The translations under genes and the position numbers were made by a program. 64,000 nucleotides of DNA, from NCBI GenBank assembly GCA_023265625.1, contig JAHFST010000013.1, forward strand, positions 1 to 64,000. Reading direction: 5' to 3'. Positions 1 through 64,000 of this stretch are shown piece by piece; within the stretch, counting starts at the first letter, position 1; every line of letters starts with the position of its first letter. The stretch is from Deltaproteobacteria bacterium (lineage in GTDB: Bacteria; UBA10199; JACPAL01; JAHFST01). The notes beneath the pieces were generated by a model. It had not been told where the DNA came from. It ran no database searches and worked only from the letters and a program-made list of their open reading frames with translations.

Positions 1-196
1 GTGGTTCAGACCCGGTTTAAGAGTTCCTGCCCCTTCTTTATCAAATCTTCCGAATTTCTTCCCTCAACAACTTACTGAAATTACTCGGTTATTTTTCACC
101 CCCAGAAAATGAACGCACATCTCAGAGATTTTGTCGGAACCGGAAATCGAAGGGGTGGTTTTTCGTCGTGAGATCCTACTGGCCCACGCGGTGAAG

Positions 197-844
197 TTAA
201 GCAGGAAGTCTTAAAAGTTTATCCCGCTCCGCGCACTTGTTACACCGGCCGCACGGGGTGTGCCCCCGCGGGGCGAGGCAGGAGAAGGCCAGGTGGAGAG
301 GGAGGTGGTGGGCGAATTGGAGTAGGTCGCGTTTGTAGTATTTGGCAAAAGGCGTCAGGATCTTGATCTTGTGGTTGAGGGCCAGTTGGGCAGTTCGTTC
401 GAAGCTACGAAAGAAGGCGGGACGCGCGTCTGGAAACGGGTTGCCTTTTAAAATTCCTGAGGCGATGAGGTGAATTTTATGTTGTGAGGCGAAAGCGGCC
501 GCCTTGGTGAGCAGGAGCAGGTTGCGTCCGGGGAGATAGACGGCTTCGTCCTTTGAGGCGTAATCGGGCACTTTTTTGCCGTTGGTACTCCAGACATTTC
601 CGTACAGATCATAAGTGGGGAGCTGGAGCGTGGTGAGGGGACGGATGAAGCGGTGGGCGATGGCCCGCAAAAATTTTTTGAGCCAGAAACGCTCCGCCTC
701 TTCCCAATAAAGTCCGCTCTGAAGATAGAGGGGATAAACCGTATATCGTTTGGCCAGATGAGCGACCAGGATCGAGCTGTCGATTCCCCCACTGGCCAAG
801 ACGCAAACCGATGGCTTGACCCGATGTTGTCTTTGACCTAGCAT
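197..844 (-). CDS. queC: 7-cyano-7-deazaguanine synthase (QueC-like)
   Basis: Predicted cytosolic ATP-dependent enzyme converting 7-carboxy-7-deazaguanine to preQ0 in queuosine and 7-deazaguanine synthesis. The PP-loop signature SGGIDSS lies at residues 18-24. The C-terminus has the family's zinc knuckle, with cysteines at about 189, 198, 201 and 204 (CGRCNKC). At 215 aa it matches the usual QueC length. It is transcribed away from the SDR gene at 887. The pathway partner queD lies 2.5 kb away on the other strand, so the two are not one operon. The family assignment is seen directly; the substrate follows from the family and from the presence of queD. Confidence 0.93.
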
Positions 845-886
845 CCCCGCTTTCTAACAAAGTCAATTCCAATAGGGAAGGGTCCT

Positions 887-1627
887 ATGCATGTCCTCGT
901 GACCGGTGGGAGTGGCGATATTGGTTCGGAGATCTGTCGGCAGCTGGCGGCGGAAGGGCATCAGGTGGCCATTCATTGTCATCGGGCCAAAAAACGCGCC
1001 AACCGGCTTGCGGTGAATATCGGTGGTGTCGTGGTGCAAGCCGATATCCGGCAAAAATCACAAGCACAACGCATGGTGCAACACCTCCTGAAAAAATGGG
1101 GCCGGATCGATGCCTTGGTCAATGTGGCCGGCCTGCCCATTACGCTCAAGACGAGAAAATTATGGGAGGCGCCGTTTGAGCAGGTGACGGATGAGATGTA
1201 TGAGCAGGCCTTTGCGGTCGACACCTTAGGAACTATTCATGGCATCCAGGCCGTGTTGCCGGCCATGAGGAAGCAACGATATGGCAAGATTGTCAATTTT
1301 GCCTCGACACCGGCCATCAACGGCCACGACAAGGGTTATGCCTTCACCGCGGCCAAGGCGGCGGTGGTGGCGCTGACTCGTTCCCTAGCCCTGGAGGTTG
1401 GATCGCAGGGAATTACCGTCAATGGCATTGCCCTGGGGACCGTGGCGACGCACTGGATGGATCTCTACCCGCGTTCCCTCCATGAACGGCGCGCCCGCGA
1501 GATCCCGATGGGGCGCGTAGGACAACCCAAGGATGTCGCTCCGCTCGTTTCTTTTCTGCTGTCGCCCGGCAGTGATTGGATGACCGGACAGGTGATTATT
1601 CTGGATGGCGGCGAGGTTCGCGGCTGA
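887..1627 (+). CDS. SDR-family oxidoreductase with Phe at the catalytic Tyr position
   Basis: Short-chain dehydrogenase/reductase fold of 246 aa, FabG-like. The dinucleotide-binding motif TGGSGDIG is at residues 6-13, the NAG-like motif (NVAG) near 79-82, the catalytic serine at about S140 (NFAST) and the catalytic lysine at K157. The residue four before that lysine, normally the catalytic tyrosine of YxxxK, is phenylalanine (codon ttc; local sequence YAFTAAK). A tyrosine sits two residues earlier, at 151. The enzyme may therefore be altered or non-catalytic. A ribosome-binding site (gggaaggg) precedes the ATG. The 3' end overlaps the convergent gene by 32 bp. The substrate cannot be told. 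Confidence 0.85.
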
Positions 1628-3212
1628 TTAAATCTCGAAAACTGATTATTGAAAATCCAAGTTTTACCAACAGTTGTCGCCATTCCTCACTTTGCAAAAA
1701 AGCCAATTCTTCGCGCCGATCGCCGGGAAAGTCATCACCGTGCAGATCTTCATAGGGTTCGGGCAGACCGGGATGGAGCATCAGCTCGGTGACCGGCGCT
1801 TGGATGCGATTGAGTAACTGATGCCAGGCACCCAAGCGATCCCCATCGGGGGCGACACTCAGGCCAAAGAAGGGCAGGGTCTTGGCCCCGCTGGATTCCC
1901 AGAAGGAGGCCTCCGACCCGCGCAACGAGCGGAGAAAAAACCGGGCCAGAAATCGCGGGAGTGTCATGCCCCCTGGCTCTGCCGGCAGGCGCACGTAGGG
2001 GATTTGTTCCTGGGTGACCAAGTTTCGCAGCTGATCTCGGATGATGGGTAAGACATGGACATGTTGATGCCCGTCGACATGACTGGGGTTCAATCCGGCG
2101 CGTTTGAATAATTCCCATTGGGCGTTGAGTTCCCAGGCCACTTCTTGGGCTTTAATTTGTCCCGTGAAGACCCGGAGCAGGAAGTTTTGCAACGAATGAA
2201 ATTGGCCTTGCTCGTTAATCAAAGAAGGAACTTGCTCAGGCAGGCTCACCGGTGAGCCCAGGGTGAGATTGAGGTGCCAGCCCAAATCCAAATGATGTTC
2301 TTGGGCCAGTTTGAGGGCCCGGGCGCTGGTGGGAAGATTCACCATCAGGCTGGTTGACGTGATTGCTCCTGCTTGCATTCCGGCTAAAATGCCATCGGTG
2401 ATCCCATCACTCAGTCCAAAATCATCGGCATGCAGGACTAATTGTCGGGGTTGCCCCGATTGCAGCGCATAAACCCCCTGTTCCGCCCATTGTCGGATGC
2501 GAAAAATATCCCGAACCATGCCAATCGCATCCCCCACAAAATCAACGGTCGAGGGTTCCTCTTGATAGGTGTAATGAATCGGGATCTCCGTGGAGGTGAG
2601 CCCCGCGCGATGGGCTAAGAAAAGTAGTTCCACGTCAAAACTGAAGCCGGTGAGTTGCAGTTGGGGGAAGAGGAATGTTGCGGCCTCTTGGGTAAACCCT
2701 TTGAGCCCCGCCTGGGTGTCGTTGCATTCCGGCAGGATGATGCGTTTGATAAACCGGTTGAAGAAACGGCTCGCCAGGTGGCGGGTGTAGAGGTAGCGAA
2801 AATCCCGGGGCTTGATCGTGTAACAGGAATCCCGGTGCACCCGGGACGCGACCACCACGTCACTCCCTCCCTGGAGCGTGGCCAACGCGCAGCCGACGTC
2901 CTCCATGGAGTAAGCCAGGTCGCAGTCGGTAAAGATGCGGTAGTCGCCCGTGGCGGCCAGCATCCCGCGCCGGACGTTGCCGCCCTTGCCCAGGTTGGTT
3001 TCATTCACGAGCACCTGGACGGGATACGGGTGCGACGCGGCCTTAAATTTTTGGCAGATCTCCGCGGAGGCATCCGGGCTGGCATCGACCGTGAGAATCA
3101 GCTCCCAAGAGATTCCACTCTGCAAGAGATAGCGATCAATCTCCTCCAGGCTTTTTTGGAGAAATCGTTCGGCCCGGTAGATGGGAATGATGAGAGAAAC
3201 CAATGGGGACAT
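1596..3212 (-). CDS. Fusion: family 2 glycosyltransferase plus YdjC/ChbG-HpnK-type deacetylase
   Basis: Two-domain protein of 538 aa. Residues 1 to about 240 are a GT-A fold family 2 glycosyltransferase of the dolichyl/polyprenyl-phosphate sugar transferase type: SLIIPIY start, DxD-like DCDLA at 96-100, and the [10 protein letters not shown] acceptor-loop motif near 164-173. Residues from about 257 to the end are a YdjC-like carbohydrate deacetylase, with the ADDFG metal motif at 262-266, an HVDGHQHVH motif and a MLHPG motif. No membrane segment is visible. A plausible role is glycolipid or hopanoid-like lipid glycosylation followed by N-deacetylation on the same chain. Both domains keep their catalytic motifs. 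The coupled reaction is inference. Confidence 0.88.
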
Positions 3213-3305
3213 CCTGTTGGTTTAATTCCATGTGGGGGAAAGGTCAATGCCCTCGTGGCACAAAACATCTTGCAGAAACACGGCAATATCGACTAGAAAA
3301 GCCCC

Positions 3306-3710
3306 ATGTACCGCGTCTGCAAAGTCATCCATTTCTGCTACGGCCATCGCCTCATGAACTATGACGGTCCTTGCATGCACCCTCACGGGCACAATGGTCG
3401 CGTGGAAATTTATCTGGCGAGCAAGCAATTGGATCAGCGGCATATCTTGTTTGAATTTGGTGAATTGAAGGAAGTGTTAAAGGGATGGATTGATGAACAG
3501 CTTGACCATAAGATGTTGCTGCGCCGGGATGATCCCTTGGTCAAACCCTTGCAAGAGCTGGGAGAACCGGTTTATTTGTTTGACACCAACCCGACTGCCG
3601 AGGCGATTGCCCGTTTGATTTACGATCATGCGATCGCCAAAAAACTGCCCGTTGAAGAGATCCGTGTGTGGGAAACGGAATCCTCCTGGGCCGCTTATCG
3701 AGGAGAATAA
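3306..3710 (+). CDS. queD: 6-carboxytetrahydropterin synthase-like protein (QueD family)
   Basis: Small 134-aa pterin synthase-fold protein. Zinc-binding histidines are seen at H14, H27 and H29 (HPHGHNG). The catalytic cysteine C23 lies just before them, and a conserved glutamate in WETE is near the C-terminus. In queuosine synthesis QueD converts dihydroneopterin triphosphate to 6-carboxytetrahydropterin. A PTPS-type side reaction cannot be excluded from sequence. It is followed after 2 bp by the amidotransferase gene, whose Shine-Dalgarno sequence sits in the queD stop region, so the two are probably one transcription unit. Confidence 0.9.
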   Translation: MYRVCKVIHFCYGHRLMNYDGPCMHPHGHNGRVEIYLASKQLDQRHILFEFGELKEVLKGWIDEQLDHKMLLRRDDPLVKPLQELGEPVYLFDTNPTAEAIARLIYDHAIAKKLPVEEIRVWETESSWAAYRGE

Positions 3711-3712
3711 CC

Positions 3713-4453
3713 ATGCCAAAACTGCTCGTGATCCAGCACTCACCGATTGAAGACCTGGGCACCTTTGAGGAAGAAATCAAGGCGCAGAATTTTACGTATG
3801 ATCTGCTCAAGACCTATGAAAAGCCGAAATTTCCCGGCGGGGTGGAGTTTGACGGCTATGCGGGCTTGATCAGCCTGGGCGGTCCGATGGGGGCTAATGA
3901 TGAGGATAAATATCCCTGGATTGCCCAAGAGTTGATGACCATCAAGGAATTCCTCCGAGAAAAAAAGCCAATTTTAGGGATCTGTCTGGGGGCGCAGTTG
4001 TTGGCCCGGGCCGCCGGCGGGCGGGTGTATCGCGGGGCGGAAAAAGAGGTGGGATGGTACCCGGTGCAGTTGGATGATTGGTTCTCCCGGCGCAATCCGC
4101 TGTTCTTTCAATTTGAGCAGAAGCAGCCGTTGATGGTTTTTCAGTGGCATCAGGATACGGTGGATATCCCCAGCAGTGGGTATAATCTTTGCTACGGCGA
4201 TAACTATCGTCAGCAGGCCTTTAGTTTTCAGGGCAATGCCTTTGGGCTCCAGTTTCACCCGGAGATGACCGAGGCGATGATCCGTGCGTGGCTTACGACG
4301 GACAAGAAAGAGCTGGATTGGGAAGGGTTTGATATCCCAAAAATTCTCAAAGAAACGGCTCAGTATCTCCCCGAATTGAAAAAAATCGGGCATCGGATTT
4401 TTTACGGGTTTGGGTCGTTGATTCGAGATAATCGCAAACAGGTGGTGGCGTAG
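3713..4453 (+). CDS. Class I glutamine amidotransferase domain protein
   Basis: 246-aa protein with the triad of class I glutamine amidotransferases: nucleophile cysteine in GICLGAQ and the His-Glu pair in QFHPEM. It resembles stand-alone GMP synthase-like GATases rather than a subunit of a named synthase. The start at 3713 is chosen because aggag at 3701-3705 gives correct spacing; an upstream in-frame codon would reach back into queD. It is adjacent to and coupled with queD. The stop codon TAG (4451-4453) is supplied by the palindromic element at 4450-4477. The biological substrate is unknown. Confidence 0.85.
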   Translation: MPKLLVIQHSPIEDLGTFEEEIKAQNFTYDLLKTYEKPKFPGGVEFDGYAGLISLGGPMGANDEDKYPWIAQELMTIKEFLREKKPILGICLGAQLLARAAGGRVYRGAEKEVGWYPVQLDDWFSRRNPLFFQFEQKQPLMVFQWHQDTVDIPSSGYNLCYGDNYRQQAFSFQGNAFGLQFHPEMTEAMIRAWLTTDKKELDWEGFDIPKILKETAQYLPELKKIGHRIFYGFGSLIRDNRKQVVA

Positions 4454-4477
4454 GGGTTCAAAATTTTGAACCCCTAC
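4450..4477. repeat. Perfect 28-bp palindrome, GTAGGGG...CCCCTAC family
   Basis: Perfect inverted repeat with ends GTAGGGG and CCCCTAC and an AT-rich centre. It lies exactly between two convergent genes and contributes the TAG stop codon of both. It shares its ends with the elements inside mutY and could also act as a bidirectional transcription stop. Confidence 0.85.
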
Positions 4478-5454
4478 ACGTAATGATGCTGCCGAAACCA
4501 CCGAATGGCCCGTTCGAGGGTGGCTTCGAGCGGTGTGGTCCTAAAACCCAGTTCTGTCTTGGCCCGTGTCGTATCGTAGTGATCCCCATAGCGTAAAAAA
4601 TCAATCCCCACCAAGGGCAGCAACGGCTTCTCTTGATGAAACAGTTTTCCCAGATATTCGGACGCGTAAGCCGCGATGGCTGCGACCGGCAGGGGGATCT
4701 TGAAGAGGGGCGGGCGCACTCGTGCGAGCCTGGCGATGAGTTTGGTCAATTCGGCGACCGTGGTGTTGTCCCCTCCGAGTAAGTAGCGTCTCCCCACTTT
4801 GCCGACCTTCATGGCGGCCAGCTGTCCTTGGGCGACATCGCGCACATCCACGGTGTTCATCGGGGCGTCAATGATGAAGGGCAGTTTGCCGCGGGCCACC
4901 GCCACCACCAAGGCACCCGAGGTTGGCTTGATATCATAATCGCCAAAGACCCCCGTTGGGTTGACGATCGTGATCGGGAGTCCATCACCAGCGGCTTGGA
5001 TGGCCAATTCTTCTAAAGCGTCTTTGATCTGATAATAGAGCCCGGTGAAGTGTCTCGGGTCGTAGAGAGTCTCTTCGTTGGATGGGCCGTTGCGATTCTT
5101 CCCGATCCGACTCATCGAGCTGGTGTAGACTATTTTTTGGATGTTCGTATCCTCGGCGGCCTGGAGGACATTGCGCATCTGAGTAGTGGCGATTTTTTTC
5201 TGCTGGGCTCGATCAAACGAGTAAAGCGGGTAATAACCCGCCGAATGGAAGAGAGTCTGGCATCCCTTCATGGCCTTGCGGAGCGAGGCAAGATCATCGA
5301 GGTCGGCGGCCATCATTTCATATTTGAGCCCCTCCAGGGCGAGGGTGGGGCTCGCACTCCGGCGGGTAATCCGCACATCAATCCCCTCAGCCACCAGGGC
5401 TCGGGCAATATGGGAACCAATGAATCCTGTAGCGCCGATGACTAATGCCTTCAC
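4474..5454 (-). CDS. NAD(P)-dependent epimerase/dehydratase (dihydroflavonol reductase-like)
   Basis: Extended SDR of about 326 aa. The N-terminal glycine-rich motif GATGFIGSHIA binds NAD(P). The SSMSR segment and the YYQIKDALE segment (YxxxK) form the catalytic site. HpnA-like hopanoid-associated reductases and dihydroflavonol 4-reductase-type proteins are the closest recognisable relatives. I chose the GTG at 5454, which gives the canonical start MKALVIGATG; an in-frame TTG at 5490 would add 12 non-conserved residues. It is convergent with the amidotransferase gene and ends inside the palindrome at 4450-4477. The substrate is unknown. Confidence 0.85.
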   Translation of the reverse strand: MKALVIGATGFIGSHIARALVAEGIDVRITRRSASPTLALEGLKYEMMAADLDDLASLRKAMKGCQTLFHSAGYYPLYSFDRAQQKKIATTQMRNVLQAAEDTNIQKIVYTSSMSRIGKNRNGPSNEETLYDPRHFTGLYYQIKDALEELAIQAAGDGLPITIVNPTGVFGDYDIKPTSGALVVAVARGKLPFIIDAPMNTVDVRDVAQGQLAAMKVGKVGRRYLLGGDNTTVAELTKLIARLARVRPPLFKIPLPVAAIAAYASEYLGKLFHQEKPLLPLVGIDFLRYGDHYDTTRAKTELGFRTTPLEATLERAIRWFRQHHYV

Positions 5455-5590
5455 GGCTGAGCGCTTATATCGAATTGTGGGGAAGTGCAACTGGATGTTG
5501 TGATGATCTAGATCAGGACCAAATCTGTTCTAAATCATTTTGATCATCAAGCGTTTTGTTACCATGAAGGTGTATAACGAGGAGGTATTT

Positions 5591-5995
5591 ATGATCAAAG
5601 ACTGGATGGTACGTGACGTGATTACGGTGACTCCTAGGACCTCCGTTAAGGATGCGTTTTCCTTGATGAAGAAGCACAATATTCGCCACCTACCGGTCCT
5701 TCGGGCGGGGCAGTTGGTTGGGATAGTTTCGGATCGGAACCTGCGCCGACCCGATTGTTCGGATCAATTTCATTCCTGGGATGATTTTTACCGGATTGAT
5801 GATGTCATGGAGGTGGAGGATGTCATGACCACTAACCCGATGACCATTGCCCCGAATGCGGAAATCTTGCAGGCGGCAATAATAATGATCGAGCGTAAGT
5901 TTGGGGCCCTCCCGGTGGTTGATCAAGAGCAGCATCTGGTTGGGATTATCACCGTGCCGGATATTTTGAAGGCCTTGGTGGCATCGCAAAAATAG
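5591..5995 (+). CDS. Tandem CBS-domain protein
   Basis: Stand-alone CBS pair of about 134 aa. The first CBS domain spans residues 1-60 (VRDVITVTPRTSVKDAFSLM... HLPVL...GIVSDRNL). The second spans about 75-134 (VEDVMTTNPMTIAP...ALPVVD...LVGIITVPDIL). Such modules bind adenosyl ligands and regulate partner proteins. The start at 5591 follows a strong ribosome-binding site (gaggaggt). An upstream in-frame codon at 5540 lacks one. It is followed by mutY after 37 bp on the same strand. The partner is unknown. Confidence 0.9.
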   Translation: MIKDWMVRDVITVTPRTSVKDAFSLMKKHNIRHLPVLRAGQLVGIVSDRNLRRPDCSDQFHSWDDFYRIDDVMEVEDVMTTNPMTIAPNAEILQAAIIMIERKFGALPVVDQEQHLVGIITVPDILKALVASQK

Positions 5996-6032
5996 CTAGG
6001 CAACCCTGCAGGGGTAGGGCTAATGGGAGGGC

Positions 6033-7166
6033 ATGTCTGTCTGGCAGCCAAAACTCCTGCATTGGTATCAACAACACAAACGCGACCTCCCTTGGCGTCG
6101 GACGAGCGACCCTTATGCGATTTGGGTCTCTGAGATCATGTTGCAGCAGACCACGGTCGAAACGGTAATCCCCTATTATCATCGATTTTTGGCGCGGTTT
6201 CCAACGGTGCAAGAATTGGCCGAGGCCGAGGAGCAAGAGGTGCTGCGCCTTTGGTCGGGATTGGGATATTATTCGCGGGCGCGGAATTTGCACAAGGCGG
6301 CACGGACCATCGTGTTTGGTAGGGGCGATCCTTGTGATCGCCCTCAGGTGGATCGTTCTGGGGCGAATACAAGATTCGCCCCTACATTACCACAAACGGT
6401 CGAAGAACTGATGCAATTACCCGGCATCGGCCGCTACACCGCCGGGGCCATTGCCTCAATTGCCTTCAACCAACCGGCACCGATCTTGGATGGCAATGTG
6501 ATGCGGGTGCTGGCGCGGTTGTTTAAGATCAAGCAAGATCCGAAGTCGAGTCCGGGACAAAAATACTTTTGGAAAATTTCTGAAAATGTATTGAACGATT
6601 TGTGTAGGGGCGGGGTGCCCCCGCCCGGGCGCGGGAACCGCGCCCCTACATACGGCGATTTCAACCAAGCCTTGATGGAACTCGGTGCCACGACCTGCAC
6701 CCCCGAATCCCCCAAATGCCCCCTCTGCCCGATCCGCGAGGATTGCCAGGCCCATCAGGCAGGGCAAGCGGAGGCCTATCCCCGCATCAAGCAAAAGATA
6801 AAGTATCGCGATGTCCTGATGACGGCTGCCCTGGTGGAACGTCGTGGCAAATTTCTCTTGGTGCAACGGCCCAACCAGGGACTCATGAAGGGGTTATGGG
6901 AATTTCCGATGATGGAGGGCAATGAAGCCGAACTCGCTAAGTCCTTCTCCCTACGATTGGTAAAACCGCTGCGTTTGGTTCGACACAGTGTGTTAAATAA
7001 GCGTATCCAACTGCGCCCGTTCCTGTGCCGGTTGGCGGCTGGGACACGGCCCGCCGTGCCCCTACAAGATCGCCCCCATCGATGGATACTCCCGGAGGAG
7101 TTACGGCTGTTGCCCACTTCTTCCATGAATTACAAGATTCTTAGGTCATTAGAAGCAACAAATTAG
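6033..7166 (+). CDS. mutY: A/G-specific adenine glycosylase MutY, with in-frame repeat insertions
   Basis: Base-excision repair glycosylase removing adenine opposite 8-oxoguanine. Seen are LPWRRTSDPYAIWVSEIMLQQT near the N-terminus, the helix-hairpin-helix LPGIGRYTAGAI, the catalytic aspartate in ILDGNVMRVLARL, the 4Fe-4S ligands C-x6-C-x2-C-x5-C (CTPESPKCPLCPIREDC) and a C-terminal NUDIX-like 8-oxoG domain. Three segments have no counterpart in the family: about 20 residues before LPQTVEEL, about 17 residues before GDFNQALMEL, and a short one in the C-terminal domain. Each is encoded by a GTAGGGG-type palindromic element. The reading frame is kept throughout, so the protein may still work. 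Ribosome-binding site gggaggg. Confidence 0.9.
   Translation: MSVWQPKLLHWYQQHKRDLPWRRTSDPYAIWVSEIMLQQTTVETVIPYYHRFLARFPTVQELAEAEEQEVLRLWSGLGYYSRARNLHKAARTIVFGRGDPCDRPQVDRSGANTRFAPTLPQTVEELMQLPGIGRYTAGAIASIAFNQPAPILDGNVMRVLARLFKIKQDPKSSPGQKYFWKISENVLNDLCRGGVPPPGRGNRAPTYGDFNQALMELGATTCTPESPKCPLCPIREDCQAHQAGQAEAYPRIKQKIKYRDVLMTAALVERRGKFLLVQRPNQGLMKGLWEFPMMEGNEAELAKSFSLRLVKPLRLVRHSVLNKRIQLRPFLCRLAAGTRPAVPLQDRPHRWILPEELRLLPTSSMNYKILRSLEATN
6319..6385. repeat. Palindromic element in mutY, copy 1 (67 bp, two hairpins)
   Basis: Begins GTAGGGGCGATC and ends CGCCCCTAC. The left half folds as gggcgatc/gatcgccc and the right half as ggggcgaat/attcgcccc. It encodes an in-frame surplus peptide between two conserved MutY motifs. 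Confidence 0.85.
6603..6650. repeat. Palindromic element in mutY, copy 2 (48 bp, two hairpins)
   Basis: Begins TGTAGGGGCG and ends CGCCCCTACA. It contains two GC-rich stem-loops (gggcgggg/ccccgccc and gggcgcgg/ccgcgccc). Its 48 bp are 16 codons, so the frame is preserved. Confidence 0.87.
7041..7066. repeat. Partial palindromic element in mutY, copy 3
   Basis: One imperfect hairpin ending in CCGTGCCCCTACA, the same right end as the other copies. It lies in the 3' part of mutY encoding the C-terminal domain. It looks like a half-copy of the two-hairpin unit. Confidence 0.6.
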
Positions 7167-7187
7167 CACCCCCGCCGATAGGCGGTC

Positions 7188-10094
7188 ATGTCCCCTCCCA
7201 CCCTCTCTCCCGTAGATCTTCCGGTCGTTGAGCTCCCTTCCTTGGATAGTCAGGATGAACTTGTTGAATTTGTTATTAAATCACTCAAAGAAGCGGTGGT
7301 GTCAGCAGAGGTGAGGCTGCACAAAGGGACCATTCCCATTGTCAAAAATATTGATATTTCTCCGTCGCCCTTTGTGGATCTCTACGTGGATGTTGGTCCG
7401 GATCTCAAAACGGAGGAAGGAAGTTTCATCTATGCCCAAGCGGGAGTGAGCAACGGATTGTTTTCTCTCGACAATCCTATTTGGCTCAAGGGGTTTGCGT
7501 TTTGGGGTTGGTTGGACCCGATTACGCGGATTAAAACCGCCGGTCGTCCGGCGGTCATTTCCGATTTTTGTGGTGATTATTTTGATGTGGGGGATGAGTT
7601 GAAGGCCAGTCCGCTTGGCCCACTCTATCCGGAAGGGGAGCTCAAACCGGTGCCCCCGCTGGACATTTGGCGGGTATTTTCTGCACCGCGCGCGGCGGGG
7701 GAAAAAACATCTGAGACCGTTCAGGGTTTCTTGCAGATCTTGGATAAGATTGTCTTGCGGGCGAATATCTTTGCGCGTCCTGAACATCAATTTGGCGTCT
7801 GTACGGTCAATTCTTTCTCGCTGAGCACGGAGTTGTACCTCAATTTTCCCGATGCCCTGGAATTATTGCGGCAGACGAATTTTCATTCGATGTTTACGGC
7901 CATTGGGGCTGGGAGCGTGTCGTATGCAGAGAATGTAGACCTGACCCCCCTGGGAGATTTTTTTTCACCGAGAGGGACCTTGCAGCGGGCTAAGGTCAGC
8001 AATATTCGCGTTACGTTTGACCCGGCGCAACCTCGCTTGGCCTGTCCTATGCCCCTGATCTGCGATGTGATTGATGAAATGAACCGTTCCGCCCCCTCGG
8101 AACGGATGCATGTCAAACTATTTGGGATTGATTTTGCCGGGACAGTGGCGACCTCCCGGGGAAAAGCCGCTGTGACGATGCGTGGTGATTTGGCATTGAC
8201 CCTCGATGCACAAGGAAATTTTCAAGCCAAGATGAAGCAAGGGCAGGTCTCAGCGAAATTAGAGGCCCTGTCAGGACAAGGGGTTCATTTTCTGGTCAAT
8301 GGAGACGTGTTTGGCCGACTGAGTCCGATGGGCGAATTCACTTTGGATAAGGTGCAATTAAACCTCTCAGAGATGGGACTGGAGTTATCCGCTCCCATCA
8401 CCTTACCCGAACTTGTTGCCTCCGTCGGTTTGCAGGTCAGCCATGGTCGCTTGGACGTCGACTATGATCGTAACCGTTTGGTCGATAATCTTAGCATTGC
8501 CTGGAACAACGACCTTAAATTGGAGTCATGGCTACCGGAGGGATGGTCGCTTCAGAGTACAGGGGAAACGAACGGTAGTATCCGAATGTCCTATCGTCCC
8601 GATGGGCTGTTTTATCTCCCAGAGACCCTGGATATGTCACTCACCCTCAGTGGGGAACTCCATGAGGGTCATGGGGTCCCCATCGTCAAGGCGGACAATT
8701 TCTATCTCAGTGTTCAAGGTCTTGCGCCCGACTCTCTCTCGGGTGTTGACGAGCGAAAATTAAAAATCAGTTCATCGATGGAGTCCCTGCATACCCCCTG
8801 GGGGGACTTGGCCTGGGATCAAACGGGTCAATTTGAAGGTCTGTATCTCGACGGACTGGGCCGCGTCGGTTTTTGGCCGGAGCAATGGCGGAGCAGCGGG
8901 CAATGGACGGTGGACGGGATGGATCACGACCTGCGTCTTGCCGCAGGTTATTTTGTCAACTCGGACGGAACAGAAACCGTTTGGAATATATCTCTGGGGC
9001 CTGAGCAGTATCTTTCTGGTTTTACTGTGTCAGGCGAGCTGGATCTCACGGGCCATTTTTCAGAATGGCCCGGGTTGGCCCAATTAATTCAGAGCTGGCA
9101 GGTTCAAACTGCGCACCCATTGGAGCTAAGCTCGCAAACTCAGGTGTTGCTCCGAGGGGCGAGTTTATCGGGTGGTTATGATCCACTCGTGGGTCTTGAT
9201 CTGCAGGCCAACGCGGAGTCTCTCTTGGATAAAGGCCGGGGCGAACTAAAACTTTATCACGATCAAGATAGTCACGGTGATTTTCTCCAAACGGATTTTC
9301 AAGCGGATCTGAATCCAATTCACTTGGGCAAGTTGGAACTCAGAGGGACGCATGTTAAGGGGAATATCCATCTGCCGCCTACCCTGGCCGATTATGTGGC
9401 CTGGTTTCAGGGAGATAAATCTTGGACTAGCCCCTTTTGGCTTAATGCCACAACGGCGATGAGGGGGGCTCTTCAGGGGAATATGACACTTCGACCCCGG
9501 GGGCGTTGGGAGCTCGATGTGGCCAAGCGAGAATTAAACCTTCGCCTCGCGCCGGGAACAAGTCGCATGCAGGCCAAGGTGCGGATTGATCAAAAAGTCT
9601 TTCAGGCCTCGGGGGCATTGATGGGACGGGTTCTGGTCACCGATGGTGCCGATGGACCTTGGGTGAAACTCAGAAACATTGGTTTGGAAAATGGCAAGTT
9701 GTTGCTCCTGGGTGAAGAAGTTCAGACGTTGTTGGCCAATCATTTTACCATGTATTTAGAAAATCCGACGGGTTGGGATCTGGAGGATTTGCCCGATGTG
9801 GAGCGTGATATCCTAAATCTTGGACCCGGTCGTTTTAAAATAGACGGTGATTTTAATATGCCTGCCTGGACGGGGCTCCTCCCGCCAGAACGTCCGGTGA
9901 GTATCAAGGGGGCCGAATTTGTGCCGGCCTGGAAGGTGTTTCAAAAACTGCCGGTGAGTCTAAGGGGGGCTGGCAATTTATTGCGAACGATTCTCTACCA
10001 ACAGTATCGTTCAGATAAAAATGAACAGCGAAGACAGGAAAAAGCGCAACTCAAGCAGCGGCGCATCCAGGAGCGGGAAGGGAGGCTCAAATGA
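7188..10094 (+). CDS. Unknown 968-aa beta-rich protein
   Basis: Not recognised. The chain is mostly alternating polar and hydrophobic stretches of the kind seen in long beta-strand repeat proteins such as the AsmA/TamB/YhdP group, but no motif allows a firm assignment. No signal peptide or membrane segment is visible at the N-terminus. The C-terminus (last 35 residues) is a highly charged probable helix rich in Gln, Arg and Lys (QQYRSDKNEQRRQEKAQLKQ). The start ATG follows mutY by 21 bp. The stop overlaps the start of the next large gene (ATGA), so the two are very probably co-translated and may form one complex. Confidence 0.8.
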   Translation: MSPPTLSPVDLPVVELPSLDSQDELVEFVIKSLKEAVVSAEVRLHKGTIPIVKNIDISPSPFVDLYVDVGPDLKTEEGSFIYAQAGVSNGLFSLDNPIWLKGFAFWGWLDPITRIKTAGRPAVISDFCGDYFDVGDELKASPLGPLYPEGELKPVPPLDIWRVFSAPRAAGEKTSETVQGFLQILDKIVLRANIFARPEHQFGVCTVNSFSLSTELYLNFPDALELLRQTNFHSMFTAIGAGSVSYAENVDLTPLGDFFSPRGTLQRAKVSNIRVTFDPAQPRLACPMPLICDVIDEMNRSAPSERMHVKLFGIDFAGTVATSRGKAAVTMRGDLALTLDAQGNFQAKMKQGQVSAKLEALSGQGVHFLVNGDVFGRLSPMGEFTLDKVQLNLSEMGLELSAPITLPELVASVGLQVSHGRLDVDYDRNRLVDNLSIAWNNDLKLESWLPEGWSLQSTGETNGSIRMSYRPDGLFYLPETLDMSLTLSGELHEGHGVPIVKADNFYLSVQGLAPDSLSGVDERKLKISSSMESLHTPWGDLAWDQTGQFEGLYLDGLGRVGFWPEQWRSSGQWTVDGMDHDLRLAAGYFVNSDGTETVWNISLGPEQYLSGFTVSGELDLTGHFSEWPGLAQLIQSWQVQTAHPLELSSQTQVLLRGASLSGGYDPLVGLDLQANAESLLDKGRGELKLYHDQDSHGDFLQTDFQADLNPIHLGKLELRGTHVKGNIHLPPTLADYVAWFQGDKSWTSPFWLNATTAMRGALQGNMTLRPRGRWELDVAKRELNLRLAPGTSRMQAKVRIDQKVFQASGALMGRVLVTDGADGPWVKLRNIGLENGKLLLLGEEVQTLLANHFTMYLENPTGWDLEDLPDVERDILNLGPGRFKIDGDFNMPAWTGLLPPERPVSIKGAEFVPAWKVFQKLPVSLRGAGNLLRTILYQQYRSDKNEQRRQEKAQLKQRRIQEREGRLK

Positions 10095-12376
10095 GTTGCC
10101 GACCCGTCAGTGCCTCCGAAGCCAACTCATTGGGAATGCCGTTGGAAGAACGGCCTGAAGAACCTAACCAAGTCACCCCGGAGACTTTTTATATTTGTGA
10201 TGCGCCCGTTGGAATTGTTTCCAGGCGCGCTGGGTGGCGCCCACATCCCGTCTTGGCTGCCGGTCCTCCCACATTATCTCCGCCTCAGCCAAACCTTCCC
10301 CCGGCCGTGCATCCCATGGCGCAATTGTTGCGGGCATTCTTTATCCAGACGGGGCATTTTTCACTCGACCTGAAACTTTCTTTGGCCGTCTATGGGTTTC
10401 AGCCCGCAGGAAAAAGTAAATACCAGCTCGAGATGAAGTTGGGTGACGATGGCAAGATAGAAAAAATTTATCTGGAGAGTCATCCCGATTACCTCCCCGC
10501 GGAATTAAAGATAAAAGGTTTGCCCGATCTCAAGATTGAAATGGTGCAACTGCGTCCTGACGGCCGGCTCATTGCCAAGGTCCGTGCGTTTGGGCATCCC
10601 CTGGTTCCAGAAATCTTGGAGGCCTTTTTAAAGAAATTTGAAATCGGTCCGGATGACTTGGCCAAGGTGGGAACTCGCCCGGGGATCTTGCCACCGTATC
10701 CGTGGCAACTATTGGACCTGATGCTGATGAAATTCTCCTCGGGATCCAATGCGGGTAAGGCGCCGGATACCGGTTTGGCGTTGGACAAGATTCGGTTTGA
10801 TCTGACCGACTCCGAGATCAAGATGGAAATGGCGATGGAGTCGAAGGATATAAAATTTTCCGATGGGCCGCTCAAGGGGATGTATTTTCAAAGTTATGAC
10901 CTGCCTGTTGGGGAAAAAAATCGTCTGGAAATTTCCGGACCGTTGGCTGCACCGCAAGTGGGCAAACGCGGGCCTGTCTTGACCTTATGGGGCGGAAAGA
11001 CCATTGGGATAGATACCCCGCGCGGGGCGGTGGAACTGTCGTTGTCGCCCAGTGATCAACCCATTGAATTCGAATTGGCCCTAGACCCGCCCGGAGGTGT
11101 TGGTTCCTTGCCGCCCGCCCTGTGGTTGTTGCCGTATAAAAATGACGGGGCGATAATCCGCACCATTCCTCATGCGGAGGATTTTCCCGAACTTGCCTTG
11201 GAGCTGACCGGTGGGGTGATGGCGGAGGGTCTGGGATTTCGAGTGTGGGAGAGCGGGCCCAAGGTCGTTTGGCACAGGCTGGCCGCTCATCAAGTGCATT
11301 TTGCCGGTTTGGGGTCCGATCTGAAGACTAACGCCCCTTCGAGCGTGGCCCTCACCGACGGATTTTTTGCAATCTATCAGGGACGTCCCAATTTGCAGAC
11401 CCACATTGAAGGGGAGGCGAAGGGCGCGATCATGTATCGTCCCGCGAAACAACCGGAAGAGTTACGCCAACAAGTGTTGGGTACCCTCAATTTTAATGTG
11501 CTCAAGGGTTCTGCCCAATTGACTAGTTCGCAACGTGCCAATGGAGATTATGTGACCAGTCTGGATGGAAACCTGTTTAGTGAGATCCCGGAAATGGGAC
11601 TGCGGGTCCATAACCCAAAATTGGGATCGGTCCGGGTCGTCATGAAGGACGCCACGATGCGGGGGGTGGGGCAGTTGGATGTCAACGTGACGCAAGGGGT
11701 TGTCAAGTGGTTGGGCAAAGACAAGGTGGGGTTGAGGGTGGAGGCCCATGGCGGTAATATTGAGTTCATCCAGGATCCGACGAAGGTGAATCCAAAACTG
11801 AAGGCCCAGTTGGGAGCCCGATTGGCGAATGGGGTCGTTTCCAAGATGTTTTTAGAAGCCAAACTCATTGCCTTTGCGACGCAGGAACTGGAACTTTCGG
11901 GTGTCAAGAAGGTGAATGGGGTGCCTATGTTGGAGATTACCAATGGTAACTTCAGCGAGGTGGAAACCCGTGCCGACCTCTGGGGGAGGCTCTTTTTGCA
12001 TGCAATGGGCATCGTTTACCCGGTGGAGGTAAAATATAAAAATCGTATGAAAGACGCCTTGATCAAGGTGGGTTTGTTAATTGACAACACGGTCGACGGG
12101 GTGAGGCAGATCAACATCTCCCGCATTTTTTTGCAGGGAGAAGAATCCGCCGACAGCCTGTATGGCAGTGACGCCAGCCTGTGCGGATTTCGCAGGCAGC
12201 ATTTCGAGGCCTTTGTGGATACCCTCTCGTTTGGCGATGAAGGCCCGGTCCATGTTCAACTGACCGATCCAAATGAATTCCCATTGATCGATGGGGTGCG
12301 GCCGCATTTTCATATTTTTCTAAAAGACCCGGCCGGTGGGTGTACGGCGATCGGGGAACGCCCGCACAGACACTAG
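10091..12376 (+). CDS. Unknown 761-aa beta-rich protein, coupled to the preceding gene
   Basis: Not recognised. Its ATG overlaps the stop of the 968-aa gene by 4 bp. After a proline-rich N-terminal segment (residues about 20-75) the chain is dominated by predicted beta-strands with recurrent VRVVMKD, LDVNVTQG and LRVEAHGG-like strands, similar in style to its partner. Three cysteines are near the ends. No signal peptide, membrane helix or catalytic motif is evident. The stop TAG (12374-12376) overlaps the stop of the convergent gene by 3 bp. Size, style and coupling suggest a two-component structural or lipid-handling assembly, but that is inference. Confidence 0.8.
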   Translation: MSCRPVSASEANSLGMPLEERPEEPNQVTPETFYICDAPVGIVSRRAGWRPHPVLAAGPPTLSPPQPNLPPAVHPMAQLLRAFFIQTGHFSLDLKLSLAVYGFQPAGKSKYQLEMKLGDDGKIEKIYLESHPDYLPAELKIKGLPDLKIEMVQLRPDGRLIAKVRAFGHPLVPEILEAFLKKFEIGPDDLAKVGTRPGILPPYPWQLLDLMLMKFSSGSNAGKAPDTGLALDKIRFDLTDSEIKMEMAMESKDIKFSDGPLKGMYFQSYDLPVGEKNRLEISGPLAAPQVGKRGPVLTLWGGKTIGIDTPRGAVELSLSPSDQPIEFELALDPPGGVGSLPPALWLLPYKNDGAIIRTIPHAEDFPELALELTGGVMAEGLGFRVWESGPKVVWHRLAAHQVHFAGLGSDLKTNAPSSVALTDGFFAIYQGRPNLQTHIEGEAKGAIMYRPAKQPEELRQQVLGTLNFNVLKGSAQLTSSQRANGDYVTSLDGNLFSEIPEMGLRVHNPKLGSVRVVMKDATMRGVGQLDVNVTQGVVKWLGKDKVGLRVEAHGGNIEFIQDPTKVNPKLKAQLGARLANGVVSKMFLEAKLIAFATQELELSGVKKVNGVPMLEITNGNFSEVETRADLWGRLFLHAMGIVYPVEVKYKNRMKDALIKVGLLIDNTVDGVRQINISRIFLQGEESADSLYGSDASLCGFRRQHFEAFVDTLSFGDEGPVHVQLTDPNEFPLIDGVRPHFHIFLKDPAGGCTAIGERPHRH

Positions 12377-12948
12377 AAGAAACCCTTGATTCCGGCCATC
12401 GGTGTCCATATCCCCTTGAATGAGGCGCCGGAATCTTGATCGGGTTGTTGGGACCAGTGGGCCGTCAAAGAGAAGCGGAGCGGATCGATAAATAAGACCA
12501 CCGGACCAACCATGCGTGCGCTGCAATCCGTCTGTCGGCAATCATACTCCATCAAGGGGTATTGGTAGAGGGCTCCAAACAGGGCGCCCAATGAATAGGC
12601 GGTAGTGCGCCCTTGTACCTCTTCATTGCCGAAGGCAGGCCCCGCATAAATCTCAAAACTTCCCTGCGCCAGGCTGTAGCGATAAGTTAAATCGACCTCG
12701 TTTGTCTGTCTCACCCCCTGATAGCTATGTGTGAATCCCAACCCAATCCCATGACCGGTTAGGATGTTGGTGTCTTGCAAAAATGGGGATTCCTTTAAGA
12801 AATAGAGATCAAGTTGGAGATGAAATCCGGTGGGGTGGTCACCAGAATCCCGCAGATTGACCCCTTGCGCGACTCCTCCACGGAAGCCAATCACAAGATG
12901 GGTCTGATCGTCCTGTCCTCCAGCATCAGTTTTTCCCACCTCTCCCAT
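12373..12948 (-). CDS. Hypothetical protein, possible small beta-barrel
   Basis: About 191 aa, not recognised. Alternating hydrophobic strands with many Gly, Tyr and Phe residues and a terminal phenylalanine (GIKGFF) resemble an outer-membrane barrel, but no signal peptide is seen from this start. I chose ATG 12948 with an upstream AGGGAGG. The open frame extends back to 13266 but would then run into the palindrome and tmRNA. A Cys-rich loop (YDCRQTDCSARM) is present. It is convergent with the 761-aa gene. Confidence 0.6.
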   Translation of the reverse strand: MGEVGKTDAGGQDDQTHLVIGFRGGVAQGVNLRDSGDHPTGFHLQLDLYFLKESPFLQDTNILTGHGIGLGFTHSYQGVRQTNEVDLTYRYSLAQGSFEIYAGPAFGNEEVQGRTTAYSLGALFGALYQYPLMEYDCRQTDCSARMVGPVVLFIDPLRFSLTAHWSQQPDQDSGASFKGIWTPMAGIKGFF

Positions 12949-13078
12949 CACACCCCTCCCTGACCCCTTCTCGGCAAGAGGTTGAAGATGTTGTGTCCTA
13001 ATATTAAAAATAGTATAAAATCTGTCGTTTGGGGTATGGATCGCTGAGTTGGCGGGTTTAGATCTTTGATAACAGAAT

Positions 13079-13186
13079 GGGGGAAATTTCGAGATTGGTT
13101 CAGCTGCAAGGCGCCCGACTGAGGCGTACTTTCTGTACGCCGAAGGAGGGCAACGCCGCAGATGGACCAAGATCGGAATTTCCCCC
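13079..13186. repeat. 108-bp imperfect palindrome abutting the ssrA 5' end
   Basis: The left arm at 13079-13107 and right arm at 13158-13186 (29 nt each, about 23 positions matching) begin GGGGGAAATT and end AATTTCCCCC. The interior carries a perfect 7-bp hairpin (ggcgtac/gtacgcc). The right arm ends on the base before tmRNA nucleotide 1. Layout is that of a REP/MITE-like element; no ORF is convincing inside it. Confidence 0.75.
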
Positions 13187-13527
13187 GGGGGCGAAAAGGT
13201 TTCGACGGATGTTGGCAGTGACAGGTCGCAGGCCGAGGACGCCGGTCGCTCGTAAAACACTGGCACAAATGAAGTGACGCAGACTATGCGTTGGCTGCCT
13301 AAATAGGCAACCCGTCTTACCCCGGACTCCCACTACGGGGCTAAGACGCCATTGGTGGGATGGTTGTTTGACCGTGTCTCTGGATCAAACGGCGAGAAAA
13401 CTCAGGGGCTGGTCCCTGGAAACCCGGTCTTGAAGGTCCTCCAGGGATGAGAACAAAATCAAGACTAAGCCTGTAGCGGCAGTCGCCTTAAAACGTTCGG
13501 ACCCCGGTTCGATTCCGGGCGCCTCCA
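13187..13527 (+). ncRNA. ssrA: tmRNA (transfer-messenger RNA)
   Basis: Trans-translation RNA rescuing stalled ribosomes. The 5' acceptor strand GGGGGCG pairs with CGCCTCC at the 3' end, followed by discriminator A and no encoded CCA. Hallmarks are GGTTTCGACGG near the 5' end, GGTCGCAGGCC, CTCGTAAAACACTGG, and the T arm CGGTTCGATTCCGGG at 13505-13519. After AAGTGAC the resume codon GCA opens a tag reading ADYALAA followed by TAA. That is short but keeps the YALAA degradation end. The partner SmpB is not in the window. Confidence 0.95.
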
Positions 13528-13546
13528 TTTATGCGGGGAGAGATCC
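13504..13546. repeat. Left boundary repeat (attL-like) of the ssrA island
   Basis: 43-bp segment covering the tmRNA T arm, the 3' end and the first part of the downstream hairpin. It recurs at 16444-16485 with a single 1-base difference. Confidence 0.85.
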
Positions 13547-13560
13547 AGCTCTCTCCCCGC
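13533..13560 (+). terminator. Stem-loop after ssrA
   Basis: Perfect 10-bp stem gcggggagag/ctctccccgc with an 8-nt loop directly after the tmRNA 3' end. There is no U-run, so it may serve as a processing or termination structure. Confidence 0.55.
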
Positions 13561-13901
13561 ACCCCTCATCGAGTAATCGCGATCTCATCGTTCGCTCCGC
13601 TTGTCTGACTGGAGCAAGTCCAGCCAGACAATGCTCGCTCACTTTGTACCTCCTCTCGGTGCCGAAAGCTTCCTGGTAGAAACAGCGCAGTAATTTCATG
13701 AATGTGGGTGGGATGGAAGATTGAGATCTCGATCACTTGGGTTCAAAGGGTCGGCGAGACAGTGTATTAGTCCGTTCTCTGTAACATGAGTATAGTAAGG
13801 CCTTGACCCCTTTTTGACTTTTTGTTATTCAAGGCTCAGGGTTTTTGTGGTGAGGAAATATGCCTCATTTTAAGAGAACGAGGCGCCTGGATCAATAATA
13901 A
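13561..13901. other. Gene-free left part of the ssrA island
   Basis: No supportable gene. A 24-bp stretch at 13787-13810 (starting TGAGTATAGTAAGG) recurs at 16549-16572 just outside the right boundary with two mismatches. The duplication at the island ends is therefore larger than the 43-bp core or has been interrupted. Confidence 0.6.
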
Positions 13902-14195
13902 ATGAAACAGCTCTTAAGTCAGCCCCGTAGGGCATTTGGAATATTCATCATTTGGGTTTCCATTCACACAACGCTGTTATTGGTTTTTTCTGAGTACCCT
14001 ATCAGGATGTGGCACAATACCAGTTACGGCAACATGGCACGTCTATATGGCTCCGATACTGACTACAATGAATTTTGGCCGTTAACGGATTTTAATATCA
14101 AATACTATGACCTGAACGAATTTGTATTTTATATAATCACGCCCCTTCTAATATACACGGCAGTGAATCTTATCAGAACGAAACCAAAATCGTAG
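13902..14195 (+). CDS. Small hypothetical membrane protein
   Basis: 97 aa, not recognised. Two hydrophobic segments (about residues 12-30, FGIFIIWVSIHTTLLLVF, and 72-90, VFYIITPLLIYTAVNLI) flank a polar, Tyr- and Asn-rich loop of about 40 residues, giving a likely two-helix inner-membrane hairpin. It lies inside the ssrA island upstream of the toxin-antitoxin genes. There is no strong ribosome-binding site, so expression is uncertain. Confidence 0.5.
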   Translation: MKQLLSQPRRAFGIFIIWVSIHTTLLLVFSEYPIRMWHNTSYGNMARLYGSDTDYNEFWPLTDFNIKYYDLNEFVFYIITPLLIYTAVNLIRTKPKS

Positions 14196-14203
14196 TCACC
14201 CAG

Positions 14204-14233
14204 AAAACTTACGGGACGTTCTACACTAAGTCA
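14204..14233. repeat. 30-bp dispersed repeat, copy 1
   Basis: Matches 18017-18046 with one mismatch. Core ACTTACGGGACGTTCTACAC. A shorter related stretch (GGGGACGTTCTCCACTA) is at 42317-42333. Reminiscent of ends of transposon or REP-like repeats. Confidence 0.75.
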
Positions 14234-14257
14234 ACTAACTCCACTGCCGTTGTGTAA

Positions 14258-14462
14258 AGATTTCAGCCTATCAACAGTGTTGCCGGCGGTCTTTCACGAT
14301 CCTCACTGTATGCGCGAATTTTGCAAGGTTTGTGGCCCAAGCCCGTGAGTTTGGGAGCGCGAGCTGTTGGCTGGCCCTCAAATGAAGTGGCGGTAATTTT
14401 CGCTCGTGTTGCCGGGAAAGCCAAGGATGAGGTCCGTCAGCTTGTGGCGGATCTAGAAACCG
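14258..14462 (+). pseudogene. AlpA-family phage-type regulator remnant
   Basis: The frame encodes GLSRSSLYARILQGLWPKPVSLGARAVGWPSNEV and a helical tail ending near VADLETAR, which matches the helix-turn-helix core of AlpA-type excisionase/regulators of integrative elements. No start codon or N-terminal strand precedes it (TAA at 14255). The frame then runs into unrelated sequence and stops at 14539. It is a decayed piece of the island's regulatory module. Confidence 0.7.
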
Positions 14463-14651
14463 CTCGAGAGGTTAAAGGATGTATTGGGTGGCGAGCCGGT
14501 GTTCAAGGGAACGCGGGTTCCTGTCCAAGCACTTTTTGACTATCTAGAATCCGACCATCGACTTGAAGAGTTTTTGGACGATTTTCCCACGGTCAGCCGT
14601 GAACGAGCCATCGGTGTCCTTGAATTTTCCAAACAGACGGACTTGTCCTGA
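14457..14651 (+). pseudogene. DUF433 protein remnant
   Basis: A second frame reads ERLKDVLGGEPVFKGTRVPVQ, then a helical part with EEFLDDFPTVSRERAIGVLEF, and ends at TGA 14649-14651. This is the core of DUF433, a small HTH-like antitoxin-associated family. The usual N-terminus is missing (TAG at 14454) and it abuts the AlpA relic in another frame, so it is a truncated leftover rather than a working gene. Confidence 0.7.
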
Positions 14652-14708
14652 CAGGGTCAATGGCCGACAATTCGGTTTTAATTGCCTAAATTGGAGTTAT
14701 TTATAAAT

Positions 14709-14733
14709 AAAATGGACATATTATGTCCATTTT
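14709..14733. promoter_or_regulatory. Operator-promoter of the ssrA-island abiE operon
   Basis: A perfect 12-bp inverted repeat with a 1-base centre (aaaatggacata/tatgtccatttt) overlaps a -35-like TGGACA (14713-14718). A -10-like TATGTT follows at 14737. The GTG start at 14754 is only about 10 bp past it, so the message would be nearly leaderless. AbiEi proteins are known to autorepress through inverted repeats. Confidence 0.7.
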
Positions 14734-14753
14734 TGTTATGTTAAGATCTAATT

Positions 14754-15548
14754 GTGAAGCCTCATACCGTCAGTGAGTTCGTGGATCACCTGCAAAAGCG
14801 CGCGCGTTATACGTTCACCCGGACGGAGGTGGACGAGGTGTTGAATTTGGAACAGGCGGCGTTGACCAAGGGATTGCAACGTTTGCAACGGGCGGGACGG
14901 ATTCAAATGATTCGGCGCGGATTTTACGTCATTGTGCCGCTGGAATACGCAATAGGCGGTATCATTCCACCGGATTGGTTTATCGACGACCTTATGAAGT
15001 TTTTGGAACAGCCCTATTATGTGGGCGTGCTCACGGCGGCGGCGTTGCACGGCGCGAGCCATCAGCAACCGCAGGAATATCAGGTGGTGGTAGCGCTGCC
15101 GGAGCGTGCCATCAGCATGCCAAATCTGCGCATTCGATTTTTTCTAAAAAAAAGCATGGCGCAAGCGCCGGTGGAACAAGTGAAAGCTTACACAGGGTTT
15201 TTGCCGGTTTCGACATCGGCTGTGACAGCACTCGATCTGGTGCGTTTTGCACCGGCCATCGGCGGACTTGACGTGGTACTAACCGTACTGGAAGAATTGG
15301 TGGAGAAAATGACCGCGGAGGATTTATTGAAAGCCGCCCAGCAAGAATCTGAGCGCAGTCAAGTACAGCGTCTCGGTTGGTTGCTGGAACGGACAAAGGG
15401 CCGCAAACTTGCGGAGGGGTTGGCGCAGTGGCTGGTCAAGCAGAAGCCGACGAAGATACCGCTGAATGTGAGTGCCCCAATAGGTGGTAGTAAGAAAGAC
15501 TCGCGCTGGCAGGTGATTGTGAACGCCAAACCACAGAGTGAAATATGA
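14754..15548 (+). CDS. abiEi: AbiEi-type antitoxin (type IV TA)
   Basis: 264-aa protein of the AbiEi antitoxin/transcriptional regulator family. An N-terminal winged HTH (residues about 1-60: TRTEVDEVLNLEQAALTKGLQRLQRAGRIQ, RRGFYVIVP) is followed by the antitoxin domain with VGVLTAAALHGASHQQP and a VTALDLVRFAPAIGGLD segment. It is the first gene of a two-gene operon and overlaps the toxin gene by 4 bp (ATGA). The palindromic operator lies just upstream. It should counteract the nucleotidyltransferase toxin and repress the operon. GTG start. Confidence 0.88.
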   Translation: MKPHTVSEFVDHLQKRARYTFTRTEVDEVLNLEQAALTKGLQRLQRAGRIQMIRRGFYVIVPLEYAIGGIIPPDWFIDDLMKFLEQPYYVGVLTAAALHGASHQQPQEYQVVVALPERAISMPNLRIRFFLKKSMAQAPVEQVKAYTGFLPVSTSAVTALDLVRFAPAIGGLDVVLTVLEELVEKMTAEDLLKAAQQESERSQVQRLGWLLERTKGRKLAEGLAQWLVKQKPTKIPLNVSAPIGGSKKDSRWQVIVNAKPQSEI

Positions 15549-16336
15549 TACCAACGGCTGACATCCTGGCATGGCGTACGAAAAATCCTTGGGTTTCCAA
15601 CGCACAGGTGGAACAAGATTTGATCATTTGTCGGGCAGTCGTTGAGTTGTTCTCGCATCCGCTATTGCGCGAGCAACTGGCCTTCCGCGGTGGTACGGCG
15701 TTGCACAAATTGTTCCTGAAACCTGCCACACGATATTCTGAAGACATTGATCTGGTTCAAATGAAGCCTGGCGCGATCGGTCCGGTGATGGATGGCGTAC
15801 ATGAAGCATTGGATTCGTGGTTGGGCACACCCAGGCGAGAGCAGAAGGAAGGCAACACGACGCTGATATATCGGGTCAACTCGGAGCTTGCGCCGATCGT
15901 GCCGCTCCGACTGAAGATCGAAATAAATACGCGGGAGCATTTTACATTATTGGGGCTTGTGGAACAGCCCCTGGCAGTGGAATCGCGCTGGTTCACTGGG
16001 CAGTCAGCGATTCCAACTTTTGGCTTGGATGAATTGCTCGGTACGAAATTGAGGGCACTCTATCAACGGCGCAAAGGCCGGGATTTATTTGATCTCTGGT
16101 TGGGCTTGACTCGAGGTGGTGCCAATGCGGCGAAGGTGGTGGAAGTATTTCTCAAATATCTGGCAGCTGAAGGGAGGGTTATTTCACGAGTAGAGTTCGA
16201 ACAGAACCTGGCACAGAAGATGAAGCACGCCGGTTTCTTGAGCGATCTGTCGCCGTTACTGCGACCCGGGATTACTTACGACATGATGGAAGCCGGTCGA
16301 CTTGTCGAGGAAGAATTGGTAGCGCGTTTAGGGTAG
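15545..16336 (+). CDS. abiEii: AbiEii-type nucleotidyltransferase toxin
   Basis: 263-aa member of the AbiEii/AbiGii DNA-polymerase-beta-like nucleotidyltransferase superfamily. Motif I FRGGTALHKLF (GGT), the metal-binding motif YSEDIDL (DxD), KIEIN and the KLRALYQRRKGRDLFDLW motif are intact, so it should be catalytically competent. Family members inhibit growth by modifying tRNA or nucleotides and confer phage resistance by abortive infection. It is the second gene of the operon. The ATGA overlap enforces stoichiometric translation with the antitoxin. Confidence 0.9.
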   Translation: MIPTADILAWRTKNPWVSNAQVEQDLIICRAVVELFSHPLLREQLAFRGGTALHKLFLKPATRYSEDIDLVQMKPGAIGPVMDGVHEALDSWLGTPRREQKEGNTTLIYRVNSELAPIVPLRLKIEINTREHFTLLGLVEQPLAVESRWFTGQSAIPTFGLDELLGTKLRALYQRRKGRDLFDLWLGLTRGGANAAKVVEVFLKYLAAEGRVISRVEFEQNLAQKMKHAGFLSDLSPLLRPGITYDMMEAGRLVEEELVARLG

Positions 16337-16443
16337 GGAATATGGCAGGTTTTATAAACAGACAAATAGGTATGGGGGCAACTTTGGGGGCATCTGGCTT
16401 GACAGTGGGGAGTGAAAACCAGCAATCACGGCAACTTATGTGA

Positions 16444-16485
16444 CCGGTTCGATTCCGGGCGCCCCATTTATGCGGGGAGAGATCC
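16444..16485. repeat. Right boundary repeat (attR-like) of the ssrA island
   Basis: Second copy of the tmRNA T arm, 3' end and start of the terminator, 42 of 43 positions identical to 13504-13546. Nothing resembling the rest of tmRNA precedes it. Confidence 0.85.
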
Positions 16486-16656
16486 TGCCGGCCCCCTTTG
16501 GCCTTCGGCCATCTCCCCCGTCAAGCGGGGGAGTCCCTCCCCGCACCCTGAGTATAGTAAGGTCATGACCCCTTTTTTTCTTTTTCCACCGGAAAAAAAG
16601 AGCAACTTTTCTGGAGAAACGCTGATGATGGAGGGAGTATCCAGGGGAGGCCAAAA

Positions 16657-17988
16657 ATGAGTGTCATCACAGGTGGTGCTTTAAGAGCTGTTGAGAATGT
16701 AACCTTTGGATCCGGTGCCCGCGCCAGGGTGGTCGGTTCCGCGGCGACGGAGTACAGGTCGAATCTACATATTATCGCCTCCATGGCTCCCATGCCGTCA
16801 CCGCCGGCCGAGGAGGGGCGTGTCACACAGGCCCCTTTGGAATTGACCGGAGAGACTGCCTTGGATCCCCGTGGTCCCCAAACCCTCGGCGACTTTGTCA
16901 AATTGTACGCCTCGCCGGACGGCGCAGGGGGGATCAATGATTACGCGAACGCCGACACCTTTACGGCCCTTGCCAGCGAGTGGGATGCCAATCAACTGAA
17001 AACCGCAGTCTCTCGTTTGGTCCATTCCTTCTGGACCTACCGCGGTCTCTATGCGGTTCGTGAGGAATCCCGCAAGGCCCTCCGGGCCTTTGAGGGAGAA
17101 AATCCGGGGCGTGCCACGGGGAGTAATTTAAGCCGGCTCGCCCGGGCCACTCATGAAGCCTGGCTTCAAAAACAAAAGAAGGAGTTTTACTATACCCCCT
17201 ACACACAGGCGGTTCATGACCTGATCACTTCTGCCCTGGAGCGGAGTTATATACCCGGCCAAACCTTGTCGGTCCACACGAACCCCGGCAAAAAATTCAA
17301 GCTGGAAGCGGCTAATTTTACCTTTCCGTCCGATGGTTCAAAGACGGCGTTTGCGGCCGAATTTCAAGTAGCCACCGGCCGCAGTTTCGAAAGCGGCTTC
17401 ACGATCAATACGGTGGGAGGGGAGTGGGAGACGTTGACTGTCATTCGTGTGGGCCAAGATGGTGATGAGGCCCAGGTCAGGTGGGCCGCGGGGCGTTCGT
17501 CATATCTCTTCAACCTTCAGGCGGATAACGTGGCCGCTGTCCTTTACGGCCTGTCGGATACCACCATCATGAAAAGCCTGGGCGAGGGAAGCGTGGCCGA
17601 CCGTCTCCAATCCTTGGTCGAGATGCTTCGGATTGTCAACGTCGCCTGGCGTGTCAACAACCCTTGGGGCGGTATCAACTCTCCTTTGATCGGAAAGGCG
17701 TTCGCCTTGGCGGAAGATGACGGCATCGGTATTCGAGATATCCTCCTTGACGCCGTGACATTGCGGGCCGCCTTGGAAGTTTTGGAAGAGGGGCGGAAAG
17801 TAGACACGATCAATCTTCCTGAGCCGATTGCCGCGGGTCTTGAAAACGCATTCGGCAGCGGTTTGACCGAGGTCTTGGACCTGATGGTCGATGAGGAGGC
17901 CCTCGCTGCCGCCGTTCGCATCAACACCGCAATCTATCGTGGACAAGAGGCAGTCTTTGTCCAACCGGCCACCGGGACGAACGGTTAA
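16657..17988 (+). CDS. Unknown 443-aa protein
   Basis: Not recognised. It starts after a good ribosome-binding site (ggggagg). The N-terminal 80 residues are Ala/Gly/Pro-rich and probably disordered. The rest is mixed alpha/beta with long helical stretches near residues 120-195 and a helical C-terminal third. There is no signal peptide, membrane segment or cysteine motif. It lies immediately outside the right end of the ssrA island. Its style (low-complexity N-terminus, no secretion signal) resembles the multi-HTH protein at 24158, but that is only an impression. Confidence 0.75.
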   Translation: MSVITGGALRAVENVTFGSGARARVVGSAATEYRSNLHIIASMAPMPSPPAEEGRVTQAPLELTGETALDPRGPQTLGDFVKLYASPDGAGGINDYANADTFTALASEWDANQLKTAVSRLVHSFWTYRGLYAVREESRKALRAFEGENPGRATGSNLSRLARATHEAWLQKQKKEFYYTPYTQAVHDLITSALERSYIPGQTLSVHTNPGKKFKLEAANFTFPSDGSKTAFAAEFQVATGRSFESGFTINTVGGEWETLTVIRVGQDGDEAQVRWAAGRSSYLFNLQADNVAAVLYGLSDTTIMKSLGEGSVADRLQSLVEMLRIVNVAWRVNNPWGGINSPLIGKAFALAEDDGIGIRDILLDAVTLRAALEVLEEGRKVDTINLPEPIAAGLENAFGSGLTEVLDLMVDEEALAAAVRINTAIYRGQEAVFVQPATGTNG

Positions 17989-18016
17989 AAAGAGAGACCG
18001 ATCATTCCAAAGAGCA

Positions 18017-18046
18017 AAAAACTTACGGGACGCTCTACACTAAGTC
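18017..18046. repeat. 30-bp dispersed repeat, copy 2
   Basis: Same sequence as 14204-14233 with one mismatch. It lies between the 443-aa gene and the prohibitin gene. Confidence 0.75.
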
Positions 18047-18149
18047 ATGATGTATGTTCGGTGGGCCACTGTTTTTGTTGCTAACAAAGGCAACTCTGGT
18101 AAGTCGTCTAGAGGGTATCAAGGCTAAAAACTTTTTAAGGAGAACTGCT

Positions 18150-19004
18150 ATGAACGGACAAGACGATATTACTGACTTACAAGAATATGTGAAAAGACTG
18201 CTCCCAAAAGGGAAAAATAAATTTATCCTGATCATAGCGCTGTTCGTGGGTTTTATTTTGATAAGCAAATCGATTACGATTATCCCTGCGGGACATGTGG
18301 GATTAAAAGATTTCTTCGGAAATGTCTCTGATCGGACGCTTTCCGCTGGATTGCACATCGTCAATCCGTTGCTTAGAATCCATAAGTTTTCGATTCGGAC
18401 GCAAGAGGTGACGGAACAGGCCAATGTTCCCTCGAAGGAAGGTTTGAGTGTTCATTTGGATGTTTCACTATTGTCCAGCCTCAATCCCGAGAAGGCGGCC
18501 CAGGTCTACAAGACGATTGGGCCCGACTACATCCGGGTGGTGGTGGTGCCGCAACTTCGATCGGTGATCCGGGGGGTGACGGCCGGCTACGAGGCGAAGG
18601 CCCTTTACACCTCGGAGCGTGAGGCCATCGCAAACGAGATGTTCTCCCATTTGCAGGGTCCCCTGTTAGAGCGCGGGGTCACCGTTGAAAAAGTCCTTTT
18701 GAGGAGCGCCACATTGCCAGGCATTCTTGCGACGGCGATCGAGAAAAAGTTGGAGGCGGAACAGCAGTCCGAACAGATGAAGTTCGTGCTTAATAAAGAA
18801 ACGCAAGAAGCCGACCGCAAAAGGATCGAGGCTCAGGGGATCGCTGACTTTCAGAAAATTGTCACCACCGGGCTGACCGATTTATTTCTTCGCTGGAAGG
18901 GAATTGAGGCGACTTCGAAGCTTGCTGACAGCGAAAACAGTAAAGTGGTTGTGATCGGGAGCGGAAAGGACGGCTTGCCGATTATCTTGGGAGGCGCAAA
19001 TTGA
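18150..19004 (+). CDS. SPFH/prohibitin-family membrane protein
   Basis: 284-aa protein with a single N-terminal membrane segment (about residues 25-45, FILIIALFVGFILI) followed by an SPFH/band-7 domain (IIPAGHVGLKDFFGNV...LSAGLHIVNPL...VPSKEGLSVHLDVSLL). A long coiled region rich in Glu, Lys and Gln follows (IEKKLEAEQQSEQMKFVLNKETQEADRKR). This is the prohibitin arrangement: oligomeric membrane scaffolds often acting with proteases such as FtsH. I chose ATG 18150 because aaggag precedes it; the frame upstream to 18054 has none. It is monocistronic as far as seen. Confidence 0.88.
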   Translation: MNGQDDITDLQEYVKRLLPKGKNKFILIIALFVGFILISKSITIIPAGHVGLKDFFGNVSDRTLSAGLHIVNPLLRIHKFSIRTQEVTEQANVPSKEGLSVHLDVSLLSSLNPEKAAQVYKTIGPDYIRVVVVPQLRSVIRGVTAGYEAKALYTSEREAIANEMFSHLQGPLLERGVTVEKVLLRSATLPGILATAIEKKLEAEQQSEQMKFVLNKETQEADRKRIEAQGIADFQKIVTTGLTDLFLRWKGIEATSKLADSENSKVVVIGSGKDGLPIILGGAN

Positions 19005-19021
19005 ATTCCTGGTATCGGGTC

Positions 19022-20698
19022 TCAGGTATGTAGGCCCTGCAGAAGGGCTTCTTTTAGAACCTTGCCTGCGGCGTTTCGGGGGAGGGGATCGGTTCTAAAA
19101 ACGACCCTTTCGGGAACCTTGTAGCGTGCCAGGTGGGCCGTCATCAAATTGATCAGCTCGGTCTCGGTGGCCTGAGCGCTGGGTTTTAAAACTACGAAGG
19201 CAATAATCTTTTGGCCCCAAAGCTCGTCAATCTCGCCCACGACTGCGACCTCGGCTATGGAAGGGTGATTCATTAAAGAGCTCTCGATTTCCATCGGGTC
19301 TATCTTGGCTCCTGCCCGATTAATCCGATCGCCCTTGCGTCCGACGATGTAAAGCGCCCCATCGGGATCCATTCTCCCGATATCAGCCGTCCTGAACCAT
19401 CCATCGACAAATGCGGAAGCCGTCCTTTCAGGATCTTTCCAGTAACCTGTTGCAATGGCAGCACCACGGATATAAATTTCTCCGGTTTGGCCATGGGGAA
19501 GTGGGAGCCCCCCTTCATCGACTATCTGAACCTCAAGACAAGGCAGCGGGAGCCCGACACAACCCCTGCCAATGCGGTCCGTATAATATTCCCCGGGAGC
19601 GATCGCAACGGTTCCCGTTGCCTCCGTCAGTCCATAGCCGATGTCCAACTGAACCGTAGGCGGAAACCGTTCACGAATAGTTTTTGCGACTGACGGAAAA
19701 GCGACATACCCTGAAAGGGTCAAGGCTTGAAGACTGGCAAGTCCATCTCGAAGAGTTGGATCAATAGCCTCAGCCACTTGATGAGCCCTCCCCGGTACGA
19801 CGAGCCAATCCGTGATTTTTTCTGTCGCCATGAGGCTGAGGATTTCCAGAGGATTGAAATGCTTCTCGGTTGTAAAAACGACTTTAGATCCTGCCAGGAG
19901 ACTGTGTACAACGACGACATGCAAATTGACGTTGGCAATCGGGTGGACCAAAATCCATGATCGGTCTGACTCCACACTGTCTTGCGAAGTGAGGGCCTGA
20001 GCCCTACGGCTCAACATACCGCTTTGAGCTTGAGTGATGGAGCCTAAGTGTGTGGCGATAGCCGCCTTGGGAATTCCGGTTGTCCCCGAGGTATAAATCA
20101 TGGTGAAAGGATCCTCCTCATTTACGGTGATTTGAGGGGGAATTCCTACAGGAGAAGAGATCAATTCTCCAAATGAAACAGTCCCTGCAGGTGCTGAATC
20201 ACCGATGAAGAATACCGTGAGACCAGCCAAATCGGGCATGATAGGTGAAACTCTTCCCCAGAGGGCCTGGTCGACCACAAGAAAGCGACAATCAGAGTGT
20301 TGCAGGGCAAATTTGACTTCGGGGGCACGCCATTGGGGTTTTAGGGGGACTACGATCCCTCCTGCTGCGGCGGTGCCGAAAAGGGAAGCAATCCATGCGG
20401 GGCTGTTGAACCCCAAGATACCAAGACGGTCCCCCTGGTTCATTCCGTAACGGCTTAAGAGGGCATGCGCTGCTCCAAAGGAAGTTTCGGCATGCTGTTG
20501 AAAGGTGACTCGAGTATTCCCCTGGACGAGGAATGTTCTGTCCCCATACAACTCCACCGACCTTGCAATGGCACTTTGAATAGAAGCCGGCCGGTCGACA
20601 AAGGCACGGCAGGTGCCGTAGCTGGTGGCGATGGTTGCTAAAGCAAAGGGGCCATGTGGAGCCGTCAAGAGGCCGATTGCTTCGGTGTAGGTCGGCAT
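19022..20698 (-). CDS. AMP-forming acyl-CoA synthetase/ligase
   Basis: 558-aa ANL-superfamily adenylating enzyme. The phosphate loop YTSGTTGIPKAA, the GYGLTEATG motif, the hinge region WFRTADIGRMDPDGALYIVGRKGD and the C-terminal lysine motif NAAGKVLK are all present, so it should adenylate a carboxylate and, as in fatty-acyl-CoA synthetases, load CoA. The substrate cannot be told from sequence. It is the last gene of a four-gene minus-strand cluster, 32 bp behind the M49-like peptidase gene. Confidence 0.9.
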   Translation of the reverse strand: MPTYTEAIGLLTAPHGPFALATIATSYGTCRAFVDRPASIQSAIARSVELYGDRTFLVQGNTRVTFQQHAETSFGAAHALLSRYGMNQGDRLGILGFNSPAWIASLFGTAAAGGIVVPLKPQWRAPEVKFALQHSDCRFLVVDQALWGRVSPIMPDLAGLTVFFIGDSAPAGTVSFGELISSPVGIPPQITVNEEDPFTMIYTSGTTGIPKAAIATHLGSITQAQSGMLSRRAQALTSQDSVESDRSWILVHPIANVNLHVVVVHSLLAGSKVVFTTEKHFNPLEILSLMATEKITDWLVVPGRAHQVAEAIDPTLRDGLASLQALTLSGYVAFPSVAKTIRERFPPTVQLDIGYGLTEATGTVAIAPGEYYTDRIGRGCVGLPLPCLEVQIVDEGGLPLPHGQTGEIYIRGAAIATGYWKDPERTASAFVDGWFRTADIGRMDPDGALYIVGRKGDRINRAGAKIDPMEIESSLMNHPSIAEVAVVGEIDELWGQKIIAFVVLKPSAQATETELINLMTAHLARYKVPERVVFRTDPLPRNAAGKVLKEALLQGLHT

Positions 20699-20730
20699 TG
20701 CCTTTGTCCCTTCATCCTCAATGGCCCTAT

Positions 20731-22653
20731 TTAACTCACTCCAAGGTGGCGCGCTATGAAACTTCGTTTGATGCCGAAGCCGGCGTTTATCAGGACGATG
20801 TCCACCTCTGGGGAGATGTGTTTCACTAATTCTGAGCCGTAGGCCAAGAATCCCGCGAGGTCTCCGGCGGCTTGAAAGGTGGCGATCTCGCGCATCATTT
20901 CACCGGCGACTTTGGGGATGAGATCGTAGTTGAGATGAAGCCTTCTGTTGCCGGAGGCTGATTTTTCTGTCTGCGTGGTTTCTACCACGGTGATTGCCCC
21001 CGCTTGGAGCAGCTTGCCCCACACGATCATGTGGCCATAGTAGTGGTCAGCGGTACCGGCCTGGAATTTTTCCACCCCGAGATAGCGGGGCCCTATTTGG
21101 AAGGCTAGGAAGGCCCGGATCAGGTCGCGGTATTTTTCCTCGGAAATTTGTCCTTTTGCGAGGAGCATGGCGGGTTGAATCGCCCCGATCAGATCGGACA
21201 ATGGCTCGTCGCCGCTCCCCCAGTGATCCCCAAAGACCTGGCCCATCCGGCCGTTGGGCGTCTCGAATTCACGCAGCGGGCCAATCGCATGCCCCGACTC
21301 GTGGGCGCAGACAAATTCCACGAGGTTGGATTGAGCATCCCACGCGCTGACATCCTCATCCAAGATACGACCCAGGACCACCTTGAGTCCCGAGGCCTGG
21401 GCCTCGAGTCCCTCCATCACGACGAAACGGTTTTGACCTTCCACACCCTCGTAACCAACGTTGGGAAAGTTGTACCCCAGCGGTTCGGTGACTTGATAAG
21501 TTGGGAGGAACCCAGCCGTGACCAACTGCCGCATCGGATCGGCAAAGCCGCCTCGCGGTGATAGCGTCCGGGGTGTGTAGCCCGGAACGCCCGCCAACGA
21601 ATCTTCCAACTCTTGAAAGGTCCACTGACGATCTTGTAAAGTGGCCGCCAATGTCTGGTCCTTGAGACCCAACGCCATCAAGTACGGAAACTTGGTTTGA
21701 TCCGGCCAATAAGCCTCACTGGGACCGATATGGAGCCGCAAGGGGCCGCCATCTTCTCCGGCATCGATGGTGGCCTGAACGGCGCGGGCCTCATCTTCGA
21801 TCTGTCCCGATTTAAAAAATTGGGCCCAGGCCTCGAGTTGGGCGACAAATTTCGGATGCAAGTTTTGACCATGGCGCGCCACGATATATGTAAGCCATGT
21901 GCTTAAACGCCCATGGAGTTCACGATAGGTGGCGTGAAGGGGGAGGGGGGTTGCCACGACGGCATCTTCTTGATGTTCCAGGACGGTGGTCGGCCGCAGT
22001 GCCCCGGCATCGGTGAGTTGTTTGACTTCATCGAGGCTAAAACTGGCATCGATCATCCCATTGATGAGGGGCTTGTCCGGGAAAAATGGAAACAAACTCC
22101 CCGCCGGATCGCGGCTTATCGCACCCGCCAATGTGTCGCGATGGAACCGCTCCCAGAGGATCTGCGCATAAAAATCAGCGTTCCCAGTCTGACCCATCCA
22201 CTGCCTGAGTCCATGATAGGCCGGGCCATTTTGTTGCAAGGCCTCGATTTGATCAATCAGCGGCTTCACTTCGTGCATCACGAGCCGCACCGTGGCGCGT
22301 TCGTCAGGGTTGAGCGCCGTGAGGTCGCCGCAAAAGGTCACCCAGTCGTTAAAGAAAAAGCTGCTCTTGACCAAGGCGACCCGGCGAGTTTCGACCTCCT
22401 GAACGATGTGTCTGACCCGCGCGGCGGTGGTCTCATCCAGGTCAGCGGGGAGAGGGGTCCATTGGCTGGATTCAACCGCCCCGTTTGTCTCAAAAAGTTG
22501 CACGCCATGGTCACCGCCGCGCCCGAGTGCCAGGGTTGTCGAGGCTGTTTGGGCCTCCGCGTTGAATCGGGCGATATAACGATTCGAGACCTGGCCTCCG
22601 GCTGTAACGCTGGTGGGCGGGGTGGGGAGTAGGGTTTTTAATACTAGGGTCAT
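20731..22653 (-). CDS. Zinc metallopeptidase-like protein of the M49 (dipeptidyl peptidase III) type
   Basis: 640 aa. A metal-binding HESGH motif at about 451-455 is followed by a glutamate in DEPLSDLIG near 483, the spacing expected for the third zinc ligand. Upstream segments HIGPSEAYWPD (about 308) and PLGYNFPNVGYEG (about 391) match the bacterial M49/NUDIX-associated peptidase pattern. The classical M49 motif is HExxGH; here it is the five-residue form. No signal peptide, so probably cytosolic. Ribosome-binding site aaggag. It follows the M20 peptidase gene by 17 bp, which suggests sequential peptide degradation. Confidence 0.75.
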   Translation of the reverse strand: MTLVLKTLLPTPPTSVTAGGQVSNRYIARFNAEAQTASTTLALGRGGDHGVQLFETNGAVESSQWTPLPADLDETTAARVRHIVQEVETRRVALVKSSFFFNDWVTFCGDLTALNPDERATVRLVMHEVKPLIDQIEALQQNGPAYHGLRQWMGQTGNADFYAQILWERFHRDTLAGAISRDPAGSLFPFFPDKPLINGMIDASFSLDEVKQLTDAGALRPTTVLEHQEDAVVATPLPLHATYRELHGRLSTWLTYIVARHGQNLHPKFVAQLEAWAQFFKSGQIEDEARAVQATIDAGEDGGPLRLHIGPSEAYWPDQTKFPYLMALGLKDQTLAATLQDRQWTFQELEDSLAGVPGYTPRTLSPRGGFADPMRQLVTAGFLPTYQVTEPLGYNFPNVGYEGVEGQNRFVVMEGLEAQASGLKVVLGRILDEDVSAWDAQSNLVEFVCAHESGHAIGPLREFETPNGRMGQVFGDHWGSGDEPLSDLIGAIQPAMLLAKGQISEEKYRDLIRAFLAFQIGPRYLGVEKFQAGTADHYYGHMIVWGKLLQAGAITVVETTQTEKSASGNRRLHLNYDLIPKVAGEMMREIATFQAAGDLAGFLAYGSELVKHISPEVDIVLINAGFGIKRSFIARHLGVS

Positions 22654-22670
22654 CGTGCCGCTCCTTTTCG

Positions 22671-24128
22671 TTAGACAATCCCTCCTAGTCCCACCTCTGC
22701 CAATATCGCCGCTACCGCGGCGGTCAACCGTTTTGCGTAGGGGATGTGCAAAAATTCGTTGGGACCGTGGGCGTTGCTGTGGGGGCCGAGCACCCCGGCG
22801 ATTAAAAATTGCGCCGCGGGAAAGGCTGCGCCCAACATCCCCATGAACGGAATGGTAACGCCTTCTCCCATGGCGACAGATCCTTGACCCCAGTAGGCCG
22901 TTGAGACCCCGTTGATCAATGCGCTCAGGGCCTCAGGATGTGCCGGTGAATTCCAACCGTCCGAGGCGCGAGTGCCGGAAACGGTCACTGCTGCGCCATA
23001 AGGTGGCTCACGGGTCAATTCGCTTACGATAAAATCGAGGGCCGGACTTGCGGGCAGCGTCGGGGGGAGCCTCATGGAGAGGCGAGTTTCGAGCCCCGGA
23101 TGAATCAAAGGACTGGCGCTCCCGATGGGAGGCAGGCCTTCGATACCGATTCTGGTCAGGGAAGCTTGCCAACTTTGCCTCAAAATGAGCGCTACCTCAT
23201 CGTCGGTGGTAGGTTGAAGTCCAGGCACTTTGGAAAAAGGTTCAAAGATGGCCCCTGGCATCAGACTTGCCATAGCCGTTGCCTCTCGGGTTCTCCCCTC
23301 GGGAATTTCGACCCGCAATTCCGGTGGATAAACCAATCCCGTGGTGACATCCCGAAGCCGGGCCAACAGCATCTCTGTGATATCGGAGGGATCGTGAATC
23401 ACCCCGCCCCCCGATCCGGAATGTGTCCCTTCCCGCAAGACCTGGACCTTCAAGTTTGCCATGGCGACACCGCGGAGCGAGGTGGTGAGCCAGAGCCGTT
23501 CATAATCTTTTGCCCCCGAATCGAGACAGATCACCAGCTTGGGACTGCCGATAGCTGCAGCACAGTGCTTCATGTAATCGGCAAGACCGATGGAGCCAGA
23601 CTCCTCGGCGAATTCAATCATGATGACAATGCGCGGGTGGGGAATTCCTTGTTCCTGGAGCGCCTTGACCGCGGCGATCGAGGAGAACACGGCATAACCG
23701 TCATCCGCCACGCCCCGGCCATAAAGCTTCTCCCCTTCCAAGGTGGGTTTCCAAGGATCCAACCCCTCGCGCCACTTCTCCAAAGCCGGTTGTTTGTCCA
23801 AATGACCGTACATCAGGACCGTCTCGTCCGTTGTGCCCGGGATTTCCACCAGTAGGACGGGAGTCAATCCGGGAAGTTTTTCCACACGGATCGTAGCGCC
23901 GGTAACATTCTGATCCTCAATCCAAGGACGCACCAACGCCAAGACCTCTTCGATCTTTCCATCGGTATCCCAGAGTGGGTTGCTGATCCGCGAGACATTG
24001 GGGATAGTCACGTATCTTTTTAACGCATCCACAATGGTCGCGTCCCAAATACGATCAGTGGTTTTGCCAATCGCTTCGATCTGTGGCGGTGGAAGTCTCA
24101 ATCCGGGTATTGCCGATGGGATCATCAT
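22671..24128 (-). CDS. M20-family dipeptidase/metallopeptidase
   Basis: 485-aa dinuclear zinc hydrolase of the M20 (carnosinase/CNDP-like) group. Metal and catalytic motifs are YGHLDKQP (His, Asp), GRGVADDGYA (bridging Asp), FAEESGS (catalytic Glu-Glu) and a C-terminal SNAHGPNEFL (His). The dimerisation lid lies between. It is cytosolic. Start ATG-ATG with upstream aaggag. Same strand and 29 bp after the multi-HTH gene. A second M20 enzyme is at 52576. Confidence 0.92.
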   Translation of the reverse strand: MMIPSAIPGLRLPPPQIEAIGKTTDRIWDATIVDALKRYVTIPNVSRISNPLWDTDGKIEEVLALVRPWIEDQNVTGATIRVEKLPGLTPVLLVEIPGTTDETVLMYGHLDKQPALEKWREGLDPWKPTLEGEKLYGRGVADDGYAVFSSIAAVKALQEQGIPHPRIVIMIEFAEESGSIGLADYMKHCAAAIGSPKLVICLDSGAKDYERLWLTTSLRGVAMANLKVQVLREGTHSGSGGGVIHDPSDITEMLLARLRDVTTGLVYPPELRVEIPEGRTREATAMASLMPGAIFEPFSKVPGLQPTTDDEVALILRQSWQASLTRIGIEGLPPIGSASPLIHPGLETRLSMRLPPTLPASPALDFIVSELTREPPYGAAVTVSGTRASDGWNSPAHPEALSALINGVSTAYWGQGSVAMGEGVTIPFMGMLGAAFPAAQFLIAGVLGPHSNAHGPNEFLHIPYAKRLTAAVAAILAEVGLGGIV

Positions 24129-24157
24129 AGCATCTCCTTTGGTTGCTGATAGCTCGG

Positions 24158-26485
24158 CTATCCTGAGAAATGGTTGCGGATTTTTTTCGATTTTTTTTGT
24201 CCGCGTAACATTTTGACAGCTTGATACACGCCAAAAGTACGGCGCACCGCCTCCGCAAAAACGTCCCGAGGCACTTTTGGGAAAAGGGCGGTGTATCGTT
24301 CGAGTTCTTCGGGATTTAAGGGGCGCCGGTTGAGTTCGAGGTCGGAGACGCTATGGCAGCCGGCAGGTATCGAGAGCTGAGCGGCCATCTCTTCCACGGT
24401 CAGGGCCAATTGGGGGTCGGCTTTGAGCCGTCCCAGATCTTTTCTAAGAAAAAACAGAAGCTCCCCCTGAGACGGGCCGGGGTTCCCTTCGTGGCGCAGA
24501 TAGAGATCAATCTTACCGAGGTCCCCTACCCGGCCGCTGCTTGCATATGTTGTTTGGACCAAAATCGGGCGGCGTGCCCGGAGGGTCTCCCATCGGGGAG
24601 GGACGGTCCCGTGGTAAGGGGTTTTATTGGCGAGGTCGGCCAGTTCTTCCAACGGGATGTTGAATCCGCGTTCGTGGGCCAGACATTGCAACAGGGGGAG
24701 GGTCGGACGCCTTCTGTCCCCCTCCGTGTCACTGAGGGTATCGACATCGTAACCGGTAATCTCGGAAAACCGGAGCAAGCTCCAGCCGCGCAAGATTCTT
24801 TCAAAGACCAGGCGGCGGCCCAATCCCTCTGGATGAGGCCTTTTTGCGCTCTCGATCCAGATCCCTTGTTCTGAAGGACGAACCACCGGGGTGTAGCCCG
24901 TCAGATGGTATTTTTGCTTCTGTGGCACATCGATCAGGCCTCCCGTTGGTGCTTGGATGGGGATCAGGCGCGGCAGGTCCGGAATGGCGGCTAGGAGTCC
25001 TTCCGCGCCCATCTCGAAAAAATCGATGATTCCCCTGGTCACCTTCATGCTCCAAGGGAGGGTCTCATTCTTCTCTACGCGACGTAGGGCGGCCATACCG
25101 GTTGCCGCGATCGGGAAATCGGGTTGTTTCAGTGTACTCTTGACCGTCAATCCTCGACTGACCCGATGCGCCTGCGAGAGTCCACCGAATCCGTAGCGTC
25201 GCAGGTCCTCCATCGGCCGAATTGCCTTGCTCAAACGGAGGGACAGTTTCCCCTTTCTTCGGATGACCTGAAAGTAGGGATCGATCTCTCGCTGATAGAG
25301 AATGTAGGTGAGTACTGCGGCGTCGGCAAGCTCCAGGGCGTTGAGGATTGTCTCCAGGCGTTTGACGGGAAAGAAAAGGCCCGTTCTGGAGATGCCTCGC
25401 ACACTGTCCCAAGAGATTCCGATCGCTTCAAAAAAAACCAGTTTATCAATGCCCAGTCTGCTCATTATTGCTTCCAGATATTGGTCGAAAGACGGCAGTG
25501 GCCCTCCCATCGGACCGATCAGGGGGTCGAGCGATCCGTGTTGTGTCCGGTACATCTTCTTGGCGACGATCAATTGAACGGCGCACCGGTAAGGTTTCGA
25601 GAAACCTTCCTTTTGGGGGAACAGGCAGGTCGCCAGCATGGAGATAGACCTCGGATCCGTCGCCCGAACCTCGCCCCGATTTTGTTTGGTGCGAAGCAGG
25701 GCCTCAAGACGGACCGCCCCCTCTTCCAGTGAAAGCGGACCGGTCGGGACCATAAAGGTGTCCAGTGCCTGCAGGCGACGGATCTCCTCACGCGTCCCCG
25801 CCCGCTCGATGTAGGGAAAATTGGGAAGTTCTTGGAAAGGGTGATTCACGTAGCCATGAGGTTCGTCGGTGGCCCTGGTTGCAGGAATCGGATGGGGGGT
25901 CATCAAAAGATGGCGACACTCCCTATGGATCAGGACAACGAAGTCCAACTGAGACAAGGAGATATGGGCATCGTGTGCGATGCGCCTGTGAAACGCCTGG
26001 TCGTGATCTTCGGATGCGGCGGTCTTGTTGCAGCGATCCCGATCGAGAGAGCGGTTGAAGTGATCCCAAAGCGTGCCCACCATGGACCACACCTTTGGCG
26101 AGAGGTTGGGATGTTTCACCAGGGGTATGAGCATGGGGGCAACCTCCTCCCACGGCAGGAGACGCTTGAGGGTAGGCGATTCTGACATTGCAGCGCCCAT
26201 GTCCTCTTTCATGGCGGTTGGAGGCGATGACAATTGAGAAACCGCAGACGATGTTCGGAAATCATCCCGCATTGCCGCCTCATATCCCTGAGGATGGAGC
26301 AGACGGAGGAGGGGGTTGGTCAAGAAAGGCGGTGATGCCGCGACCGCGGCGACAGATGGTCCGACCGCTCCGGCTGGAAAGAGCGCAACAGCCGCAGGGA
26401 CAATTCCCCCTTGGCGTTGGCTGAAGGCCTGCCAAACCGAACCGAAAATTTTGATAGGTGCAAATAGTGTCGATACGTCCCGCAT
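24158..26485 (-). CDS. 775-aa protein with an array of degenerate XRE-type helix-turn-helix modules
   Basis: Not a known named family. At least three stretches read like Cro/C1-type HTH units: about 335-395 (YLEAIMSRLGIDKLVFFEAIGIS, then RLETILNALEL), about 555-620 (RILRGWSLLRFSEITGYDV, then DTEGDRRRPTLPLLQCLA) and about 675-740 (ELLFFLRKDLG, LTVEEMAAQLSI, SVSDLELNRRPLNPEELERYTALF). Weaker similar units lie near 255-310 and 445-505. The N-terminal 100 residues are Ala/Pro-rich and without a signal. The C-terminus is Lys-rich. It heads a minus-strand cluster with two peptidases and a ligase. The start codon has no clear ribosome-binding site. Confidence 0.7.
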   Translation of the reverse strand: MRDVSTLFAPIKIFGSVWQAFSQRQGGIVPAAVALFPAGAVGPSVAAVAASPPFLTNPLLRLLHPQGYEAAMRDDFRTSSAVSQLSSPPTAMKEDMGAAMSESPTLKRLLPWEEVAPMLIPLVKHPNLSPKVWSMVGTLWDHFNRSLDRDRCNKTAASEDHDQAFHRRIAHDAHISLSQLDFVVLIHRECRHLLMTPHPIPATRATDEPHGYVNHPFQELPNFPYIERAGTREEIRRLQALDTFMVPTGPLSLEEGAVRLEALLRTKQNRGEVRATDPRSISMLATCLFPQKEGFSKPYRCAVQLIVAKKMYRTQHGSLDPLIGPMGGPLPSFDQYLEAIMSRLGIDKLVFFEAIGISWDSVRGISRTGLFFPVKRLETILNALELADAAVLTYILYQREIDPYFQVIRRKGKLSLRLSKAIRPMEDLRRYGFGGLSQAHRVSRGLTVKSTLKQPDFPIAATGMAALRRVEKNETLPWSMKVTRGIIDFFEMGAEGLLAAIPDLPRLIPIQAPTGGLIDVPQKQKYHLTGYTPVVRPSEQGIWIESAKRPHPEGLGRRLVFERILRGWSLLRFSEITGYDVDTLSDTEGDRRRPTLPLLQCLAHERGFNIPLEELADLANKTPYHGTVPPRWETLRARRPILVQTTYASSGRVGDLGKIDLYLRHEGNPGPSQGELLFFLRKDLGRLKADPQLALTVEEMAAQLSIPAGCHSVSDLELNRRPLNPEELERYTALFPKVPRDVFAEAVRRTFGVYQAVKMLRGQKKSKKIRNHFSG

Positions 26486-26522
26486 TTGCAGAGGTATCGT
26501 GTTGTTCGGCGATAAGTTGTGT

Positions 26523-26565
26523 AAAATTTTTTCAATTATTTTGTCCGCTTAACATTTTGACACCC
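26523..26565 (-). pseudogene. Relic of a second copy of the multi-HTH gene's 3' end
   Basis: On the minus strand this reads VKMLSGQNN then stop, against VKMLRGQKK near the end of the 775-aa protein. The nucleotide match extends over about 36 bp, including the T-rich part (24180-24222). It suggests a former tandem paralogue now deleted. Confidence 0.5.
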
Positions 26566-26594
26566 ATAAAAAGCGATGCTAGGACTAACCCGCT

Positions 26595-26909
26595 TCATTC
26601 CGCGGTAGCTTCCGCCGAAGGCGGACCCGCCTCTGGCGGGCAGTGGCATAAAGATAGACATATGTATTATGTTTATGTTTTAACAAGCCTTTTTAATGGG
26701 AAAAGATATGTAGGTTACACAGGCAAGCATCCGGAGCAGAGGCTTCAAGAACATAATAAGGGAGCTAACCAGTTTACGCGCAGTAACGGACCGTTTAAAT
26801 TAGTGTATTCAGAGTTTTATGAAAATAAGACAGATGCGATAAAAAGAGAAAGATTTCTGAAGTCGGGTCAAGGTAGGAAATTGTTAGACGAAGTCATTCC
26901 GCGGTAGCT
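26595..26909. mobile_element. GIY-YIG cassette bounded by a 16-bp copy of the tRNA-Asn 5' end
   Basis: The 16-bp sequence TCATTCCGCGGTAGCT occurs at 26595-26610 and at 26894-26909. The second copy contains the first 12 bases of tRNA-Asn. Between them lie two tandem short hairpins (26611-26625 and 26626-26640) and a GIY-YIG nuclease gene. The arrangement is what an insertion that regenerates the tRNA 5' end would leave. Confidence 0.65.
26662..26907 (+). CDS. Small GIY-YIG endonuclease
   Basis: 81-aa single-domain GIY-YIG nuclease (UPF0213/YhbQ-like). MYYVYVLTS and RYVGYT form the GIY and YIG strands. Catalytic arginine in EQRLQEHN and the glutamate region IKRERFLKSGQGRKLLDEV are present, so it should be active. 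The start ATG at 26662 gives the family's normal N-terminus; upstream in-frame codons would only add junk. Its last codons and its TAG stop (26905-26907) are read from the 5' end of the tRNA-Asn gene. It lies inside the 16-bp duplication described for the cassette. Confidence 0.88.
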   Translation: MYYVYVLTSLFNGKRYVGYTGKHPEQRLQEHNKGANQFTRSNGPFKLVYSEFYENKTDAIKRERFLKSGQGRKLLDEVIPR

Positions 26910-26969
26910 CAGTGGTAGAGTAGGTGACTGTTAATCACTTGGTCGCAGGTTCGAATCCTGCCCGCGGAG
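26898..26969 (+). tRNA. tRNA-Asn (anticodon GTT)
   Basis: Complete cloverleaf. Acceptor TCCGCGG/CCGCGGA, D arm GCTCAGTGGTAGAGT, anticodon loop CTGTTAA with GTT, T arm CAGGTTCGAATCCTG, discriminator G and no encoded CCA. The 5' end is duplicated upstream of the GIY-YIG gene. The 3' end plus terminator is duplicated at 30112. Confidence 0.95.
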
Positions 26970-27023
26970 TATTAAAAAAGCCCTCATTAAGAGGGCTTTT
27001 TTATTTTCTAAAAATGAATCTAT
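26966..27023. repeat. Left boundary repeat (attL-like) of the tRNA-Asn island
   Basis: Starts GGAGTATTAAAAAAGCCCTC, includes the terminator hairpin and ends AATCTAT. Matches 30112-30170. Confidence 0.8.
26975..27002 (+). terminator. Rho-independent terminator of tRNA-Asn
   Basis: Stem gccctc/gagggc followed by TTTTTT, directly after the tRNA. The A-run on the other side makes it bidirectional. A near-identical copy is at 30118-30148. Confidence 0.9.
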
Positions 27024-27040
27024 GTAAACAGGGGACTACG

Positions 27041-27858
27041 TCAACTTACTAAAAACCGCTCATACTTCATCTCATCAAGATCAACGACCACATAAGACAA
27101 TTCATGGAGTTGACCCGGCTGGATGCAAACAGTCCGACCAACTTCCGCAAACCATTTCCCCGTCATCCGAGGCGATTCATGAATATGACCGTGCAAAGTA
27201 AACAAAGGCTGATTTTTTTCAATAAATTTGAAGATGGCCTTTGAACCGACCTCATCGCCGTTGGAACATTTGTCCAGGCCGAGACGTGCCGGCGGCATGT
27301 GGATCACATAAACCGCCTTGGACATATCTTTGGGACGAACAAGCTTCTCCATCTCCTCTTCAATGGTCGGCAGAGTCTTGGCATAGGAAAACCAGTTATC
27401 AATTTCCTTCCATTTGCCTCCTTCCGAAAGCACACCACTTCCGAATTGTTGTTGAAAAACGTAATCATCCGAATCCATCCGGCAGCGGTCCTTCAGGCGA
27501 AAGGGATAATCCGTCACCCAATTCATGCCGATGAATTCGTAACCTTTGATCTCGACTTTGCGCTGGGCGATGCAGTGCACGAAGGGAAAGGCCCGGCAGG
27601 TTTCCTCGAAGAGAGGATCAAAGATCTTCAGATCGTCATTACCCAAATAACCAAGGTAGTGGATTTCAGAATCATTGAAGCCGGCGAAGTGATTCTTGAG
27701 ATAGCCGGTAATGAACTTATCCTGCTCGAACAAATCCCCCTCTTTGGGAAGCATGTCGCCACCATTGACCAAGGCAGCCACGCCGTGGCGTTGAGCGAGC
27801 TCGAGCAAACGATCATATTTCCACCGGCTCCCATGCAAATCTGTGACAAACAAAATCT

Positions 27859-27862
<4 letters not shown>
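27041..27862 (-). CDS. Calcineurin-like metallophosphoesterase
   Basis: 273-aa two-metal phosphoesterase. Motifs in order: DLHG (D-x-H), NGGDML (G-D), YLGNDD (G-N-D variant of GNHD), VIHMPP and LHGHIHES (G-H-x-H). The start is ATG 27862, giving [11 protein letters not shown]; an upstream extension would be inside the exonuclease gene. It overlaps the exonuclease stop by 4 bp (ATGA) and is last in the AbiE-containing operon. Its association with a DEDDh exonuclease and a nucleotidyltransferase toxin suggests nucleic-acid or nucleotide processing; the substrate is unknown. Confidence 0.88.
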
Positions 27863-28421
<559 letters not shown>

Positions 28422-28425
<4 letters not shown>

Positions 28426-29264
28426 GATTTGTGAGCCTTTGCCAGCATTTGATTGACCACTTGAATCACCTCTTCAATCGTGGCCGGGGCATCGGTGATT
28501 TTTGATTTTCTTAAGAATGCAGCCCAATACGCCTGCAAGCGTTCAATGGTTTCCGACGTAAAATCAATAGCCGCGACGGTCTGCGTTTTACGTTTAGAAA
28601 AGGTGACTTCGATATTATGTCTCACAGTCTCAAAGTTCAGAGATTCAAGGCGGGAGAGTTTAAACAGGTCGTAGTAGTCCTTCATCCGCGTGTTCTTGAT
28701 GCCGCGCTTGATGGCAATTTGGAGTTTCTCTGAAAAAATTGTTTCCGGAGGATATGCAAGGATATTGAAATCAGGCCCGATCAAAGGCTGGCCACGATAT
28801 CGAATTCGCTCCAAAGGAATTTTTTTCGCTTCAACCAGGTCGCCAATGGCTAAGTCCATCCGAAGGAGGCCTTTGGCTGTCCCAAGCCTGAAAACACATC
28901 TGATCCGGACGCCGGGATAATCCATTTCCGGATGATTGAGCGGTGCACCGTCCGGCGGATCCCAGATCAACCCGTCGTCCATCGGGATTTCCAAAATACG
29001 GCGAATTGTCGCCAAGACATCCTCAACCTTGTTACTGACCTGGCGGATCGAGAAGTCGAGATCTTTCGTTTGCCGTTCGGTGTCTATCAAGTAGGTCAAC
29101 AGCGACCCACCTTTGAAAATGAATCTTTCCAGAAATTCGGAGGAAGAAAGCTTTGCCAAGAATTGCTCCGCGCCATAGCGATAAAGTAGATCCTGGAAAG
29201 TGATCTTTTCTTCTTTGGCGACGTTCGCCAATTTGGCTCGAATACTTTCGGCTTTGTTTTCCAT
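28422..29264 (-). CDS. abiEii: AbiEii-type nucleotidyltransferase toxin
   Basis: 280 aa. The nucleotidyltransferase signature is intact: FIFKGGSLL (GGS), TKDLDFS (D-x-D), RMDLAIGD (third acidic residue) and the [22 protein letters not shown] motif of AbiEii/AbiGii proteins. It is only distantly similar to the toxin at 15545, so the two are not recent duplicates. It follows its antitoxin gene by 4 bp and overlaps the exonuclease gene. Probably a tRNA- or nucleotide-modifying growth inhibitor released on phage infection. Confidence 0.9.
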
Positions 29265-29268
29265 AAAT

Positions 29269-29850
29269 TCACTCGTCCGACAGAAGGATGGTCATGAGCT
29301 CGTCGAGAGGTTTTCTCATTTTCTTTGCATATCGTGATACCTTATCCAGATCCTTATCTTTCAGTTTCATATAGGCGCGCATCACCTTGTAAGCGGCATC
29401 GATTGGAAGAAGCTTGAAGGCATCTATGACGGATTTTTCACGATCGTAGATGCGCACTTCACGGATGCCGATTTTATGTCGTACAATTCCCATCGAATAG
29501 GAATCTCCTCGTGGGTACACGATCCGATATTCCTGATTCATGATGCGATGCTGTCGGGGAAATGCCAGCCAAATTTTGCGCTCAAATTCATCGGTCAGCT
29601 CGTAGTAATTGAGCGCCGACACGCCGCAAATGACCGCATCGGGGTAAAGAGCGCAGGCTGGGGCGTATTGCTTAAGCGGTTCGCCCATCCAGTCCGTATT
29701 CTTGGAGTAAATGCGCTTGGCCGGTTTATGGAGGGTGTCTTCTTTGACCATCCGGCTCAGAGCCATCTTGCTTATGCCCATATTGAGGGCCTCATAAAGC
29801 GTAATGAAATCGTTTTTTTCAATAAATTTCAGTAGTTTATCTGATGGCAT
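29269..29850 (-). CDS. abiEi: AbiEi-type antitoxin
   Basis: 193 aa. The N-terminal winged helix region (LLKFIEKNDFITLYEALNMG, then MALSRMVKEDTLHKPAKRIY) is typical of AbiEi antitoxins. It is followed by the core with CGVSALNYYELTDE and REVRIYDREKSVIDAFK. It is the first gene of the four-gene operon and likely autorepressor through the repeats at 29859-29919. ATG start with the expected domain beginning immediately. It is shorter than the 264-aa antitoxin at 14754 and belongs to a different AbiEi subgroup. Confidence 0.87.
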   Translation of the reverse strand: MPSDKLLKFIEKNDFITLYEALNMGISKMALSRMVKEDTLHKPAKRIYSKNTDWMGEPLKQYAPACALYPDAVICGVSALNYYELTDEFERKIWLAFPRQHRIMNQEYRIVYPRGDSYSMGIVRHKIGIREVRIYDREKSVIDAFKLLPIDAAYKVMRAYMKLKDKDLDKVSRYAKKMRKPLDELMTILLSDE

Positions 29851-29858
29851 GCCTGGAC

Positions 29859-29919
29859 GTTACTATATTTGACCTTTTATTACAATGGACAAATTTAGTA
29901 ACTATCCAATATGTTACTA
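29859..29919. promoter_or_regulatory. Operator repeats upstream of the tRNA-Asn-island abiE operon
   Basis: An inverted pair TAGTAAC (29896-29902)/GTTACTA (29913-29919) plus a third half-site GTTACTA at 29859-29865, 9 bp from the antitoxin start. Similar TAAC motifs continue at about 29951 and 29971. Fits AbiEi autoregulation. Confidence 0.6.
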
Positions 29920-30028
29920 TCTTGGATAAGTGAGCTCTCTTATCGAAGAGAGTAACTCCTGTTAATAAAGTAACAATGTTTTGAGAAGGTTGTGACTTTA
30001 TTAACCAACTTAGCAAATTCCGTCTAAT
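29920..30028. other. Intergenic stretch upstream of the abiE operon
   Basis: AT-rich leader of the operon with further GTAAC half-sites. No gene seen. Confidence 0.5.
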
Positions 30029-30110
30029 TTAAGCCGCCAAACGCTCGACCATTTCCATGAGATCACGCCCTTCCGGGCTGGTTAAAAAAGTTCGATAATT
30101 GTCTATCGCC
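30029..30110 (-). pseudogene. Fragment of an unknown gene's 3' end at the island boundary
   Basis: A minus-strand frame ending in TAA reads AIDNYRTFLTSPEGRDLM and MEMVERLAA. The composition is protein-like, but the frame is cut off by the right boundary repeat. Possibly the leftover of a gene that once spanned the junction. Confidence 0.4.
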
Positions 30111-30111
30111 G

Positions 30112-30170
30112 GGAGTATTAAAAAAGCCCTCATGTAAGAGGGCTTTTTTATTTTCTAAAAATAAATCTAT
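30112..30170. repeat. Right boundary repeat (attR-like) of the tRNA-Asn island
   Basis: Copy of the tRNA-Asn 3' tail, terminator and flank. Only about five tRNA bases (GGAGT) are present, so no second tRNA is formed. Confidence 0.8.
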
Positions 30171-30217
30171 CCACAGGCTTGTTTTGGTTGTTCTCTTTAT
30201 ATTTTAACTGGTTCCAC

Positions 30218-30276
30218 GCGTGCCTGGCACGATTGTTTGTGGCACGATTGTTTGCGCGTGCCTGGCACGATTGTTT
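30218..30276. repeat. Tandem palindromic repeat GCGTGCCTGGCACGATTGTTT
   Basis: Two full copies (30218-30238 and 30256-30276) with a partial copy (30240-30253) between. Each contains the palindrome CGTGCCTGGCACG. Confidence 0.8.
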
Positions 30277-30291
30277 AAAAAGGACTCTTTT

Positions 30292-31053
30292 TCATTTCGG
30301 CACCGAGATTTGATACTTCGAATCAAAACGCCCACCCTTGACCAAGGATCGTTTGCCCTTTCCCAAGTTTACCCTCGACGGATTGATTTTCTTAACCCAC
30401 GGCAGATTCTGTTTCTCGGCAAGGTAGAGAAAAAGCCTCTTCACCTTGATCGAGCGGCATTGTTCCAAAAGGCTTTGGACAAGCTGTGGCCTGAAAGTGT
30501 TCAATCCTTCCATCAAAAGGCTTGCCTCTTCAAAGGATTCTTCTTGAGGAACAAGATAGAGCATTTCTAAGATAGCTCTCTCCGGAGAAGAGAGCGTGAT
30601 TTCAAAAGTGCCCATGCTTTTCTTGGTCAGTCCAGCCGGCTTTCTTCCCGAAAAGAGATCCGCCATGACGTAATGCAAATCAACTTTTTCTCGAAACGCA
30701 TCAAACCACAATGGCAGTTTCTTTCCAGGCTCTCCAAATAAAAAGACAGGAGGTTTTTCCCCAAGCTGAAGAAAATGCCCATACCCCTGCATTTGAAGAG
30801 CCGTCTTGCCGCCAACGTAAACAAGCAGCTTTGACTGCTCTTGCACCGCAAAGACAGCCCCTTCCCATCCCACCGTGTCACCGCTCCGTATAAAGGCCCC
30901 ATGACCTATTCGGTCGATCCAATTGCTTTTCCGGTAGCATTGAACCAGTTGCCGATAGATGTCTTGCTGTTCAAACCAATGAGAGGTGGCCACCGTTCCG
31001 GCAGGCCAAGTCTTTAATAGATGGTTTATTTTATTCCCCTTACGTCCATTCAT
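30292..31053 (-). CDS. Orphan AbiEi-like antitoxin/regulator
   Basis: About 253 aa with the AbiEi_3-type layout: an N-terminal HTH-like segment (INHLLKTWPAGTVATSHWFEQQDIYRQLVQCYRKSNWIDRIGHG), then VGGKTALQMQGYGHFL and an LSSPERAILEMLYLVP motif of this family. No AbiEii gene follows; downstream is only the repeat cluster and the island boundary. It may be a solitary regulator or a phage-counter-defence antitoxin. Start ATG 31053 (the frame continues to 31089 without a better start). Direct repeats upstream suggest autoregulation. Confidence 0.8.
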   Translation of the reverse strand: MNGRKGNKINHLLKTWPAGTVATSHWFEQQDIYRQLVQCYRKSNWIDRIGHGAFIRSGDTVGWEGAVFAVQEQSKLLVYVGGKTALQMQGYGHFLQLGEKPPVFLFGEPGKKLPLWFDAFREKVDLHYVMADLFSGRKPAGLTKKSMGTFEITLSSPERAILEMLYLVPQEESFEEASLLMEGLNTFRPQLVQSLLEQCRSIKVKRLFLYLAEKQNLPWVKKINPSRVNLGKGKRSLVKGGRFDSKYQISVPK

Positions 31054-31063
31054 AGTTGCTAAT

Positions 31064-31156
31064 TTAGAATAAAATTGAACTAATGGCAAGTTAAGTTTAT
31101 TTTAGATTATAAAAGACATGTTATAATATTCATTTAAGAATAAAATTAAACCAATG
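31064..31156. promoter_or_regulatory. Direct repeats upstream of the orphan AbiEi gene
   Basis: TTAGAATAAAATTGAAC...AATG at 31064-31085 and TTAAGAATAAAATTAAAC...AATG at 31134-31156, separated by an AT-rich segment containing TATAAT-like boxes. Probable operator. Confidence 0.5.
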
Positions 31157-31207
31157 TTTACCATCCTGGGATTAGGCGACCTTGCGAACCGGGCTACTCT
31201 GGAGGGC

Positions 31208-31684
31208 TTACCCCTCCAAAAGTGCCCGCAACATCCACGCCATTTTTTCGTGTTGTTCCATGAGTCCGGTGAGGAAGTCGCTTGTTCCCGCGTCTTGATA
31301 TTTTTCGGCGCAGTCCGTTAGATCTTCCCGCAGTTGTTGGATGATCTTTTCATGATCCTGGAGGAGATTTCCGATCATGGACTGGGCGGAGGGAAATTCG
31401 CCGGGATGTTCTTTGACGCGCGCTTGTCCCAGAAATTCGCTGAGGGTGGCCGAAGACTTCTCGCCCAGGGCCCTGGTGCGTTCGGCGACATCGTCAATGA
31501 TCCCGTCCAACGCTTCATATTGGGACTCAAAAAATTTGTGATATTCCTGAAAATGAGGCCCGGTGACGTGCCAGTGGTAATTCCTTGTTTTTGTGTACAG
31601 GACGTATTCATCGGCCAGCAGTACGTTGAGGATAGCGGCGCTGCCCTTGCGGTTGCTGTCTGAGATGTGGATGTTTGGTTTCAT
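31208..31684 (-). CDS. dps: Dps-family ferritin-like protein
   Basis: 158-aa four-helix ferritin-like protein that forms dodecamers storing iron and protecting DNA from peroxide. The intersubunit ferroxidase ligands are visible: NYHWHVTGPHF (His) and EALDGIIDDVAER (Asp, Glu). Ribosome-binding site ggag. It is the last gene of an operon behind a DUF481 barrel gene (15-bp gap) and MscS. Regulators such as OxyR or IHF sites were not identified. Confidence 0.93.
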   Translation of the reverse strand: MKPNIHISDSNRKGSAAILNVLLADEYVLYTKTRNYHWHVTGPHFQEYHKFFESQYEALDGIIDDVAERTRALGEKSSATLSEFLGQARVKEHPGEFPSAQSMIGNLLQDHEKIIQQLREDLTDCAEKYQDAGTSDFLTGLMEQHEKMAWMLRALLEG

Positions 31685-31699
31685 GGTTTCTCCTTTTTT

Positions 31700-32488
31700 T
31701 TATTCAAATGTGAAAGTCAGGCCGGTTGTTGAGACGGTGTCCAACTTTCTGAACGAGGGGACGGGGCTGTTGTCGAATTGGAGTTTAAATCCAAGGGTGA
31801 GGGCCAGGTGTTTGATGATCTCCACTTTGAGTTGCGTGGTCGACGATACCCGAAAGTTGTTTGCGTTTCTTGCCTCCATGACCGCCGACGTTTCGTTTTC
31901 CACAGAGGTCTTATCCGTGATATTTAAGAGATAATCAAACCCGAAGCTGGCATTGTGAGTCACGCCTTCATTGCGAAAGGGCACCACGCCGGTCTGGCGT
32001 TCGAATTGATACCCGGCTTCGACGCTCAAGCTGTGTTTCGGAGTTTCCAAGAGCTTGTAACCAAGCCCCGTAAAGCCATCAAACTGATGATTGATGCCGG
32101 AGGTCTGGTTAGTCAGCCACCCACCGCCCACGTAGGTGTAGGTCTTCTTGCCAAAGTCCCAAATAACTTTGTCTCTGACGAAGATGTTCCGGCTCGATGT
32201 CGTGGCCGGAATGGCATCGTTGAAAACATCATCGCGCACATAGGTGACGCCCGAAGTGAAAACATTGGTCACCCGGTTTTTCTTTATCTTGAGTTTTTCC
32301 GAGCCGCCCAGCGTGATGCTGTCGGAGTTTCCCGTCAGAATGGTCGCGTTGAGCGTCGTTTCGTTTTGGAACTTCCAGCGGTGACTCGCGGTTTGTGTCT
32401 CTTGAGCTTTCTCTTGAGCGCCAGAGAGAGCGGGAAACAGCAACCATGTGACCGCCAGCACTGAAAGGAGTTTGTGGTAGGATTTCAT
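31700..32488 (-). CDS. DUF481-family outer-membrane protein
   Basis: 262 aa with a clear signal peptide (MKSYHKLLSVLAVTWLLFPALSGAQ) and repeated amphipathic strands ending in a C-terminal aromatic pattern (GLTFTFE), as in DUF481/YdiY-like proteins predicted to form outer-membrane beta-barrels. Substrate or function is not established for the family. The start overlaps the mscS stop by 4 bp, so the two envelope proteins are co-translated. Confidence 0.88.
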   Translation of the reverse strand: MKSYHKLLSVLAVTWLLFPALSGAQEKAQETQTASHRWKFQNETTLNATILTGNSDSITLGGSEKLKIKKNRVTNVFTSGVTYVRDDVFNDAIPATTSSRNIFVRDKVIWDFGKKTYTYVGGGWLTNQTSGINHQFDGFTGLGYKLLETPKHSLSVEAGYQFERQTGVVPFRNEGVTHNASFGFDYLLNITDKTSVENETSAVMEARNANNFRVSSTTQLKVEIIKHLALTLGFKLQFDNSPVPSFRKLDTVSTTGLTFTFE

Positions 32489-33330
32489 GAAGCCCTCGCG
32501 AGAGAAGTAGGCGCCGCTATCGTGGGCACCGGCAAATGATCCAAGGGTCTGGGAATCTGATGCTCTTGAAAAAGTTCATGCACCTTGAGCGTGAGCTCGG
32601 TCAGGCAGAGTTTTTCTTTCACGAAATCTTTAACGATGACTTTGGCGCGCAGTCGATAAGCGGGCAGGGGGCCCAATGGGATTTCTTTGGCCAGGACCAC
32701 GATCGGTTTTTGATGGTCCACATAATCAGCCCTGGAGACCGCCGCTTCGACGAGATGTTTCGCCAAAGGAAGATTCGCAGACAGGGAGACATAAAAATCC
32801 ATGTCGACCATCATTTCCAAGGAACCCGTATTGCCGCAGAGGGTCGCCTCTTGTAGGAAGAGATGGTTTGGGAGGGTGACCAAGGTCTTGTCCAGGGTTA
32901 AAAGTCGCGTGGCGCGAAAACCGATCATTTGAATGTCGCCGTAAAGATCTCGGAAGGTCACCCGGTCACCGACCTGGAAGGGGCCGTCAAAGATCAGCAC
33001 CAGCCCTCCAATCACGGATTCGGCGATCGGTTTTAACGCAAAGCCCAAGGCCACCGCCAAGGTGGCGCCGAAGACGAGCAGCCCTTCATGGGAAATACCC
33101 CAGACGTATTGTGTAATGGCCCAGGCCCCCAGGAAGTAGGTGATGAAGACGACGACGCTACGCACCTGGAGCAGGATCAGTCGGCGTTTGTGCCATCTTT
33201 TGGCCAGATGGTCCGTCAGGAAACGAAAGCGATTGGCGATGAAAGAGAGGGCCAGGATCGCCAACGTCGTGACCATAATCTTTTCCCAACCGAGGATGCT
33301 GAGGAGAAATTCTTTGTGTTCCGGATTCAT
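32485..33330 (-). CDS. MscS-family mechanosensitive channel
   Basis: 281 aa. Three hydrophobic N-terminal segments (about residues 13-32, 55-75, 78-100), the pore-lining helix with LGFALKPIAESVIGGLVLIF, then the beta domain DGPFQVGDRVTFRDLYGDIQMIGFRATRL and the alpha/beta domain: small-conductance osmotic-release channel architecture. Third in the envelope operon, 10 bp after the collagen-like gene. It lacks the long periplasmic extensions of MscK-type proteins. Confidence 0.92.
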   Translation of the reverse strand: MNPEHKEFLLSILGWEKIMVTTLAILALSFIANRFRFLTDHLAKRWHKRRLILLQVRSVVVFITYFLGAWAITQYVWGISHEGLLVFGATLAVALGFALKPIAESVIGGLVLIFDGPFQVGDRVTFRDLYGDIQMIGFRATRLLTLDKTLVTLPNHLFLQEATLCGNTGSLEMMVDMDFYVSLSANLPLAKHLVEAAVSRADYVDHQKPIVVLAKEIPLGPLPAYRLRAKVIVKDFVKEKLCLTELTLKVHELFQEHQIPRPLDHLPVPTIAAPTSLARAS

Positions 33331-33340
33331 GATGCCTCCT

Positions 33341-34879
33341 TTATTGGATTCTCAAAATGGTTGCGGTGATGCTCGGTTTGACCGTCCCAGCCCCGTGCCC
33401 TCCGGACAATTGCTGATTGAGCGCGGTGTTCCCGGTGAGTTGAAAGCTCAGGTTATCGCCCGCGTTCACAGCGACGATGAAACTCTGAGTGACCGGCGTG
33501 TTGATGGCGGTGCCGGCGAATGACGCTTGGCTCCCCGGGATTTCAGCGCCGTTCAGAGCGGTTCTTAAAGACAGGATATCCAAGCCGCCATTGGCCAACG
33601 CCCGATAGTCAATGCGATAAAGCCCGGTCTGGTTGCAAGTAAAGGGGGCGGTCCCTGCCGTGTGTTGCCAACCGTTCAGATAGGCATTGGTGTTGAAGGT
33701 GATGTCCTGGAAGACGTTCGCCAGGGCCACACTTTGCGTCGTGGTATCGTAGGCAAAGGCATAGTTGGCACTACTCGGCGCCGGTTCACCGGCCTCGCCT
33801 TTGTCCCCTTTGATGCCTTGCAGTCCCTGAATCCCCGTTTCTCCGATAGCACCTTGTGATCCCGTTGCACCCACCAACCCTTGCAGACCTTGAGGTCCGG
33901 TTTCTCCTTGAAGACCCGTCGCACCCGTCAGGCCTTGCACTCCCGCATCTCCTTTTGGACCCTGTGTGCCAGTCAACCCTTGCAGTCCTTGGGGACCTAT
34001 ATCTCCTTTGGCGCCGGTGGAGCCTGAAGGACCAACGGGGCCGATTTGTCCCTGAATCCCTGTTTCTCCAACAAGACCTTGTGAACCAGTGGTACCGGTA
34101 AGACCGGTAGGGCCCTGAGTTCCGGCAGGTCCTACTTCCCCACGTGAACCTTGTAGTCCTTGCACGCCCACATCCCCCTTGTCTCCTTTCGAGCCTTGCA
34201 GACCGCTTGTCCCTTGTGGGCCCGCTGGTCCCGTAATCCCACCATTCCCTTGATCCCCCTTGGGACCCTGCGGACCTTGGGGGCCGGCCAATCCTGAAGA
34301 AGGTCCGACAGCTCCTGGTGCTCCTTGAAGTCCCGTTTCTCCTTTTAAGCCTTGTGCCCCAGCTGGTCCCGCCGGTCCCGGGGTTCCCGCCAAACCTGCC
34401 GTCGGGCCGACCCAGTTGCCGTTTTTGTCGATGACCTCGCCAAACCCGTTGATCAAGACCCTGTCCTGCGAGGCGTTTTCGGCGAGTGATTGGGCGGTGA
34501 TGGCGACATCCGCCTGGTGGGCCCACGGCACGCTGGACAACATGAGACGGGGACTCATCTCATTGTCCCCGGCGACTTGGATGCCCAAGTAGAGACTGTC
34601 ATGATCGAATAAATCATTTGGGAAGACGGTCGCCTCTCCCAATTCGGCGGTGTAAACCCCTTCTGAAAAAGTGACCGTGTCGTTTTCCTCCCAAAGAGGC
34701 TCGCCACCGGCCGCCAATTCATAGAGACGAAAGGTGACGGGCAGGGTTCCGTCGATGGGGTCTCCCTGCTGATCGATGACAAAACCTTGATGATACAGGG
34801 CCTCACGCCCACCGGCTTGCACGAGGCCGGGCAGGAGCGCGAGCAGGAATAACAGCAGGGCTGCTTGGTATTTTTTCAT
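33341..34879 (-). CDS. Secreted collagen-like repeat protein with BclA/C1q-like C-terminal domain
   Basis: 512 aa. Signal peptide [22 protein letters not shown]. An N-terminal beta-rich domain (about 25-160; [25 protein letters not shown], often seen in secreted and phage-tail-like proteins) is followed by about 75 Gly-X-Y triplets rich in GPQG, GLQG and GDKG (about residues 160-385). A C-terminal TNF/C1q-like jelly-roll domain follows ([27 protein letters not shown]). It probably forms surface-attached trimeric fibres. The ATG at 34879 follows aaggggg. Second in the operon, after a lipoprotein. Confidence 0.9.
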
Positions 34880-34889
34880 GAATCCCCCT

Positions 34890-35222
34890 TTATTTTTTGA
34901 TGGATAAGTCGGAGCTGATCCCTTGATAAGCATTGCCGGCATGTTTGTATCCGGCCATAAATCGGACATGGCCGTGCGCCTGATATTTGTTCGACCGATA
35001 ACTTTGATTCCCGCTATCGACCGATGCAAATCCCCCGGTGACGAGTTGCAACGTGGTTCCGGTATCTGTCGAAGTGAGTGGATTAATCGGATGTGGATTG
35101 CTGATCGGGATCAGGATCGGTTCGCTCCCCCCATTCTGGATGGATGAGTTTGAGCTGTCGCAGGAACAACCAAAACAACCGGTCAACAAGGCCAGGGGGA
35201 GAATTATTTTTAAGTAGTTCAT
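34890..35222 (-). CDS. Small lipoprotein
   Basis: 110 aa. Lipobox ALLTGC places the lipidated cysteine at residue 16, followed by more cysteines (CFGCSC). The mature part is Ser/Pro/Asn-rich, not recognised. It ends 10 bp before the collagen-like gene's start and shares its strand, so it begins the five-gene envelope operon (lipoprotein, collagen-like protein, MscS, DUF481 protein, Dps). It might anchor or partner the fibre protein. Confidence 0.8.
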   Translation of the reverse strand: MNYLKIILPLALLTGCFGCSCDSSNSSIQNGGSEPILIPISNPHPINPLTSTDTGTTLQLVTGGFASVDSGNQSYRSNKYQAHGHVRFMAGYKHAGNAYQGISSDLSIKK

Positions 35223-35483
35223 AAATTAAGTACGTTGCAACCAGCGGGCCATGTTTATAAGTACTTAATATTATTAAATTTTATTAATTTTTCTTGAAGA
35301 CGGAGCAACTTATTGTCTATTTAATGTTCTACAAAGAAACGAAAATAATAATAAAATTTAAATATTTAATTTTATTAATAATTTTATAAGTTTTTTATTA
35401 ATTTGTTCTATTATGTTCTAAGTTGCTTTTGGCCGACATTCCACTTCTGTCCCCTGGCTTGGAATGATAGACTGAGTCTTCCT
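35223..35483. other. AT-rich divergent intergenic region
   Basis: About 260 bp, strikingly richer in A and T than the surroundings, with many TATTAA/TTAATA runs. No gene. Promoters for the envelope operon (minus) and the HPt gene (plus) must lie here. The texture resembles the regions at 44160-44240 and 45793-45900. Confidence 0.7.
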
Positions 35484-35828
35484 ATGGAATTACCAAAACA
35501 CCTCAGGGCCGAGCTAGATACCCTCTTGCGAGATTACGCCCGTGATCTTCCGCAAGAGGTGGATGGATTGGAAGGGCTCTGGGATCGTTTTCGGCAGGGG
35601 GATCAGGAGGCCCTAAAAAATCTCCATCGCAGGCTTCATACGTTAGCGGGGTCGAGCGCCTCGTTCGGATTTGGCAACGTGAGTGATCTGGCCCGGTCGC
35701 TGGAGACGCTCGTTGCCGAACTGGAGAATTCGTGGCAGCAGATCACGGCGGGATTGGCCGAGTTAAAAGTGGCCGCCCGGCAACCGAAGAGGAAGGAGCG
35801 ACCAGAAACTCGGTCGATTGCCTTTTGA
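35484..35828 (+). CDS. Stand-alone HPt phosphotransfer protein
   Basis: 114 aa four-helix HPt domain. The phosphoacceptor is H52 in LHTLAGSSASFG, matching the HPt consensus. The start ATG at 35484 removes a non-homologous upstream extension. It would shuttle phosphate between hybrid-kinase receiver and output receivers; the hybrid kinase at 36691 has a receiver but no HPt of its own. Its TGA overlaps the TTG start of the REC-GGDEF gene. Confidence 0.88.
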   Translation: MELPKHLRAELDTLLRDYARDLPQEVDGLEGLWDRFRQGDQEALKNLHRRLHTLAGSSASFGFGNVSDLARSLETLVAELENSWQQITAGLAELKVAARQPKRKERPETRSIAF

Positions 35829-36733
35829 TAAAACCGCTCCTCTTTGTCTTGGATGACGACCCCGCCTTGTGTCGTTTGATTCAGATCCTGCTCAAGGCCC
35901 ATCACTTTGAAACAGTGATCTTTCACGATCCGAAGGAGCTGCTCAAGAAGTTACACAAAGGCGGGGTGGAGCCGGCGGCCATCATCTCCGATATCAACAT
36001 GCCGGGGATGGATGGCCTCTCCCTGCGCGAGGCGCTGCTGCGGGAAGAACGGTTTCGCAGGCTCCCGTTTCTTTTTTTGACCTCGCGTCGTGCCGTTCGA
36101 GACAAGGTACAAGGTTTGGAGACAGGTGCCGATGCCTATCTCACCAAACCGATTGTCCCGGAGGAATTGATCGCGACCCTGAAAAATATCCTGAAACGTG
36201 CCGGAGATCACCGGGCCCTGTTAGAGATCGACCCGCTCACTCAAAGTTACAACCGGTCTTATCTGGAACGGCGCCTGCCGGCCTTGCTGGCCGCCAACCG
36301 TCATAAATCCTCCATCAGTTGTGCGATGATTGACATCGATCATTTCAAAAAAATCAACGACCGCTACGGCCACCCGACCGGAGATCTGATCCTACGCGGC
36401 GTGACGGAAATCATCCGTCAGCACATCCGTGCGGCAGACATCCTGATCCGCTATGGTGGGGAAGAGTTTTTGTTGGTTTTGATCGGCCAGGGAGCAACGG
36501 CCGCCTTTACCGCTGTTGACCGCATCCGCAAGATCATCGCTGCCAAAATTTTTGTCGACGCGACCGGCCAAGGCCAGTTGCGGGCGACGATCAGTTCCGG
36601 ATTGAGCCGCATCACACCCAACCGCACCTTGGCGCAGGCCATTCAAGAGGCCGATCGAAGGCTCTACGACGCCAAGGCGCAGGGTCGAAATCAGACGGTC
36701 AAGGCCCTTTCCTGCGCGCGCGTCCACAGCTGA
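35825..36733 (+). CDS. Response regulator with GGDEF (diguanylate cyclase) output
   Basis: 302 aa. Receiver domain at about 5-120, with the acidic pair in VLDDDP, phosphoacceptor aspartate in ISDINMPGMDG, Ser/Thr in FLTSR and lysine in YLTKPI. The GGDEF domain at about 135-300 has an active-site YGGEEF and an inhibitory RxxD site (RAAD) five residues before it. It should make c-di-GMP, controlled by phosphorylation and product feedback. The start is TTG 35825, embedded in the HPt stop codon (TTGA), so expression is coupled. The last 43 bp overlap the kinase gene tail on the other strand. Confidence 0.88.
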   Translation: MIKPLLFVLDDDPALCRLIQILLKAHHFETVIFHDPKELLKKLHKGGVEPAAIISDINMPGMDGLSLREALLREERFRRLPFLFLTSRRAVRDKVQGLETGADAYLTKPIVPEELIATLKNILKRAGDHRALLEIDPLTQSYNRSYLERRLPALLAANRHKSSISCAMIDIDHFKKINDRYGHPTGDLILRGVTEIIRQHIRAADILIRYGGEEFLLVLIGQGATAAFTAVDRIRKIIAAKIFVDATGQGQLRATISSGLSRITPNRTLAQAIQEADRRLYDAKAQGRNQTVKALSCARVHS

Positions 36734-39330
36734 TGCAAGTGGGCCCCCAGGGTCATCGGATCGAACGGTTTGACGATGACGCCGATCGCCCCCAGTTTTT
36801 TGTACTCGGCCACCTCGTGCGGTTGCGCCTTGGCCGTCATGAACACGACGGGAAGCGCGGCTGTCTCGGGGATTTGCCGCAAGGCCCGCAAGGTGCCCGG
36901 CCCGTCCAACTCCGGCATCATCACATCCAATAGAATCAGGTCGGGCGCAAATCCCGGGCCTTGTTCGATGGCCTCTTGTCCGGAGGCGCACATCAGCGTC
37001 TCAAATCCCGCCGATTGGAGGGCCAGCGCCGCGACGGCGAGGATCTTGTCATCATCTTCCACACAGAGCACCTTTCGGAGCGGTGTCGAGGGAGATGCGG
37101 CCTGTGGTTCAACCGTTATCGTTTTTTGGAAAATCTCCCCTGGCGCACCGACCACCGGTAACTCAAAATAGAAGGTGGTCCCTTGCGTCCCGGAACTTTG
37201 GTAGTCAATTTTTCCTCCCAACTGCTCGACAATCGCCTTGCTGATGCTCAAACCGAGGCCGCTGCCGCTGCGCGCCCTTGAGTCGGAGGGGTTGGCCTGG
37301 GTGAATTTTTGAAAAATGCGCGAGCGGAATTCCTGTGGGATACCGGGACCCTGGTCCGAGACCGAGACTCGGGCGATGCCCGCCTGGGCACCCAAGGAGA
37401 GTGTCACACCGCGGCCAGGAGGGGAAAATTTCACGGCGTTGGCGATCAGATTGGTTAGGACCTGGGCCAGCCGGTCCGGGTCGGCGCGCACGAAGACCGG
37501 GCCTGAGGTTTGGTTGGAAAAATCGATGCCGGTCCCGAATTTTTGGGCGTAGGGGGTGTTGGCCTGAAGCACCTGTGCGATCAGAGGGATTAGGGACAAG
37601 GATTGGAGGTCGAACTCCATCTTTCCCGATTCCATTTTTTCAATGTCCAGCATGTCGCTCACCAACCTGCCGAGACGCGCGCAACTCTCAAGCGCAATGT
37701 CGATCAGCGATTTTGCCTGCTCCGGCATCACCCCGGTCACGCCTCCGGCCATCAGGCCCAGCGAACCTTGAATGGAGGTCAGCGGTGTGCGCAATTCGTG
37801 GCTCACGATCGAAATAAAATCATTTTTCAACCGTTCGATTTTTTTGCGCTCGGCAATCTCCACGGACAGTTGACCCTTTTCTTCCAGCAGTCGATTGACG
37901 AAGTAGACGACAGTCAGAGTCATTAAGGTGAATAGGAGAAAGACGATCCAAGGAACTGCGCCCTGCGCGGTATAAATGTAGTCATTCCCCGCCAGGCAGG
38001 TGATCCGGTATTTTCTCCCGAACGATTCGAAAGTTTCTTCCATCCGGAAGGGGTGCTCGGACAACCCGGGTTCGGATGTCCCGTCTCCGTAAAGAGGGAT
38101 GCCTGATGCCGTGACATCCTCGAGCCGCACTCGGATATCCTGAACCGAGAGGATGGAAAGGGTTGCGTCCATAAATCTTTGCCAATGAATCACCCCGCTC
38201 AGGAAACCTTGCAGCTGACCCTCTTTGACCACGGGAAGGAAGAGCAAGGTTCCCCGGTTGTCGGGGTTGGCAATCCGAGACAAGGGCAAGGGAGGTGTCG
38301 CCTGGAGTGTGCCGGTCTGGTGGGCCTCATCCATCGCCCCCTTGCTGAGGGGGTCTGATCCGTAGTCAAAACCGAGCGCCATTTGGTTTGCGGCGACCGG
38401 GAAGGTGTAAAGGACAGGGTAGTTGGAGAGCTGCGGTATCCATTCGATGGCCTGCATGAATTCATTCTTCGTCATCACATACGAGGCGAACTGCTCAAAT
38501 TCTTCGCGGCTGACGAATTGCGACCCCACGTAAAAACCTTCAAAGGTGTTCATCAGGTCGGAGACCAACAAGAACTGGCGCTTGACGGTTTGAATACGGT
38601 CTCGGGCGTCGGAATCAAATTGTTTCCTGAGCAAGGTCCCCTCGCTTTGATTCAAAAAATCGAGCAGGGTGAAGGACAGCAAGGCTCCGATAACGAGGAT
38701 GAGAATTTCGGCGGGGGCCGAACGGCGCTCACCCCACGAGAGTAGGTAGAATCCCACGCTGAGGACCAGGAAACAAACCGCCGTATGAACGGCCATATGG
38801 GTGAGTTTCCACCAGCCGTAGGCGGAGGGAACGTTGGCCACGTAGCCAATCAGCGCGGCGATTGAGAGGAGGGTCAAGAGGTTGACCGAGAGGTGGTTGA
38901 CAATTTTTCCCCTCTTCTCAAAAACGGCGGTGATGAGGGCGGTTCCCACAAACAGGAAACTGGCCGCCGTATTGGGGGCGGGACGTCCGGGGTGCGAGGT
39001 CTTGACAGCGGTGAATGGTATGATGAATAGTTGGTCAATGCCGAGATCGATGTTGAGGAGATATTGCGAGAGGATCGCGACCCCTCCCAACATGACGATC
39101 AGACCCGTCACGAGGGTTAGGTTTTTTTTGCGCCACGTAAGGCCCAAAAAACCGGCGGCCGCCAGCAACAAACCCAGGGCCGTGTTGAATTGCATCGGTG
39201 CCGCCCCGGGAATGATTTGGACGATCCGGGGGCTTCGAATCCACCAGCCGACCAAAGTGGTCAGGGCCAGTAACAAGACCCCCCACCCGATTCCTGCAGC
39301 GATTCGCAATCGCCTTGAATCGGTTAGCAC
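36691..39330 (-). CDS. Hybrid sensor histidine kinase with CHASE-like sensor
   Basis: 879 aa. Seven or so N-terminal membrane segments (to about 230), an extracytoplasmic CHASE-type domain (about 245-445), another membrane helix (about 458-478), a dimerisation/phosphoacceptor region with H511 in SHELRTPL, an ATPase domain (N-box NLIANAVKFS, DQGPGIP, GSGLGLSISKA) and a C-terminal receiver (LCVEDDD, phosphoacceptor aspartate near 802 in LLDVMMPELDG, VKPFDP). GTG start overlapping the stop of the NtrC-type gene upstream. Probably phosphorylates the HPt protein and, through it, the regulators nearby. Confidence 0.92.
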   Translation of the reverse strand: MLTDSRRLRIAAGIGWGVLLLALTTLVGWWIRSPRIVQIIPGAAPMQFNTALGLLLAAAGFLGLTWRKKNLTLVTGLIVMLGGVAILSQYLLNIDLGIDQLFIIPFTAVKTSHPGRPAPNTAASFLFVGTALITAVFEKRGKIVNHLSVNLLTLLSIAALIGYVANVPSAYGWWKLTHMAVHTAVCFLVLSVGFYLLSWGERRSAPAEILILVIGALLSFTLLDFLNQSEGTLLRKQFDSDARDRIQTVKRQFLLVSDLMNTFEGFYVGSQFVSREEFEQFASYVMTKNEFMQAIEWIPQLSNYPVLYTFPVAANQMALGFDYGSDPLSKGAMDEAHQTGTLQATPPLPLSRIANPDNRGTLLFLPVVKEGQLQGFLSGVIHWQRFMDATLSILSVQDIRVRLEDVTASGIPLYGDGTSEPGLSEHPFRMEETFESFGRKYRITCLAGNDYIYTAQGAVPWIVFLLFTLMTLTVVYFVNRLLEEKGQLSVEIAERKKIERLKNDFISIVSHELRTPLTSIQGSLGLMAGGVTGVMPEQAKSLIDIALESCARLGRLVSDMLDIEKMESGKMEFDLQSLSLIPLIAQVLQANTPYAQKFGTGIDFSNQTSGPVFVRADPDRLAQVLTNLIANAVKFSPPGRGVTLSLGAQAGIARVSVSDQGPGIPQEFRSRIFQKFTQANPSDSRARSGSGLGLSISKAIVEQLGGKIDYQSSGTQGTTFYFELPVVGAPGEIFQKTITVEPQAASPSTPLRKVLCVEDDDKILAVAALALQSAGFETLMCASGQEAIEQGPGFAPDLILLDVMMPELDGPGTLRALRQIPETAALPVVFMTAKAQPHEVAEYKKLGAIGVIVKPFDPMTLGAHLHQLWTRAQERALTV

Positions 39331-40673
39331 TTGGCTTTCTTCCGGCGTTTCAATTGAACCTTGTGCTGTTTGAGTCGGCGATAAATCGTGCCGCGGCTGA
39401 CCTGCAGGAGGGCCGATGCCTTGGTGATGCTGCCTCCCGACTGCTCCAGGATTCTGAGTAGTTCCCGATACTCCATTTCTTTGAGCGAGACTGCCGGCTC
39501 GCTGGCTGGGGCCGGAGAGAGTGTGGGACGGATTCCGTCCGGGAGGGAAAGATCGGATCGTCGTAGCTCCGGTTCCTGCCCCAGGATTACCGCCCGCTCA
39601 ATGATGTTTTGCATCTCCCGAATGTTGCCGGGCCAGGGGTAAGCCACTAAGGCTCGCAACAGGTCGGGGGAGAGTTTGGCAAAACGCTTGTTTGATTTCC
39701 GGCTGTAATATCGCAAAAAATGGTCGATCAGGAGGGGGATGTCTTCATGACGCTCGCGCAACGGCGGGATGGTCAGCGGGAGGACGTTGAGGCGGTAGAA
39801 GAGGTCTTCGCGAAATTGATTTTCCCGTATCGCCCGTTCCAAGTCCCGGTTGGTGGCGGCAATAATCCTGACATCGACCCGGATAGTTTTGAGCCCGCCG
39901 ACCCGTTCAAATTCGCGCCCCTGGACCGCCCGTAACAACTTGGCCTGCATCTCAAAGGAAAGGTCGCCGATCTCGTCGAGGAACAGGGTTCCCCCATCTG
40001 CCAGTTCAAACTTGCCGGCCTTGTCGCGGATCGCGCCGGTAAAGGCCCCCTTTTCGTGGCCGAATAGCTCGCTCTCCAGCAGATTTTCCGGGATTGCCGG
40101 ACAGTTGATGGTCACGAACGGTTTGTTCCTGCGAGGACTATGGGCATGGATCACCTCGGCCACCAGGTTCTTTCCCGTTCCGCTTTCTCCGCGGATCAGG
40201 ATTGATGCATCCGAATGGGCCACCTTGCTGATCTCTCGGATCAACTGGCGGATTGGCGGGCTGGTTCCGACGATAGTGCCATGATTTAACTCCCGTTCGG
40301 TTGTTTTGACCCGGCTCATTTCCAACAGCGGGAGTATTTTTCCCCAAACGGTTTCCGGATTGATTGGTTTGCGAAGGTAATCAGAAGCCCCGGACCGAAT
40401 CGCCGTCACCACATGGGCGGTATCTTCACTGCCGCTCACCATCATGATAGGGACCTCGCGCAATGCCTTGAAGTCCCGGATCCTTTCCACTCCCAGGCCA
40501 TCCGGCAGGTGGACGTCTAACAATATCAGGTCGATCTCCCGGGAACGGAGCGTCGCCAATCCCGCTTGTAGCGACTCGGCCAACACCACTTCCGCCCCTT
40601 GGGCGCGAAGGTGGATCCCGATCAGGCTCGCAAAATGGGGATCATCATCGACGATCAAGATCTGGTATCCCAT
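39324..40673 (-). CDS. Sigma-54-dependent NtrC-family response regulator
   Basis: 449 aa. Receiver domain 1-118 (LIVDDDP, phosphoacceptor in LILLDVHLPDG, YLRKPI). The AAA+ sigma-54 activator domain at about 130-355 has Walker A GESGTGKN, the sigma-54 contact loop GAFTGA, Walker B TLFLDEIGDL and RLNVLPLTIPPLRER. The Fis-type HTH is at the C-terminus (SITKASALLQVSRGTIYRRLKQ). Start is uncertain between ATG 40673 and GTG 40694, neither with a good ribosome-binding site. Its stop overlaps the kinase GTG. A sigma-54 promoter is seen at 57002, but a link is not shown. Confidence 0.92.
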   Translation of the reverse strand: MGYQILIVDDDPHFASLIGIHLRAQGAEVVLAESLQAGLATLRSREIDLILLDVHLPDGLGVERIRDFKALREVPIMMVSGSEDTAHVVTAIRSGASDYLRKPINPETVWGKILPLLEMSRVKTTERELNHGTIVGTSPPIRQLIREISKVAHSDASILIRGESGTGKNLVAEVIHAHSPRRNKPFVTINCPAIPENLLESELFGHEKGAFTGAIRDKAGKFELADGGTLFLDEIGDLSFEMQAKLLRAVQGREFERVGGLKTIRVDVRIIAATNRDLERAIRENQFREDLFYRLNVLPLTIPPLRERHEDIPLLIDHFLRYYSRKSNKRFAKLSPDLLRALVAYPWPGNIREMQNIIERAVILGQEPELRRSDLSLPDGIRPTLSPAPASEPAVSLKEMEYRELLRILEQSGGSITKASALLQVSRGTIYRRLKQHKVQLKRRKKAKC

Positions 40674-40713
40674 GGGGTGTTTTTGGATTACCACAGAAAC
40701 GGGAAAACCAGGC

Positions 40714-40755
40714 GATAAAAAACGAAAGGCCCTCCCATCTCGCGATGGGAGGGCC
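40714..40755 (-). terminator. Rho-independent terminator of the cold-shock gene
   Basis: Perfect 12-bp stem ggccctcccatc/gatgggagggcc followed on the minus strand by a T-rich run (TTTCGTTTTTT). Confidence 0.9.
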
Positions 40756-40778
40756 CGGGTAAGTCTTCGGAATCTTAG

Positions 40779-40988
40779 TTAGATTGCGGTGACTTCGGTC
40801 GCATTCTCGCCCTTCGGCCCCATGCCGACATTGAACTCGACCTGCTGACCTTCGGCCAGCGATTTGAATCCTTCACCTTGAATGCTGGAGTGATGGACAA
40901 AAAGATCTTTGCCACCGCCCTCTGGGGTGATGAATCCGAAACCCTTGGCGTCATTGAACCATTTTACGGTTCCTTTTTGTTTGGACAT
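40779..40988 (-). CDS. Cold-shock protein (CspA family)
   Basis: 69-aa single cold-shock domain, OB fold. RNP1 is KGFGFI and RNP2 is LFVHHS, both intact, so it should bind single-stranded RNA and DNA as an RNA chaperone. Strong ribosome-binding site (aaggagga). It has its own terminator and a gene-free 5' region of about 250 bp (40989-41239), in keeping with the long regulated leaders of csp genes. No cold-box consensus was identified with certainty. Confidence 0.95.
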
Positions 40989-41239
40989 ACTGTCCTCCTT
41001 GTTGTCTGCGGTAGTACACTTGGAAACGATTGGATCTTAAGGTAGGATTACCGAAATCTTCGAATTCCTTACTACAACGCTAATTAGGCTCTCACCCTAC
41101 AGGGTTTCGTAAGAATAGCAAGGGAGATTTTTGGAGCCTTAATTTGTCGCTTGCCTATTTAACCGGCCAATCCTAAGCAGTGCTATTCCCTATTGGGATT
41201 CATCGATATTTTTAACGAAGTTAAACATAAGGATAGCTC

Positions 41240-41701
41240 ATGAAATCAGTCACAGAATTTCCCAGTTTCATCTTGGTAAAGGGTAACGAGGCCAAAGTGG
41301 CGCTGGTTGCGGAAGGCAAGACACCGGAAGAAGTGCAAGAGAGCTTAGGGGTTACGTTTAAGTATGAAGGCGATAAACTTAAATACTTTATCAATGCCCT
41401 CGATGTGTCGGCTAAAAATGCCAACGGCCTGGCGCGTGTGATGATCATGCGCTTGAATGAAGGGGAGGCCGCTCCGGCTCAAGCCCTGGCCATTGAAGAG
41501 CTTTATTATATCCCTGAATTCCGCATCGTGGCCAGCCCTCAGGCGGCGCACAAACAAGACAAAAAAGGCGGTCGTGGTCGGGGACGTCAAGAACGCGGTC
41601 CCAAAGAATCCCCCTGGGGACTGTCACCGGAACAAAAATTAGCCAAACGAACCGCCGAAAAAACCGCCGCGGCTCGAAAGTCTCAGGCCAAAGCTCTATA
41701 A
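41240..41701 (+). CDS. Hypothetical protein with basic Arg/Gly-rich tail
   Basis: 153 aa, not assigned. Residues 1-100 form a compact mixed domain (MKSVTEFPSFILVKGNEAKV...KYFINALDVSAKNANGLARVMIM). Residues about 105-153 are strongly basic with GRGRGRQERG and many Lys/Ala, as in RNA-binding tails. aagga precedes the ATG. It is divergent from the cold-shock gene, and an RNA-related role would fit but is inference. Confidence 0.75.
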   Translation: MKSVTEFPSFILVKGNEAKVALVAEGKTPEEVQESLGVTFKYEGDKLKYFINALDVSAKNANGLARVMIMRLNEGEAAPAQALAIEELYYIPEFRIVASPQAAHKQDKKGGRGRGRQERGPKESPWGLSPEQKLAKRTAEKTAAARKSQAKAL

Positions 41702-41784
41702 ATCATATTCCTTAAAATATCCCAAATACGCAACCTGAGAACCCCCTCCTGACGAAATTAAGTCATCTGAAGTGAGGTGTTGAT

Positions 41785-41810
41785 AAATGATACCTTATAA
41801 GGTATCATTT
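41785..41810. promoter_or_regulatory. 26-bp perfect palindrome upstream of the XRE gene
   Basis: AAATGATACC...GGTATCATTT, a perfect dyad with TTATAA at its centre, followed by an aggag ribosome-binding site. Typical operator of a type II toxin-antitoxin operon. Confidence 0.8.
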
Positions 41811-41822
41811 AGGAGAATTTAC

Positions 41823-41846
41823 ATGGGTCGGATCAGGCGAGCATGA
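41823..41846 (+). pseudogene. Seven-codon vestige, probably a deleted toxin gene
   Basis: An ATG with good spacing from aggag (41811-41815) opens MGRIRRA and stops at TGA overlapping the antitoxin ATG (ATGA). Normal toxin-first operons have a full toxin gene here. An internal deletion joining its first and last codons is the simplest reading. Confidence 0.45.
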
Positions 41847-42307
41847 GACATAAGAAATTTAAGAAGGTGCAGTTTGATAATAAAAAAAAGGTTTTCCACT
41901 TGGAGTACACGTCTGGGCTCAAAATAGAGTGTCCTTACTCGGCGTTAGGCATCCAGGGAAAGGTCACCCAAGCGGCGCCTGATAACGAAGTAGGTGGGCA
42001 CTCTTTTTATTTTGTACTAAACAACGGCAAAAAAGACTTCGTCCCGTTTGATCAACCGCTCCATATTGTGCAACACCCCGAATATGTCAGACGGCACACC
42101 CTTTACGAAGTGACGAAGCAATTGAATCAATTTATTGAGCGGGAAAAAGTTTCCAAACGGGAATTAGCCAGGCGTTTGGGTACATCCTTGTCCCAACTGG
42201 CGCGTCTCTTAGACACCACGAATTACAAAAAAGAACTCTCACGCCTCATTGAGCTCGCGGCGATGTTGAATTATGAATTTAAGTGGACATTTAAGAAAGC
42301 AGCGTAG
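41843..42307 (+). CDS. Solitary antitoxin-like XRE protein
   Basis: 154 aa. The N-terminal half is a beta-rich domain, not firmly assigned (VQFDNKKKVFHLEYTSGLKIECPYSAL). The C-terminal half is an XRE-type HTH (LNQFIEREKVSKRELARRLGTSLSQLARLLD). Similar two-domain proteins serve as antitoxins in RelE/HigB-type systems. Here no toxin gene is present, only the vestige at 41823 with which the ATG overlaps. The palindrome upstream is its likely operator. Confidence 0.75.
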   Translation: MRHKKFKKVQFDNKKKVFHLEYTSGLKIECPYSALGIQGKVTQAAPDNEVGGHSFYFVLNNGKKDFVPFDQPLHIVQHPEYVRRHTLYEVTKQLNQFIEREKVSKRELARRLGTSLSQLARLLDTTNYKKELSRLIELAAMLNYEFKWTFKKAA

Positions 42308-42365
42308 GTTTGAGGGAAGTTTGGGGACGTTCTCCACTATTTCCCTATTTCCATTTCTCCGATAG

Positions 42366-44078
42366 CTATTCATTCTCATTATTTTTACCCAGCTGCAAAA
42401 TGACAAAGGGAGGATGGGATACGTATTCGCCACCGAGTTGTGAGATGGTTGAGACCTGCCGGTTATACTGAAGGCGATCCTTTTCCGTTGCGAAACGAGG
42501 CCTGTCGATCCTTTCAACACGCAGGTTTGTCTGTTTAACCGCTTCCATCAGCGCCGCTTCGGAGTGAAACCGATTGGGGATGGTCACATTGGGTAGTTTT
42601 CTCCAAACCTCTTGCCCCTCTCGTAATTGTGAGACATCCGTGACCAGGATGAGGCGACCATCCTGCAACGCAAAAGTTGCGCTGAGTACTTCTTTTAGAC
42701 CGTTCAGTGTGTTGACGATTTCTGCGGAACCTGGATTTTGATTCAAAGCCGCTAGAGCTTCGCCAATGCGTGTGCGTATCTCATCTTCATGTTTGGAACC
42801 GTCGGAGAATACCTTATCTAGAGAGTCGGGAAGCATCACAATCGCGGTCCCGGTTTTTTGCAAGGTGCGTGACAGCTCCTTAAAATGATCTTCAAACGAG
42901 GCCACGGATAAATTGCACGCCACATTGATGCTGATGGCCTTGTCAAAAAAATCGTTTGGATAGGGCAGGGCGGCGGCGTCTCCGACATCGAGTGTCACTC
43001 GGGCTTGGACATGATTTTCCCTCATGATCTTGCTGGCCTCCTCGATCATCGAAGGTTGGAAGTCTAGGCCATAAACTTTGCCGCCGTTGATGGCGGCATA
43101 AACGCTCCAAAGCCCCACACCGCAACCGACATCGAGCACCTTTTGTCCTTGAAGATTGGAGAGATGAGGGAAGAAGAAGGGGGTTACAAAGGTGGAAACA
43201 TAGGGCCAATCGCGTGACGAGGCGTATTGTTTGACAGCGATCTTACCGTAATCGATTCCCTGACGGGTATGCCCCGCGTCTCCCATGGGGGGTAAGTCCC
43301 GTTCCATTTTTTGCACAATTTTGGCCAGATGAACCAGCCCTCGAGCCCGGTCGGCATGAAAGGCCGTGTTGGCCTTCAGAAGATGATCTAAGGCGGCGTC
43401 AAGCTCCCCGTTTTGTGCCAATTTTTCGGCGTCTCTGATGCGCGCTTGAATAAACCCAGGGAAGTCACCGCATAACTTGTAATAAAGGAACTCATCCCAT
43501 TGACCGTGCCGACAGGTTTCCAATAAAGCGGCAAATCCCTCCCATGTCTCATCTTCCGGAATCGTGGCGGATGATTTTTGGGCGAGATCATAGGCCTGTT
43601 CCGCTTCATTCCCAGCTTCTGATACTTGCAGGACGAACCCCAATGCGGCGAAGGCCAGCGCTTTAAAACGAAGATCGGTGTCGCGGCTGATCCCGCTATG
43701 GGGAGATTCATAAAACCGAACCCGTTCACGCTCGGCAACGACATGAGCCACTATCAACCCAATGGGAGACACAGGCATTGGCCCGAATCGGGTGGCCGGT
43801 TTCTCGGCGAAAAAAGAGGTGCGTACTGCGGTGAGCAAAGGAGAGGCGCCACTGATGATATTGACGGCACGGTCAAGTTGGGCGCTATGATCATAGCCAT
43901 CTGCATCGTCAGAACGGTCGTATCTTAAGTGCGTAAGTACACTTAGGTCGGTCGTTGTCAGGCTATGAGCAGCGGCAAAATGGCGAACATCCAAATTATC
44001 CAATGCCCGTCTCGTTGTTGCCATGTCCCCTAGTTGCACTTGAAATAGCATAGTCTCATCCCAGATACCGCTTACCAT
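42366..44078 (-). CDS. Class I SAM-dependent methyltransferase with long N-terminal helical region
   Basis: 570 aa. Residues 1 to about 290 are mostly helical, resembling TPR-like repeats (LAQNGELDAALDHLLKANTAF). The methyltransferase core begins near 305 with motif I VLDVGCGVGLWSVYAA, acidic motif II VYGLDFQPSMIEEA, and VGDAAALPYPNDFFDKAISINV. The substrate is unknown. The N-terminus begins at an ATG without a strong ribosome-binding site. It is monocistronic and divergent from the TIGR02147 gene. Confidence 0.85.
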   Translation of the reverse strand: MVSGIWDETMLFQVQLGDMATTRRALDNLDVRHFAAAHSLTTTDLSVLTHLRYDRSDDADGYDHSAQLDRAVNIISGASPLLTAVRTSFFAEKPATRFGPMPVSPIGLIVAHVVAERERVRFYESPHSGISRDTDLRFKALAFAALGFVLQVSEAGNEAEQAYDLAQKSSATIPEDETWEGFAALLETCRHGQWDEFLYYKLCGDFPGFIQARIRDAEKLAQNGELDAALDHLLKANTAFHADRARGLVHLAKIVQKMERDLPPMGDAGHTRQGIDYGKIAVKQYASSRDWPYVSTFVTPFFFPHLSNLQGQKVLDVGCGVGLWSVYAAINGGKVYGLDFQPSMIEEASKIMRENHVQARVTLDVGDAAALPYPNDFFDKAISINVACNLSVASFEDHFKELSRTLQKTGTAIVMLPDSLDKVFSDGSKHEDEIRTRIGEALAALNQNPGSAEIVNTLNGLKEVLSATFALQDGRLILVTDVSQLREGQEVWRKLPNVTIPNRFHSEAALMEAVKQTNLRVERIDRPRFATEKDRLQYNRQVSTISQLGGEYVSHPPFVILQLGKNNENE

Positions 44079-44159
44079 CGTTTTGATTCTAAAAAAGTTG
44101 CCTGGAAATTCAGCTTATTTTCTGAGTATCCATCATTTAATGAATGTGATCTTTTTTAT

Positions 44160-44232
44160 ATCAGATAAAAATTTATAAGTTATTAATTTTATTAATAAAT
44201 TAATATTTTATTCGTATTCATAATAGATACGG
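44160..44232 (+). promoter_or_regulatory. AT-rich promoter region with motif GTATTCATAATAGATACGG
   Basis: AT tract followed at 44214-44232 by a motif nearly identical to that at 45883-45900 (GTATTCTAAATAGATACG), each in front of a gene of the TIGR02147/lipoprotein group. Probably a shared promoter or activator site. Confidence 0.6.
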
Positions 44233-44248
44233 TTTTCTCATTTTTAGG

Positions 44249-45115
44249 GTGCCAAACGTGACGAAGTTATGGAATACTGTCGGGATGGAACGGCCGAATC
44301 TTTTCACCTATGATGACTATCGCAAGTATCTGAAGGACTGGTTCACCTGGATGAAAGAGGTCAAGTCCGGTTTTTCGTTTCGGGCCTTTTCGTTGTGGGC
44401 CGGGTTCAAGTCGCCGAATCAATTGCTGTTGGTCATGAAGGGGGAGCGGAACATCGCGCTTGCTTCCTTGGGAAAATATTTTGAGGTCTTGAAATTAAAG
44501 CAGGCAGAACGTAAATATTTTCAACTCCTGGTCGAATTCAATCAAGCCAAGGACATGGCGGCCAAGGCCCATTACTTTCGAGAACTGTCCGCCCATTGGC
44601 TGAAACATGACTCCTATCTGGCGCCGGAGCAATATCGTTATCTCTCCAATTGGTACTACACCGCGATCCGGGAGTTGGTGAATCTGAAGGATTTTGTGGA
44701 GAGCGGCCAGTGGATTGCCCGGCGGCTTGCAGGGTTGGTCACCCCGGTGGAGGCGAAGAAGGCGATCCAGGTGTTGTTGGAGTTGCGGTTGTTGGCCCGC
44801 GATCAGCAGGGGAGGCTGGTACAGACCGCGAAATATGTGACGACCGGGGACGAGGTGCGGGAGGTGGCGGCCTTTCTCTACCACGAACAGATGATGAAGC
44901 TGGCCGCGGATTCGCTCCGCAACAAGACTTCGCAGGAGAGGAACCTGACGGCCTTGAGCTTCACCATCAAGCGGAGCGATTACGAAATGATTGTCGGGGA
45001 AATCACCGACTTTCGGAAGCGAGTCATCGCCGCCTTGCAACAGAGGCGTGAGCAGGATAAAGACGAGGAGTTGTATCAGTTAAACATTCACCTGTTTCCC
45101 GTGACGAGGCAATGA
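44249..45115 (+). CDS. TIGR02147-family regulator-like protein
   Basis: 288 aa. Typical family features are LFTYDDYRKYLKDWF at the start and the HTH-like AFSLWAGFKSPNQLLLVMKGERNIALASLGKYFEVLKL. Helical blocks follow, with RNLTALSFTIKRSDYEMIVGEITDFRKRV at the end. In other bacteria such genes usually sit beside a secreted or lipoprotein gene, exactly as here: its TGA overlaps the ATG of the next gene. Start is GTG 44249; ATG 44285 (MERPNLF) gives the more usual N-terminus and is equally possible. Confidence 0.88.
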   Translation: MPNVTKLWNTVGMERPNLFTYDDYRKYLKDWFTWMKEVKSGFSFRAFSLWAGFKSPNQLLLVMKGERNIALASLGKYFEVLKLKQAERKYFQLLVEFNQAKDMAAKAHYFRELSAHWLKHDSYLAPEQYRYLSNWYYTAIRELVNLKDFVESGQWIARRLAGLVTPVEAKKAIQVLLELRLLARDQQGRLVQTAKYVTTGDEVREVAAFLYHEQMMKLAADSLRNKTSQERNLTALSFTIKRSDYEMIVGEITDFRKRVIAALQQRREQDKDEELYQLNIHLFPVTRQ

Positions 45116-45792
45116 TGGTTATGAAGAGATGGTTATTCACTGCGGCAATGTTTCTATTGCTTGGGTGCAACGGGATCACCGAGGTTGGCAATCCCGTCCC
45201 TACGCAGGCAACCACCGCCAATGGGGCGACCCAGGCCTTGAGCGCCAGCGCCAACACCTTCGTCAATGCGGTTGGCCAGGAATCCTCCTTGAGTGCCCTG
45301 GCCCTCCGAAGGGAACGCCCGTCGGGATTTGAACAATGCACCTTCAGTGATGCGGGGGGTACCAAACAGCGCACCTGTTCTTGCACCTCCGGGAGTTACA
45401 CCGAGGCGTTTGCGGAAACTTTCTCCCAGTCTGGCACCGTTTTTAATATCGATGGGCAAGTCTCAGTTCACTTCGACCAATGTGTGGTATCTTCGTGCGG
45501 TGCGAGTGTGACCTTGGATGGGGACATGACCGGGCAGGTGAGTGGGACGATTGATGACGCCAACTCCTCGGTGAATCTCACCATCCAACATGCCACCTCC
45601 GGTGCCTGTTCCGGCATCACCGCCAACGGTACGAGCATCGGTTTCCAACTGAGCATGGTCGACAACGGGACCAGCCACGACTTCTCCGGGACGATGTGCA
45701 TCGGCGGCACCAGCTTTGACTTCAATGACCTTCAGCAATTGGGAAATCTGCTCGACCCAGCAGGCGTTTGTACGGACGGATTTGGTCGTTAA
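45112..45792 (+). CDS. Cysteine-containing lipoprotein, paralogue 1
   Basis: 226 aa. Signal peptide ends in lipobox LLLGC. The mature region has an Ala/Ser/Thr-rich linker, then a disulfide-type domain with QCTFSDAGGTKQRTCSCTSG, QCVVSSCG, ATSGACSGITANG and DPAGVC. Eight or so cysteines are positioned as in the next lipoprotein (45970), so the two are paralogues. Two or three tandem start codons are possible (45112, 45115, 45121). It is translationally coupled to the TIGR02147 gene. Function unknown; export to the cell surface or periplasm is expected. Confidence 0.82.
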   Translation: MMVMKRWLFTAAMFLLLGCNGITEVGNPVPTQATTANGATQALSASANTFVNAVGQESSLSALALRRERPSGFEQCTFSDAGGTKQRTCSCTSGSYTEAFAETFSQSGTVFNIDGQVSVHFDQCVVSSCGASVTLDGDMTGQVSGTIDDANSSVNLTIQHATSGACSGITANGTSIGFQLSMVDNGTSHDFSGTMCIGGTSFDFNDLQQLGNLLDPAGVCTDGFGR

Positions 45793-45900
45793 ATCGTATC
45801 TTTTATTATCATTAAAAATTGTTTTTTTAAAATATTGTATGTTTTAAATACTTATTTTTATTAATTAATATTAATAATAGCTGTATTCTAAATAGATACG
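45793..45900 (+). promoter_or_regulatory. AT-rich promoter region, second copy of the motif
   Basis: Mostly A/T followed by GTATTCTAAATAGATACG at 45883-45900. See 44160-44232. Confidence 0.6.
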
Positions 45901-45969
45901 TTTTTTGCCTTTTTCTCTAGTCTCTTCGATCCACTCTTGCTACCTTGAGTGCCTAACCAAGGAGGAATT

Positions 45970-46770
45970 ATGCAAGTGCAGCACGAGAGTTTGAAAAAGG
46001 GATTGCAAGGTGGGGTGGCCATGGCGCTGCTCCTTTTGCTTACGCAGTGCAGTGCCACGGGGACAACCACCGGGACCAGTGGTACCGTCAGTACGAGTGC
46101 CTCCACCGCCGATGCAACCACCCTGGCGGTATCGGATAGCGTCACCGGCACGCTGGGGGCCTTAGGGGGGACGGCGGCCAGTCTGTCGGCGCTCAGTTTG
46201 GCGGATGGATCAGATCACGATGGGAGCGATGATGGCAATCAGCCTGCTCAGACCGGTGAGGATCATCCTGCCCAAGGAGAGGAAAGCTCAGGCCATGAGT
46301 CCCATGACCAGCATTTCCACAATTGCTCCTTTGACGAGGCGGAGCACAAGGTCACCTGCGCCTGTGAAGGGGGCGGAACGGTCAGCTACATCTTTCAAGA
46401 CGCCTTGAGCTTTGCGAGCCATGAAATCAGTTTCAATCATCACTTCCTGACTGAGTACGAGCAATGTGTGGTGACCAGCTGTGATGGGTCGAAGACGGTC
46501 AACGGCGAGGTGAGCGGGCTCATCTCTGGAACTTACACGGAGGGGGGGGCGGCGAATGTGACCGTGACCCATGAGACCTCTGGGGCCTGCTCCGGCATGA
46601 CGGTTGATGGGGCCGACGTTGGTTTTAGCATGACCATGACCTTTGATGGAACGAACGAGGCGTTGTCAGGACAAATCTGTCTGGGTGCCACCGGCAATGT
46701 GTCGCCCTTCACCAATTTGGCAGAGTTGCGGAGTGTCCTCGATCCGGGCGGACAATGTTTGGTTCAGTGA
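45970..46770 (+). CDS. Cysteine- and histidine-containing lipoprotein, paralogue 2
   Basis: 266 aa from ATG 45970, which follows aaggaggaatt. Lipobox LLTQC puts the lipidated cysteine near residue 27. A low-complexity Thr/Ser/Ala linker and an acidic, His-rich insert (SDHDGSDDGNQ, ESSGHESHDQHFHNC) precede the same cysteine domain as the preceding lipoprotein (CSFDEAEHKVTCACEGG, QCVVTSCDG, TSGACSGMTVDG, DPGGQC). The His/Asp insert could bind metal ions; that is inference. A terminator follows. Confidence 0.82.
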   Translation: MQVQHESLKKGLQGGVAMALLLLLTQCSATGTTTGTSGTVSTSASTADATTLAVSDSVTGTLGALGGTAASLSALSLADGSDHDGSDDGNQPAQTGEDHPAQGEESSGHESHDQHFHNCSFDEAEHKVTCACEGGGTVSYIFQDALSFASHEISFNHHFLTEYEQCVVTSCDGSKTVNGEVSGLISGTYTEGGAANVTVTHETSGACSGMTVDGADVGFSMTMTFDGTNEALSGQICLGATGNVSPFTNLAELRSVLDPGGQCLVQ

Positions 46771-46801
46771 GAAGATAAAAGAATATCCAGGTAACCCAAT
46801 G

Positions 46802-46836
46802 GCCCCGTCCTCCCCAAGAGGGCGGGGCTTTTTTTT
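46802..46836 (+). terminator. Rho-independent terminator
   Basis: Stem gccccgtcctc/gagggcggggc (one mismatch) and eight Ts, ending the lipoprotein unit. Confidence 0.9.
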
Positions 46837-46860
46837 GGAAGTTTGTGGAAGTTTGGTGAA

Positions 46861-48471
46861 TCAGGTTTCTAGCCAGGGGATATCCACCCGCAATTCTTTG
46901 GAGCGTCGGTTCAATTCTGAAACTCGTTCATTGAGATAGCGGCGGAAGAGGTCACGACTGGTGATGAAGAGGGGTTCGCCATTGGCCACTACCTGTTGGC
47001 CATCGACGTAGACATCGGTGGCCGTCTGTCGCGTCCGTACGATCCGGCCGATGATATCTCGGTTGGACTCAAGATCAATCATCGCTGACCAATCGAGCTG
47101 GTTCCAAAAGACCAGATCGGCCCGTTGTCCCACCGCAATTTTCCCCAATTCTTTTTCCATGCCCAGCCCGTGCATGCCGCCTGTGGTGGCCATGGTGAGA
47201 ATATCGAGCGGGGAGAGGGCCGCCGAGTTTTGATAACGCCCTCCAGCCAAGACTTTGGCCGCCCACATTTCAGCTCGCAGGTCGAGCATATCGTTACACG
47301 GGGCGCCGTCAGCGCCGATCGCCACATGAACCCCGGCGCGCAGAAAATCGGGAATGGGGGCGATGCCGGAGCCAAGCATCCCGTTGGAACCGGGACAATG
47401 AACCGCCGTGGCCCCCACTCCGGCCATCAAGGCGATCTCCTCCGGGGTGGCATGGACACAGTGATGCAGGAAGGTCTTGGGGCCTAGGAAGCCTAACTCG
47501 CGCAACATCAAGATATTGGCCCTATTAAAACGCTTTTGAATGGCTGCGATTTCTCCCGGGCTTTCCGAGGCATGGGTTTGGATCACCCAGTGATTATCTT
47601 GGGCCATCCTGGCCAGGGCTTGAGCGGTGCGTGGTTCCGAGGTTAAGAGGAAACGCATCGTGACGGCGGGATTGACGCGTTGATTGGTTTTTTTTGCAAG
47701 TTCGGCGAGGTGTTGCATGGTTTCCAATGTCTTGCGCAAGGCTATTTCTGGAGACTCATGGAGTCGTTTTGGGAACGGGACATCCGGATCCATATGGTCC
47801 ATCACGACATTGCCGGTCCACACGCGGAGGCCGGTGGGCAGGATGCCGTGCTTCACATAGGCCGACGTATGGTGGACGGTGCCCATGTCGAGACAGGTGG
47901 TGGCCCCGTGGCAGAGCGCCTCGGCCGCCCCAAGATGGGCCGCCATGGCGATGTCGACCGGATCCATCGCGGCCTCACCGGGCCAGGTATGATCCCGCAG
48001 CCATTGCAGGAGTTGTTTTCCTTCCCCCTGTCCCCGCCAGAGAGTTTGGCAGAGGTGCGTGTGCCCGTGCATCAGTCCCGGGGTGACGATCCGATTTTTA
48101 CCCGTCACCTGCCTTGCCTCTAACTGCACAGTCGCCGACCTGAGTTCGTCGGGCATGTTTCCCATCGTCCCGACCTCGGTAATGCGGCCATCACAAACAT
48201 GAACATAGGCGTCACGCAGTACGCCCAGGTTCCCTTGGCTCGGATCATTGGTGACCAGCACCTCGATGTTGGTCACGACAAAGTTCGCCGTCGGATCGGG
48301 TAAATTTCTTAGGTAGGGAAACTGACCCGTTGCCAGGGCGGCTTCAGTATAAGGTCTGGCGACGTTAGGTAATGATGATAAATACACCCGACACTTCTCG
48401 ATGATTTGGGAAAAAGGTTGCCTATTTCGCGGGATTTTTTTTTCAAGTAGTGAGCCCTTCCGGCGAGACAA
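46861..48471 (-). CDS. Amidohydrolase of the ATZ/TRZ (MTA/SAH deaminase-like) group
   Basis: About 536 aa. Metal-dependent hydrolase with HGHTHL (two metal His), THASES, HHCVHATPEE and an IGADGAP motif carrying the catalytic Asp, as in SsnA/TrzN/MtaD-type aminohydrolases. The TTG at 48471 lies 29 bp inside the preceding purine nucleoside phosphorylase gene and has no clear ribosome-binding site, so the exact start is uncertain. Coupling to the phosphorylase suggests a role in nucleoside or base salvage, for example deamination. Confidence 0.85.
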   Translation of the reverse strand: MSRRKGSLLEKKIPRNRQPFSQIIEKCRVYLSSLPNVARPYTEAALATGQFPYLRNLPDPTANFVVTNIEVLVTNDPSQGNLGVLRDAYVHVCDGRITEVGTMGNMPDELRSATVQLEARQVTGKNRIVTPGLMHGHTHLCQTLWRGQGEGKQLLQWLRDHTWPGEAAMDPVDIAMAAHLGAAEALCHGATTCLDMGTVHHTSAYVKHGILPTGLRVWTGNVVMDHMDPDVPFPKRLHESPEIALRKTLETMQHLAELAKKTNQRVNPAVTMRFLLTSEPRTAQALARMAQDNHWVIQTHASESPGEIAAIQKRFNRANILMLRELGFLGPKTFLHHCVHATPEEIALMAGVGATAVHCPGSNGMLGSGIAPIPDFLRAGVHVAIGADGAPCNDMLDLRAEMWAAKVLAGGRYQNSAALSPLDILTMATTGGMHGLGMEKELGKIAVGQRADLVFWNQLDWSAMIDLESNRDIIGRIVRTRQTATDVYVDGQQVVANGEPLFITSRDLFRRYLNERVSELNRRSKELRVDIPWLET

Positions 48472-49339
48472 GAATCGGCAGAATAACGTCCATCATCCTT
48501 GTGAAAGATGTCATGGCCGCCTTTGCCGCTGTCGTGACTTCATCATGATCTAATACAGATCCCGCTATGATGCCGGCGCCATAGTTCGTGATCAGCGACA
48601 TCCCGGCCACCAAGGCCCCCATGGCATAGGCCGTTTGGGCCTCGGGCACGGTGGACATCCCCACCTGATCGACTCCCGCCTGGCGCAACTCACGTATCTC
48701 TGCCGGTGTCTCATAGGTGCGGCCCCGCATCCAGGCGTACACTCCCTCCGGTAATTCAATCCCAAGCCTGGCACTGACGGTTTCTTTGATCCTACCCCTG
48801 AGTACTGCTGAATAGACATCACTTTGATCGGCAAAATAGGGGAAGACAGGCTGTTGCCTCACACCATCATGGTCTGGACCGCTAAAAACGCTGAGCCCGG
48901 ACCGGTTGATGTGATCGCTGAGCAAAACGAGGTCTCCCGGTTTGTAGCTAAGATTGACACTGCCTGCGGCATTGGTCAGAAAAACTGTACGACATCCATG
49001 GGCAATCGATGCACAGACTGGGAATGTGATCTTATCTAATCCGCCGTCGAGATATTCATAGCTATGGACCCTTCCGGCCAAGATTAAGGCTGGCTTCCCC
49101 TGGATTACCACGGAAAAGACTTTGCCGGAATGACCCTGTACAGTAGGTGTGGGCCAGTTCGGCAGTTGATCAATCGGCAGCTCCATGGCATCCGGCAGGC
49201 CTTGGGCCCATTTGCTGAAACCTGAACCCAAGACCACGCAGGCCACATGTTTACGTCCACCACTGAGTGTCGTGATCGCCTGCGCCGCTGCCGTCAAATC
49301 GACACGCAACGGAATATTTCCCCCATAAATGTTCGCCAT
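48443..49339 (-). CDS. Purine nucleoside phosphorylase (PNP/MTAP family 2)
   Basis: 298 aa. Trimeric PNP signatures are GSGFSKWA, the GRVHSYE motif, LTNAAGSVN, WMRGRTYETPAEIREL, GMSTVPEA and TNYGAGI. An asparagine rather than aspartate in the last motif fits 6-oxopurine (inosine/guanosine) use. The usual MRGPxFET proline is Arg here. Start ATG 49339 after aaggaga. It probably forms an operon with the amidohydrolase. Confidence 0.92.
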   Translation of the reverse strand: MANIYGGNIPLRVDLTAAAQAITTLSGGRKHVACVVLGSGFSKWAQGLPDAMELPIDQLPNWPTPTVQGHSGKVFSVVIQGKPALILAGRVHSYEYLDGGLDKITFPVCASIAHGCRTVFLTNAAGSVNLSYKPGDLVLLSDHINRSGLSVFSGPDHDGVRQQPVFPYFADQSDVYSAVLRGRIKETVSARLGIELPEGVYAWMRGRTYETPAEIRELRQAGVDQVGMSTVPEAQTAYAMGALVAGMSLITNYGAGIIAGSVLDHDEVTTAAKAAMTSFTRMMDVILPILVSPEGLTT

Positions 49340-49398
49340 GGTTTTCTCCTTAGTAATCAATTACCTCTCTAATCGGAGGGGATGCGGAATGGTTGCGT

Positions 49399-49440
49399 GA
49401 TTTTTTTGCGTTCCTGTCGCTCCATCTTGGACCGTTGGTG
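49399..49440 (-). pseudogene. Relic similar to the 3' part of the small secreted protein gene at 51512
   Basis: Minus-strand reading RSKMERQERKK matches RAKMERQERKK of the protein encoded at 51512-51730, then diverges. About 33 of 40 bases agree. It suggests a deleted paralogue. Confidence 0.4.
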
Positions 49441-49484
49441 TGGTCTATCACCAATGGAGAGGTTGGGAAGAAAGTATTAATTTA

Positions 49485-50957
49485 TTAACCCGTCAATTTT
49501 TTACCCAATGCGACGGCCCGTTCGCGCAGAGCCAAGAGTTTATCTCCCTGAAATAAGGGGTAGGGGGCATTTGGTTCCAACTGTTGCCGTCGTTTTTCAT
49601 AAAACGACCCACGGGCAACCCCTAGATTGAGCTCAAAGATGGCCATTTGCAGGCGTTGCCGGGGTGGGAGTCCGGCATACCGGGAATCATAAAGAAAAGA
49701 TTTTACCAAAGCCAAACTCGGGTGGGTTGGATTGCGTTGTTCCGCTTCCTCCAGCCAATAAAGGGCCTTATCGGGGGTATCAAGATGACCGAAGGAGAGA
49801 ATCAAGGCGGTCGTAGGATCGGGAAGCAATGCGTAACTTTGAGCAAACAACAGCGTACTTTGGGTTTTGGTTCGAATACGGCGTAATCCCGTCATGATTC
49901 CCAAATTGAGGAGGATCCCGCTGAGGGTGGCGATGGGCGACTCCGGCTCTTGTCCTTTGCCAAAATGTCCCGTCCGCCGCCAAATTTCCAAGGGACTGAA
50001 TTCTATCCCACTGGTGGATAGGTCGTATACCAATCGGGGGCCTGCCAGAAAACCGTTCATGTGTCCGGGATAAGTGAGAGTTTGAGTCCCCTCGGAAGTC
50101 ATCATGTGGTCGGCCAGGAGTTTGAGTGGGACGCAACCTGAGTCGGAGGTTTGGTCATCCTTGCTGGGACGTTGCAGGAGAAAATCGGTTAACAGGATCG
50201 AGTAACGGCTTCCTTGGGGGACCGGCAGGAGTCCCTGTTCTTTCATTCTTAGGACGGCGGCCAAGAATTGTTCCAGCTCGTCCCGGGCGCCGACAGGAGC
50301 GATGGCTTGCCAAAATTGCGGCGATTTCATTCCCATGATGGAAAAGAGGGATTGTTGATAGGCGCGATCAAAGATGTGTGTGTTCAATGGATCGGCAAGT
50401 GGCCAGTGTCTCCAACGGCTTAATTCCTCCAAGACGGCCAAGGCTGCTTCATGGTCTTTGGGGGGTAACTCCAACCAAGCCGCTTCCAGGTCGATGGCAA
50501 GCTCGGCCAGCCCCTTGGCACTGTGGACTACGGCCACGGCTTCACGCAGCGCCTGCCCGCTCCAAGGCCTGGGCCCATTCCCCAAGACTCCCTCGATCAT
50601 CGCATCCTTTGTCAGCACGCGGCCCGGGGCGGTTTGAAAGCCATGGTGAATCTGCCCGGCCACCGCCGCGGCTTCGGGTTCGGAAAGGGCTTCGAGCCGG
50701 TCCAGCAGGAAATCGCTGGTGACATGTAAGAGTTTCCAAGCGACCCGTTTGTGGGTCACTTGCAGTTGTGAAAGGTACTCGGCTGCCGCCGCCAGAGCAT
50801 GTAGGTCGGGAAGGAGCGTGGCCCCCTTGTAGAGCGCCGAGGCGACTTGTTCATACCGCTCTTCACGGGCCGCACTCATGAGAGAGCTGACCGCGTCATT
50901 TAAGACCGGCGCGATCTTACGGTTTAAACTCCATATTTCAATGGTCTGGGTATGCAT
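49485..50957 (-). CDS. Unknown 490-aa mainly helical protein
   Basis: Not recognised. Long amphipathic helices without signal peptide or membrane segment. The C-terminal third (ALYWLEEAEQRNPTHPSLALVKSFLYD) looks like a TPR-type repeat. Cysteines are rare. It is preceded closely by a possible small ORF and has no obvious operon partner downstream. It may be a scaffold protein; nothing firmer can be said. Confidence 0.75.
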   Translation of the reverse strand: MHTQTIEIWSLNRKIAPVLNDAVSSLMSAAREERYEQVASALYKGATLLPDLHALAAAAEYLSQLQVTHKRVAWKLLHVTSDFLLDRLEALSEPEAAAVAGQIHHGFQTAPGRVLTKDAMIEGVLGNGPRPWSGQALREAVAVVHSAKGLAELAIDLEAAWLELPPKDHEAALAVLEELSRWRHWPLADPLNTHIFDRAYQQSLFSIMGMKSPQFWQAIAPVGARDELEQFLAAVLRMKEQGLLPVPQGSRYSILLTDFLLQRPSKDDQTSDSGCVPLKLLADHMMTSEGTQTLTYPGHMNGFLAGPRLVYDLSTSGIEFSPLEIWRRTGHFGKGQEPESPIATLSGILLNLGIMTGLRRIRTKTQSTLLFAQSYALLPDPTTALILSFGHLDTPDKALYWLEEAEQRNPTHPSLALVKSFLYDSRYAGLPPRQRLQMAIFELNLGVARGSFYEKRRQQLEPNAPYPLFQGDKLLALRERAVALGKKLTG

Positions 50958-50961
50958 AAGA

Positions 50962-51207
50962 TCAAAAAAGAATTTGTTCTTTTACCCCCGGGGTCCGATG
51001 GACTACACCGAAGACTTCCCCGTAGGGACTCCATCCAAAAATTTTCAGGGGTTTCGTAATGGTAATCAATGGCCCCGGTATGATTGGGTCCTTCGTCTTC
51101 AAGACCAGTTCGCATAATTTATGATCGGTTGTTTGGTCAAAAAGTTGCCCATTTTTTCTTGTCGATCCAAAACAGGGACAGTATAAGCGCTGCATGATTT
51201 CTGACAT
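50962..51207 (-). CDS. Possible small protein upstream of the 490-aa gene
   Basis: 81 aa, not recognised, begins MSEIMQRLYCPCF with an AGGGGGG sequence just upstream and ends 4 bp before the ATG of the 490-aa gene, which suits co-translation. However, its 5' end overlaps the relic of the M20 gene start on the other strand, and no motif supports it beyond a CPC. It could be chance. Confidence 0.35.
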   Translation of the reverse strand: MSEIMQRLYCPCFGSTRKNGQLFDQTTDHKLCELVLKTKDPIIPGPLITITKPLKIFGWSPYGEVFGVVHRTPGVKEQILF

Positions 51208-51262
51208 TTCCGCCCCCCTGCAACATTTTGAAAAAAACCGCGCCTCTTACCTGAAAAAATAG
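51194..51262 (+). pseudogene. Detached original 5' end of the M20 peptidase gene
   Basis: ATG at 51194 opens [20 protein letters not shown], then Lys-Lys and TAG. The residues from [14 protein letters not shown] are identical to the start of the M20 peptidase encoded from 52576, where they continue with [11 protein letters not shown]. The 43 bp shared (51211-51253 and 52581-52623) are identical. It is the amputated beginning of that gene. Confidence 0.8.
51211..51253. repeat. 43-bp direct repeat, copy 1
   Basis: Identical to 52581-52623. Both copies encode the same N-terminal peptide of the M20 peptidase. Confidence 0.95.
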
Positions 51263-51317
51263 GGGAACGTTGTTGACTAGATCAACTATCTAAGTTTGCT
51301 CAGTCAACAACGTCCCC
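51262..51317. repeat. Inverted repeat with 16-bp arms
   Basis: GGGGAACGTTGTTGACT (51262-51278) and its complement AGTCAACAACGTCCCC (51302-51317) flank about 23 bp. It lies directly after copy 1 of the 43-bp repeat and may mark the end of the inserted segment. The remainder to 51511 holds no convincing gene. Confidence 0.75.
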
Positions 51318-51511
51318 CATTTTGACAAGATTATTGGGGACAGGTATTTACTCAATAGTTCTGGAAGTTTTTTCCACTCTCCTTGCTTGAGGAAAGATTC
51401 TGAAGTGGGTGTCGTAGAACCCAAGGTTGACATATACACTGAGGGGACGAAGTGCGAGATATCCATGAGAGGTTATCGACTGGAAGTTAGAAATGGTGCG
51501 TATTTTTTTAG

Positions 51512-51730
51512 TTATTTCCCAGAAGATTTTTTCAACGATTCTTCAAATGATTTTTTCCGCTCCTGCCGCTCCATTTTGGCCCGTTCATATTCCTTGTCGT
51601 AGAGCTGGGGATCATATCCAGAAGAGTCTCCGTGGATGGGACGGTCCTGGTCGAAGCGGTCCTGCCAAGAACCAGTGGCACAGGCGGGGGAGAGAGTGAG
51701 TAACAAGAGAAGTTGAAGCACACTAAACAT
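51512..51730 (-). CDS. Small secreted or lipid-anchored protein
   Basis: 72 aa. Signal peptide MFSVLQLLLLLTLSPACATG; the cysteine (SPAC) may be lipidated, although the lipobox is weak. The mature part is short, acidic then basic (GYDPQLYDKEYERAKMERQERKKSFEESLKKSSGK), probably helical. Not recognised. It lies within the segment that separates the two halves of the M20 gene start. A relic of a similar gene is at 49399. Confidence 0.6.
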   Translation of the reverse strand: MFSVLQLLLLLTLSPACATGSWQDRFDQDRPIHGDSSGYDPQLYDKEYERAKMERQERKKSFEESLKKSSGK

Positions 51731-51790
51731 GAATGGCCTATAACAAGTGGAACGGTAGTGAGGAAAGGGAATTTTTTTAGGGAATAAAGC

Positions 51791-52126
51791 TCATGGCGAC
51801 GCCATCGAGCCCGCACGTACTGTACTCCCAGAATCTCCATAATCGTGAACCAGGATGGCGTCTGAGCAATCCGCATTGGGACTTACGTACAGGGCAAACA
51901 ACTTAATTGTCAGTGACGATGGCGCTCCAGCCCCACCCACAGGGGGTGTGGTGGCCGATTTGAGAGCCAAACCTTGAGTGAGTGCGGACAAGCTCGTTGA
52001 GGAGCCCAGGACCGTGAGAGTTCCAGACGTGTTCTGGCTCGCAGTATTGCAACCGCAGAGTCCTAAAAAAAGGACAAAGGTAAGGCCTAAAAACCAAGAT
52101 ACTCTCGTTGTTTGACTTGAAAACAT
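51791..52126 (-). CDS. Lipoprotein, possibly truncated
   Basis: 111 aa. Signal peptide with lipobox GLCGC, followed by SQNTSGTLTVLGSSTSLSAL and SLTIKLFALYVSPNADCSDAILVHDYGD. The mature domain stops abruptly after ADC, where a longer beta-domain would be expected, so a frameshift or truncation is likely. Upstream (about 52147-52161 on the minus strand) GAATAGAGATACATT resembles the AATAGATACG motif of the TIGR02147-linked lipoproteins. Confidence 0.65.
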   Translation of the reverse strand: MFSSQTTRVSWFLGLTFVLFLGLCGCNTASQNTSGTLTVLGSSTSLSALTQGLALKSATTPPVGGAGAPSSLTIKLFALYVSPNADCSDAILVHDYGDSGSTVRAGSMASP

Positions 52127-52273
52127 GGGATTCTCCTGCAGGCGAATGTATCTCTATTCAAGAGATCCGCAACGGCTTTTATTGAAATAAACATGAGTGC
52201 TTTTTTAAATTTTTTTTAAATTTTCCCCTAGACAAGAGGGAAAAAATTAATAAAATATTCACTCATAGCGAGT

Positions 52274-52579
52274 ATGCGGTTAATTTCTTGGCCAAATGAA
52301 TCGAGCTTTGATCTTTCCGTTCCCAATGCTCAAATGCTTGCCGATGGATATGGGGTCCAGGCCTTTCCTATCCCGCCGAAGGGTCTGCCATGTTCTGTCA
52401 CCAGTAAAAGTGAGGAGTCTCTGTGGCTGCTGCGAGGCCAATTGGCTGTGAAGGGGGATGCGGGGTCATTCACCTTAAATCCTGGGGATCGTCTGTTGAT
52501 CCCGCCCAACACACAATATGAGGTGGCGTGTCTCAGCGAGATTGGTGCCTATTACCTTTTGGGACGAAAGCCGGGTTGA
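52274..52579 (+). CDS. Small cupin-domain protein
   Basis: 101-aa single cupin. [35 protein letters not shown] is the conserved cupin core. The usual metal-binding histidines of motif 1 are absent. It begins with ATG 52274 and ends with TGA overlapping the TTG start of the M20 peptidase (TTGA), so it is now coupled to that gene. It is located where the amputated 5' end of the M20 gene was replaced. Confidence 0.8.
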
Positions 52580-53958
52580 TCGCCCCCCTGCAACATTTTG
52601 AAAAAAACCGCGCCTCTTACCTGGAGGATTTAAAGGAGCTGGTTCGCATCCCGAGTGTCTCCTTCCCCGGGTTTTCCCCAGAAATTGTGAGGGAGAGTGC
52701 CAGGCACGTGTCCAACCTCTTGAAAAATAGGGGGTTTGAAAAGGTGCAACTCTTGGAGATCGAAGGATCTCATCCGGCGGTGTTTGGTGAGATTTGTCAA
52801 ACGCCCGGGGCTCCGACACTCCTGCTGTATGCCCATCATGATGTCCAACCGGCCGGCGAGGAAGTGGCCTGGCAGTCGTCGCCCTTTGAACCAACCGAAC
52901 GAAACGGCCGTCTCTATGGGCGCGGCACCGCCGATGATAAGGCGGGGATCATCGTCCATACCTCGGCGGTGGATGCCTGGCTCCGTGGGAGTGGGAGGCT
53001 TCCCATCAATGTGAAGATCATTGTGGAAGGGGAGGAAGAGACGGGGAGTGAGCACCTGGGACAATTTTTGAAAAAATATCGCAGCCTCCTGGATGCCGAC
53101 GTGATGGTCCTGACCGACACTGCCAATTTTGACGTCGGGGTGCCCTCGATCACCACGGCACTGCGCGGCCTGGTGGCCGTCGACGTGGAAGTCCGTGCGT
53201 TGGAGCATGCCCTCCACTCGGGGATGTGGGGCGGGACGATCCCTGACCCGGTGATGGCCTTGTCCAAGATGTTGGCCTCGCTGGTTGATGCAAAAGGGGA
53301 GATCGCCATCCCCGGGATCTTGGAACAGGTCCGCCCCCTGACAAAAGATGAGGAGAAAAATTTTGCCGCTCTTCCGATGACGCGCGAAGAATTTCGAAAA
53401 CAATCAGGGCTGCTTCCCGGCCTGACGATGCTGGGTGGTGCCCGGGACCCCTTCCAAATCACCTGGCGTCGTCCTTCGCTCAGCATCAACGCGATCCAGG
53501 CCTCGAGCCGTCGTGATGCCCGCAACATTCTCTGTGATACCGCCTGGGCCCGGGTCGGGATCCGGATCGTCCCCGATATGGATCCGGCAAAGACGCGCGA
53601 TCTCTTGATCAATCACCTGAAGCAAGTCGCCCCCTGGGGGATTCAGGTCTCATGCAAGACGGAGGCCTGTTCCGGCTGGTGGCACACACCGACCGATCAC
53701 CCCGCCTTCCAAGCCGCGTTCCGGGCCCTCCAGGAAGGCTATGGCCGCGAGGCCGTGGCCGTCGGGTGTGGCGGGTCGATCCCATTTGTGGAACCCTTCG
53801 CCCGAGAACTAGGCGGAGTCCCGGCCCTGTTGATCGGCGTCGAAGACCCCTACACCAACGCCCATGCGGAGAATGAGAGCCTGCATCTGGGTGATTGGGC
53901 AAAGGCGGTCCGATCGATGATCCGGCTCTACCAAGAGCTGGCCGATCTCAAACGGTAA
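52576..53958 (+). CDS. M20-family dipeptidase with a substituted start
   Basis: About 460 aa. Motifs: YAHHDVQPA (His, Asp), [10 protein letters not shown] (bridging Asp), [10 protein letters not shown] (catalytic Glu-Glu), a C-terminal [10 protein letters not shown], and [10 protein letters not shown] typical of the CNDP/PepV-like branch. Start TTG 52576 lies in the cupin stop codon. The ancestral start was probably the ATG now stranded at 51194. Only residues before APLQHFE differ, so the enzyme should be intact. Expression may now depend on the cupin gene. Confidence 0.9.
52581..52623. repeat. 43-bp direct repeat, copy 2
   Basis: Identical to 51211-51253; encodes the beginning of the M20 peptidase. 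Confidence 0.95.
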
Positions 53959-54043
53959 AAAGCATTAAAAATATCTCATCAAATCCAAGCAACTTCTTGC
54001 CCTCCGTGACGAAAGCATGTTGTTCATCAAGCAAGGAGCTTTT

Positions 54044-54916
54044 ATGAGCTTTGAGGTTCGAGGGGGTTTTGTGTGTTTTAGTCCGGCGCAGCGGTTGCAG
54101 CCGCTGCTGGGTGGGGACATTGCCGAGCCTCAATCGGCCTTCGCCCTACGGGCCCACCTTTGTCGAGAGTTGAGTCATATCACGCGACAGATTACTCAAT
54201 CCGATGGCCAGATCGATCTCCCCAAAATGGTTCAAGCGCTCAGCTCCATTTACAATGGGATAAATCCTATTTTAGATCGTTTTGGCGTACCGAAGAGTGG
54301 GGACATCCGTGAGGCGGAGGAAAAATCTCATCGGCGAGATCAGGACAATCTGACTTCGGTAGAGGAAGGTGATCTTGCCAAAAAGCATCTCTATGAAACC
54401 AGACTACGACTTTCTTCCACAATGATCCGGGATTTTGCGCAGATGATTGATAGGCGAGACCCAGAAACAAATCCTGCCACCCTCTGGAATGCCTGGGTCC
54501 GCTTCCTCCCCGCGTTTCCCATCGTGCTTGATTGGTCGGTCGTGGAGACGGACCTTTCCTTGAAAGATTTGTCCGATGAGATCATCTGTGGATTGCAACT
54601 TCTACTTCCTGGAGAGAGACTCTGGGTGCTGCTGCCTGCTCATGGATTGGTCGTGGGAGATGTCCATAGAGCTGCTGGAGCCAGTGGCGCCATCGCCAAA
54701 ACACTCAGTCAAACAGGTCCGGTTAAAAAATCATTTGATACGATTGCGATGGGTGCCCTTGTCCTGTTGAAGGCGAAGGTCAAAACACTTTCAGGTATCC
54801 TCCTCCCTGATGGGTCAAGCCGCGAAATAGGTTTCCTAACCCCGGACCACGCTCAACAAAGATCTTTTGGCATCCAAGAGCACAAGACCCCCGTGGAATT
54901 CAAATTTCTTTCCTAA
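54044..54916 (+). CDS. Unknown 290-aa protein
   Basis: Not recognised. Begins at ATG 54044 after aaggag. Helical N-terminal half with charged stretches (REAEEKSHRRDQDNLTSVEEGDLAKKHL), C-terminal half with more beta character (GERLWVLLPAHGLVVGDVHRAAG). No signal or membrane segment. It stands alone between the M20 gene and the glnK terminator. The N-terminus (FEVRGGFVCFSPAQRLQPLLGG) is hydrophobic but not a signal. Confidence 0.75.
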   Translation: MSFEVRGGFVCFSPAQRLQPLLGGDIAEPQSAFALRAHLCRELSHITRQITQSDGQIDLPKMVQALSSIYNGINPILDRFGVPKSGDIREAEEKSHRRDQDNLTSVEEGDLAKKHLYETRLRLSSTMIRDFAQMIDRRDPETNPATLWNAWVRFLPAFPIVLDWSVVETDLSLKDLSDEIICGLQLLLPGERLWVLLPAHGLVVGDVHRAAGASGAIAKTLSQTGPVKKSFDTIAMGALVLLKAKVKTLSGILLPDGSSREIGFLTPDHAQQRSFGIQEHKTPVEFKFLS

Positions 54917-54930
54917 CTGATTTTTCGGAA

Positions 54931-54971
54931 AGAAAAAAGGCCCGGACCCCGCATTGCGCAGGATCCGGGCC
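54931..54971 (-). terminator. Terminator of the amt-glnK operon
   Basis: Stem ggcccgga/tccgggcc with an inner gc pairing, followed on the minus strand by TTTTTT. Located 23 bp after the glnK stop. Confidence 0.88.
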
Positions 54972-54994
54972 CGATATTCTTGGACAAGCGGTCG

Positions 54995-55336
<342 letters not shown>

Positions 55337-55355
55337 TTATTGCCTCCGTCCTTGA

Positions 55356-56921
55356 TTAATGTTGACCGCTCTTGAGGTGAAACTCCGGGTAGCCATGGAT
55401 GCCGATCTCAGGGATATCCAACCCTTCGATCTGGTCTTCATCGGAACTGCGGAGTGGGGTGATCATATTGATAATTTTGAACATAATGTAACTGGCAATA
55501 CCGATGTAGACAAAGTTGGCCAACACACCAATGCATTGTGCCACAAATTGGGAGGAATCGCCATAGAAGAGTCCTTTGACCGTTCCCGCGACACCATTCC
55601 ACCCATCGCCATAGGTACCATCGGCAAAGAGCCCCAACGAGAGTACGCCCCACGCCCCATTGACACCATGGACCGCAATGGCCCCGACTGGGTCATCGAG
55701 CTTGAGGGTTCTTTCCACGAAGTAAACCGACCAGATGACCAAGACGCCGGCGATGGCCCCGATAAGGACAGCAGAAAGGCTGTTCACGAAGGCACAAGGA
55801 GCGGTGATGGCCACAAGACCGGCCAACATCCCGTTACAAGCCATACTGATGTCCGGCTTGCCCACGGTGAGCCACATATAGACGATAGAAGCAAACGCCC
55901 CAGCGGCCCCTGCCAACATCGTGTTGGTGGCGACGACGCCGATCCGGAGATCGGTGCCGGCCAAGGTGCTGCCAGGGTTAAATCCAAACCAACCGAAGCA
56001 GAGGATGAAGGTACCAATGACCGCCATTGGGATATGATGGCCCGGAATGGCATTTGGCTTGCCGTCCGCATTGAATTTTCCAACCCGAGGCCCAATCAAC
56101 TTGGATCCGACTAAGGCGATTACACCACCGGTCAAATGAACAACGGAGGAACCGGCAAAATCGACGTGCCCATGTCCCAGTCCAAAATTGGATCCCAAGG
56201 TAGCCAGCCATCCACCACCCCATACCCAGCAACCATAAACGGGGTACAAAATGATGGCAACCAAGAGTCCGTAAATCATGAAGGACGGAAAACGCCAACG
56301 TTCTGCCATCGCCCCTGTGGGGATAGTGGCGGTTGTATCCATGAACACCATTTGGAAAAGAAACATGGTGTAGATGGAGGTGGCGTAACTATCTCCGGAG
56401 AGGAAGAACCCCTTCCAGCCCAAGATATTCATGGTCTTGCCAAAGACGCTGATCGAAATGGCATGATCGAGGATTGGCTCGCCGCCTAGGGTGGCCAAGC
56501 CACCGACGCCGCCAAACATAATGGCAAACCCGGCGATCCAAAAACCCAGCATCCCCAAGGGATAGACCATAAAGTTCATCGCCATGGTGTGCGAGACGTT
56601 TTTGGCGCGAGTAAATCCCGTTTCAACCATTGCGAACCCGGCTTGCATGAACATGACCAAGAAACCTGTGATCAAGGTCCAGACAAAGTTGATGGAGATC
56701 TTGTTGTGTCCGACCTGAATGGCGACTTCTTCCAGGGTCGGTTGTCCCGCTACCTTTGCGGCAACATCGGCTGCTGTGCCAAGCGAGGCGCCGGTTGGAT
56801 CACCAGCGGTCGCGTGAGCCGTCAAGATGGGGAAACCCCACATGACGGTAAGTGCGAGGAGAAGGGCGATCGCATAACGAGATCGTCTCCTTCCCGAAAC
56901 TGCCCAGATTTTTTTGAACAT
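55356..56921 (-). CDS. amt: Ammonium transporter
   Basis: 521 aa. Signal-like N-terminus (MFKKIWAVSGRRRSRYAIALLLALT...AHA), then 11 membrane segments of the Amt/Rh fold. The twin channel histidines are present (FAGSSVVHLTGG and AVHGVNGAWG), as are the gate phenylalanines. C-terminal cytosolic tail GLDIPEIGIHGYPEF binds PII. The ATG at 56921 follows aaaggagggttc. Upstream lies a sigma-54 promoter, so induction by nitrogen limitation is expected. Confidence 0.95.
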   Translation of the reverse strand: MFKKIWAVSGRRRSRYAIALLLALTVMWGFPILTAHATAGDPTGASLGTAADVAAKVAGQPTLEEVAIQVGHNKISINFVWTLITGFLVMFMQAGFAMVETGFTRAKNVSHTMAMNFMVYPLGMLGFWIAGFAIMFGGVGGLATLGGEPILDHAISISVFGKTMNILGWKGFFLSGDSYATSIYTMFLFQMVFMDTTATIPTGAMAERWRFPSFMIYGLLVAIILYPVYGCWVWGGGWLATLGSNFGLGHGHVDFAGSSVVHLTGGVIALVGSKLIGPRVGKFNADGKPNAIPGHHIPMAVIGTFILCFGWFGFNPGSTLAGTDLRIGVVATNTMLAGAAGAFASIVYMWLTVGKPDISMACNGMLAGLVAITAPCAFVNSLSAVLIGAIAGVLVIWSVYFVERTLKLDDPVGAIAVHGVNGAWGVLSLGLFADGTYGDGWNGVAGTVKGLFYGDSSQFVAQCIGVLANFVYIGIASYIMFKIINMITPLRSSDEDQIEGLDIPEIGIHGYPEFHLKSGQH

Positions 56922-57001
56922 GAACCCTCCTTTGGGTAAAAATGAAAGTTGAAATAGTAGGGACCAAAACGACATAGCCCTAGCCCACGGCCGGGAGATA
57001 A

Positions 57002-57016
57002 GCAACTATCGTGCCA
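57002..57016 (-). promoter_or_regulatory. Sigma-54 promoter of amt-glnK
   Basis: Minus-strand TGGCACGATAGTTGC matches the -24/-12 consensus TGGCAC-N5-TTGC exactly. It is about 80 bp upstream of the amt start. Confidence 0.88.
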
Positions 57017-57189
57017 TCAGGCGGTATATTCTAACTATTTGAAATGTTTTAACTTATTTTATATATAGGCGCTCACCTGGAGTATGAATATTAAGCAATG
57101 CCTTAAATTTGGGCACTCTGTGGATAATCTGAAGATCAACAAAATAGGGTGGACATTGCCCTAGGTGTCCTATTTAATTACAACTTACC

Positions 57190-59088
57190 GTGCCCGTCTC
57201 CTATCAAGATCAATTTAAACAAGCCCTGACCACTGTCGCGCAAGCGAACCAACGTTGGGGTTATACCCCCGAACCGGGGACCGAGCTCTCATCATTACGT
57301 CCGTTGCTGGCTCGCGAACTCAGTCGGCAGTGGGGGGCGGAGCTGGCGGCCTCACTGCTTTTTATTGGTCCGCATTATCTTGTCTTATTGGATGGGATCT
57401 TACGTCTCTCCGTGGGTGATGGGAACTCGGTGCTCGTACTTGGCAGCAAACAAAATGCCGAGCTCAAGGTCATTCAACAGGTACGCTCGTTGGTGGTGGA
57501 ACACCTCGCCGTTGATTCGGATCTTTGGCAACGCCACCTCTCGGAAAATCCCCCCAATCTTTTGGTGGTTTCCCCCTTCCACGAATTGGCCTTGGATCTG
57601 CCCAAAATTCAGTGGTTGTTGGGGTTCATCGATCAGAATGGCATTTCCCTCATTATCATTGAACCTAATCCCGCCGATCATCCCGATAAAATTCAACCCC
57701 TCATGACGGCGCTCAGTCAGTATCCACAAGTCTTGGAACATGTGACGATCCTTCAGCCCCTCGAACAAAGCTTTCATGTCCCGCATTTTCCGCTGGGAGT
57801 CGCCCTCATTGCCAATCCCTTGCTCTTTTCGGCGTTACAACAGATGGCCGATGAAACGTATTCGCGAACGTCCACTTTGATCCAACAGGTTTATCAAAAA
57901 TTTCTCCAGGATCAGCCCCACGAAGGGGAGGATGTGTCGCCGAAAATCTCCATCTTCCCTTGTTCAGAACCGCTGACCGATTTGTTTCTCAAGCCGGTGG
58001 GACATCCCGATCCGATTGACATGAGTTTTGGCGAATCGGAATGGATCCCTCCGGTGGCGTGGTCGGACGTGTTTACCGGGGCTGTTGAAAAAAATGGGGC
58101 CGAAGATTTGGCCACGCGCCAGTGTGTGGTGGGTTATTTGCGCGAGAGCCGCGGGGCGCACTTTCAACCCGAACAGGTTTTGCTTGGGGTCGGTGTGCAG
58201 GCCCTGATCATTGCCAGCCTCCGGGCGATTCGGCAACTCAAAGGGGTGAGTGAGTTAGAGGTGATCGTGCCAAAGCCAAGTTATGGGCTCTTTTATGACA
58301 CGGTGACCGCCGCAGGGGCCCACTTAGTCGAGGTGATGACGACGCCGGAACAGCGCTTTTTGTTGCAAGCGGAGCAAATTCAGCCCTTGGGAGGTGAGAC
58401 CCTCTTGCTCAATATCCCAACCAACCCCGCCGGACAGTACTACTCGGCGCAGCAGTTAGCGGCCTTGGGAAAATTGTTGGAGACATCCGGAGGGTATCTC
58501 CTGATGGACGAGGTGTTTGGCACCCTCTCTTTAGATGATAAGCCCGCGGTGAGTCTGGCCGCTCTTCCTCTGGCACAAGATAAGGCCTCGCATGTGATCA
58601 TTTTTGGCGGGATCTCCAAGGAATTCGCGGTGGGAGGACTACGGCTCGGGTTTGTCGCGTCGCATAATGCCCAGCTGTTACGCTTGATTGAGAAAAACTT
58701 GCTGATGTCCCCCGACCCTTGGGCCCTTAGGGCGGCGCGCCATTTGTTTGGTCACTGGGGGGAGCTGATCCAGGGGCATCGAGCCTACCTAAAACCTCGT
58801 GCCGCACAACTGAGTCACCTGTTTCTGAAATGGCAGCTGCCATTTCCAGAGGTGGAAGGCGGGTATGCCTTATTTGTGAATTTAAGTTCCTTGTATGGCA
58901 AGCGCATGAAGGGGGATCTCATCGATCGTGACAATCTTCATGATGTGCTCCTGACCCACGCCGGAATTAAAATTAAATCGGATCGTTGGGCCAGGGTTCC
59001 AGGATATTATCGGTTTGTCTTTGCCATCGATCGTCTGGCAGAGGCGGTGGGGCGTTTAGATCAATTTTTTGCGGCCATTCAGACGTAG
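57190..59088 (+). CDS. PLP-dependent aminotransferase with an extra N-terminal domain
   Basis: 632 aa, about 230 longer than a class I/II aminotransferase. Residues from about 275 carry the catalytic domain: NIPTNPAGQYY (Asn-Pro), LLMDEVFG (PLP Asp at 440) and FGGISKEFAVGGLRLGF with the Schiff-base lysine at 477. Residues 1-240 look like a degenerate aminotransferase-like half (PGTELSSLRPLLARELS, VLVLGSKQNAELKVIQ, IIIEPNP) with no lysine motif. Start GTG 57190 has no clear ribosome-binding site. The substrate is unknown. Confidence 0.82.
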   Translation: MPVSYQDQFKQALTTVAQANQRWGYTPEPGTELSSLRPLLARELSRQWGAELAASLLFIGPHYLVLLDGILRLSVGDGNSVLVLGSKQNAELKVIQQVRSLVVEHLAVDSDLWQRHLSENPPNLLVVSPFHELALDLPKIQWLLGFIDQNGISLIIIEPNPADHPDKIQPLMTALSQYPQVLEHVTILQPLEQSFHVPHFPLGVALIANPLLFSALQQMADETYSRTSTLIQQVYQKFLQDQPHEGEDVSPKISIFPCSEPLTDLFLKPVGHPDPIDMSFGESEWIPPVAWSDVFTGAVEKNGAEDLATRQCVVGYLRESRGAHFQPEQVLLGVGVQALIIASLRAIRQLKGVSELEVIVPKPSYGLFYDTVTAAGAHLVEVMTTPEQRFLLQAEQIQPLGGETLLLNIPTNPAGQYYSAQQLAALGKLLETSGGYLLMDEVFGTLSLDDKPAVSLAALPLAQDKASHVIIFGGISKEFAVGGLRLGFVASHNAQLLRLIEKNLLMSPDPWALRAARHLFGHWGELIQGHRAYLKPRAAQLSHLFLKWQLPFPEVEGGYALFVNLSSLYGKRMKGDLIDRDNLHDVLLTHAGIKIKSDRWARVPGYYRFVFAIDRLAEAVGRLDQFFAAIQT

Positions 59089-59318
59089 TAATTGACGAGG
59101 TAATGGGCCCAGTTCCCATTGAACTTCATGGCCCTTTGATACAAATTCCAAGGATAGGGTCCTTCGAGCTCTGTATCTTGATATTCCTGATATTCTTGCC
59201 ACTCGGCATCCACAATCGTCTGCTTCGTGAAGGTTGCCGATTTTGTCTTTTTTGGGACAAGCCTTCGGGTGAGTGAGGGGATGGGGGGGAGGATGCGTTG
59301 AGGGATGAGTGCCAGCAT
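59079..59318 (-). CDS. Small hypothetical protein
   Basis: 79 aa from ATG 59318 (ggggggcaac upstream). Basic N-terminus (LTRRLVPKKTKSATF), then an acidic-aromatic segment (EWQEYQEYQDTELEGPYPWNLYQ) and NGNWAHYLVNYYV at the end. The composition is protein-like. It overlaps the convergent aminotransferase gene by 10 bp. Not recognised; plausible but unproven. Confidence 0.5.
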   Translation of the reverse strand: MLALIPQRILPPIPSLTRRLVPKKTKSATFTKQTIVDAEWQEYQEYQDTELEGPYPWNLYQRAMKFNGNWAHYLVNYYV

Positions 59319-59375
59319 AATGTTGCCCCCCCATCTCTCTAAACGGCACTGGGGCAAAAAAAAGAAGGCAATTTA

Positions 59376-60653
59376 TCAGCGGCGCGGGTCAGAGGTCAGA
59401 AATTCAATAATTTCATCCCGATGGGAGGCGGCATCATCGTAGCCTAATTCGAGGAGTTTATGGATATAGCTGGGCATGAACGCCAGGTAACTTAGGATGT
59501 CGACCCCGGCAGCCGGGTCAATATCGAGCAGGCGGAGCAGGAGTTTTTCAAAAACATTGAAGGAATTGTTGGACGATTTTTCGTCCTGATAACATTCCGA
59601 AAAGAGTCCGCTGACATCGCGCGAGGGGAACATCTTAAAAACCTCGATGCGGGAAAGACCACGATTGGCGATGTCACCTTTAATGCCCTCGCGGGTGAGC
59701 ATGGAATTAATTTTATCGAGATAATCGGCCCCGTAGACCTTTTCACTCCATTGGACGAGTCGATTAATGCGGGTCAGTTGATCGATGTCATATTGGATCC
59801 GGTCCAAAAACAGGGCGTTCATCACCAATCCGACCAATTGACCGAGGGTGGGATGTTGATTGGCCGGGGAGGAATACAATAGCTGCTCGCCCTGTTCATA
59901 GCGGTGATGCAACCCCAGGATCATGATTTTATCGGCGCCCAGCTGGATGGCTGGAGACATGGGCGTGTTGAGCTTCAACCCCCCATCGGTGTAATAAACA
60001 TTGTTGACCATGACCGGGGGAAAAATAATGGGGATGGCGGCCGAGGCGGCGGCGTGCATGGCGGTCAACTCCACGAAGCGATGCAGGTATTCTCCGGTGT
60101 ATTCCACGTCGGCCCGTTTTTGGACAAACAGCTCCATGTGACCCGTGGCCACGTTGGTGGCGGTCAACGAGACGGCGGCCAAGATTTTTTTCTTGAGGTT
60201 TTTTTCGATATTGTAAAAGGGCACCATGGATTCGATAAATGCCGGGAGCGGCGAGCTGTCTAAAAACCCCCGAAAATGGGCCTCGGCGGTCTTGCGCTGA
60301 GTTGGCTTGAAAGGATTTATTTTTAATAAATTGGAAGAAATGCCCTTGGTGGTGCGGCCGAGGAGCTCCCCCATGGCGGCCAGGTTTCTTTTGTAAATTT
60401 GGTCCTGTTTGAGATCCTTCCACAGCTTGTAGATCATTTTACCCTGGTCTTTAGGGCTATGGGCCAGGGCCGCCATCAGGCAGATGTTGATGGCCCCGAC
60501 GGAGGAACCACAGAGGACATCAAAGGTCCGTTCCCCGCCAAGCTTGGGGGCAATGGCGGTGCGGATGTAATGAATCACCCCCGCCTCGTAAGCGCCTCGA
60601 GCGCCGCCTCCGGAAAGGACTAGGGCTGTGCGATGTGGTCTTTTAGGTGCCAT
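59376..60653 (-). CDS. Patatin-like phospholipase
   Basis: 425 aa. Oxyanion motif SGGGARGAYEAGV, nucleophile elbow GSSVG with S51, and catalytic aspartate in YTDGGLKLN (DGG) make the patatin Ser-Asp dyad. The long helical C-terminal part resembles bacterial RssA/patatin proteins. Start ATG 60653. No signal peptide, so a cytosolic or membrane-associated lipase. A terminator-like hairpin lies just upstream and belongs to the next gene on the minus strand. Confidence 0.92.
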   Translation of the reverse strand: MAPKRPHRTALVLSGGGARGAYEAGVIHYIRTAIAPKLGGERTFDVLCGSSVGAINICLMAALAHSPKDQGKMIYKLWKDLKQDQIYKRNLAAMGELLGRTTKGISSNLLKINPFKPTQRKTAEAHFRGFLDSSPLPAFIESMVPFYNIEKNLKKKILAAVSLTATNVATGHMELFVQKRADVEYTGEYLHRFVELTAMHAAASAAIPIIFPPVMVNNVYYTDGGLKLNTPMSPAIQLGADKIMILGLHHRYEQGEQLLYSSPANQHPTLGQLVGLVMNALFLDRIQYDIDQLTRINRLVQWSEKVYGADYLDKINSMLTREGIKGDIANRGLSRIEVFKMFPSRDVSGLFSECYQDEKSSNNSFNVFEKLLLRLLDIDPAAGVDILSYLAFMPSYIHKLLELGYDDAASHRDEIIEFLTSDPRR

Positions 60654-60696
60654 GGCAAGACTTACAGCTTTACCATACTTTTATGGAATTTCCCAA

Positions 60697-60730
60697 ATAA
60701 AAACGGCCACCCCTGGGGGGGTGGCCGTTT
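60697..60730 (-). terminator. Rho-independent terminator
   Basis: Stem cggccac/gtggccg within a longer C/G stem, flanked by A- and T-runs. It ends the Lys/Ala-rich gene at 60759. Confidence 0.85.
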
Positions 60731-60758
60731 TAGCGTCTCGACAAAAGACCTTAATTCA

Positions 60759-61043
60759 TTACTTTACTTCTTTGACAGCCTCTTTGGCTTCCGCATGATG
60801 GGCGGCCCCTTTGGCTTCCGCCTTGACCGCATCCTTCGTGTCAGCCTTGGCTTCTGCTTTGGCATCCTTGGCAACAGCCTTGGCTTCTGCGTGGGTAGCC
60901 TCTTTGGCCTCTCCCTTGACCGCATCCTTGGCATCTGCCTTCACTTCGGCCTTAGCCGCTTCACCTACGGCATGCTCATTGGCATAAGCTGGCACGGCAA
61001 AAATCGCGGTAGCCAACAACATCATCATCATTTTTGACTTCAT
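60759..61043 (-). CDS. Secreted Lys/Ala/Glu-rich repeat protein
   Basis: 94 aa. Signal peptide MKSKMMMMLLATAIFAVPAYA, then a mature region built of imperfect AEAK/DAVK/KADAKD repeats with four histidines and no cysteine. Probably a long charged helix. Strong ribosome-binding site (aggaggaag). It lies next to and divergent from the bufferin-like operon, and its leader and start of mature part (ANE) resemble those of the precursor at 61758. A related function is possible but not shown. Confidence 0.75.
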   Translation of the reverse strand: MKSKMMMMLLATAIFAVPAYANEHAVGEAAKAEVKADAKDAVKGEAKEATHAEAKAVAKDAKAEAKADTKDAVKAEAKGAAHHAEAKEAVKEVK

Positions 61044-61206
61044 ACTTCCTCCTTTAAAAAAACGGTTGGTTAATGGAGCAACAAATCGGCCATGAATCAC
61101 CATAACTTTGGCGGATTGTCAAGCTTCCACAAAGAGCTTTCACAAAGAGCTTGAACTTCTGAGCCAAGTCCCCTAATTTAGCTCCTCTTCAAAAGTAGGG
61201 GGGGAT

Positions 61207-61692
61207 GTGACAAAGGTTATAAAATTATACGATAGCTTGGCTGATATTTTAAGTAAGGGGCAAGATTGGTTTTTGTTAGTCATTCGGCTTTATTGGGGCT
61301 GGCAATTTTTTCAGACGGGTAAGGGGAAGCTCGGTAACATTGCTCAGGTCACGGAATTTTTTCAAAGCCTCAACATCCCGCAACCAGCCTTGAATGCCTA
61401 TCTAGCGGGGATAACGGAATGTTTGGGAGGGCTATTCTTATTGCTTGGGTTGGGGGTTCGATTAGTCAACATTCCACTGATTTTTACGATGGTGGTCGCC
61501 TACTTGACCGCCCATCGCGATTCCCTCCAAACGCTTTTTTCAAATCCTGACGGTTTTTTTCAACAAGACCCGTTTCTCTTCCTTTTCACCGCAGTCATCG
61601 TTCTGTTGTTTGGACCCGGCAAATTTTCTCTGGAACAAGTGATGCGACGATATATAGGGGGAGAATGTTGTCGTCACGACGCTGAAATATGA
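61207..61692 (+). CDS. DoxX-family membrane protein
   Basis: 161 aa, four hydrophobic segments, with RLYWGWQFFQTGKGKLGN and AGITECLGGLFLLLGLGVRL of the DoxX family. DoxX proteins accompany many bufferin-type operons. GTG start after agggggg. 65 bp upstream of the precursor gene and on the same strand, so probably first in the operon. Confidence 0.88.
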   Translation: MTKVIKLYDSLADILSKGQDWFLLVIRLYWGWQFFQTGKGKLGNIAQVTEFFQSLNIPQPALNAYLAGITECLGGLFLLLGLGVRLVNIPLIFTMVVAYLTAHRDSLQTLFSNPDGFFQQDPFLFLFTAVIVLLFGPGKFSLEQVMRRYIGGECCRHDAEI

Positions 61693-61757
61693 AATTTATT
61701 CTATTGGGGTATCGGCCATGGGGGTTGGTACCCTGAGTAGATCAATGAGGAGGAAGA

Positions 61758-62033
61758 ATGAATAAGAAAGTCATGGGCGCGGTTGTCGCCACAGCAGTTG
61801 CCGCTCTGTTCCTAACCGGCCAGGTGCGAGCCAATGAAGACAGTGCCAAGCATGATGATGCCAAGAAAGAGGTGAAAAAGGCTGATCATGCCGCCGATAA
61901 GGACAGCTGCAAGGCCAAAGACAAGTGCAAGGGTAAAGATGGTTGCAAGGGCAAAGACAGTTGCAAGGCCAAGGATGAGTGCAAGGCCAAAGACAAGTGC
62001 AAAGGCAAAGATGGTTGCAAGGCCAAAGAGTAA
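61758..62033 (+). CDS. Bufferin-like precursor peptide with Cys-Lys-x-Lys-Asp-x hexapeptide repeats
   Basis: 91 aa. Cleavable signal peptide (MNKKVMGAVVATAVAALFLTGQVRA), an acidic-basic spacer, then seven hexapeptides of the form C-K-(A/G)-K-D-(K/G/S/E) from about residue 50. All seven cysteines are spaced by five residues. It is directly followed by a DUF692/MNIO enzyme gene. In characterised MNIO systems such enzymes modify cysteines of the precursor, and bufferins sequester copper. Strong ribosome-binding site (gaggaggaag). Expected periplasmic product. Confidence 0.88.
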   Translation: MNKKVMGAVVATAVAALFLTGQVRANEDSAKHDDAKKEVKKADHAADKDSCKAKDKCKGKDGCKGKDSCKAKDECKAKDKCKGKDGCKAKE

Positions 62034-62904
62034 TCGTCCCGAAGACCTGAATGTCTTCCCCTATTTGGGGGTTGGAGTCGGGTTAAGGACGGTTCACTAT
62101 CAAGACATTTTTGATCAGTGGCCGGCGATCGATTGGTTCGAGATCCTGTCAGAAAATTTCATGGTCTCGGGTGGTCGGCCGTTGTCAGTTTTGGATCGAG
62201 TTTGTGAGCGATACCCCGTGGTCATGCACGGGGTGTCGTTATCAATCGGCTCCACGGATCCGATTGATAAGGGCTATCTCAAGGCTCTCAAACGTTTGGA
62301 GCAACGGGTCAAACCCAAATGGATTTCCGATCATCTTTGCTGGACGGGCGTGGGAGGTCATAATGCCCACGACCTCTTGCCCCTGCCCTACACCGAAGAA
62401 ACCATCCGTCATGTGGTGCGACGGGTGCGTCAGGTGCAAGATTTTCTCGGTCGTCCGCTGGTCTTGGAAAATGTCTCGAGTTATCTGACCTACACCCAAT
62501 CCGCCATGTCAGAATGGGCATTTTTGGCGGCGATTGCCACCGAGGCGGATTGTAAGATTTTATTGGATCTCAATAATATTTATGTCAGCGCCTTTAATCA
62601 TCATTTTGACGCCATGGACTATGTGAATGGCATCCCCAGCGACCGAGTGGTGCAATTTCACCTGGCGGGGCATCGTGACAAGGGCGATTATCTTTTGGAT
62701 ACCCATGACCATCCGATCAAGCCCGCGGTGTGGTCGTTGTATCGGCAGGCCTTAAAGCGGTTTGGTGCGGTGTCTACCTTAATTGAATGGGATGATCACA
62801 TCCCGCCCCTCAAAAAAATGTTAACTTATGTCGAAAAAGCCAAAAAAATCTTCCAAGCTGGGGAAGACGCAACGGCTCCTATGGCGTTGCGTTACGGAAC
62901 CTAA
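62011..62904 (+). CDS. DUF692/MNIO enzyme (BufB-type)
   Basis: About 297 aa, TIM-barrel multinuclear non-heme iron oxidase. Family motifs: HGVSLSIG, SDHLCW, ENVSSYL, LDLNNIYVSAFNHH, FHLAGH, DTHDHP and EWDDHIPP, which hold the iron-binding His, Asp and Glu. Start is taken as ATG 62011, inside the end of the precursor gene; the open frame begins earlier but would be the precursor region read in another frame. Predicted to oxidise precursor cysteines. Confidence 0.9.
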   Translation: MVARPKSNRPEDLNVFPYLGVGVGLRTVHYQDIFDQWPAIDWFEILSENFMVSGGRPLSVLDRVCERYPVVMHGVSLSIGSTDPIDKGYLKALKRLEQRVKPKWISDHLCWTGVGGHNAHDLLPLPYTEETIRHVVRRVRQVQDFLGRPLVLENVSSYLTYTQSAMSEWAFLAAIATEADCKILLDLNNIYVSAFNHHFDAMDYVNGIPSDRVVQFHLAGHRDKGDYLLDTHDHPIKPAVWSLYRQALKRFGAVSTLIEWDDHIPPLKKMLTYVEKAKKIFQAGEDATAPMALRYGT

Positions 62905-63625
62905 CAAAAACCGATTGGTAAAGCCCCCGGTCTGCGGTGATCGCCGGGTTTCGGCTCGCGCCCGGGTCGGCATTTATGCGGACATGTATTTTTATCGGAT
63001 TGCCGATAGCCTCAAAGAAGATTTTCCATCCTTGGAAAAATTATTGGGGGAGGAGCCCTTTTATCAATTAATCAGGTCCTACCTATCGCGTTATCCCTCT
63101 GTCCATTGGTCGCTGCGGGACGCGGGGAAATCCCTCCCGCATTTTTTGCAGGGCCACGCGGTGCAAAGGCGTTGGCCCTTTCTGGCGGAATTGGCGCGTT
63201 TTGAGTGGGAGTTGTTGGACCTCTTTGATGTGGCCGATGCGGTCCCCTTGTCCAAAGACCGCTTGGCGGCTATCCCCGCTGAGCAGTGGGAGTCTATCCC
63301 GCTCTCGTTGGTTCCGGGGTGTCGTCTTTTCCAAAGCCCTTGGCCGCTGGATCAGATCCGGCAGGCCATTGTGCGCAACCAGACCAACAAACATTGGCAA
63401 CGTTGCACCACATACCTCCAGATTTGGCGGCAGGATTTCAAGGTTTATTACGCGACACTGCAAGCCATGGAATATCAATTGTTACGCACGGTGCTTCGTG
63501 GCACTAACTTTGGTCAGGTGTGTGAGCGCGTGGCGGTTCAGCTGGGAGTGGAAGAGGCCCCCCTGGTTGCGGCGCAGCAGCTAAAATGTTGGTTGAATCA
63601 GGATATCTTGCGAGGTGATGTATGA
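62828..63625 (+). CDS. DUF2063-family partner protein (BufC-type)
   Basis: 265 aa. The core RARVGIYADMYFYRIADSLKEDFPSLEKLLGEEPFYQLIRSYLSRYPS is the DUF2063 signature, followed by LAELARFEWELLDLFD. Such proteins bind the MNIO enzyme and deliver the precursor. The ATG lies 77 bp inside the MNIO gene. Its TGA overlaps the next ATG (ATGA). The first 25 residues are Lys-rich and may be an extended start. Confidence 0.9.
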   Translation: MSKKPKKSSKLGKTQRLLWRCVTEPNKNRLVKPPVCGDRRVSARARVGIYADMYFYRIADSLKEDFPSLEKLLGEEPFYQLIRSYLSRYPSVHWSLRDAGKSLPHFLQGHAVQRRWPFLAELARFEWELLDLFDVADAVPLSKDRLAAIPAEQWESIPLSLVPGCRLFQSPWPLDQIRQAIVRNQTNKHWQRCTTYLQIWRQDFKVYYATLQAMEYQLLRTVLRGTNFGQVCERVAVQLGVEEAPLVAAQQLKCWLNQDILRGDV

Positions 63626-64000
63626 AATCGATCTTGTTCGTTTGTGTCGGCAACGCCTGCCGCAGCCAGATGTCGGAAGGTTTTGCCCGGGCCATGGGTC
63701 CGAAGGATTTGGTAGTCTACAGTGCCGGATCCCACCCGGCGGGTTTTGTGGCCCGGGAGGCGATCGTGGCCATGCAGGGAAAAGGGATTGATATTTCCGA
63801 ACACTATTCCAAGGGCCTGAGTGAGATTCCGGCCATCTCCTTTGATTACTTAATTACCATGGGCTGCGGCGATGCCTGCCCGCTGATTCCCGCCAAACAT
63901 CGCCTCGATTGGAAAATCCCCGATCCCATCGGCCGCGGGCGGGAGTACTTCAACCAGGTGAGGGATGACCTAGAACGCCGGATCCGGGAACTGATCGAAT
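63622..64000 (+). CDS. Low-molecular-weight phosphatase/arsenate reductase-like protein (partial)
   Basis: Cut by the window end; 126 residues visible. The P-loop VCVGNACRSQMSEG (C-x5-R-S) is followed by a second cysteine pair in MGCGDACP and DWKIPDPIGRG, the layout of thioredoxin-linked ArsC enzymes. It overlaps the DUF2063 gene stop by 4 bp, tying it to the bufferin operon. A role in metal or metalloid stress fits the context. Confidence 0.9.
   Translation, partial: MKSILFVCVGNACRSQMSEGFARAMGPKDLVVYSAGSHPAGFVAREAIVAMQGKGIDISEHYSKGLSEIPAISFDYLITMGCGDACPLIPAKHRLDWKIPDPIGRGREYFNQVRDDLERRIRELIE

Follow-up and report, generated by a model that had tools for sequence, protein, structure and literature searches.

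Among the closest described systems is CP4-57 of E. coli K-12, a 22-kb island that targets ssrA through a core in the T loop, has two direct repeats before attR, the second of them 62 nt from the core, and carries an integrase, an alpA gene and, just inside attR, the toxin-antitoxin pair yfjZ-ypjF. Its excision deletes U357 and inactivates tmRNA (PMC10107115). CP4So of Shewanella oneidensis, an ssrA island of the type with a P4-like integrase and AlpA, is 36 kb long and excises at low temperature, whereby the same U is deleted (PMC5148205). In Dehalococcoides, islands bounded by ssrA repeats carry reductive dehalogenase genes, the family integrase being a serine recombinase; 15 of these islands are devoid of an integration module and were proposed to be cis-mobilizable (PMC3146451). 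AbiE systems, in turn, have been linked to plasmid or ICE stability. Those of S. agalactiae and of ICESsuHN105 (S. suis) are two-gene operons with two promoter palindromes, encoding an antitoxin with a DNA-binding domain and a nucleotidyltransferase toxin with motifs I-IV (PMC3985639, PMC11062541).

The locus described here lies within a 64,000-nucleotide stretch of a Deltaproteobacteria bacterium genome (hereafter the window) and belongs to an already known kind of island. It shares with CP4-57 the target gene, the T-loop core, the paired direct repeats with the second at the same 62 nt, an alpA sequence, a toxin-antitoxin pair just inside attR and a one-base deletion of the same T in attR. 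In contrast to CP4-57, it has no integrase, its alpA is a relic, its repeats are of another sequence and its toxin-antitoxin pair is AbiE. CP4So resembles it in island type and target, yet has an integrase and is far longer. The Dehalococcoides islands resemble it in their ssrA repeats and missing integration module, whereas their integrase family and cargo differ. The AbiE operon matches the streptococcal systems in architecture, except that it has one palindrome instead of two and resides in a remnant rather than in an active ICE. As the integrase gene and the attL arm sites are missing, we class the segment as a derivative and not as an intact member of the CP4-57/P4 type. We are fairly confident that it represents what is left of the right-hand part of an ssrA island of the CP4-57 type whose integrase was deleted, and that it is probably kept by AbiE together with the attR defect.

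The ssrA gene and its duplicated 3′ end

A complete ssrA gene occupies positions 13187-13527 of the forward strand according to ARAGORN (Rfam RF00023, 158.5 bits at 13187-13530). Its T arm, the 3′ strand of the acceptor stem and the first 19 nt downstream form a 43-nt repeat copy, attL (13504-13546, forward), which recurs with 42 of 43 positions matching as the 42-nt attR (16444-16485, forward). The right copy closes a segment of about 2.9 kb downstream of ssrA, as the original prediction had stated. The two copies differ solely in T13524, for which the right one has no counterpart between 16463 and 16464; this is the T of CCTCCA and corresponds to the U of the tmRNA acceptor-stem G3·U pair. 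No third copy of the repeat was found across the genome, and when the 43-mer was aligned without gaps to 30 kb of other window DNA, even the best match had 20 mismatches. From a comparison of two other genomes, G002 and G004, we infer that the crossover took place in the ssrA T loop. Accordingly placed, attL would be the copy brought by the island, which probably supplies the working 3′ half of the gene from the T loop onward, and attR the displaced original 3′ end with its one-base deletion. Identity between the two copies reaches 19 nt beyond ssrA, into a repeat of host type; this exceeds a typical core and could reflect later homogenisation.

Ahead of attR, at 74 and 62 nt from the T-loop core, lie two arm-type direct repeats (TGGGGGCAACTTTGGGGGCA; 16373-16392, forward). 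With at most two mismatches allowed, the 22-nt arm motif has nine matches in 46 genomes of the phylum, while the reversed control has none. The distance between arm repeats and T-loop core is identical in the window and in six relatives (G003, G004, G005, G015, G022 and G034), and provides a simple search signature for the ends of integrase-less islands. By sequence, attR retains both arm repeats, correctly spaced, and its T-loop core looks intact. Only the core is present at attL, no site resembling TGGGGGCAAC with fewer than three mismatches being found between 13546 and 16372. The original prediction overlooked these arm-type repeats, which identify the integrase family; it also missed that intact versions exist in the same order, and what the single mismatch means.

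Gene content of the segment

Two gene relics lie in the left part of the segment, both on the forward strand and both already noticed in the original prediction. The alpA relic (14288-14481; PF05930, 7.4e-9) has lost its N-terminus and is 77% identical at the DNA level to alpA of the intact G003 ssrA island. The DUF433 relic (14475-14648; PF04255, 4.1e-14) has lost its N-terminus and its partner DUF5615, and shows 86-88% DNA identity to the intact DUF433/DUF5615 pair at the G004 ssrA site.

The predicted AbiEi/AbiEii pair was likewise confirmed. The genes abiEi (14754-15548, forward; 264 aa), for the antitoxin and probable autorepressor, and abiEii (15545-16336, forward; 263 aa), for the nucleotidyltransferase toxin, are bicistronic with an ATGA overlap. 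AbiEi matches PF09407 (9.6e-36) and PF13338 (2e-7), covering a winged-helix and a C-terminal domain, and the PADLOC AbiEi model (4e-89). AbiEii matches PF08843 (2.9e-36) and PADLOC AbiEii (3.9e-108) as a DUF1814 nucleotidyltransferase with motifs I-IV intact, and its residues G49, R63, D67, D69, K168, R175, D180 and D183 are invariant among nine homologues. A 25-nt palindrome with perfect 12-bp arms around one base (14709-14733) is the probable AbiEi operator. The pair has the architecture of a type IV toxin-antitoxin system, and toxin and antitoxin activities are predicted on that basis. Searching solved structures by sequence with AbiEi and AbiEii gave no match. AbiE occupies the toxin-antitoxin slot beside attR in which relatives carry HigBA or DUF433/DUF5615; this particular AbiE is absent from the relatives of the same order examined. 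The closest AbiEii relatives are 41-63% identical, and no arm site or tRNA gene was found near their loci.

A tblastn search of the window, with a family member as query, detected neither an integrase nor a fragment of one, in line with what had been claimed for the island. Among the ORFs of the segment we found no genes for integration or transfer and none typical of PICI-like satellites (own integrase, regulators, helper-phage interference or use). The proposed search for an integrase elsewhere in the genome yielded no cognate enzyme: the 2.93-Mb genome carries only two PF00589 genes, XerC-like and XerD-like, and it was therefore rejected as the integrase source, with the reservation that at a completeness of 95.6% a contig missing from the assembly may carry an integrase.

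Intact relatives and origin of the segment

An intact counterpart is found in G003, a member of the same order, where 8.9 kb are arranged as ssrA-integrase-AlpA-HigBA-arm repeats-core. This island resembles the window in its core, in its arm repeats and their spacing, in its alpA and in having a toxin-antitoxin slot beside attR; unlike the window, it possesses an integrase and left arm sites, its pair is HigBA and its attR keeps the T. Integrase homologues directly follow ssrA in G003, G022, G034 and G044, and across a contig break in G004. Among relatives of the same order, some ssrA sites are occupied by such an island and others are not. The 761-aa protein of the left flank, used as a query against the genome contigs, revealed no relative. 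A toxin-antitoxin pair beside the arm motif was also considered as a general rule and rejected: in other bacteria, toxin-antitoxin genes are not enriched among the nearest ORFs of 82 attR-like loci, which restricts the pattern to this order and CP4-57.

These comparisons suggest the following history, the order of events being our reconstruction. The island would have entered the ssrA T loop through the action of a tyrosine integrase whose arm-binding domain was of the Arm-DNA-bind_3 (DUF4102) type, after which the island copy would have served as the working tmRNA 3′ end and the original 3′ end been displaced to attR. The left end, with arm sites and integrase, would have been lost later, repeats and other sequence taking its place, while the right end with AlpA relic, toxin-antitoxin slot, arm repeats and core would have persisted. 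AbiE probably penalises loss of the segment and thereby favours its retention. Because integrase, left arm and intact AlpA are all gone and the genome has no cognate integrase, the island probably does not excise or move on its own. The original prediction had left two options, a satellite moved by the integrase of another element or a stabilised remnant. The latter fits best; the former is unlikely at present, given the genome without a cognate integrase and the lost left arm site. The locus clearly illustrates the decay of a mobile island to a toxin-antitoxin pair plus one attachment end.

Retention, mobility and the missing base in attR

The attR copies of G015, G034 and E. coli CP4-57 likewise lack the T that is missing from the window attR; three of eight attR copies of the phylum keep it. 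This single-base loss recurs in three separate islands of the phylum as well as in CP4-57 and CP4So, and leaves the core otherwise intact. Derivation of the defect from the island's own copy is disfavoured, since the 3′ halves of attR match host-specific ssrA bases; the attR of G004, which has retained the form of ssrA in G002, counts against it as well. Excision through the T loop would leave ssrA with an attR sequence devoid of the T for G3·U, and hence a tmRNA charged poorly or not at all by alanyl-tRNA synthetase. Losing the window island in this way would likely damage tmRNA, a cost demonstrated by others for CP4-57 and CP4So. More tentatively, and with a rather low probability in our estimate, ssrA islands may repeatedly gain the same defect in their displaced end, such that the host has chargeable tmRNA only as long as the island stays. 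Such a hostage effect, if true, would be independent of toxin-antitoxin activity, would stabilise even integrase-less islands and would explain the persistence of remnants at ssrA in distant phyla. With the U deletion recurring in an unrelated phylum, what had been two special cases, CP4-57 and CP4So, becomes a general idea that can be tested, namely that of ssrA islands holding the tmRNA 3′ end hostage.

The same remnant might be retained for other reasons, with AbiE benefiting its host by defending it against phage and the T in attR having been lost by neutral decay. We regard this as possible without being probable. AbiE systems can protect against phage (PMC3985639), the 14 AbiEii genes of this genome would suit a defence arsenal, and the attR copies that keep the T are compatible with decay; however, the same single-base loss in three phylum islands, CP4-57 and CP4So, with the core otherwise intact, would be rare under free decay.

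Quite unlikely, in our view, is that the segment is a cis-mobilizable element, immobile alone, which is exported by accretion, together with a newcomer of the same integrase type, when the latter enters ssrA and its attL and integrase recombine with the old attR. The seemingly preserved attR would suit this, such mobility was proposed for the integrase-less ssrA islands of Dehalococcoides (PMC3146451), and a route of decay followed by accretion has been described for integrative elements (PMC5704250). In G004, moreover, the integrase-bearing island at ssrA has behind it a short toxin-antitoxin segment that lacks an integrase and ends in arm repeats, an arrangement close to the predicted composite, but the distal core in G004 is lost. 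Furthermore, the genome is now without an integrase of this kind, and exit through the window attR would still leave the one-base deletion in ssrA.

That repeat and segment arose without any integrase, by homologous or illegitimate recombination between the dispersed repeats present on both sides in this repeat-rich genome, is highly improbable. The arm repeats and the comparison with G003 already refute it for the most part: the duplicated unit begins in the otherwise single-copy ssrA T arm and the fixed-spacing arm repeats and AlpA relic match integrase islands at ssrA in relatives.

The original prediction had further paired this island with an AbiE locus at tRNA-Asn, as two cargoes at two RNA-gene attachment sites; this pairing is unsupported. 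The tRNA-Asn locus is flanked by a 59-nt duplication (26966-27024 and 30112-30170) consisting of the last tRNA bases and the terminator, and was rejected as another site of this type, no T-arm copy or arm sites being found there. With 14 AbiEii genes in the genome, two AbiE loci 13 kb apart are weak evidence. AbiE beside RNA genes as a general pattern was rejected too, a tRNA lying within 1.5 kb at only one of 12 other AbiEii loci.

Among the dispersed repeats, TGAGTATAGTAAGG occurs at 13787 and 16549 and was for its dispersed nature rejected as part of the attachment duplication. A 33-nt repeat is found at 14201 and 18015. The end of attL is overlapped by a two-hairpin repeat (13534-13643, forward) that recurs at least 11 times elsewhere in the genome and whose first hairpin looks like the ssrA terminator.

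Structure and cargo of the ssrA island

The 3′ end of the complete tmRNA gene ssrA (13187-13527) lies in a 43-nt repeat (13504-13546), of which a near-identical copy with one base fewer is found at 16444-16485. A search of the 2.93-Mb genome found no third copy. Between the two copies are abiEi (14754-15548) and abiEii (15545-16336), which shares ATGA with the end of abiEi, preceded by the palindrome AAAATGGACATATTATGTCCATTTT (14709-14733) and, further upstream, by the remains of an AlpA gene (14288-14481) and a DUF433 gene (14475-14648), both of which have lost their N-termini. An arm-type sequence, TGGGGGCAACTTTGGGGGCA (16373-16392), lies just inside the right repeat, and no integrase gene is present between the repeats. 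The original prediction of an integrase-less island at the end of an intact tmRNA gene, carrying these two relics and an AbiEi/AbiEii pair with a palindromic operator, is borne out.

In AbiEii, residues G49, R63, D67 and D69 are kept, with numbering identical to that of the S. agalactiae protein, as are K168, R175, D180 and D183 of the later motifs; the corresponding residues matter in that protein (PMC3985639). AbiE is able to stabilise plasmids and AbiEi influences the stability of an ICE (PMC3985639, PMC11062541). Of the 14 AbiEii-family genes in the 2.93-Mb genome, three lie on the 89-kb contig of the window (C3, at 15.6, 28.5 and 79.1 kb), so that one AbiE locus beside another is unremarkable. 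The second AbiE locus, originally thought to occupy a comparable attachment site, is flanked by a 59-nt duplication (97%; 26966-27024 and 30112-30170) of the last bases of tRNA-Asn and its terminator. With neither a T-arm copy nor arm sites, it does not qualify as one.

Arm-type repeats and related islands

A 22-mer form of the arm motif, allowing up to two mismatches, was searched in 46 genomes of the phylum, using the reversed motif as a control. Nine matches were obtained, against none for the control, and seven lie ahead of the T-loop sequence belonging to ssrA or to a tRNA. Of the other two, both in genome G004, one is at an attL, the left repeat copy (C4:212), and one is where the core, the T-loop sequence, has been lost (C4:20218). 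The 22-mer starts 75 nt away from the GGTTCG position in the window and in G004, G005, G015, G022 and G034; G003, from the same order, has this spacing with an arm repeat containing three mismatches. We read these repeats as arm-type sites for a CP4-57/P4-like tyrosine integrase: a gene of this kind begins directly after ssrA in G003, G022, G034 and G044, and in G004 it follows across a contig break (domains of the G004 protein: Arm-DNA-bind_3, Phage_int_M and Phage_integrase). Outside the phylum, too, the motif is common (at least 117 loci, with varied cores). In G005 (L029, C137, 17548-18918), an arm-plus-core end is found upstream of ssrA and on the other strand; simple insertion into the 3′ end of ssrA does not produce this layout. 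At a tRNA-Leu in G008 (L067, C8, 5914-7690), a mini-element of about 1.7 kb apparently holds little besides an integrase gene with an arm site on either side.

G003 carries an intact 8.9-kb island in the order ssrA, integrase, other genes, AlpA, a HigB-like/HigA-like pair (Gp49, HTH_37), arm repeats and core; its alpA gene is 77% identical to the window relic over 197 bases. In G004 (L027/L054, C4, 1-20300), an 18.6-kb integrase island at ssrA is followed in tandem by a 1.6-kb integrase-less segment with arm repeats and an intact DUF433-DUF5615 pair, whose DUF433 gene shares 86-88% DNA identity with the window relic. These two matches indicate that the window island is a mosaic of the right-end material of such ssrA islands: AlpA, a toxin-antitoxin slot, arm repeats and core. 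The slot holds HigBA, DUF433/DUF5615 or AbiE in three members of the order, and E. coli CP4-57 has yfjZ-ypjF in this position; in other bacteria, the ORFs nearest to 82 attR-like loci showed no such rule. As a remnant of an island type already described, the window island is well explained. Both G003 and G004 have a Fic-like gene following at this site, and the contig of the window has a homologue at C3:65141.

Probable loss of mobility and the base missing from attR

Besides an integrase, the window island lacks left arm sites: between 13546 and 16372, nothing matches the arm sequence at fewer than three mismatches in ten. The left part now carries other repeats and, at 13534-13643, one copy of a dispersed two-hairpin element. 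The only two tyrosine recombinases in the genome are XerD-like (293 aa) and XerC-like (280 aa, located after a topA-like gene). As far as the evidence goes, the island is probably unable to move unaided.

The base missing from attR, the right repeat copy, is T13524, the tmRNA U pairing with G3 of the acceptor stem (GGGGGCG / CGCCUCC); alanyl-tRNA synthetase uses G3·U as its identity pair (discussed in PMC10107115). The attR copies of G015 and G034 also lack this base, G022 lacks it together with a further change, and in G005 it is one of three lost bases; E. coli K-12 CP4-57 attR has the same deletion. The base is kept in G003, in G004 and in a second copy from G034. Such repeated loss from the displaced ssrA end is of wider interest. 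In CP4So and CP4-57, excision carries the U deletion into ssrA, inactivating tmRNA (PMC5148205, PMC10107115). The 3′ half of G004 attR has the form found in the ssrA of G002, from the same family. The attL form differs and includes a matching T-stem change; the crossover is therefore placed in the T loop. Were the window island to leave by the CP4-57/CP4So route, ssrA would receive an end without the U. The U-less attR would provide a toxin-independent reason for persistence of the remnant. Homologous exchange confined to the 22 nt at the end of the repeat, which lie to the right of the missing base, would avoid this loss.

Dispersed repeats and the tmRNA tag

The two-hairpin element is noncoding, about 110 nt long, and has at least 11 further copies in the genome (C25:86636, C37:254494, C32:86929, C15:11662, C3:70343, C28:6203, C16:111529, C30:118240, C30:67549, C37:104295 and C6:210748). 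Its stems vary between copies with pairing kept, and three copies lie directly after tRNA genes. At curated thresholds, Rfam gives no match to it in the window; it may be a REP-type element, since the genome contains ten Y1_Tnp transposase genes. Two other dispersed repeats, each with several genome copies, are TGAGTATAGTAAGG...TGACCCC (13787 and 16549), some copies of which form inverted pairs, and CTTACGGGACGTTCTACACTAAGTCA (14201 and 18015).

The tag peptide assigned to the tmRNA by ARAGORN, EVTQTMRWLPK (13276-13302), is probably in the wrong reading frame; an alternative frame ends in DADYALAA and a stop, as expected for a tmRNA tag.

Follow-up and report, generated by a model that had tools for sequence, protein, structure and literature searches.

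Gene content and layout of the operon

The window, the whole stretch of 64,000 nucleotides that was analysed, carries near its 3′ end five genes on the plus strand, encoding a DoxX-family membrane protein, a precursor peptide, an MNIO (DUF692) enzyme, a DUF2063 protein and an ArsC/LMW-phosphatase-like protein (Table 1). Presence and order of these genes agree with the initial annotation, which had placed all five in one overlapping row. The overlaps hold from the precursor through the ArsC-like gene (precursor/MNIO 23 bases, MNIO/DUF2063 77 bases, DUF2063/ArsC 4 bases); DoxX stands apart, separated from the precursor gene by 65 bases. The ArsC-like gene runs 14 bases past the window, to C3:64014, and its end was taken from the adjoining sequence of the contig. 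The succession of precursor, MNIO and DUF2063 partner is the gene order of bufferin operons, MNIO-PME1 systems of the captophorin class.

Table 1. Features of the operon in the window.
Feature	Coordinates	Strand	Basis
DoxX-family membrane protein, HvfX-like	61207..61692	+	GTG start; Pfam DoxX 81.2 bits (cut-off 23.6)
Precursor peptide, 91 aa, probably Buf2-derived	61758..62033	+	NCBIfam BufA2 score, operon position
Putative Sec signal peptide, residues 1-25, MNKKVMGAVVATAVAALFLTGQVRA	61758..61832	+	alignable with leaders of canonical Buf2 relatives
Seven C-K-[GA]-K-[DE]-x units, Cys every six residues	61908..62030	+	read from translation and DNA repeats
MNIO (DUF692) bufferin maturase, BufB, predicted Cys-Lys type	62011..62904	+	NCBIfam, Pfam, EWDDH
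DUF2063 partner protein (PME1/BufC-like)	62828..63625	+	Pfam DUF2063 57.5 bits (cut-off 27.2)
ArsC/LMW-phosphatase-like protein, 130 aa	63622..64014 (C3)	+	Pfam LMWPc 93.1 bits

With the NCBIfam models, the DoxX protein scored 76.8 bits for HvfX, below the cut-off of 80, and the DUF2063 protein 79.4 bits for HvfC against a cut-off of 142. A PDB search with the DUF2063 protein gave no match.

Three further loci lie around the operon. A divergent gene (60759-61103, minus strand), which shares its upstream region with DoxX, encodes a small secreted protein of 114 aa that is rich in Ala, Lys and Glu, contains AKAEAKAD-type repeats, has no Cys and showed no convincing family match. At 59376-60653 on the minus strand a patatin-like phospholipase is encoded (Pfam 97.2 bits), which is weakly similar to CBASS and anti-phage phospholipases. 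Just past the window and directly 3′ of ArsC are Bro-N antirepressor-like and DUF4172-Fic genes (L002:8210-10256), possibly mobile or defence-linked.

The precursor array and the MNIO enzyme

The cysteines of the precursor are located at residues 51, 57, 63, 69, 75, 81 and 87, each spacing being exactly six. When the mature region was shuffled, such a spacing occurred in 0 of 200,000 cases. Seven hexapeptides with Cys at every sixth residue were thus found as initially annotated, while the motif given there, C-K-x-K-D-x, had to be mended to C-K-[GA]-K-[DE]-x. At the DNA level the array is an 18/36-base tandem array spanning 61908-62029, in which units encoding the identical peptide differ synonymously. 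The signal-peptide cleavage site was placed by eye, and the Sec assignment is based on the alignment of the leader with those of relatives.

The precursor scored 19.8 bits with NCBIfam BufA2 (E 7e-4, cut-off 60) and thereby stays below the threshold of this model. Nor does it show the pattern of Buf2 precursors, six or twelve conserved Cys with, in the relatives analysed, a spacing of 6-6-7-6-13/14, with which its six-residue steps agree partially. As the score lies below the BufA2 cut-off, what ties it to Buf2 is its place in the operon, a similar leader and the Cys spacing.

The MNIO reached 379.6 bits with NCBIfam MNIO_BufB (NF050167, cut-off 310), which places it in the bufferin-maturase subfamily, and 368.6 bits with Pfam PF05114; its score with the HvfB model, 267.6 bits against a cut-off of 360, is well under its bufferin-maturase score. 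MNIO-PME1 substrates have been split into DUF2282, Lys-Cys (EGKCG) and Cys-Lys groups, the latter being already a named group of precursors (PMC13097082). In FonB, the specificity sites are Arg15/Arg16 and Phe250, and Cys-Lys enzymes have Asp in place of Phe250 (PMC13097082). The window MNIO has Arg-Thr (GLRT) and Asp (EWDDH, after the catalytic Asp) at these sites; as judged from the alignment, its residues match Cys-Lys enzymes. With Asp at the FonB-Phe250 site and seven CK motifs in the precursor, the operon falls into the Cys-Lys captophorin group. Residues N175, D242 and H244 are essential in HvfB (PMC13419390), and the Asn and Asp-x-His aligned to them are conserved in the window MNIO, with the numbering transferred by inference via 3bww.

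Among the nine MNIOs beside canonical Buf2 precursors in the class, DD is found at the Asp site in seven and DE in the other two. In the class's other MNIO clade the catalytic Asp is followed by H, N or A, and GLRR is the rule, with GLRK and GLRT once each; most of these enzymes stand beside precursors of the KKC-repeat type. In other phyla, MNIOs that accompany arrays carry D, E, A or G directly behind the catalytic Asp, a variation that counts against the explanation that we favour below.

The precursors of class relatives with the second MNIO clade (L014-L020) are long and in most cases contain KKCSGD- or EKKCGA-type repeats; some also have Cys at every sixth residue, L019 is nearly free of Cys, and no NCBIfam precursor model matched the one that was scored. 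In the same-order relative G001, an MNIO of this other clade (GLRR, ERDANIP) adjoins a precursor whose five-residue Cys-Lys repeats read CKDKS/T (L021:363-821), so that motif order and enzyme clade do not correspond there.

The initial annotation had set the array against EGKCG-type precursors as a different core. The window precursor is without EGKCG, and Lys follows all seven Cys and precedes only two of the seven. EGKCG/oxazolin/fontiphorin (HvfA, FonA) operons resemble the window in combining MNIO, DUF2063 and DoxX with a multi-Cys repeat-array precursor, but their precursors have Lys before Cys in a five-residue repeat, whereas in the window Cys precedes Lys in a repeat of six; their MNIOs carry Arg-Arg and Phe at the specificity sites instead of Arg-Thr and Asp. 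Motif order and enzyme residues rule out this assignment, and the proper comparison is Buf2, whose Cys spacing is already six; the reading as a different core is not supported.

Buf2 precursors and the distribution of hexapeptide arrays

Nine class relatives have a canonical BufA2 precursor in the same operon position, four of them scored directly and all nine above the BufA2 cut-off. Their Cys spacing is 6-6-7-6-13/14, in one case with two further steps of six. This relative, G010, is an intermediate (6-6-7-6-6-6-13), in which the canonical frame holds two additional hexapeptides. Since the spacing 6-6-7-6-13/14 recurs in BufA2 proteins from other lineages as well, the six-residue step belongs to Buf2. 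In some Verrucomicrobiota proteins an array is fused to a Buf2-like CKGKNxCKGKGGC core. The window precursor has a leader similar to those of the class relatives and retains the six-residue step, with repeats only. Compared at the sequence level, its array is the Buf2 spacing in an apparently regularised and lengthened form.

Buf2 operons (Buf_6/12Cys; BufA2B2C2) are like the window in the set and order of DoxX, precursor, MNIO and DUF2063 genes, the BufB-level MNIO, the Cys-Lys specificity residue, the six-residue Cys spacing and the signal peptide. The window differs in its seven uniform C-K-x-K-D-x repeats, which lack both the 7-residue break and the C-terminal Cys, in a precursor score under the BufA2 cut-off, and in the added ArsC-like gene. 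In the same-order relative G003, a MerT mercuric-transport-like gene (L025:11105-11449) lies 3′ of a canonical Buf2 operon. MerC-bufferin fusions have been published, and this arrangement echoes them.

To find arrays elsewhere, 84,980 species genomes were scanned with a degenerate DNA pattern that matches two units in a row. The pattern selects arrays and is blind to neighbours, so the scan is a fair test of the association between array and MNIO. It yielded 85 stretches, in which 41 further genes have adjacent in-frame CK[GAS]K[DE]x units; this rules out the array as a unique core. An MNIO gene was found near 35 of the 41, mostly just downstream on the same strand; for the remaining six, only 2 to 1,124 bases of downstream sequence were covered. 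The initial annotation had proposed such a search and regarded common occurrence of the repeat with non-MNIO neighbours as evidence against its reading; the neighbours found support it. The array genes span seven or more phyla, with lineages from Verrucomicrobiota (most), Acidobacteriota, Ignavibacteriota, Bacteroidota, Myxococcota, Bdellovibrionota and Pseudomonadota. The arrays beside MNIOs in Opitutaceae, Akkermansiaceae, Acidobacteriota, Ignavibacteriota and others share hexapeptide (CK[GA]K[DE]x) and neighbours with the window, but their MNIOs fall into separate clades, ArsC is absent, and the arrays frequently come in separate blocks or share the protein with a Buf2-like core. With BufA2, all eight array proteins scored from other phyla stayed below 60, at 12.9 to 40.6 bits. 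A literature search on the motif text, run outside the supplementary tables of PMC12452194 and PMC13097082, returned nothing relevant.

Proposed function, origin of the array and the ArsC-like gene

Considering the observed gene content, enzyme subfamily, Cys spacing and recurrence of arrays beside MNIOs, this is very probably a Buf2-type (Cys-Lys) bufferin operon, whose array precursor would be modified by the MNIO and DUF2063 proteins and bind copper after export. The initial call of a bufferin operon is borne out by an MNIO above the BufB cut-off, the gene order and the Cys-Lys residue, and the proximity of arrays elsewhere to MNIO genes supports the array protein as a likely MNIO substrate. 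Though its precursor departs from the Buf2 profile and spacing, the operon probably works like a Buf2 bufferin. The MNIO, aided by its DUF2063 partner, most likely oxidises the repeat Cys to thiooxazoles before Sec export, and the exported peptide would act as a multivalent sponge for periplasmic copper(I). A more general proposal is that CKxKDx arrays are a recurrent, convergent polymeric form of Buf2, processively modified by Cys-Lys MNIOs into a multi-site sponge and here extended by ArsC to the handling of arsenic or oxidised thiols; we consider it unlikely in this form.

The array protein might instead be an unmodified Cys/Lys-rich metal-binder, a metallothionein-like sponge, with the MNIO acting on another target. 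Its distance from the BufA2 profile would fit, and thiols by themselves bind Cu(I) and Zn(II). Antoine et al. also pointed to the possibility that not every MNIO-linked precursor is modified (PMC12452194). Against this, arrays in many phyla lie nearly always just upstream of an MNIO gene, the window MNIO retains the Cys-Lys specificity residue, and the array occupies the exact position of the canonical substrates, so that an unmodified sponge appears quite improbable.

In this lineage the array probably originated by tandem duplication of a hexapeptide of the canonical six-Cys Buf2 core, which would thereby have been replaced or overgrown. The duplication would have produced seven near-identical sites, and the 7-residue break would have gone, as would the C-terminal Cys tail. 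The maximum-likelihood tree places the window MNIO among canonical-Buf2 enzymes of its class (95/84). Constraining all array enzymes and the window to one clade was rejected (p-AU 0.0017), while a clade of the window and the nine canonical class enzymes was not (p-AU 0.24). On the simplest reading, a Buf2 precursor gave rise to the array here, independently of the arrays elsewhere. Very similar arrays are present in Verrucomicrobiota, and a ready-made array-type operon might have been received horizontally from there or from another array-bearing phylum. However, the position of the window MNIO among own-class canonical Buf2 enzymes rather than array enzymes, the rejected single clade and a leader resembling those of class-mates make such a transfer very improbable; transfer of the precursor gene alone is conceivable. 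As a single genome of this family is in the sample, the replacement step is seen once.

The ArsC-like protein has its best matches among true arsenate reductases; the closest solved structure is the arsenate reductase 3t38 (E 1.8e-25). It shares the P-loop CVGNACRS and the motif TMGCGDxCP with this C. glutamicum enzyme and LMW-PTP-type arsenate reductases, but lies outside any ars operon: no ArsR or arsenite pump accompanies ArsC in the row, and neither ACR3 nor ArsB gave a match in the window's genome (assembly 95.6% complete). An ArsC homologue was found neither near the 41 other array loci nor at the bufferin loci of the nine class-mates. Within the order, the relatives closest to the window's ArsC stand among unrelated genes, in G003 about 40 kb from the MNIO, and an ArsR-ArsC-transporter arrangement was seen, by ORF reading, only in the distant genome G057. 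A literature search on DUF692 together with arsenate reductase gave one paper, on Caulobacter copper stress. The 4-base overlap with the DUF2063 gene suggests coupled translation, and the association of ArsC with a bufferin operon is seen once. Only in this lineage does the ArsC-like gene appear to have become the 3′-terminal gene of the operon, and any link to the peptide is hypothetical. The initial annotation took this gene as a hint of metalloid as well as copper handling; since the link is not conserved and ArsB and ACR3 are not detectable, the arsenic idea is unsupported, and an arsenic module is ruled out as the main reading. A combined copper and arsenic module, in which ArsC reduces arsenate and a thiol/thiooxazole peptide traps arsenite, could draw on the gene overlap, the enzyme's similarity to true reductases with its retained motif and the need for a trap in place of a pump, but is highly improbable given the absence of ArsC from the other array and class-mate loci, the location of its nearest relatives elsewhere and the arsenite export that extracytoplasmic trapping would additionally require.

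The array style recurs beside MNIO genes in several phyla, and an ArsC-like gene adjoins it only here. Because the eight scored array proteins lie below the BufA2 cut-off, the model misses a wide group of likely MNIO substrates. With such near-uniform repeats as substrates, it would be easy to measure how processive and how site-specific Cys-Lys MNIOs are, and the operon places compact six-Cys Buf2 bufferins on a continuum with open-ended repeat arrays.
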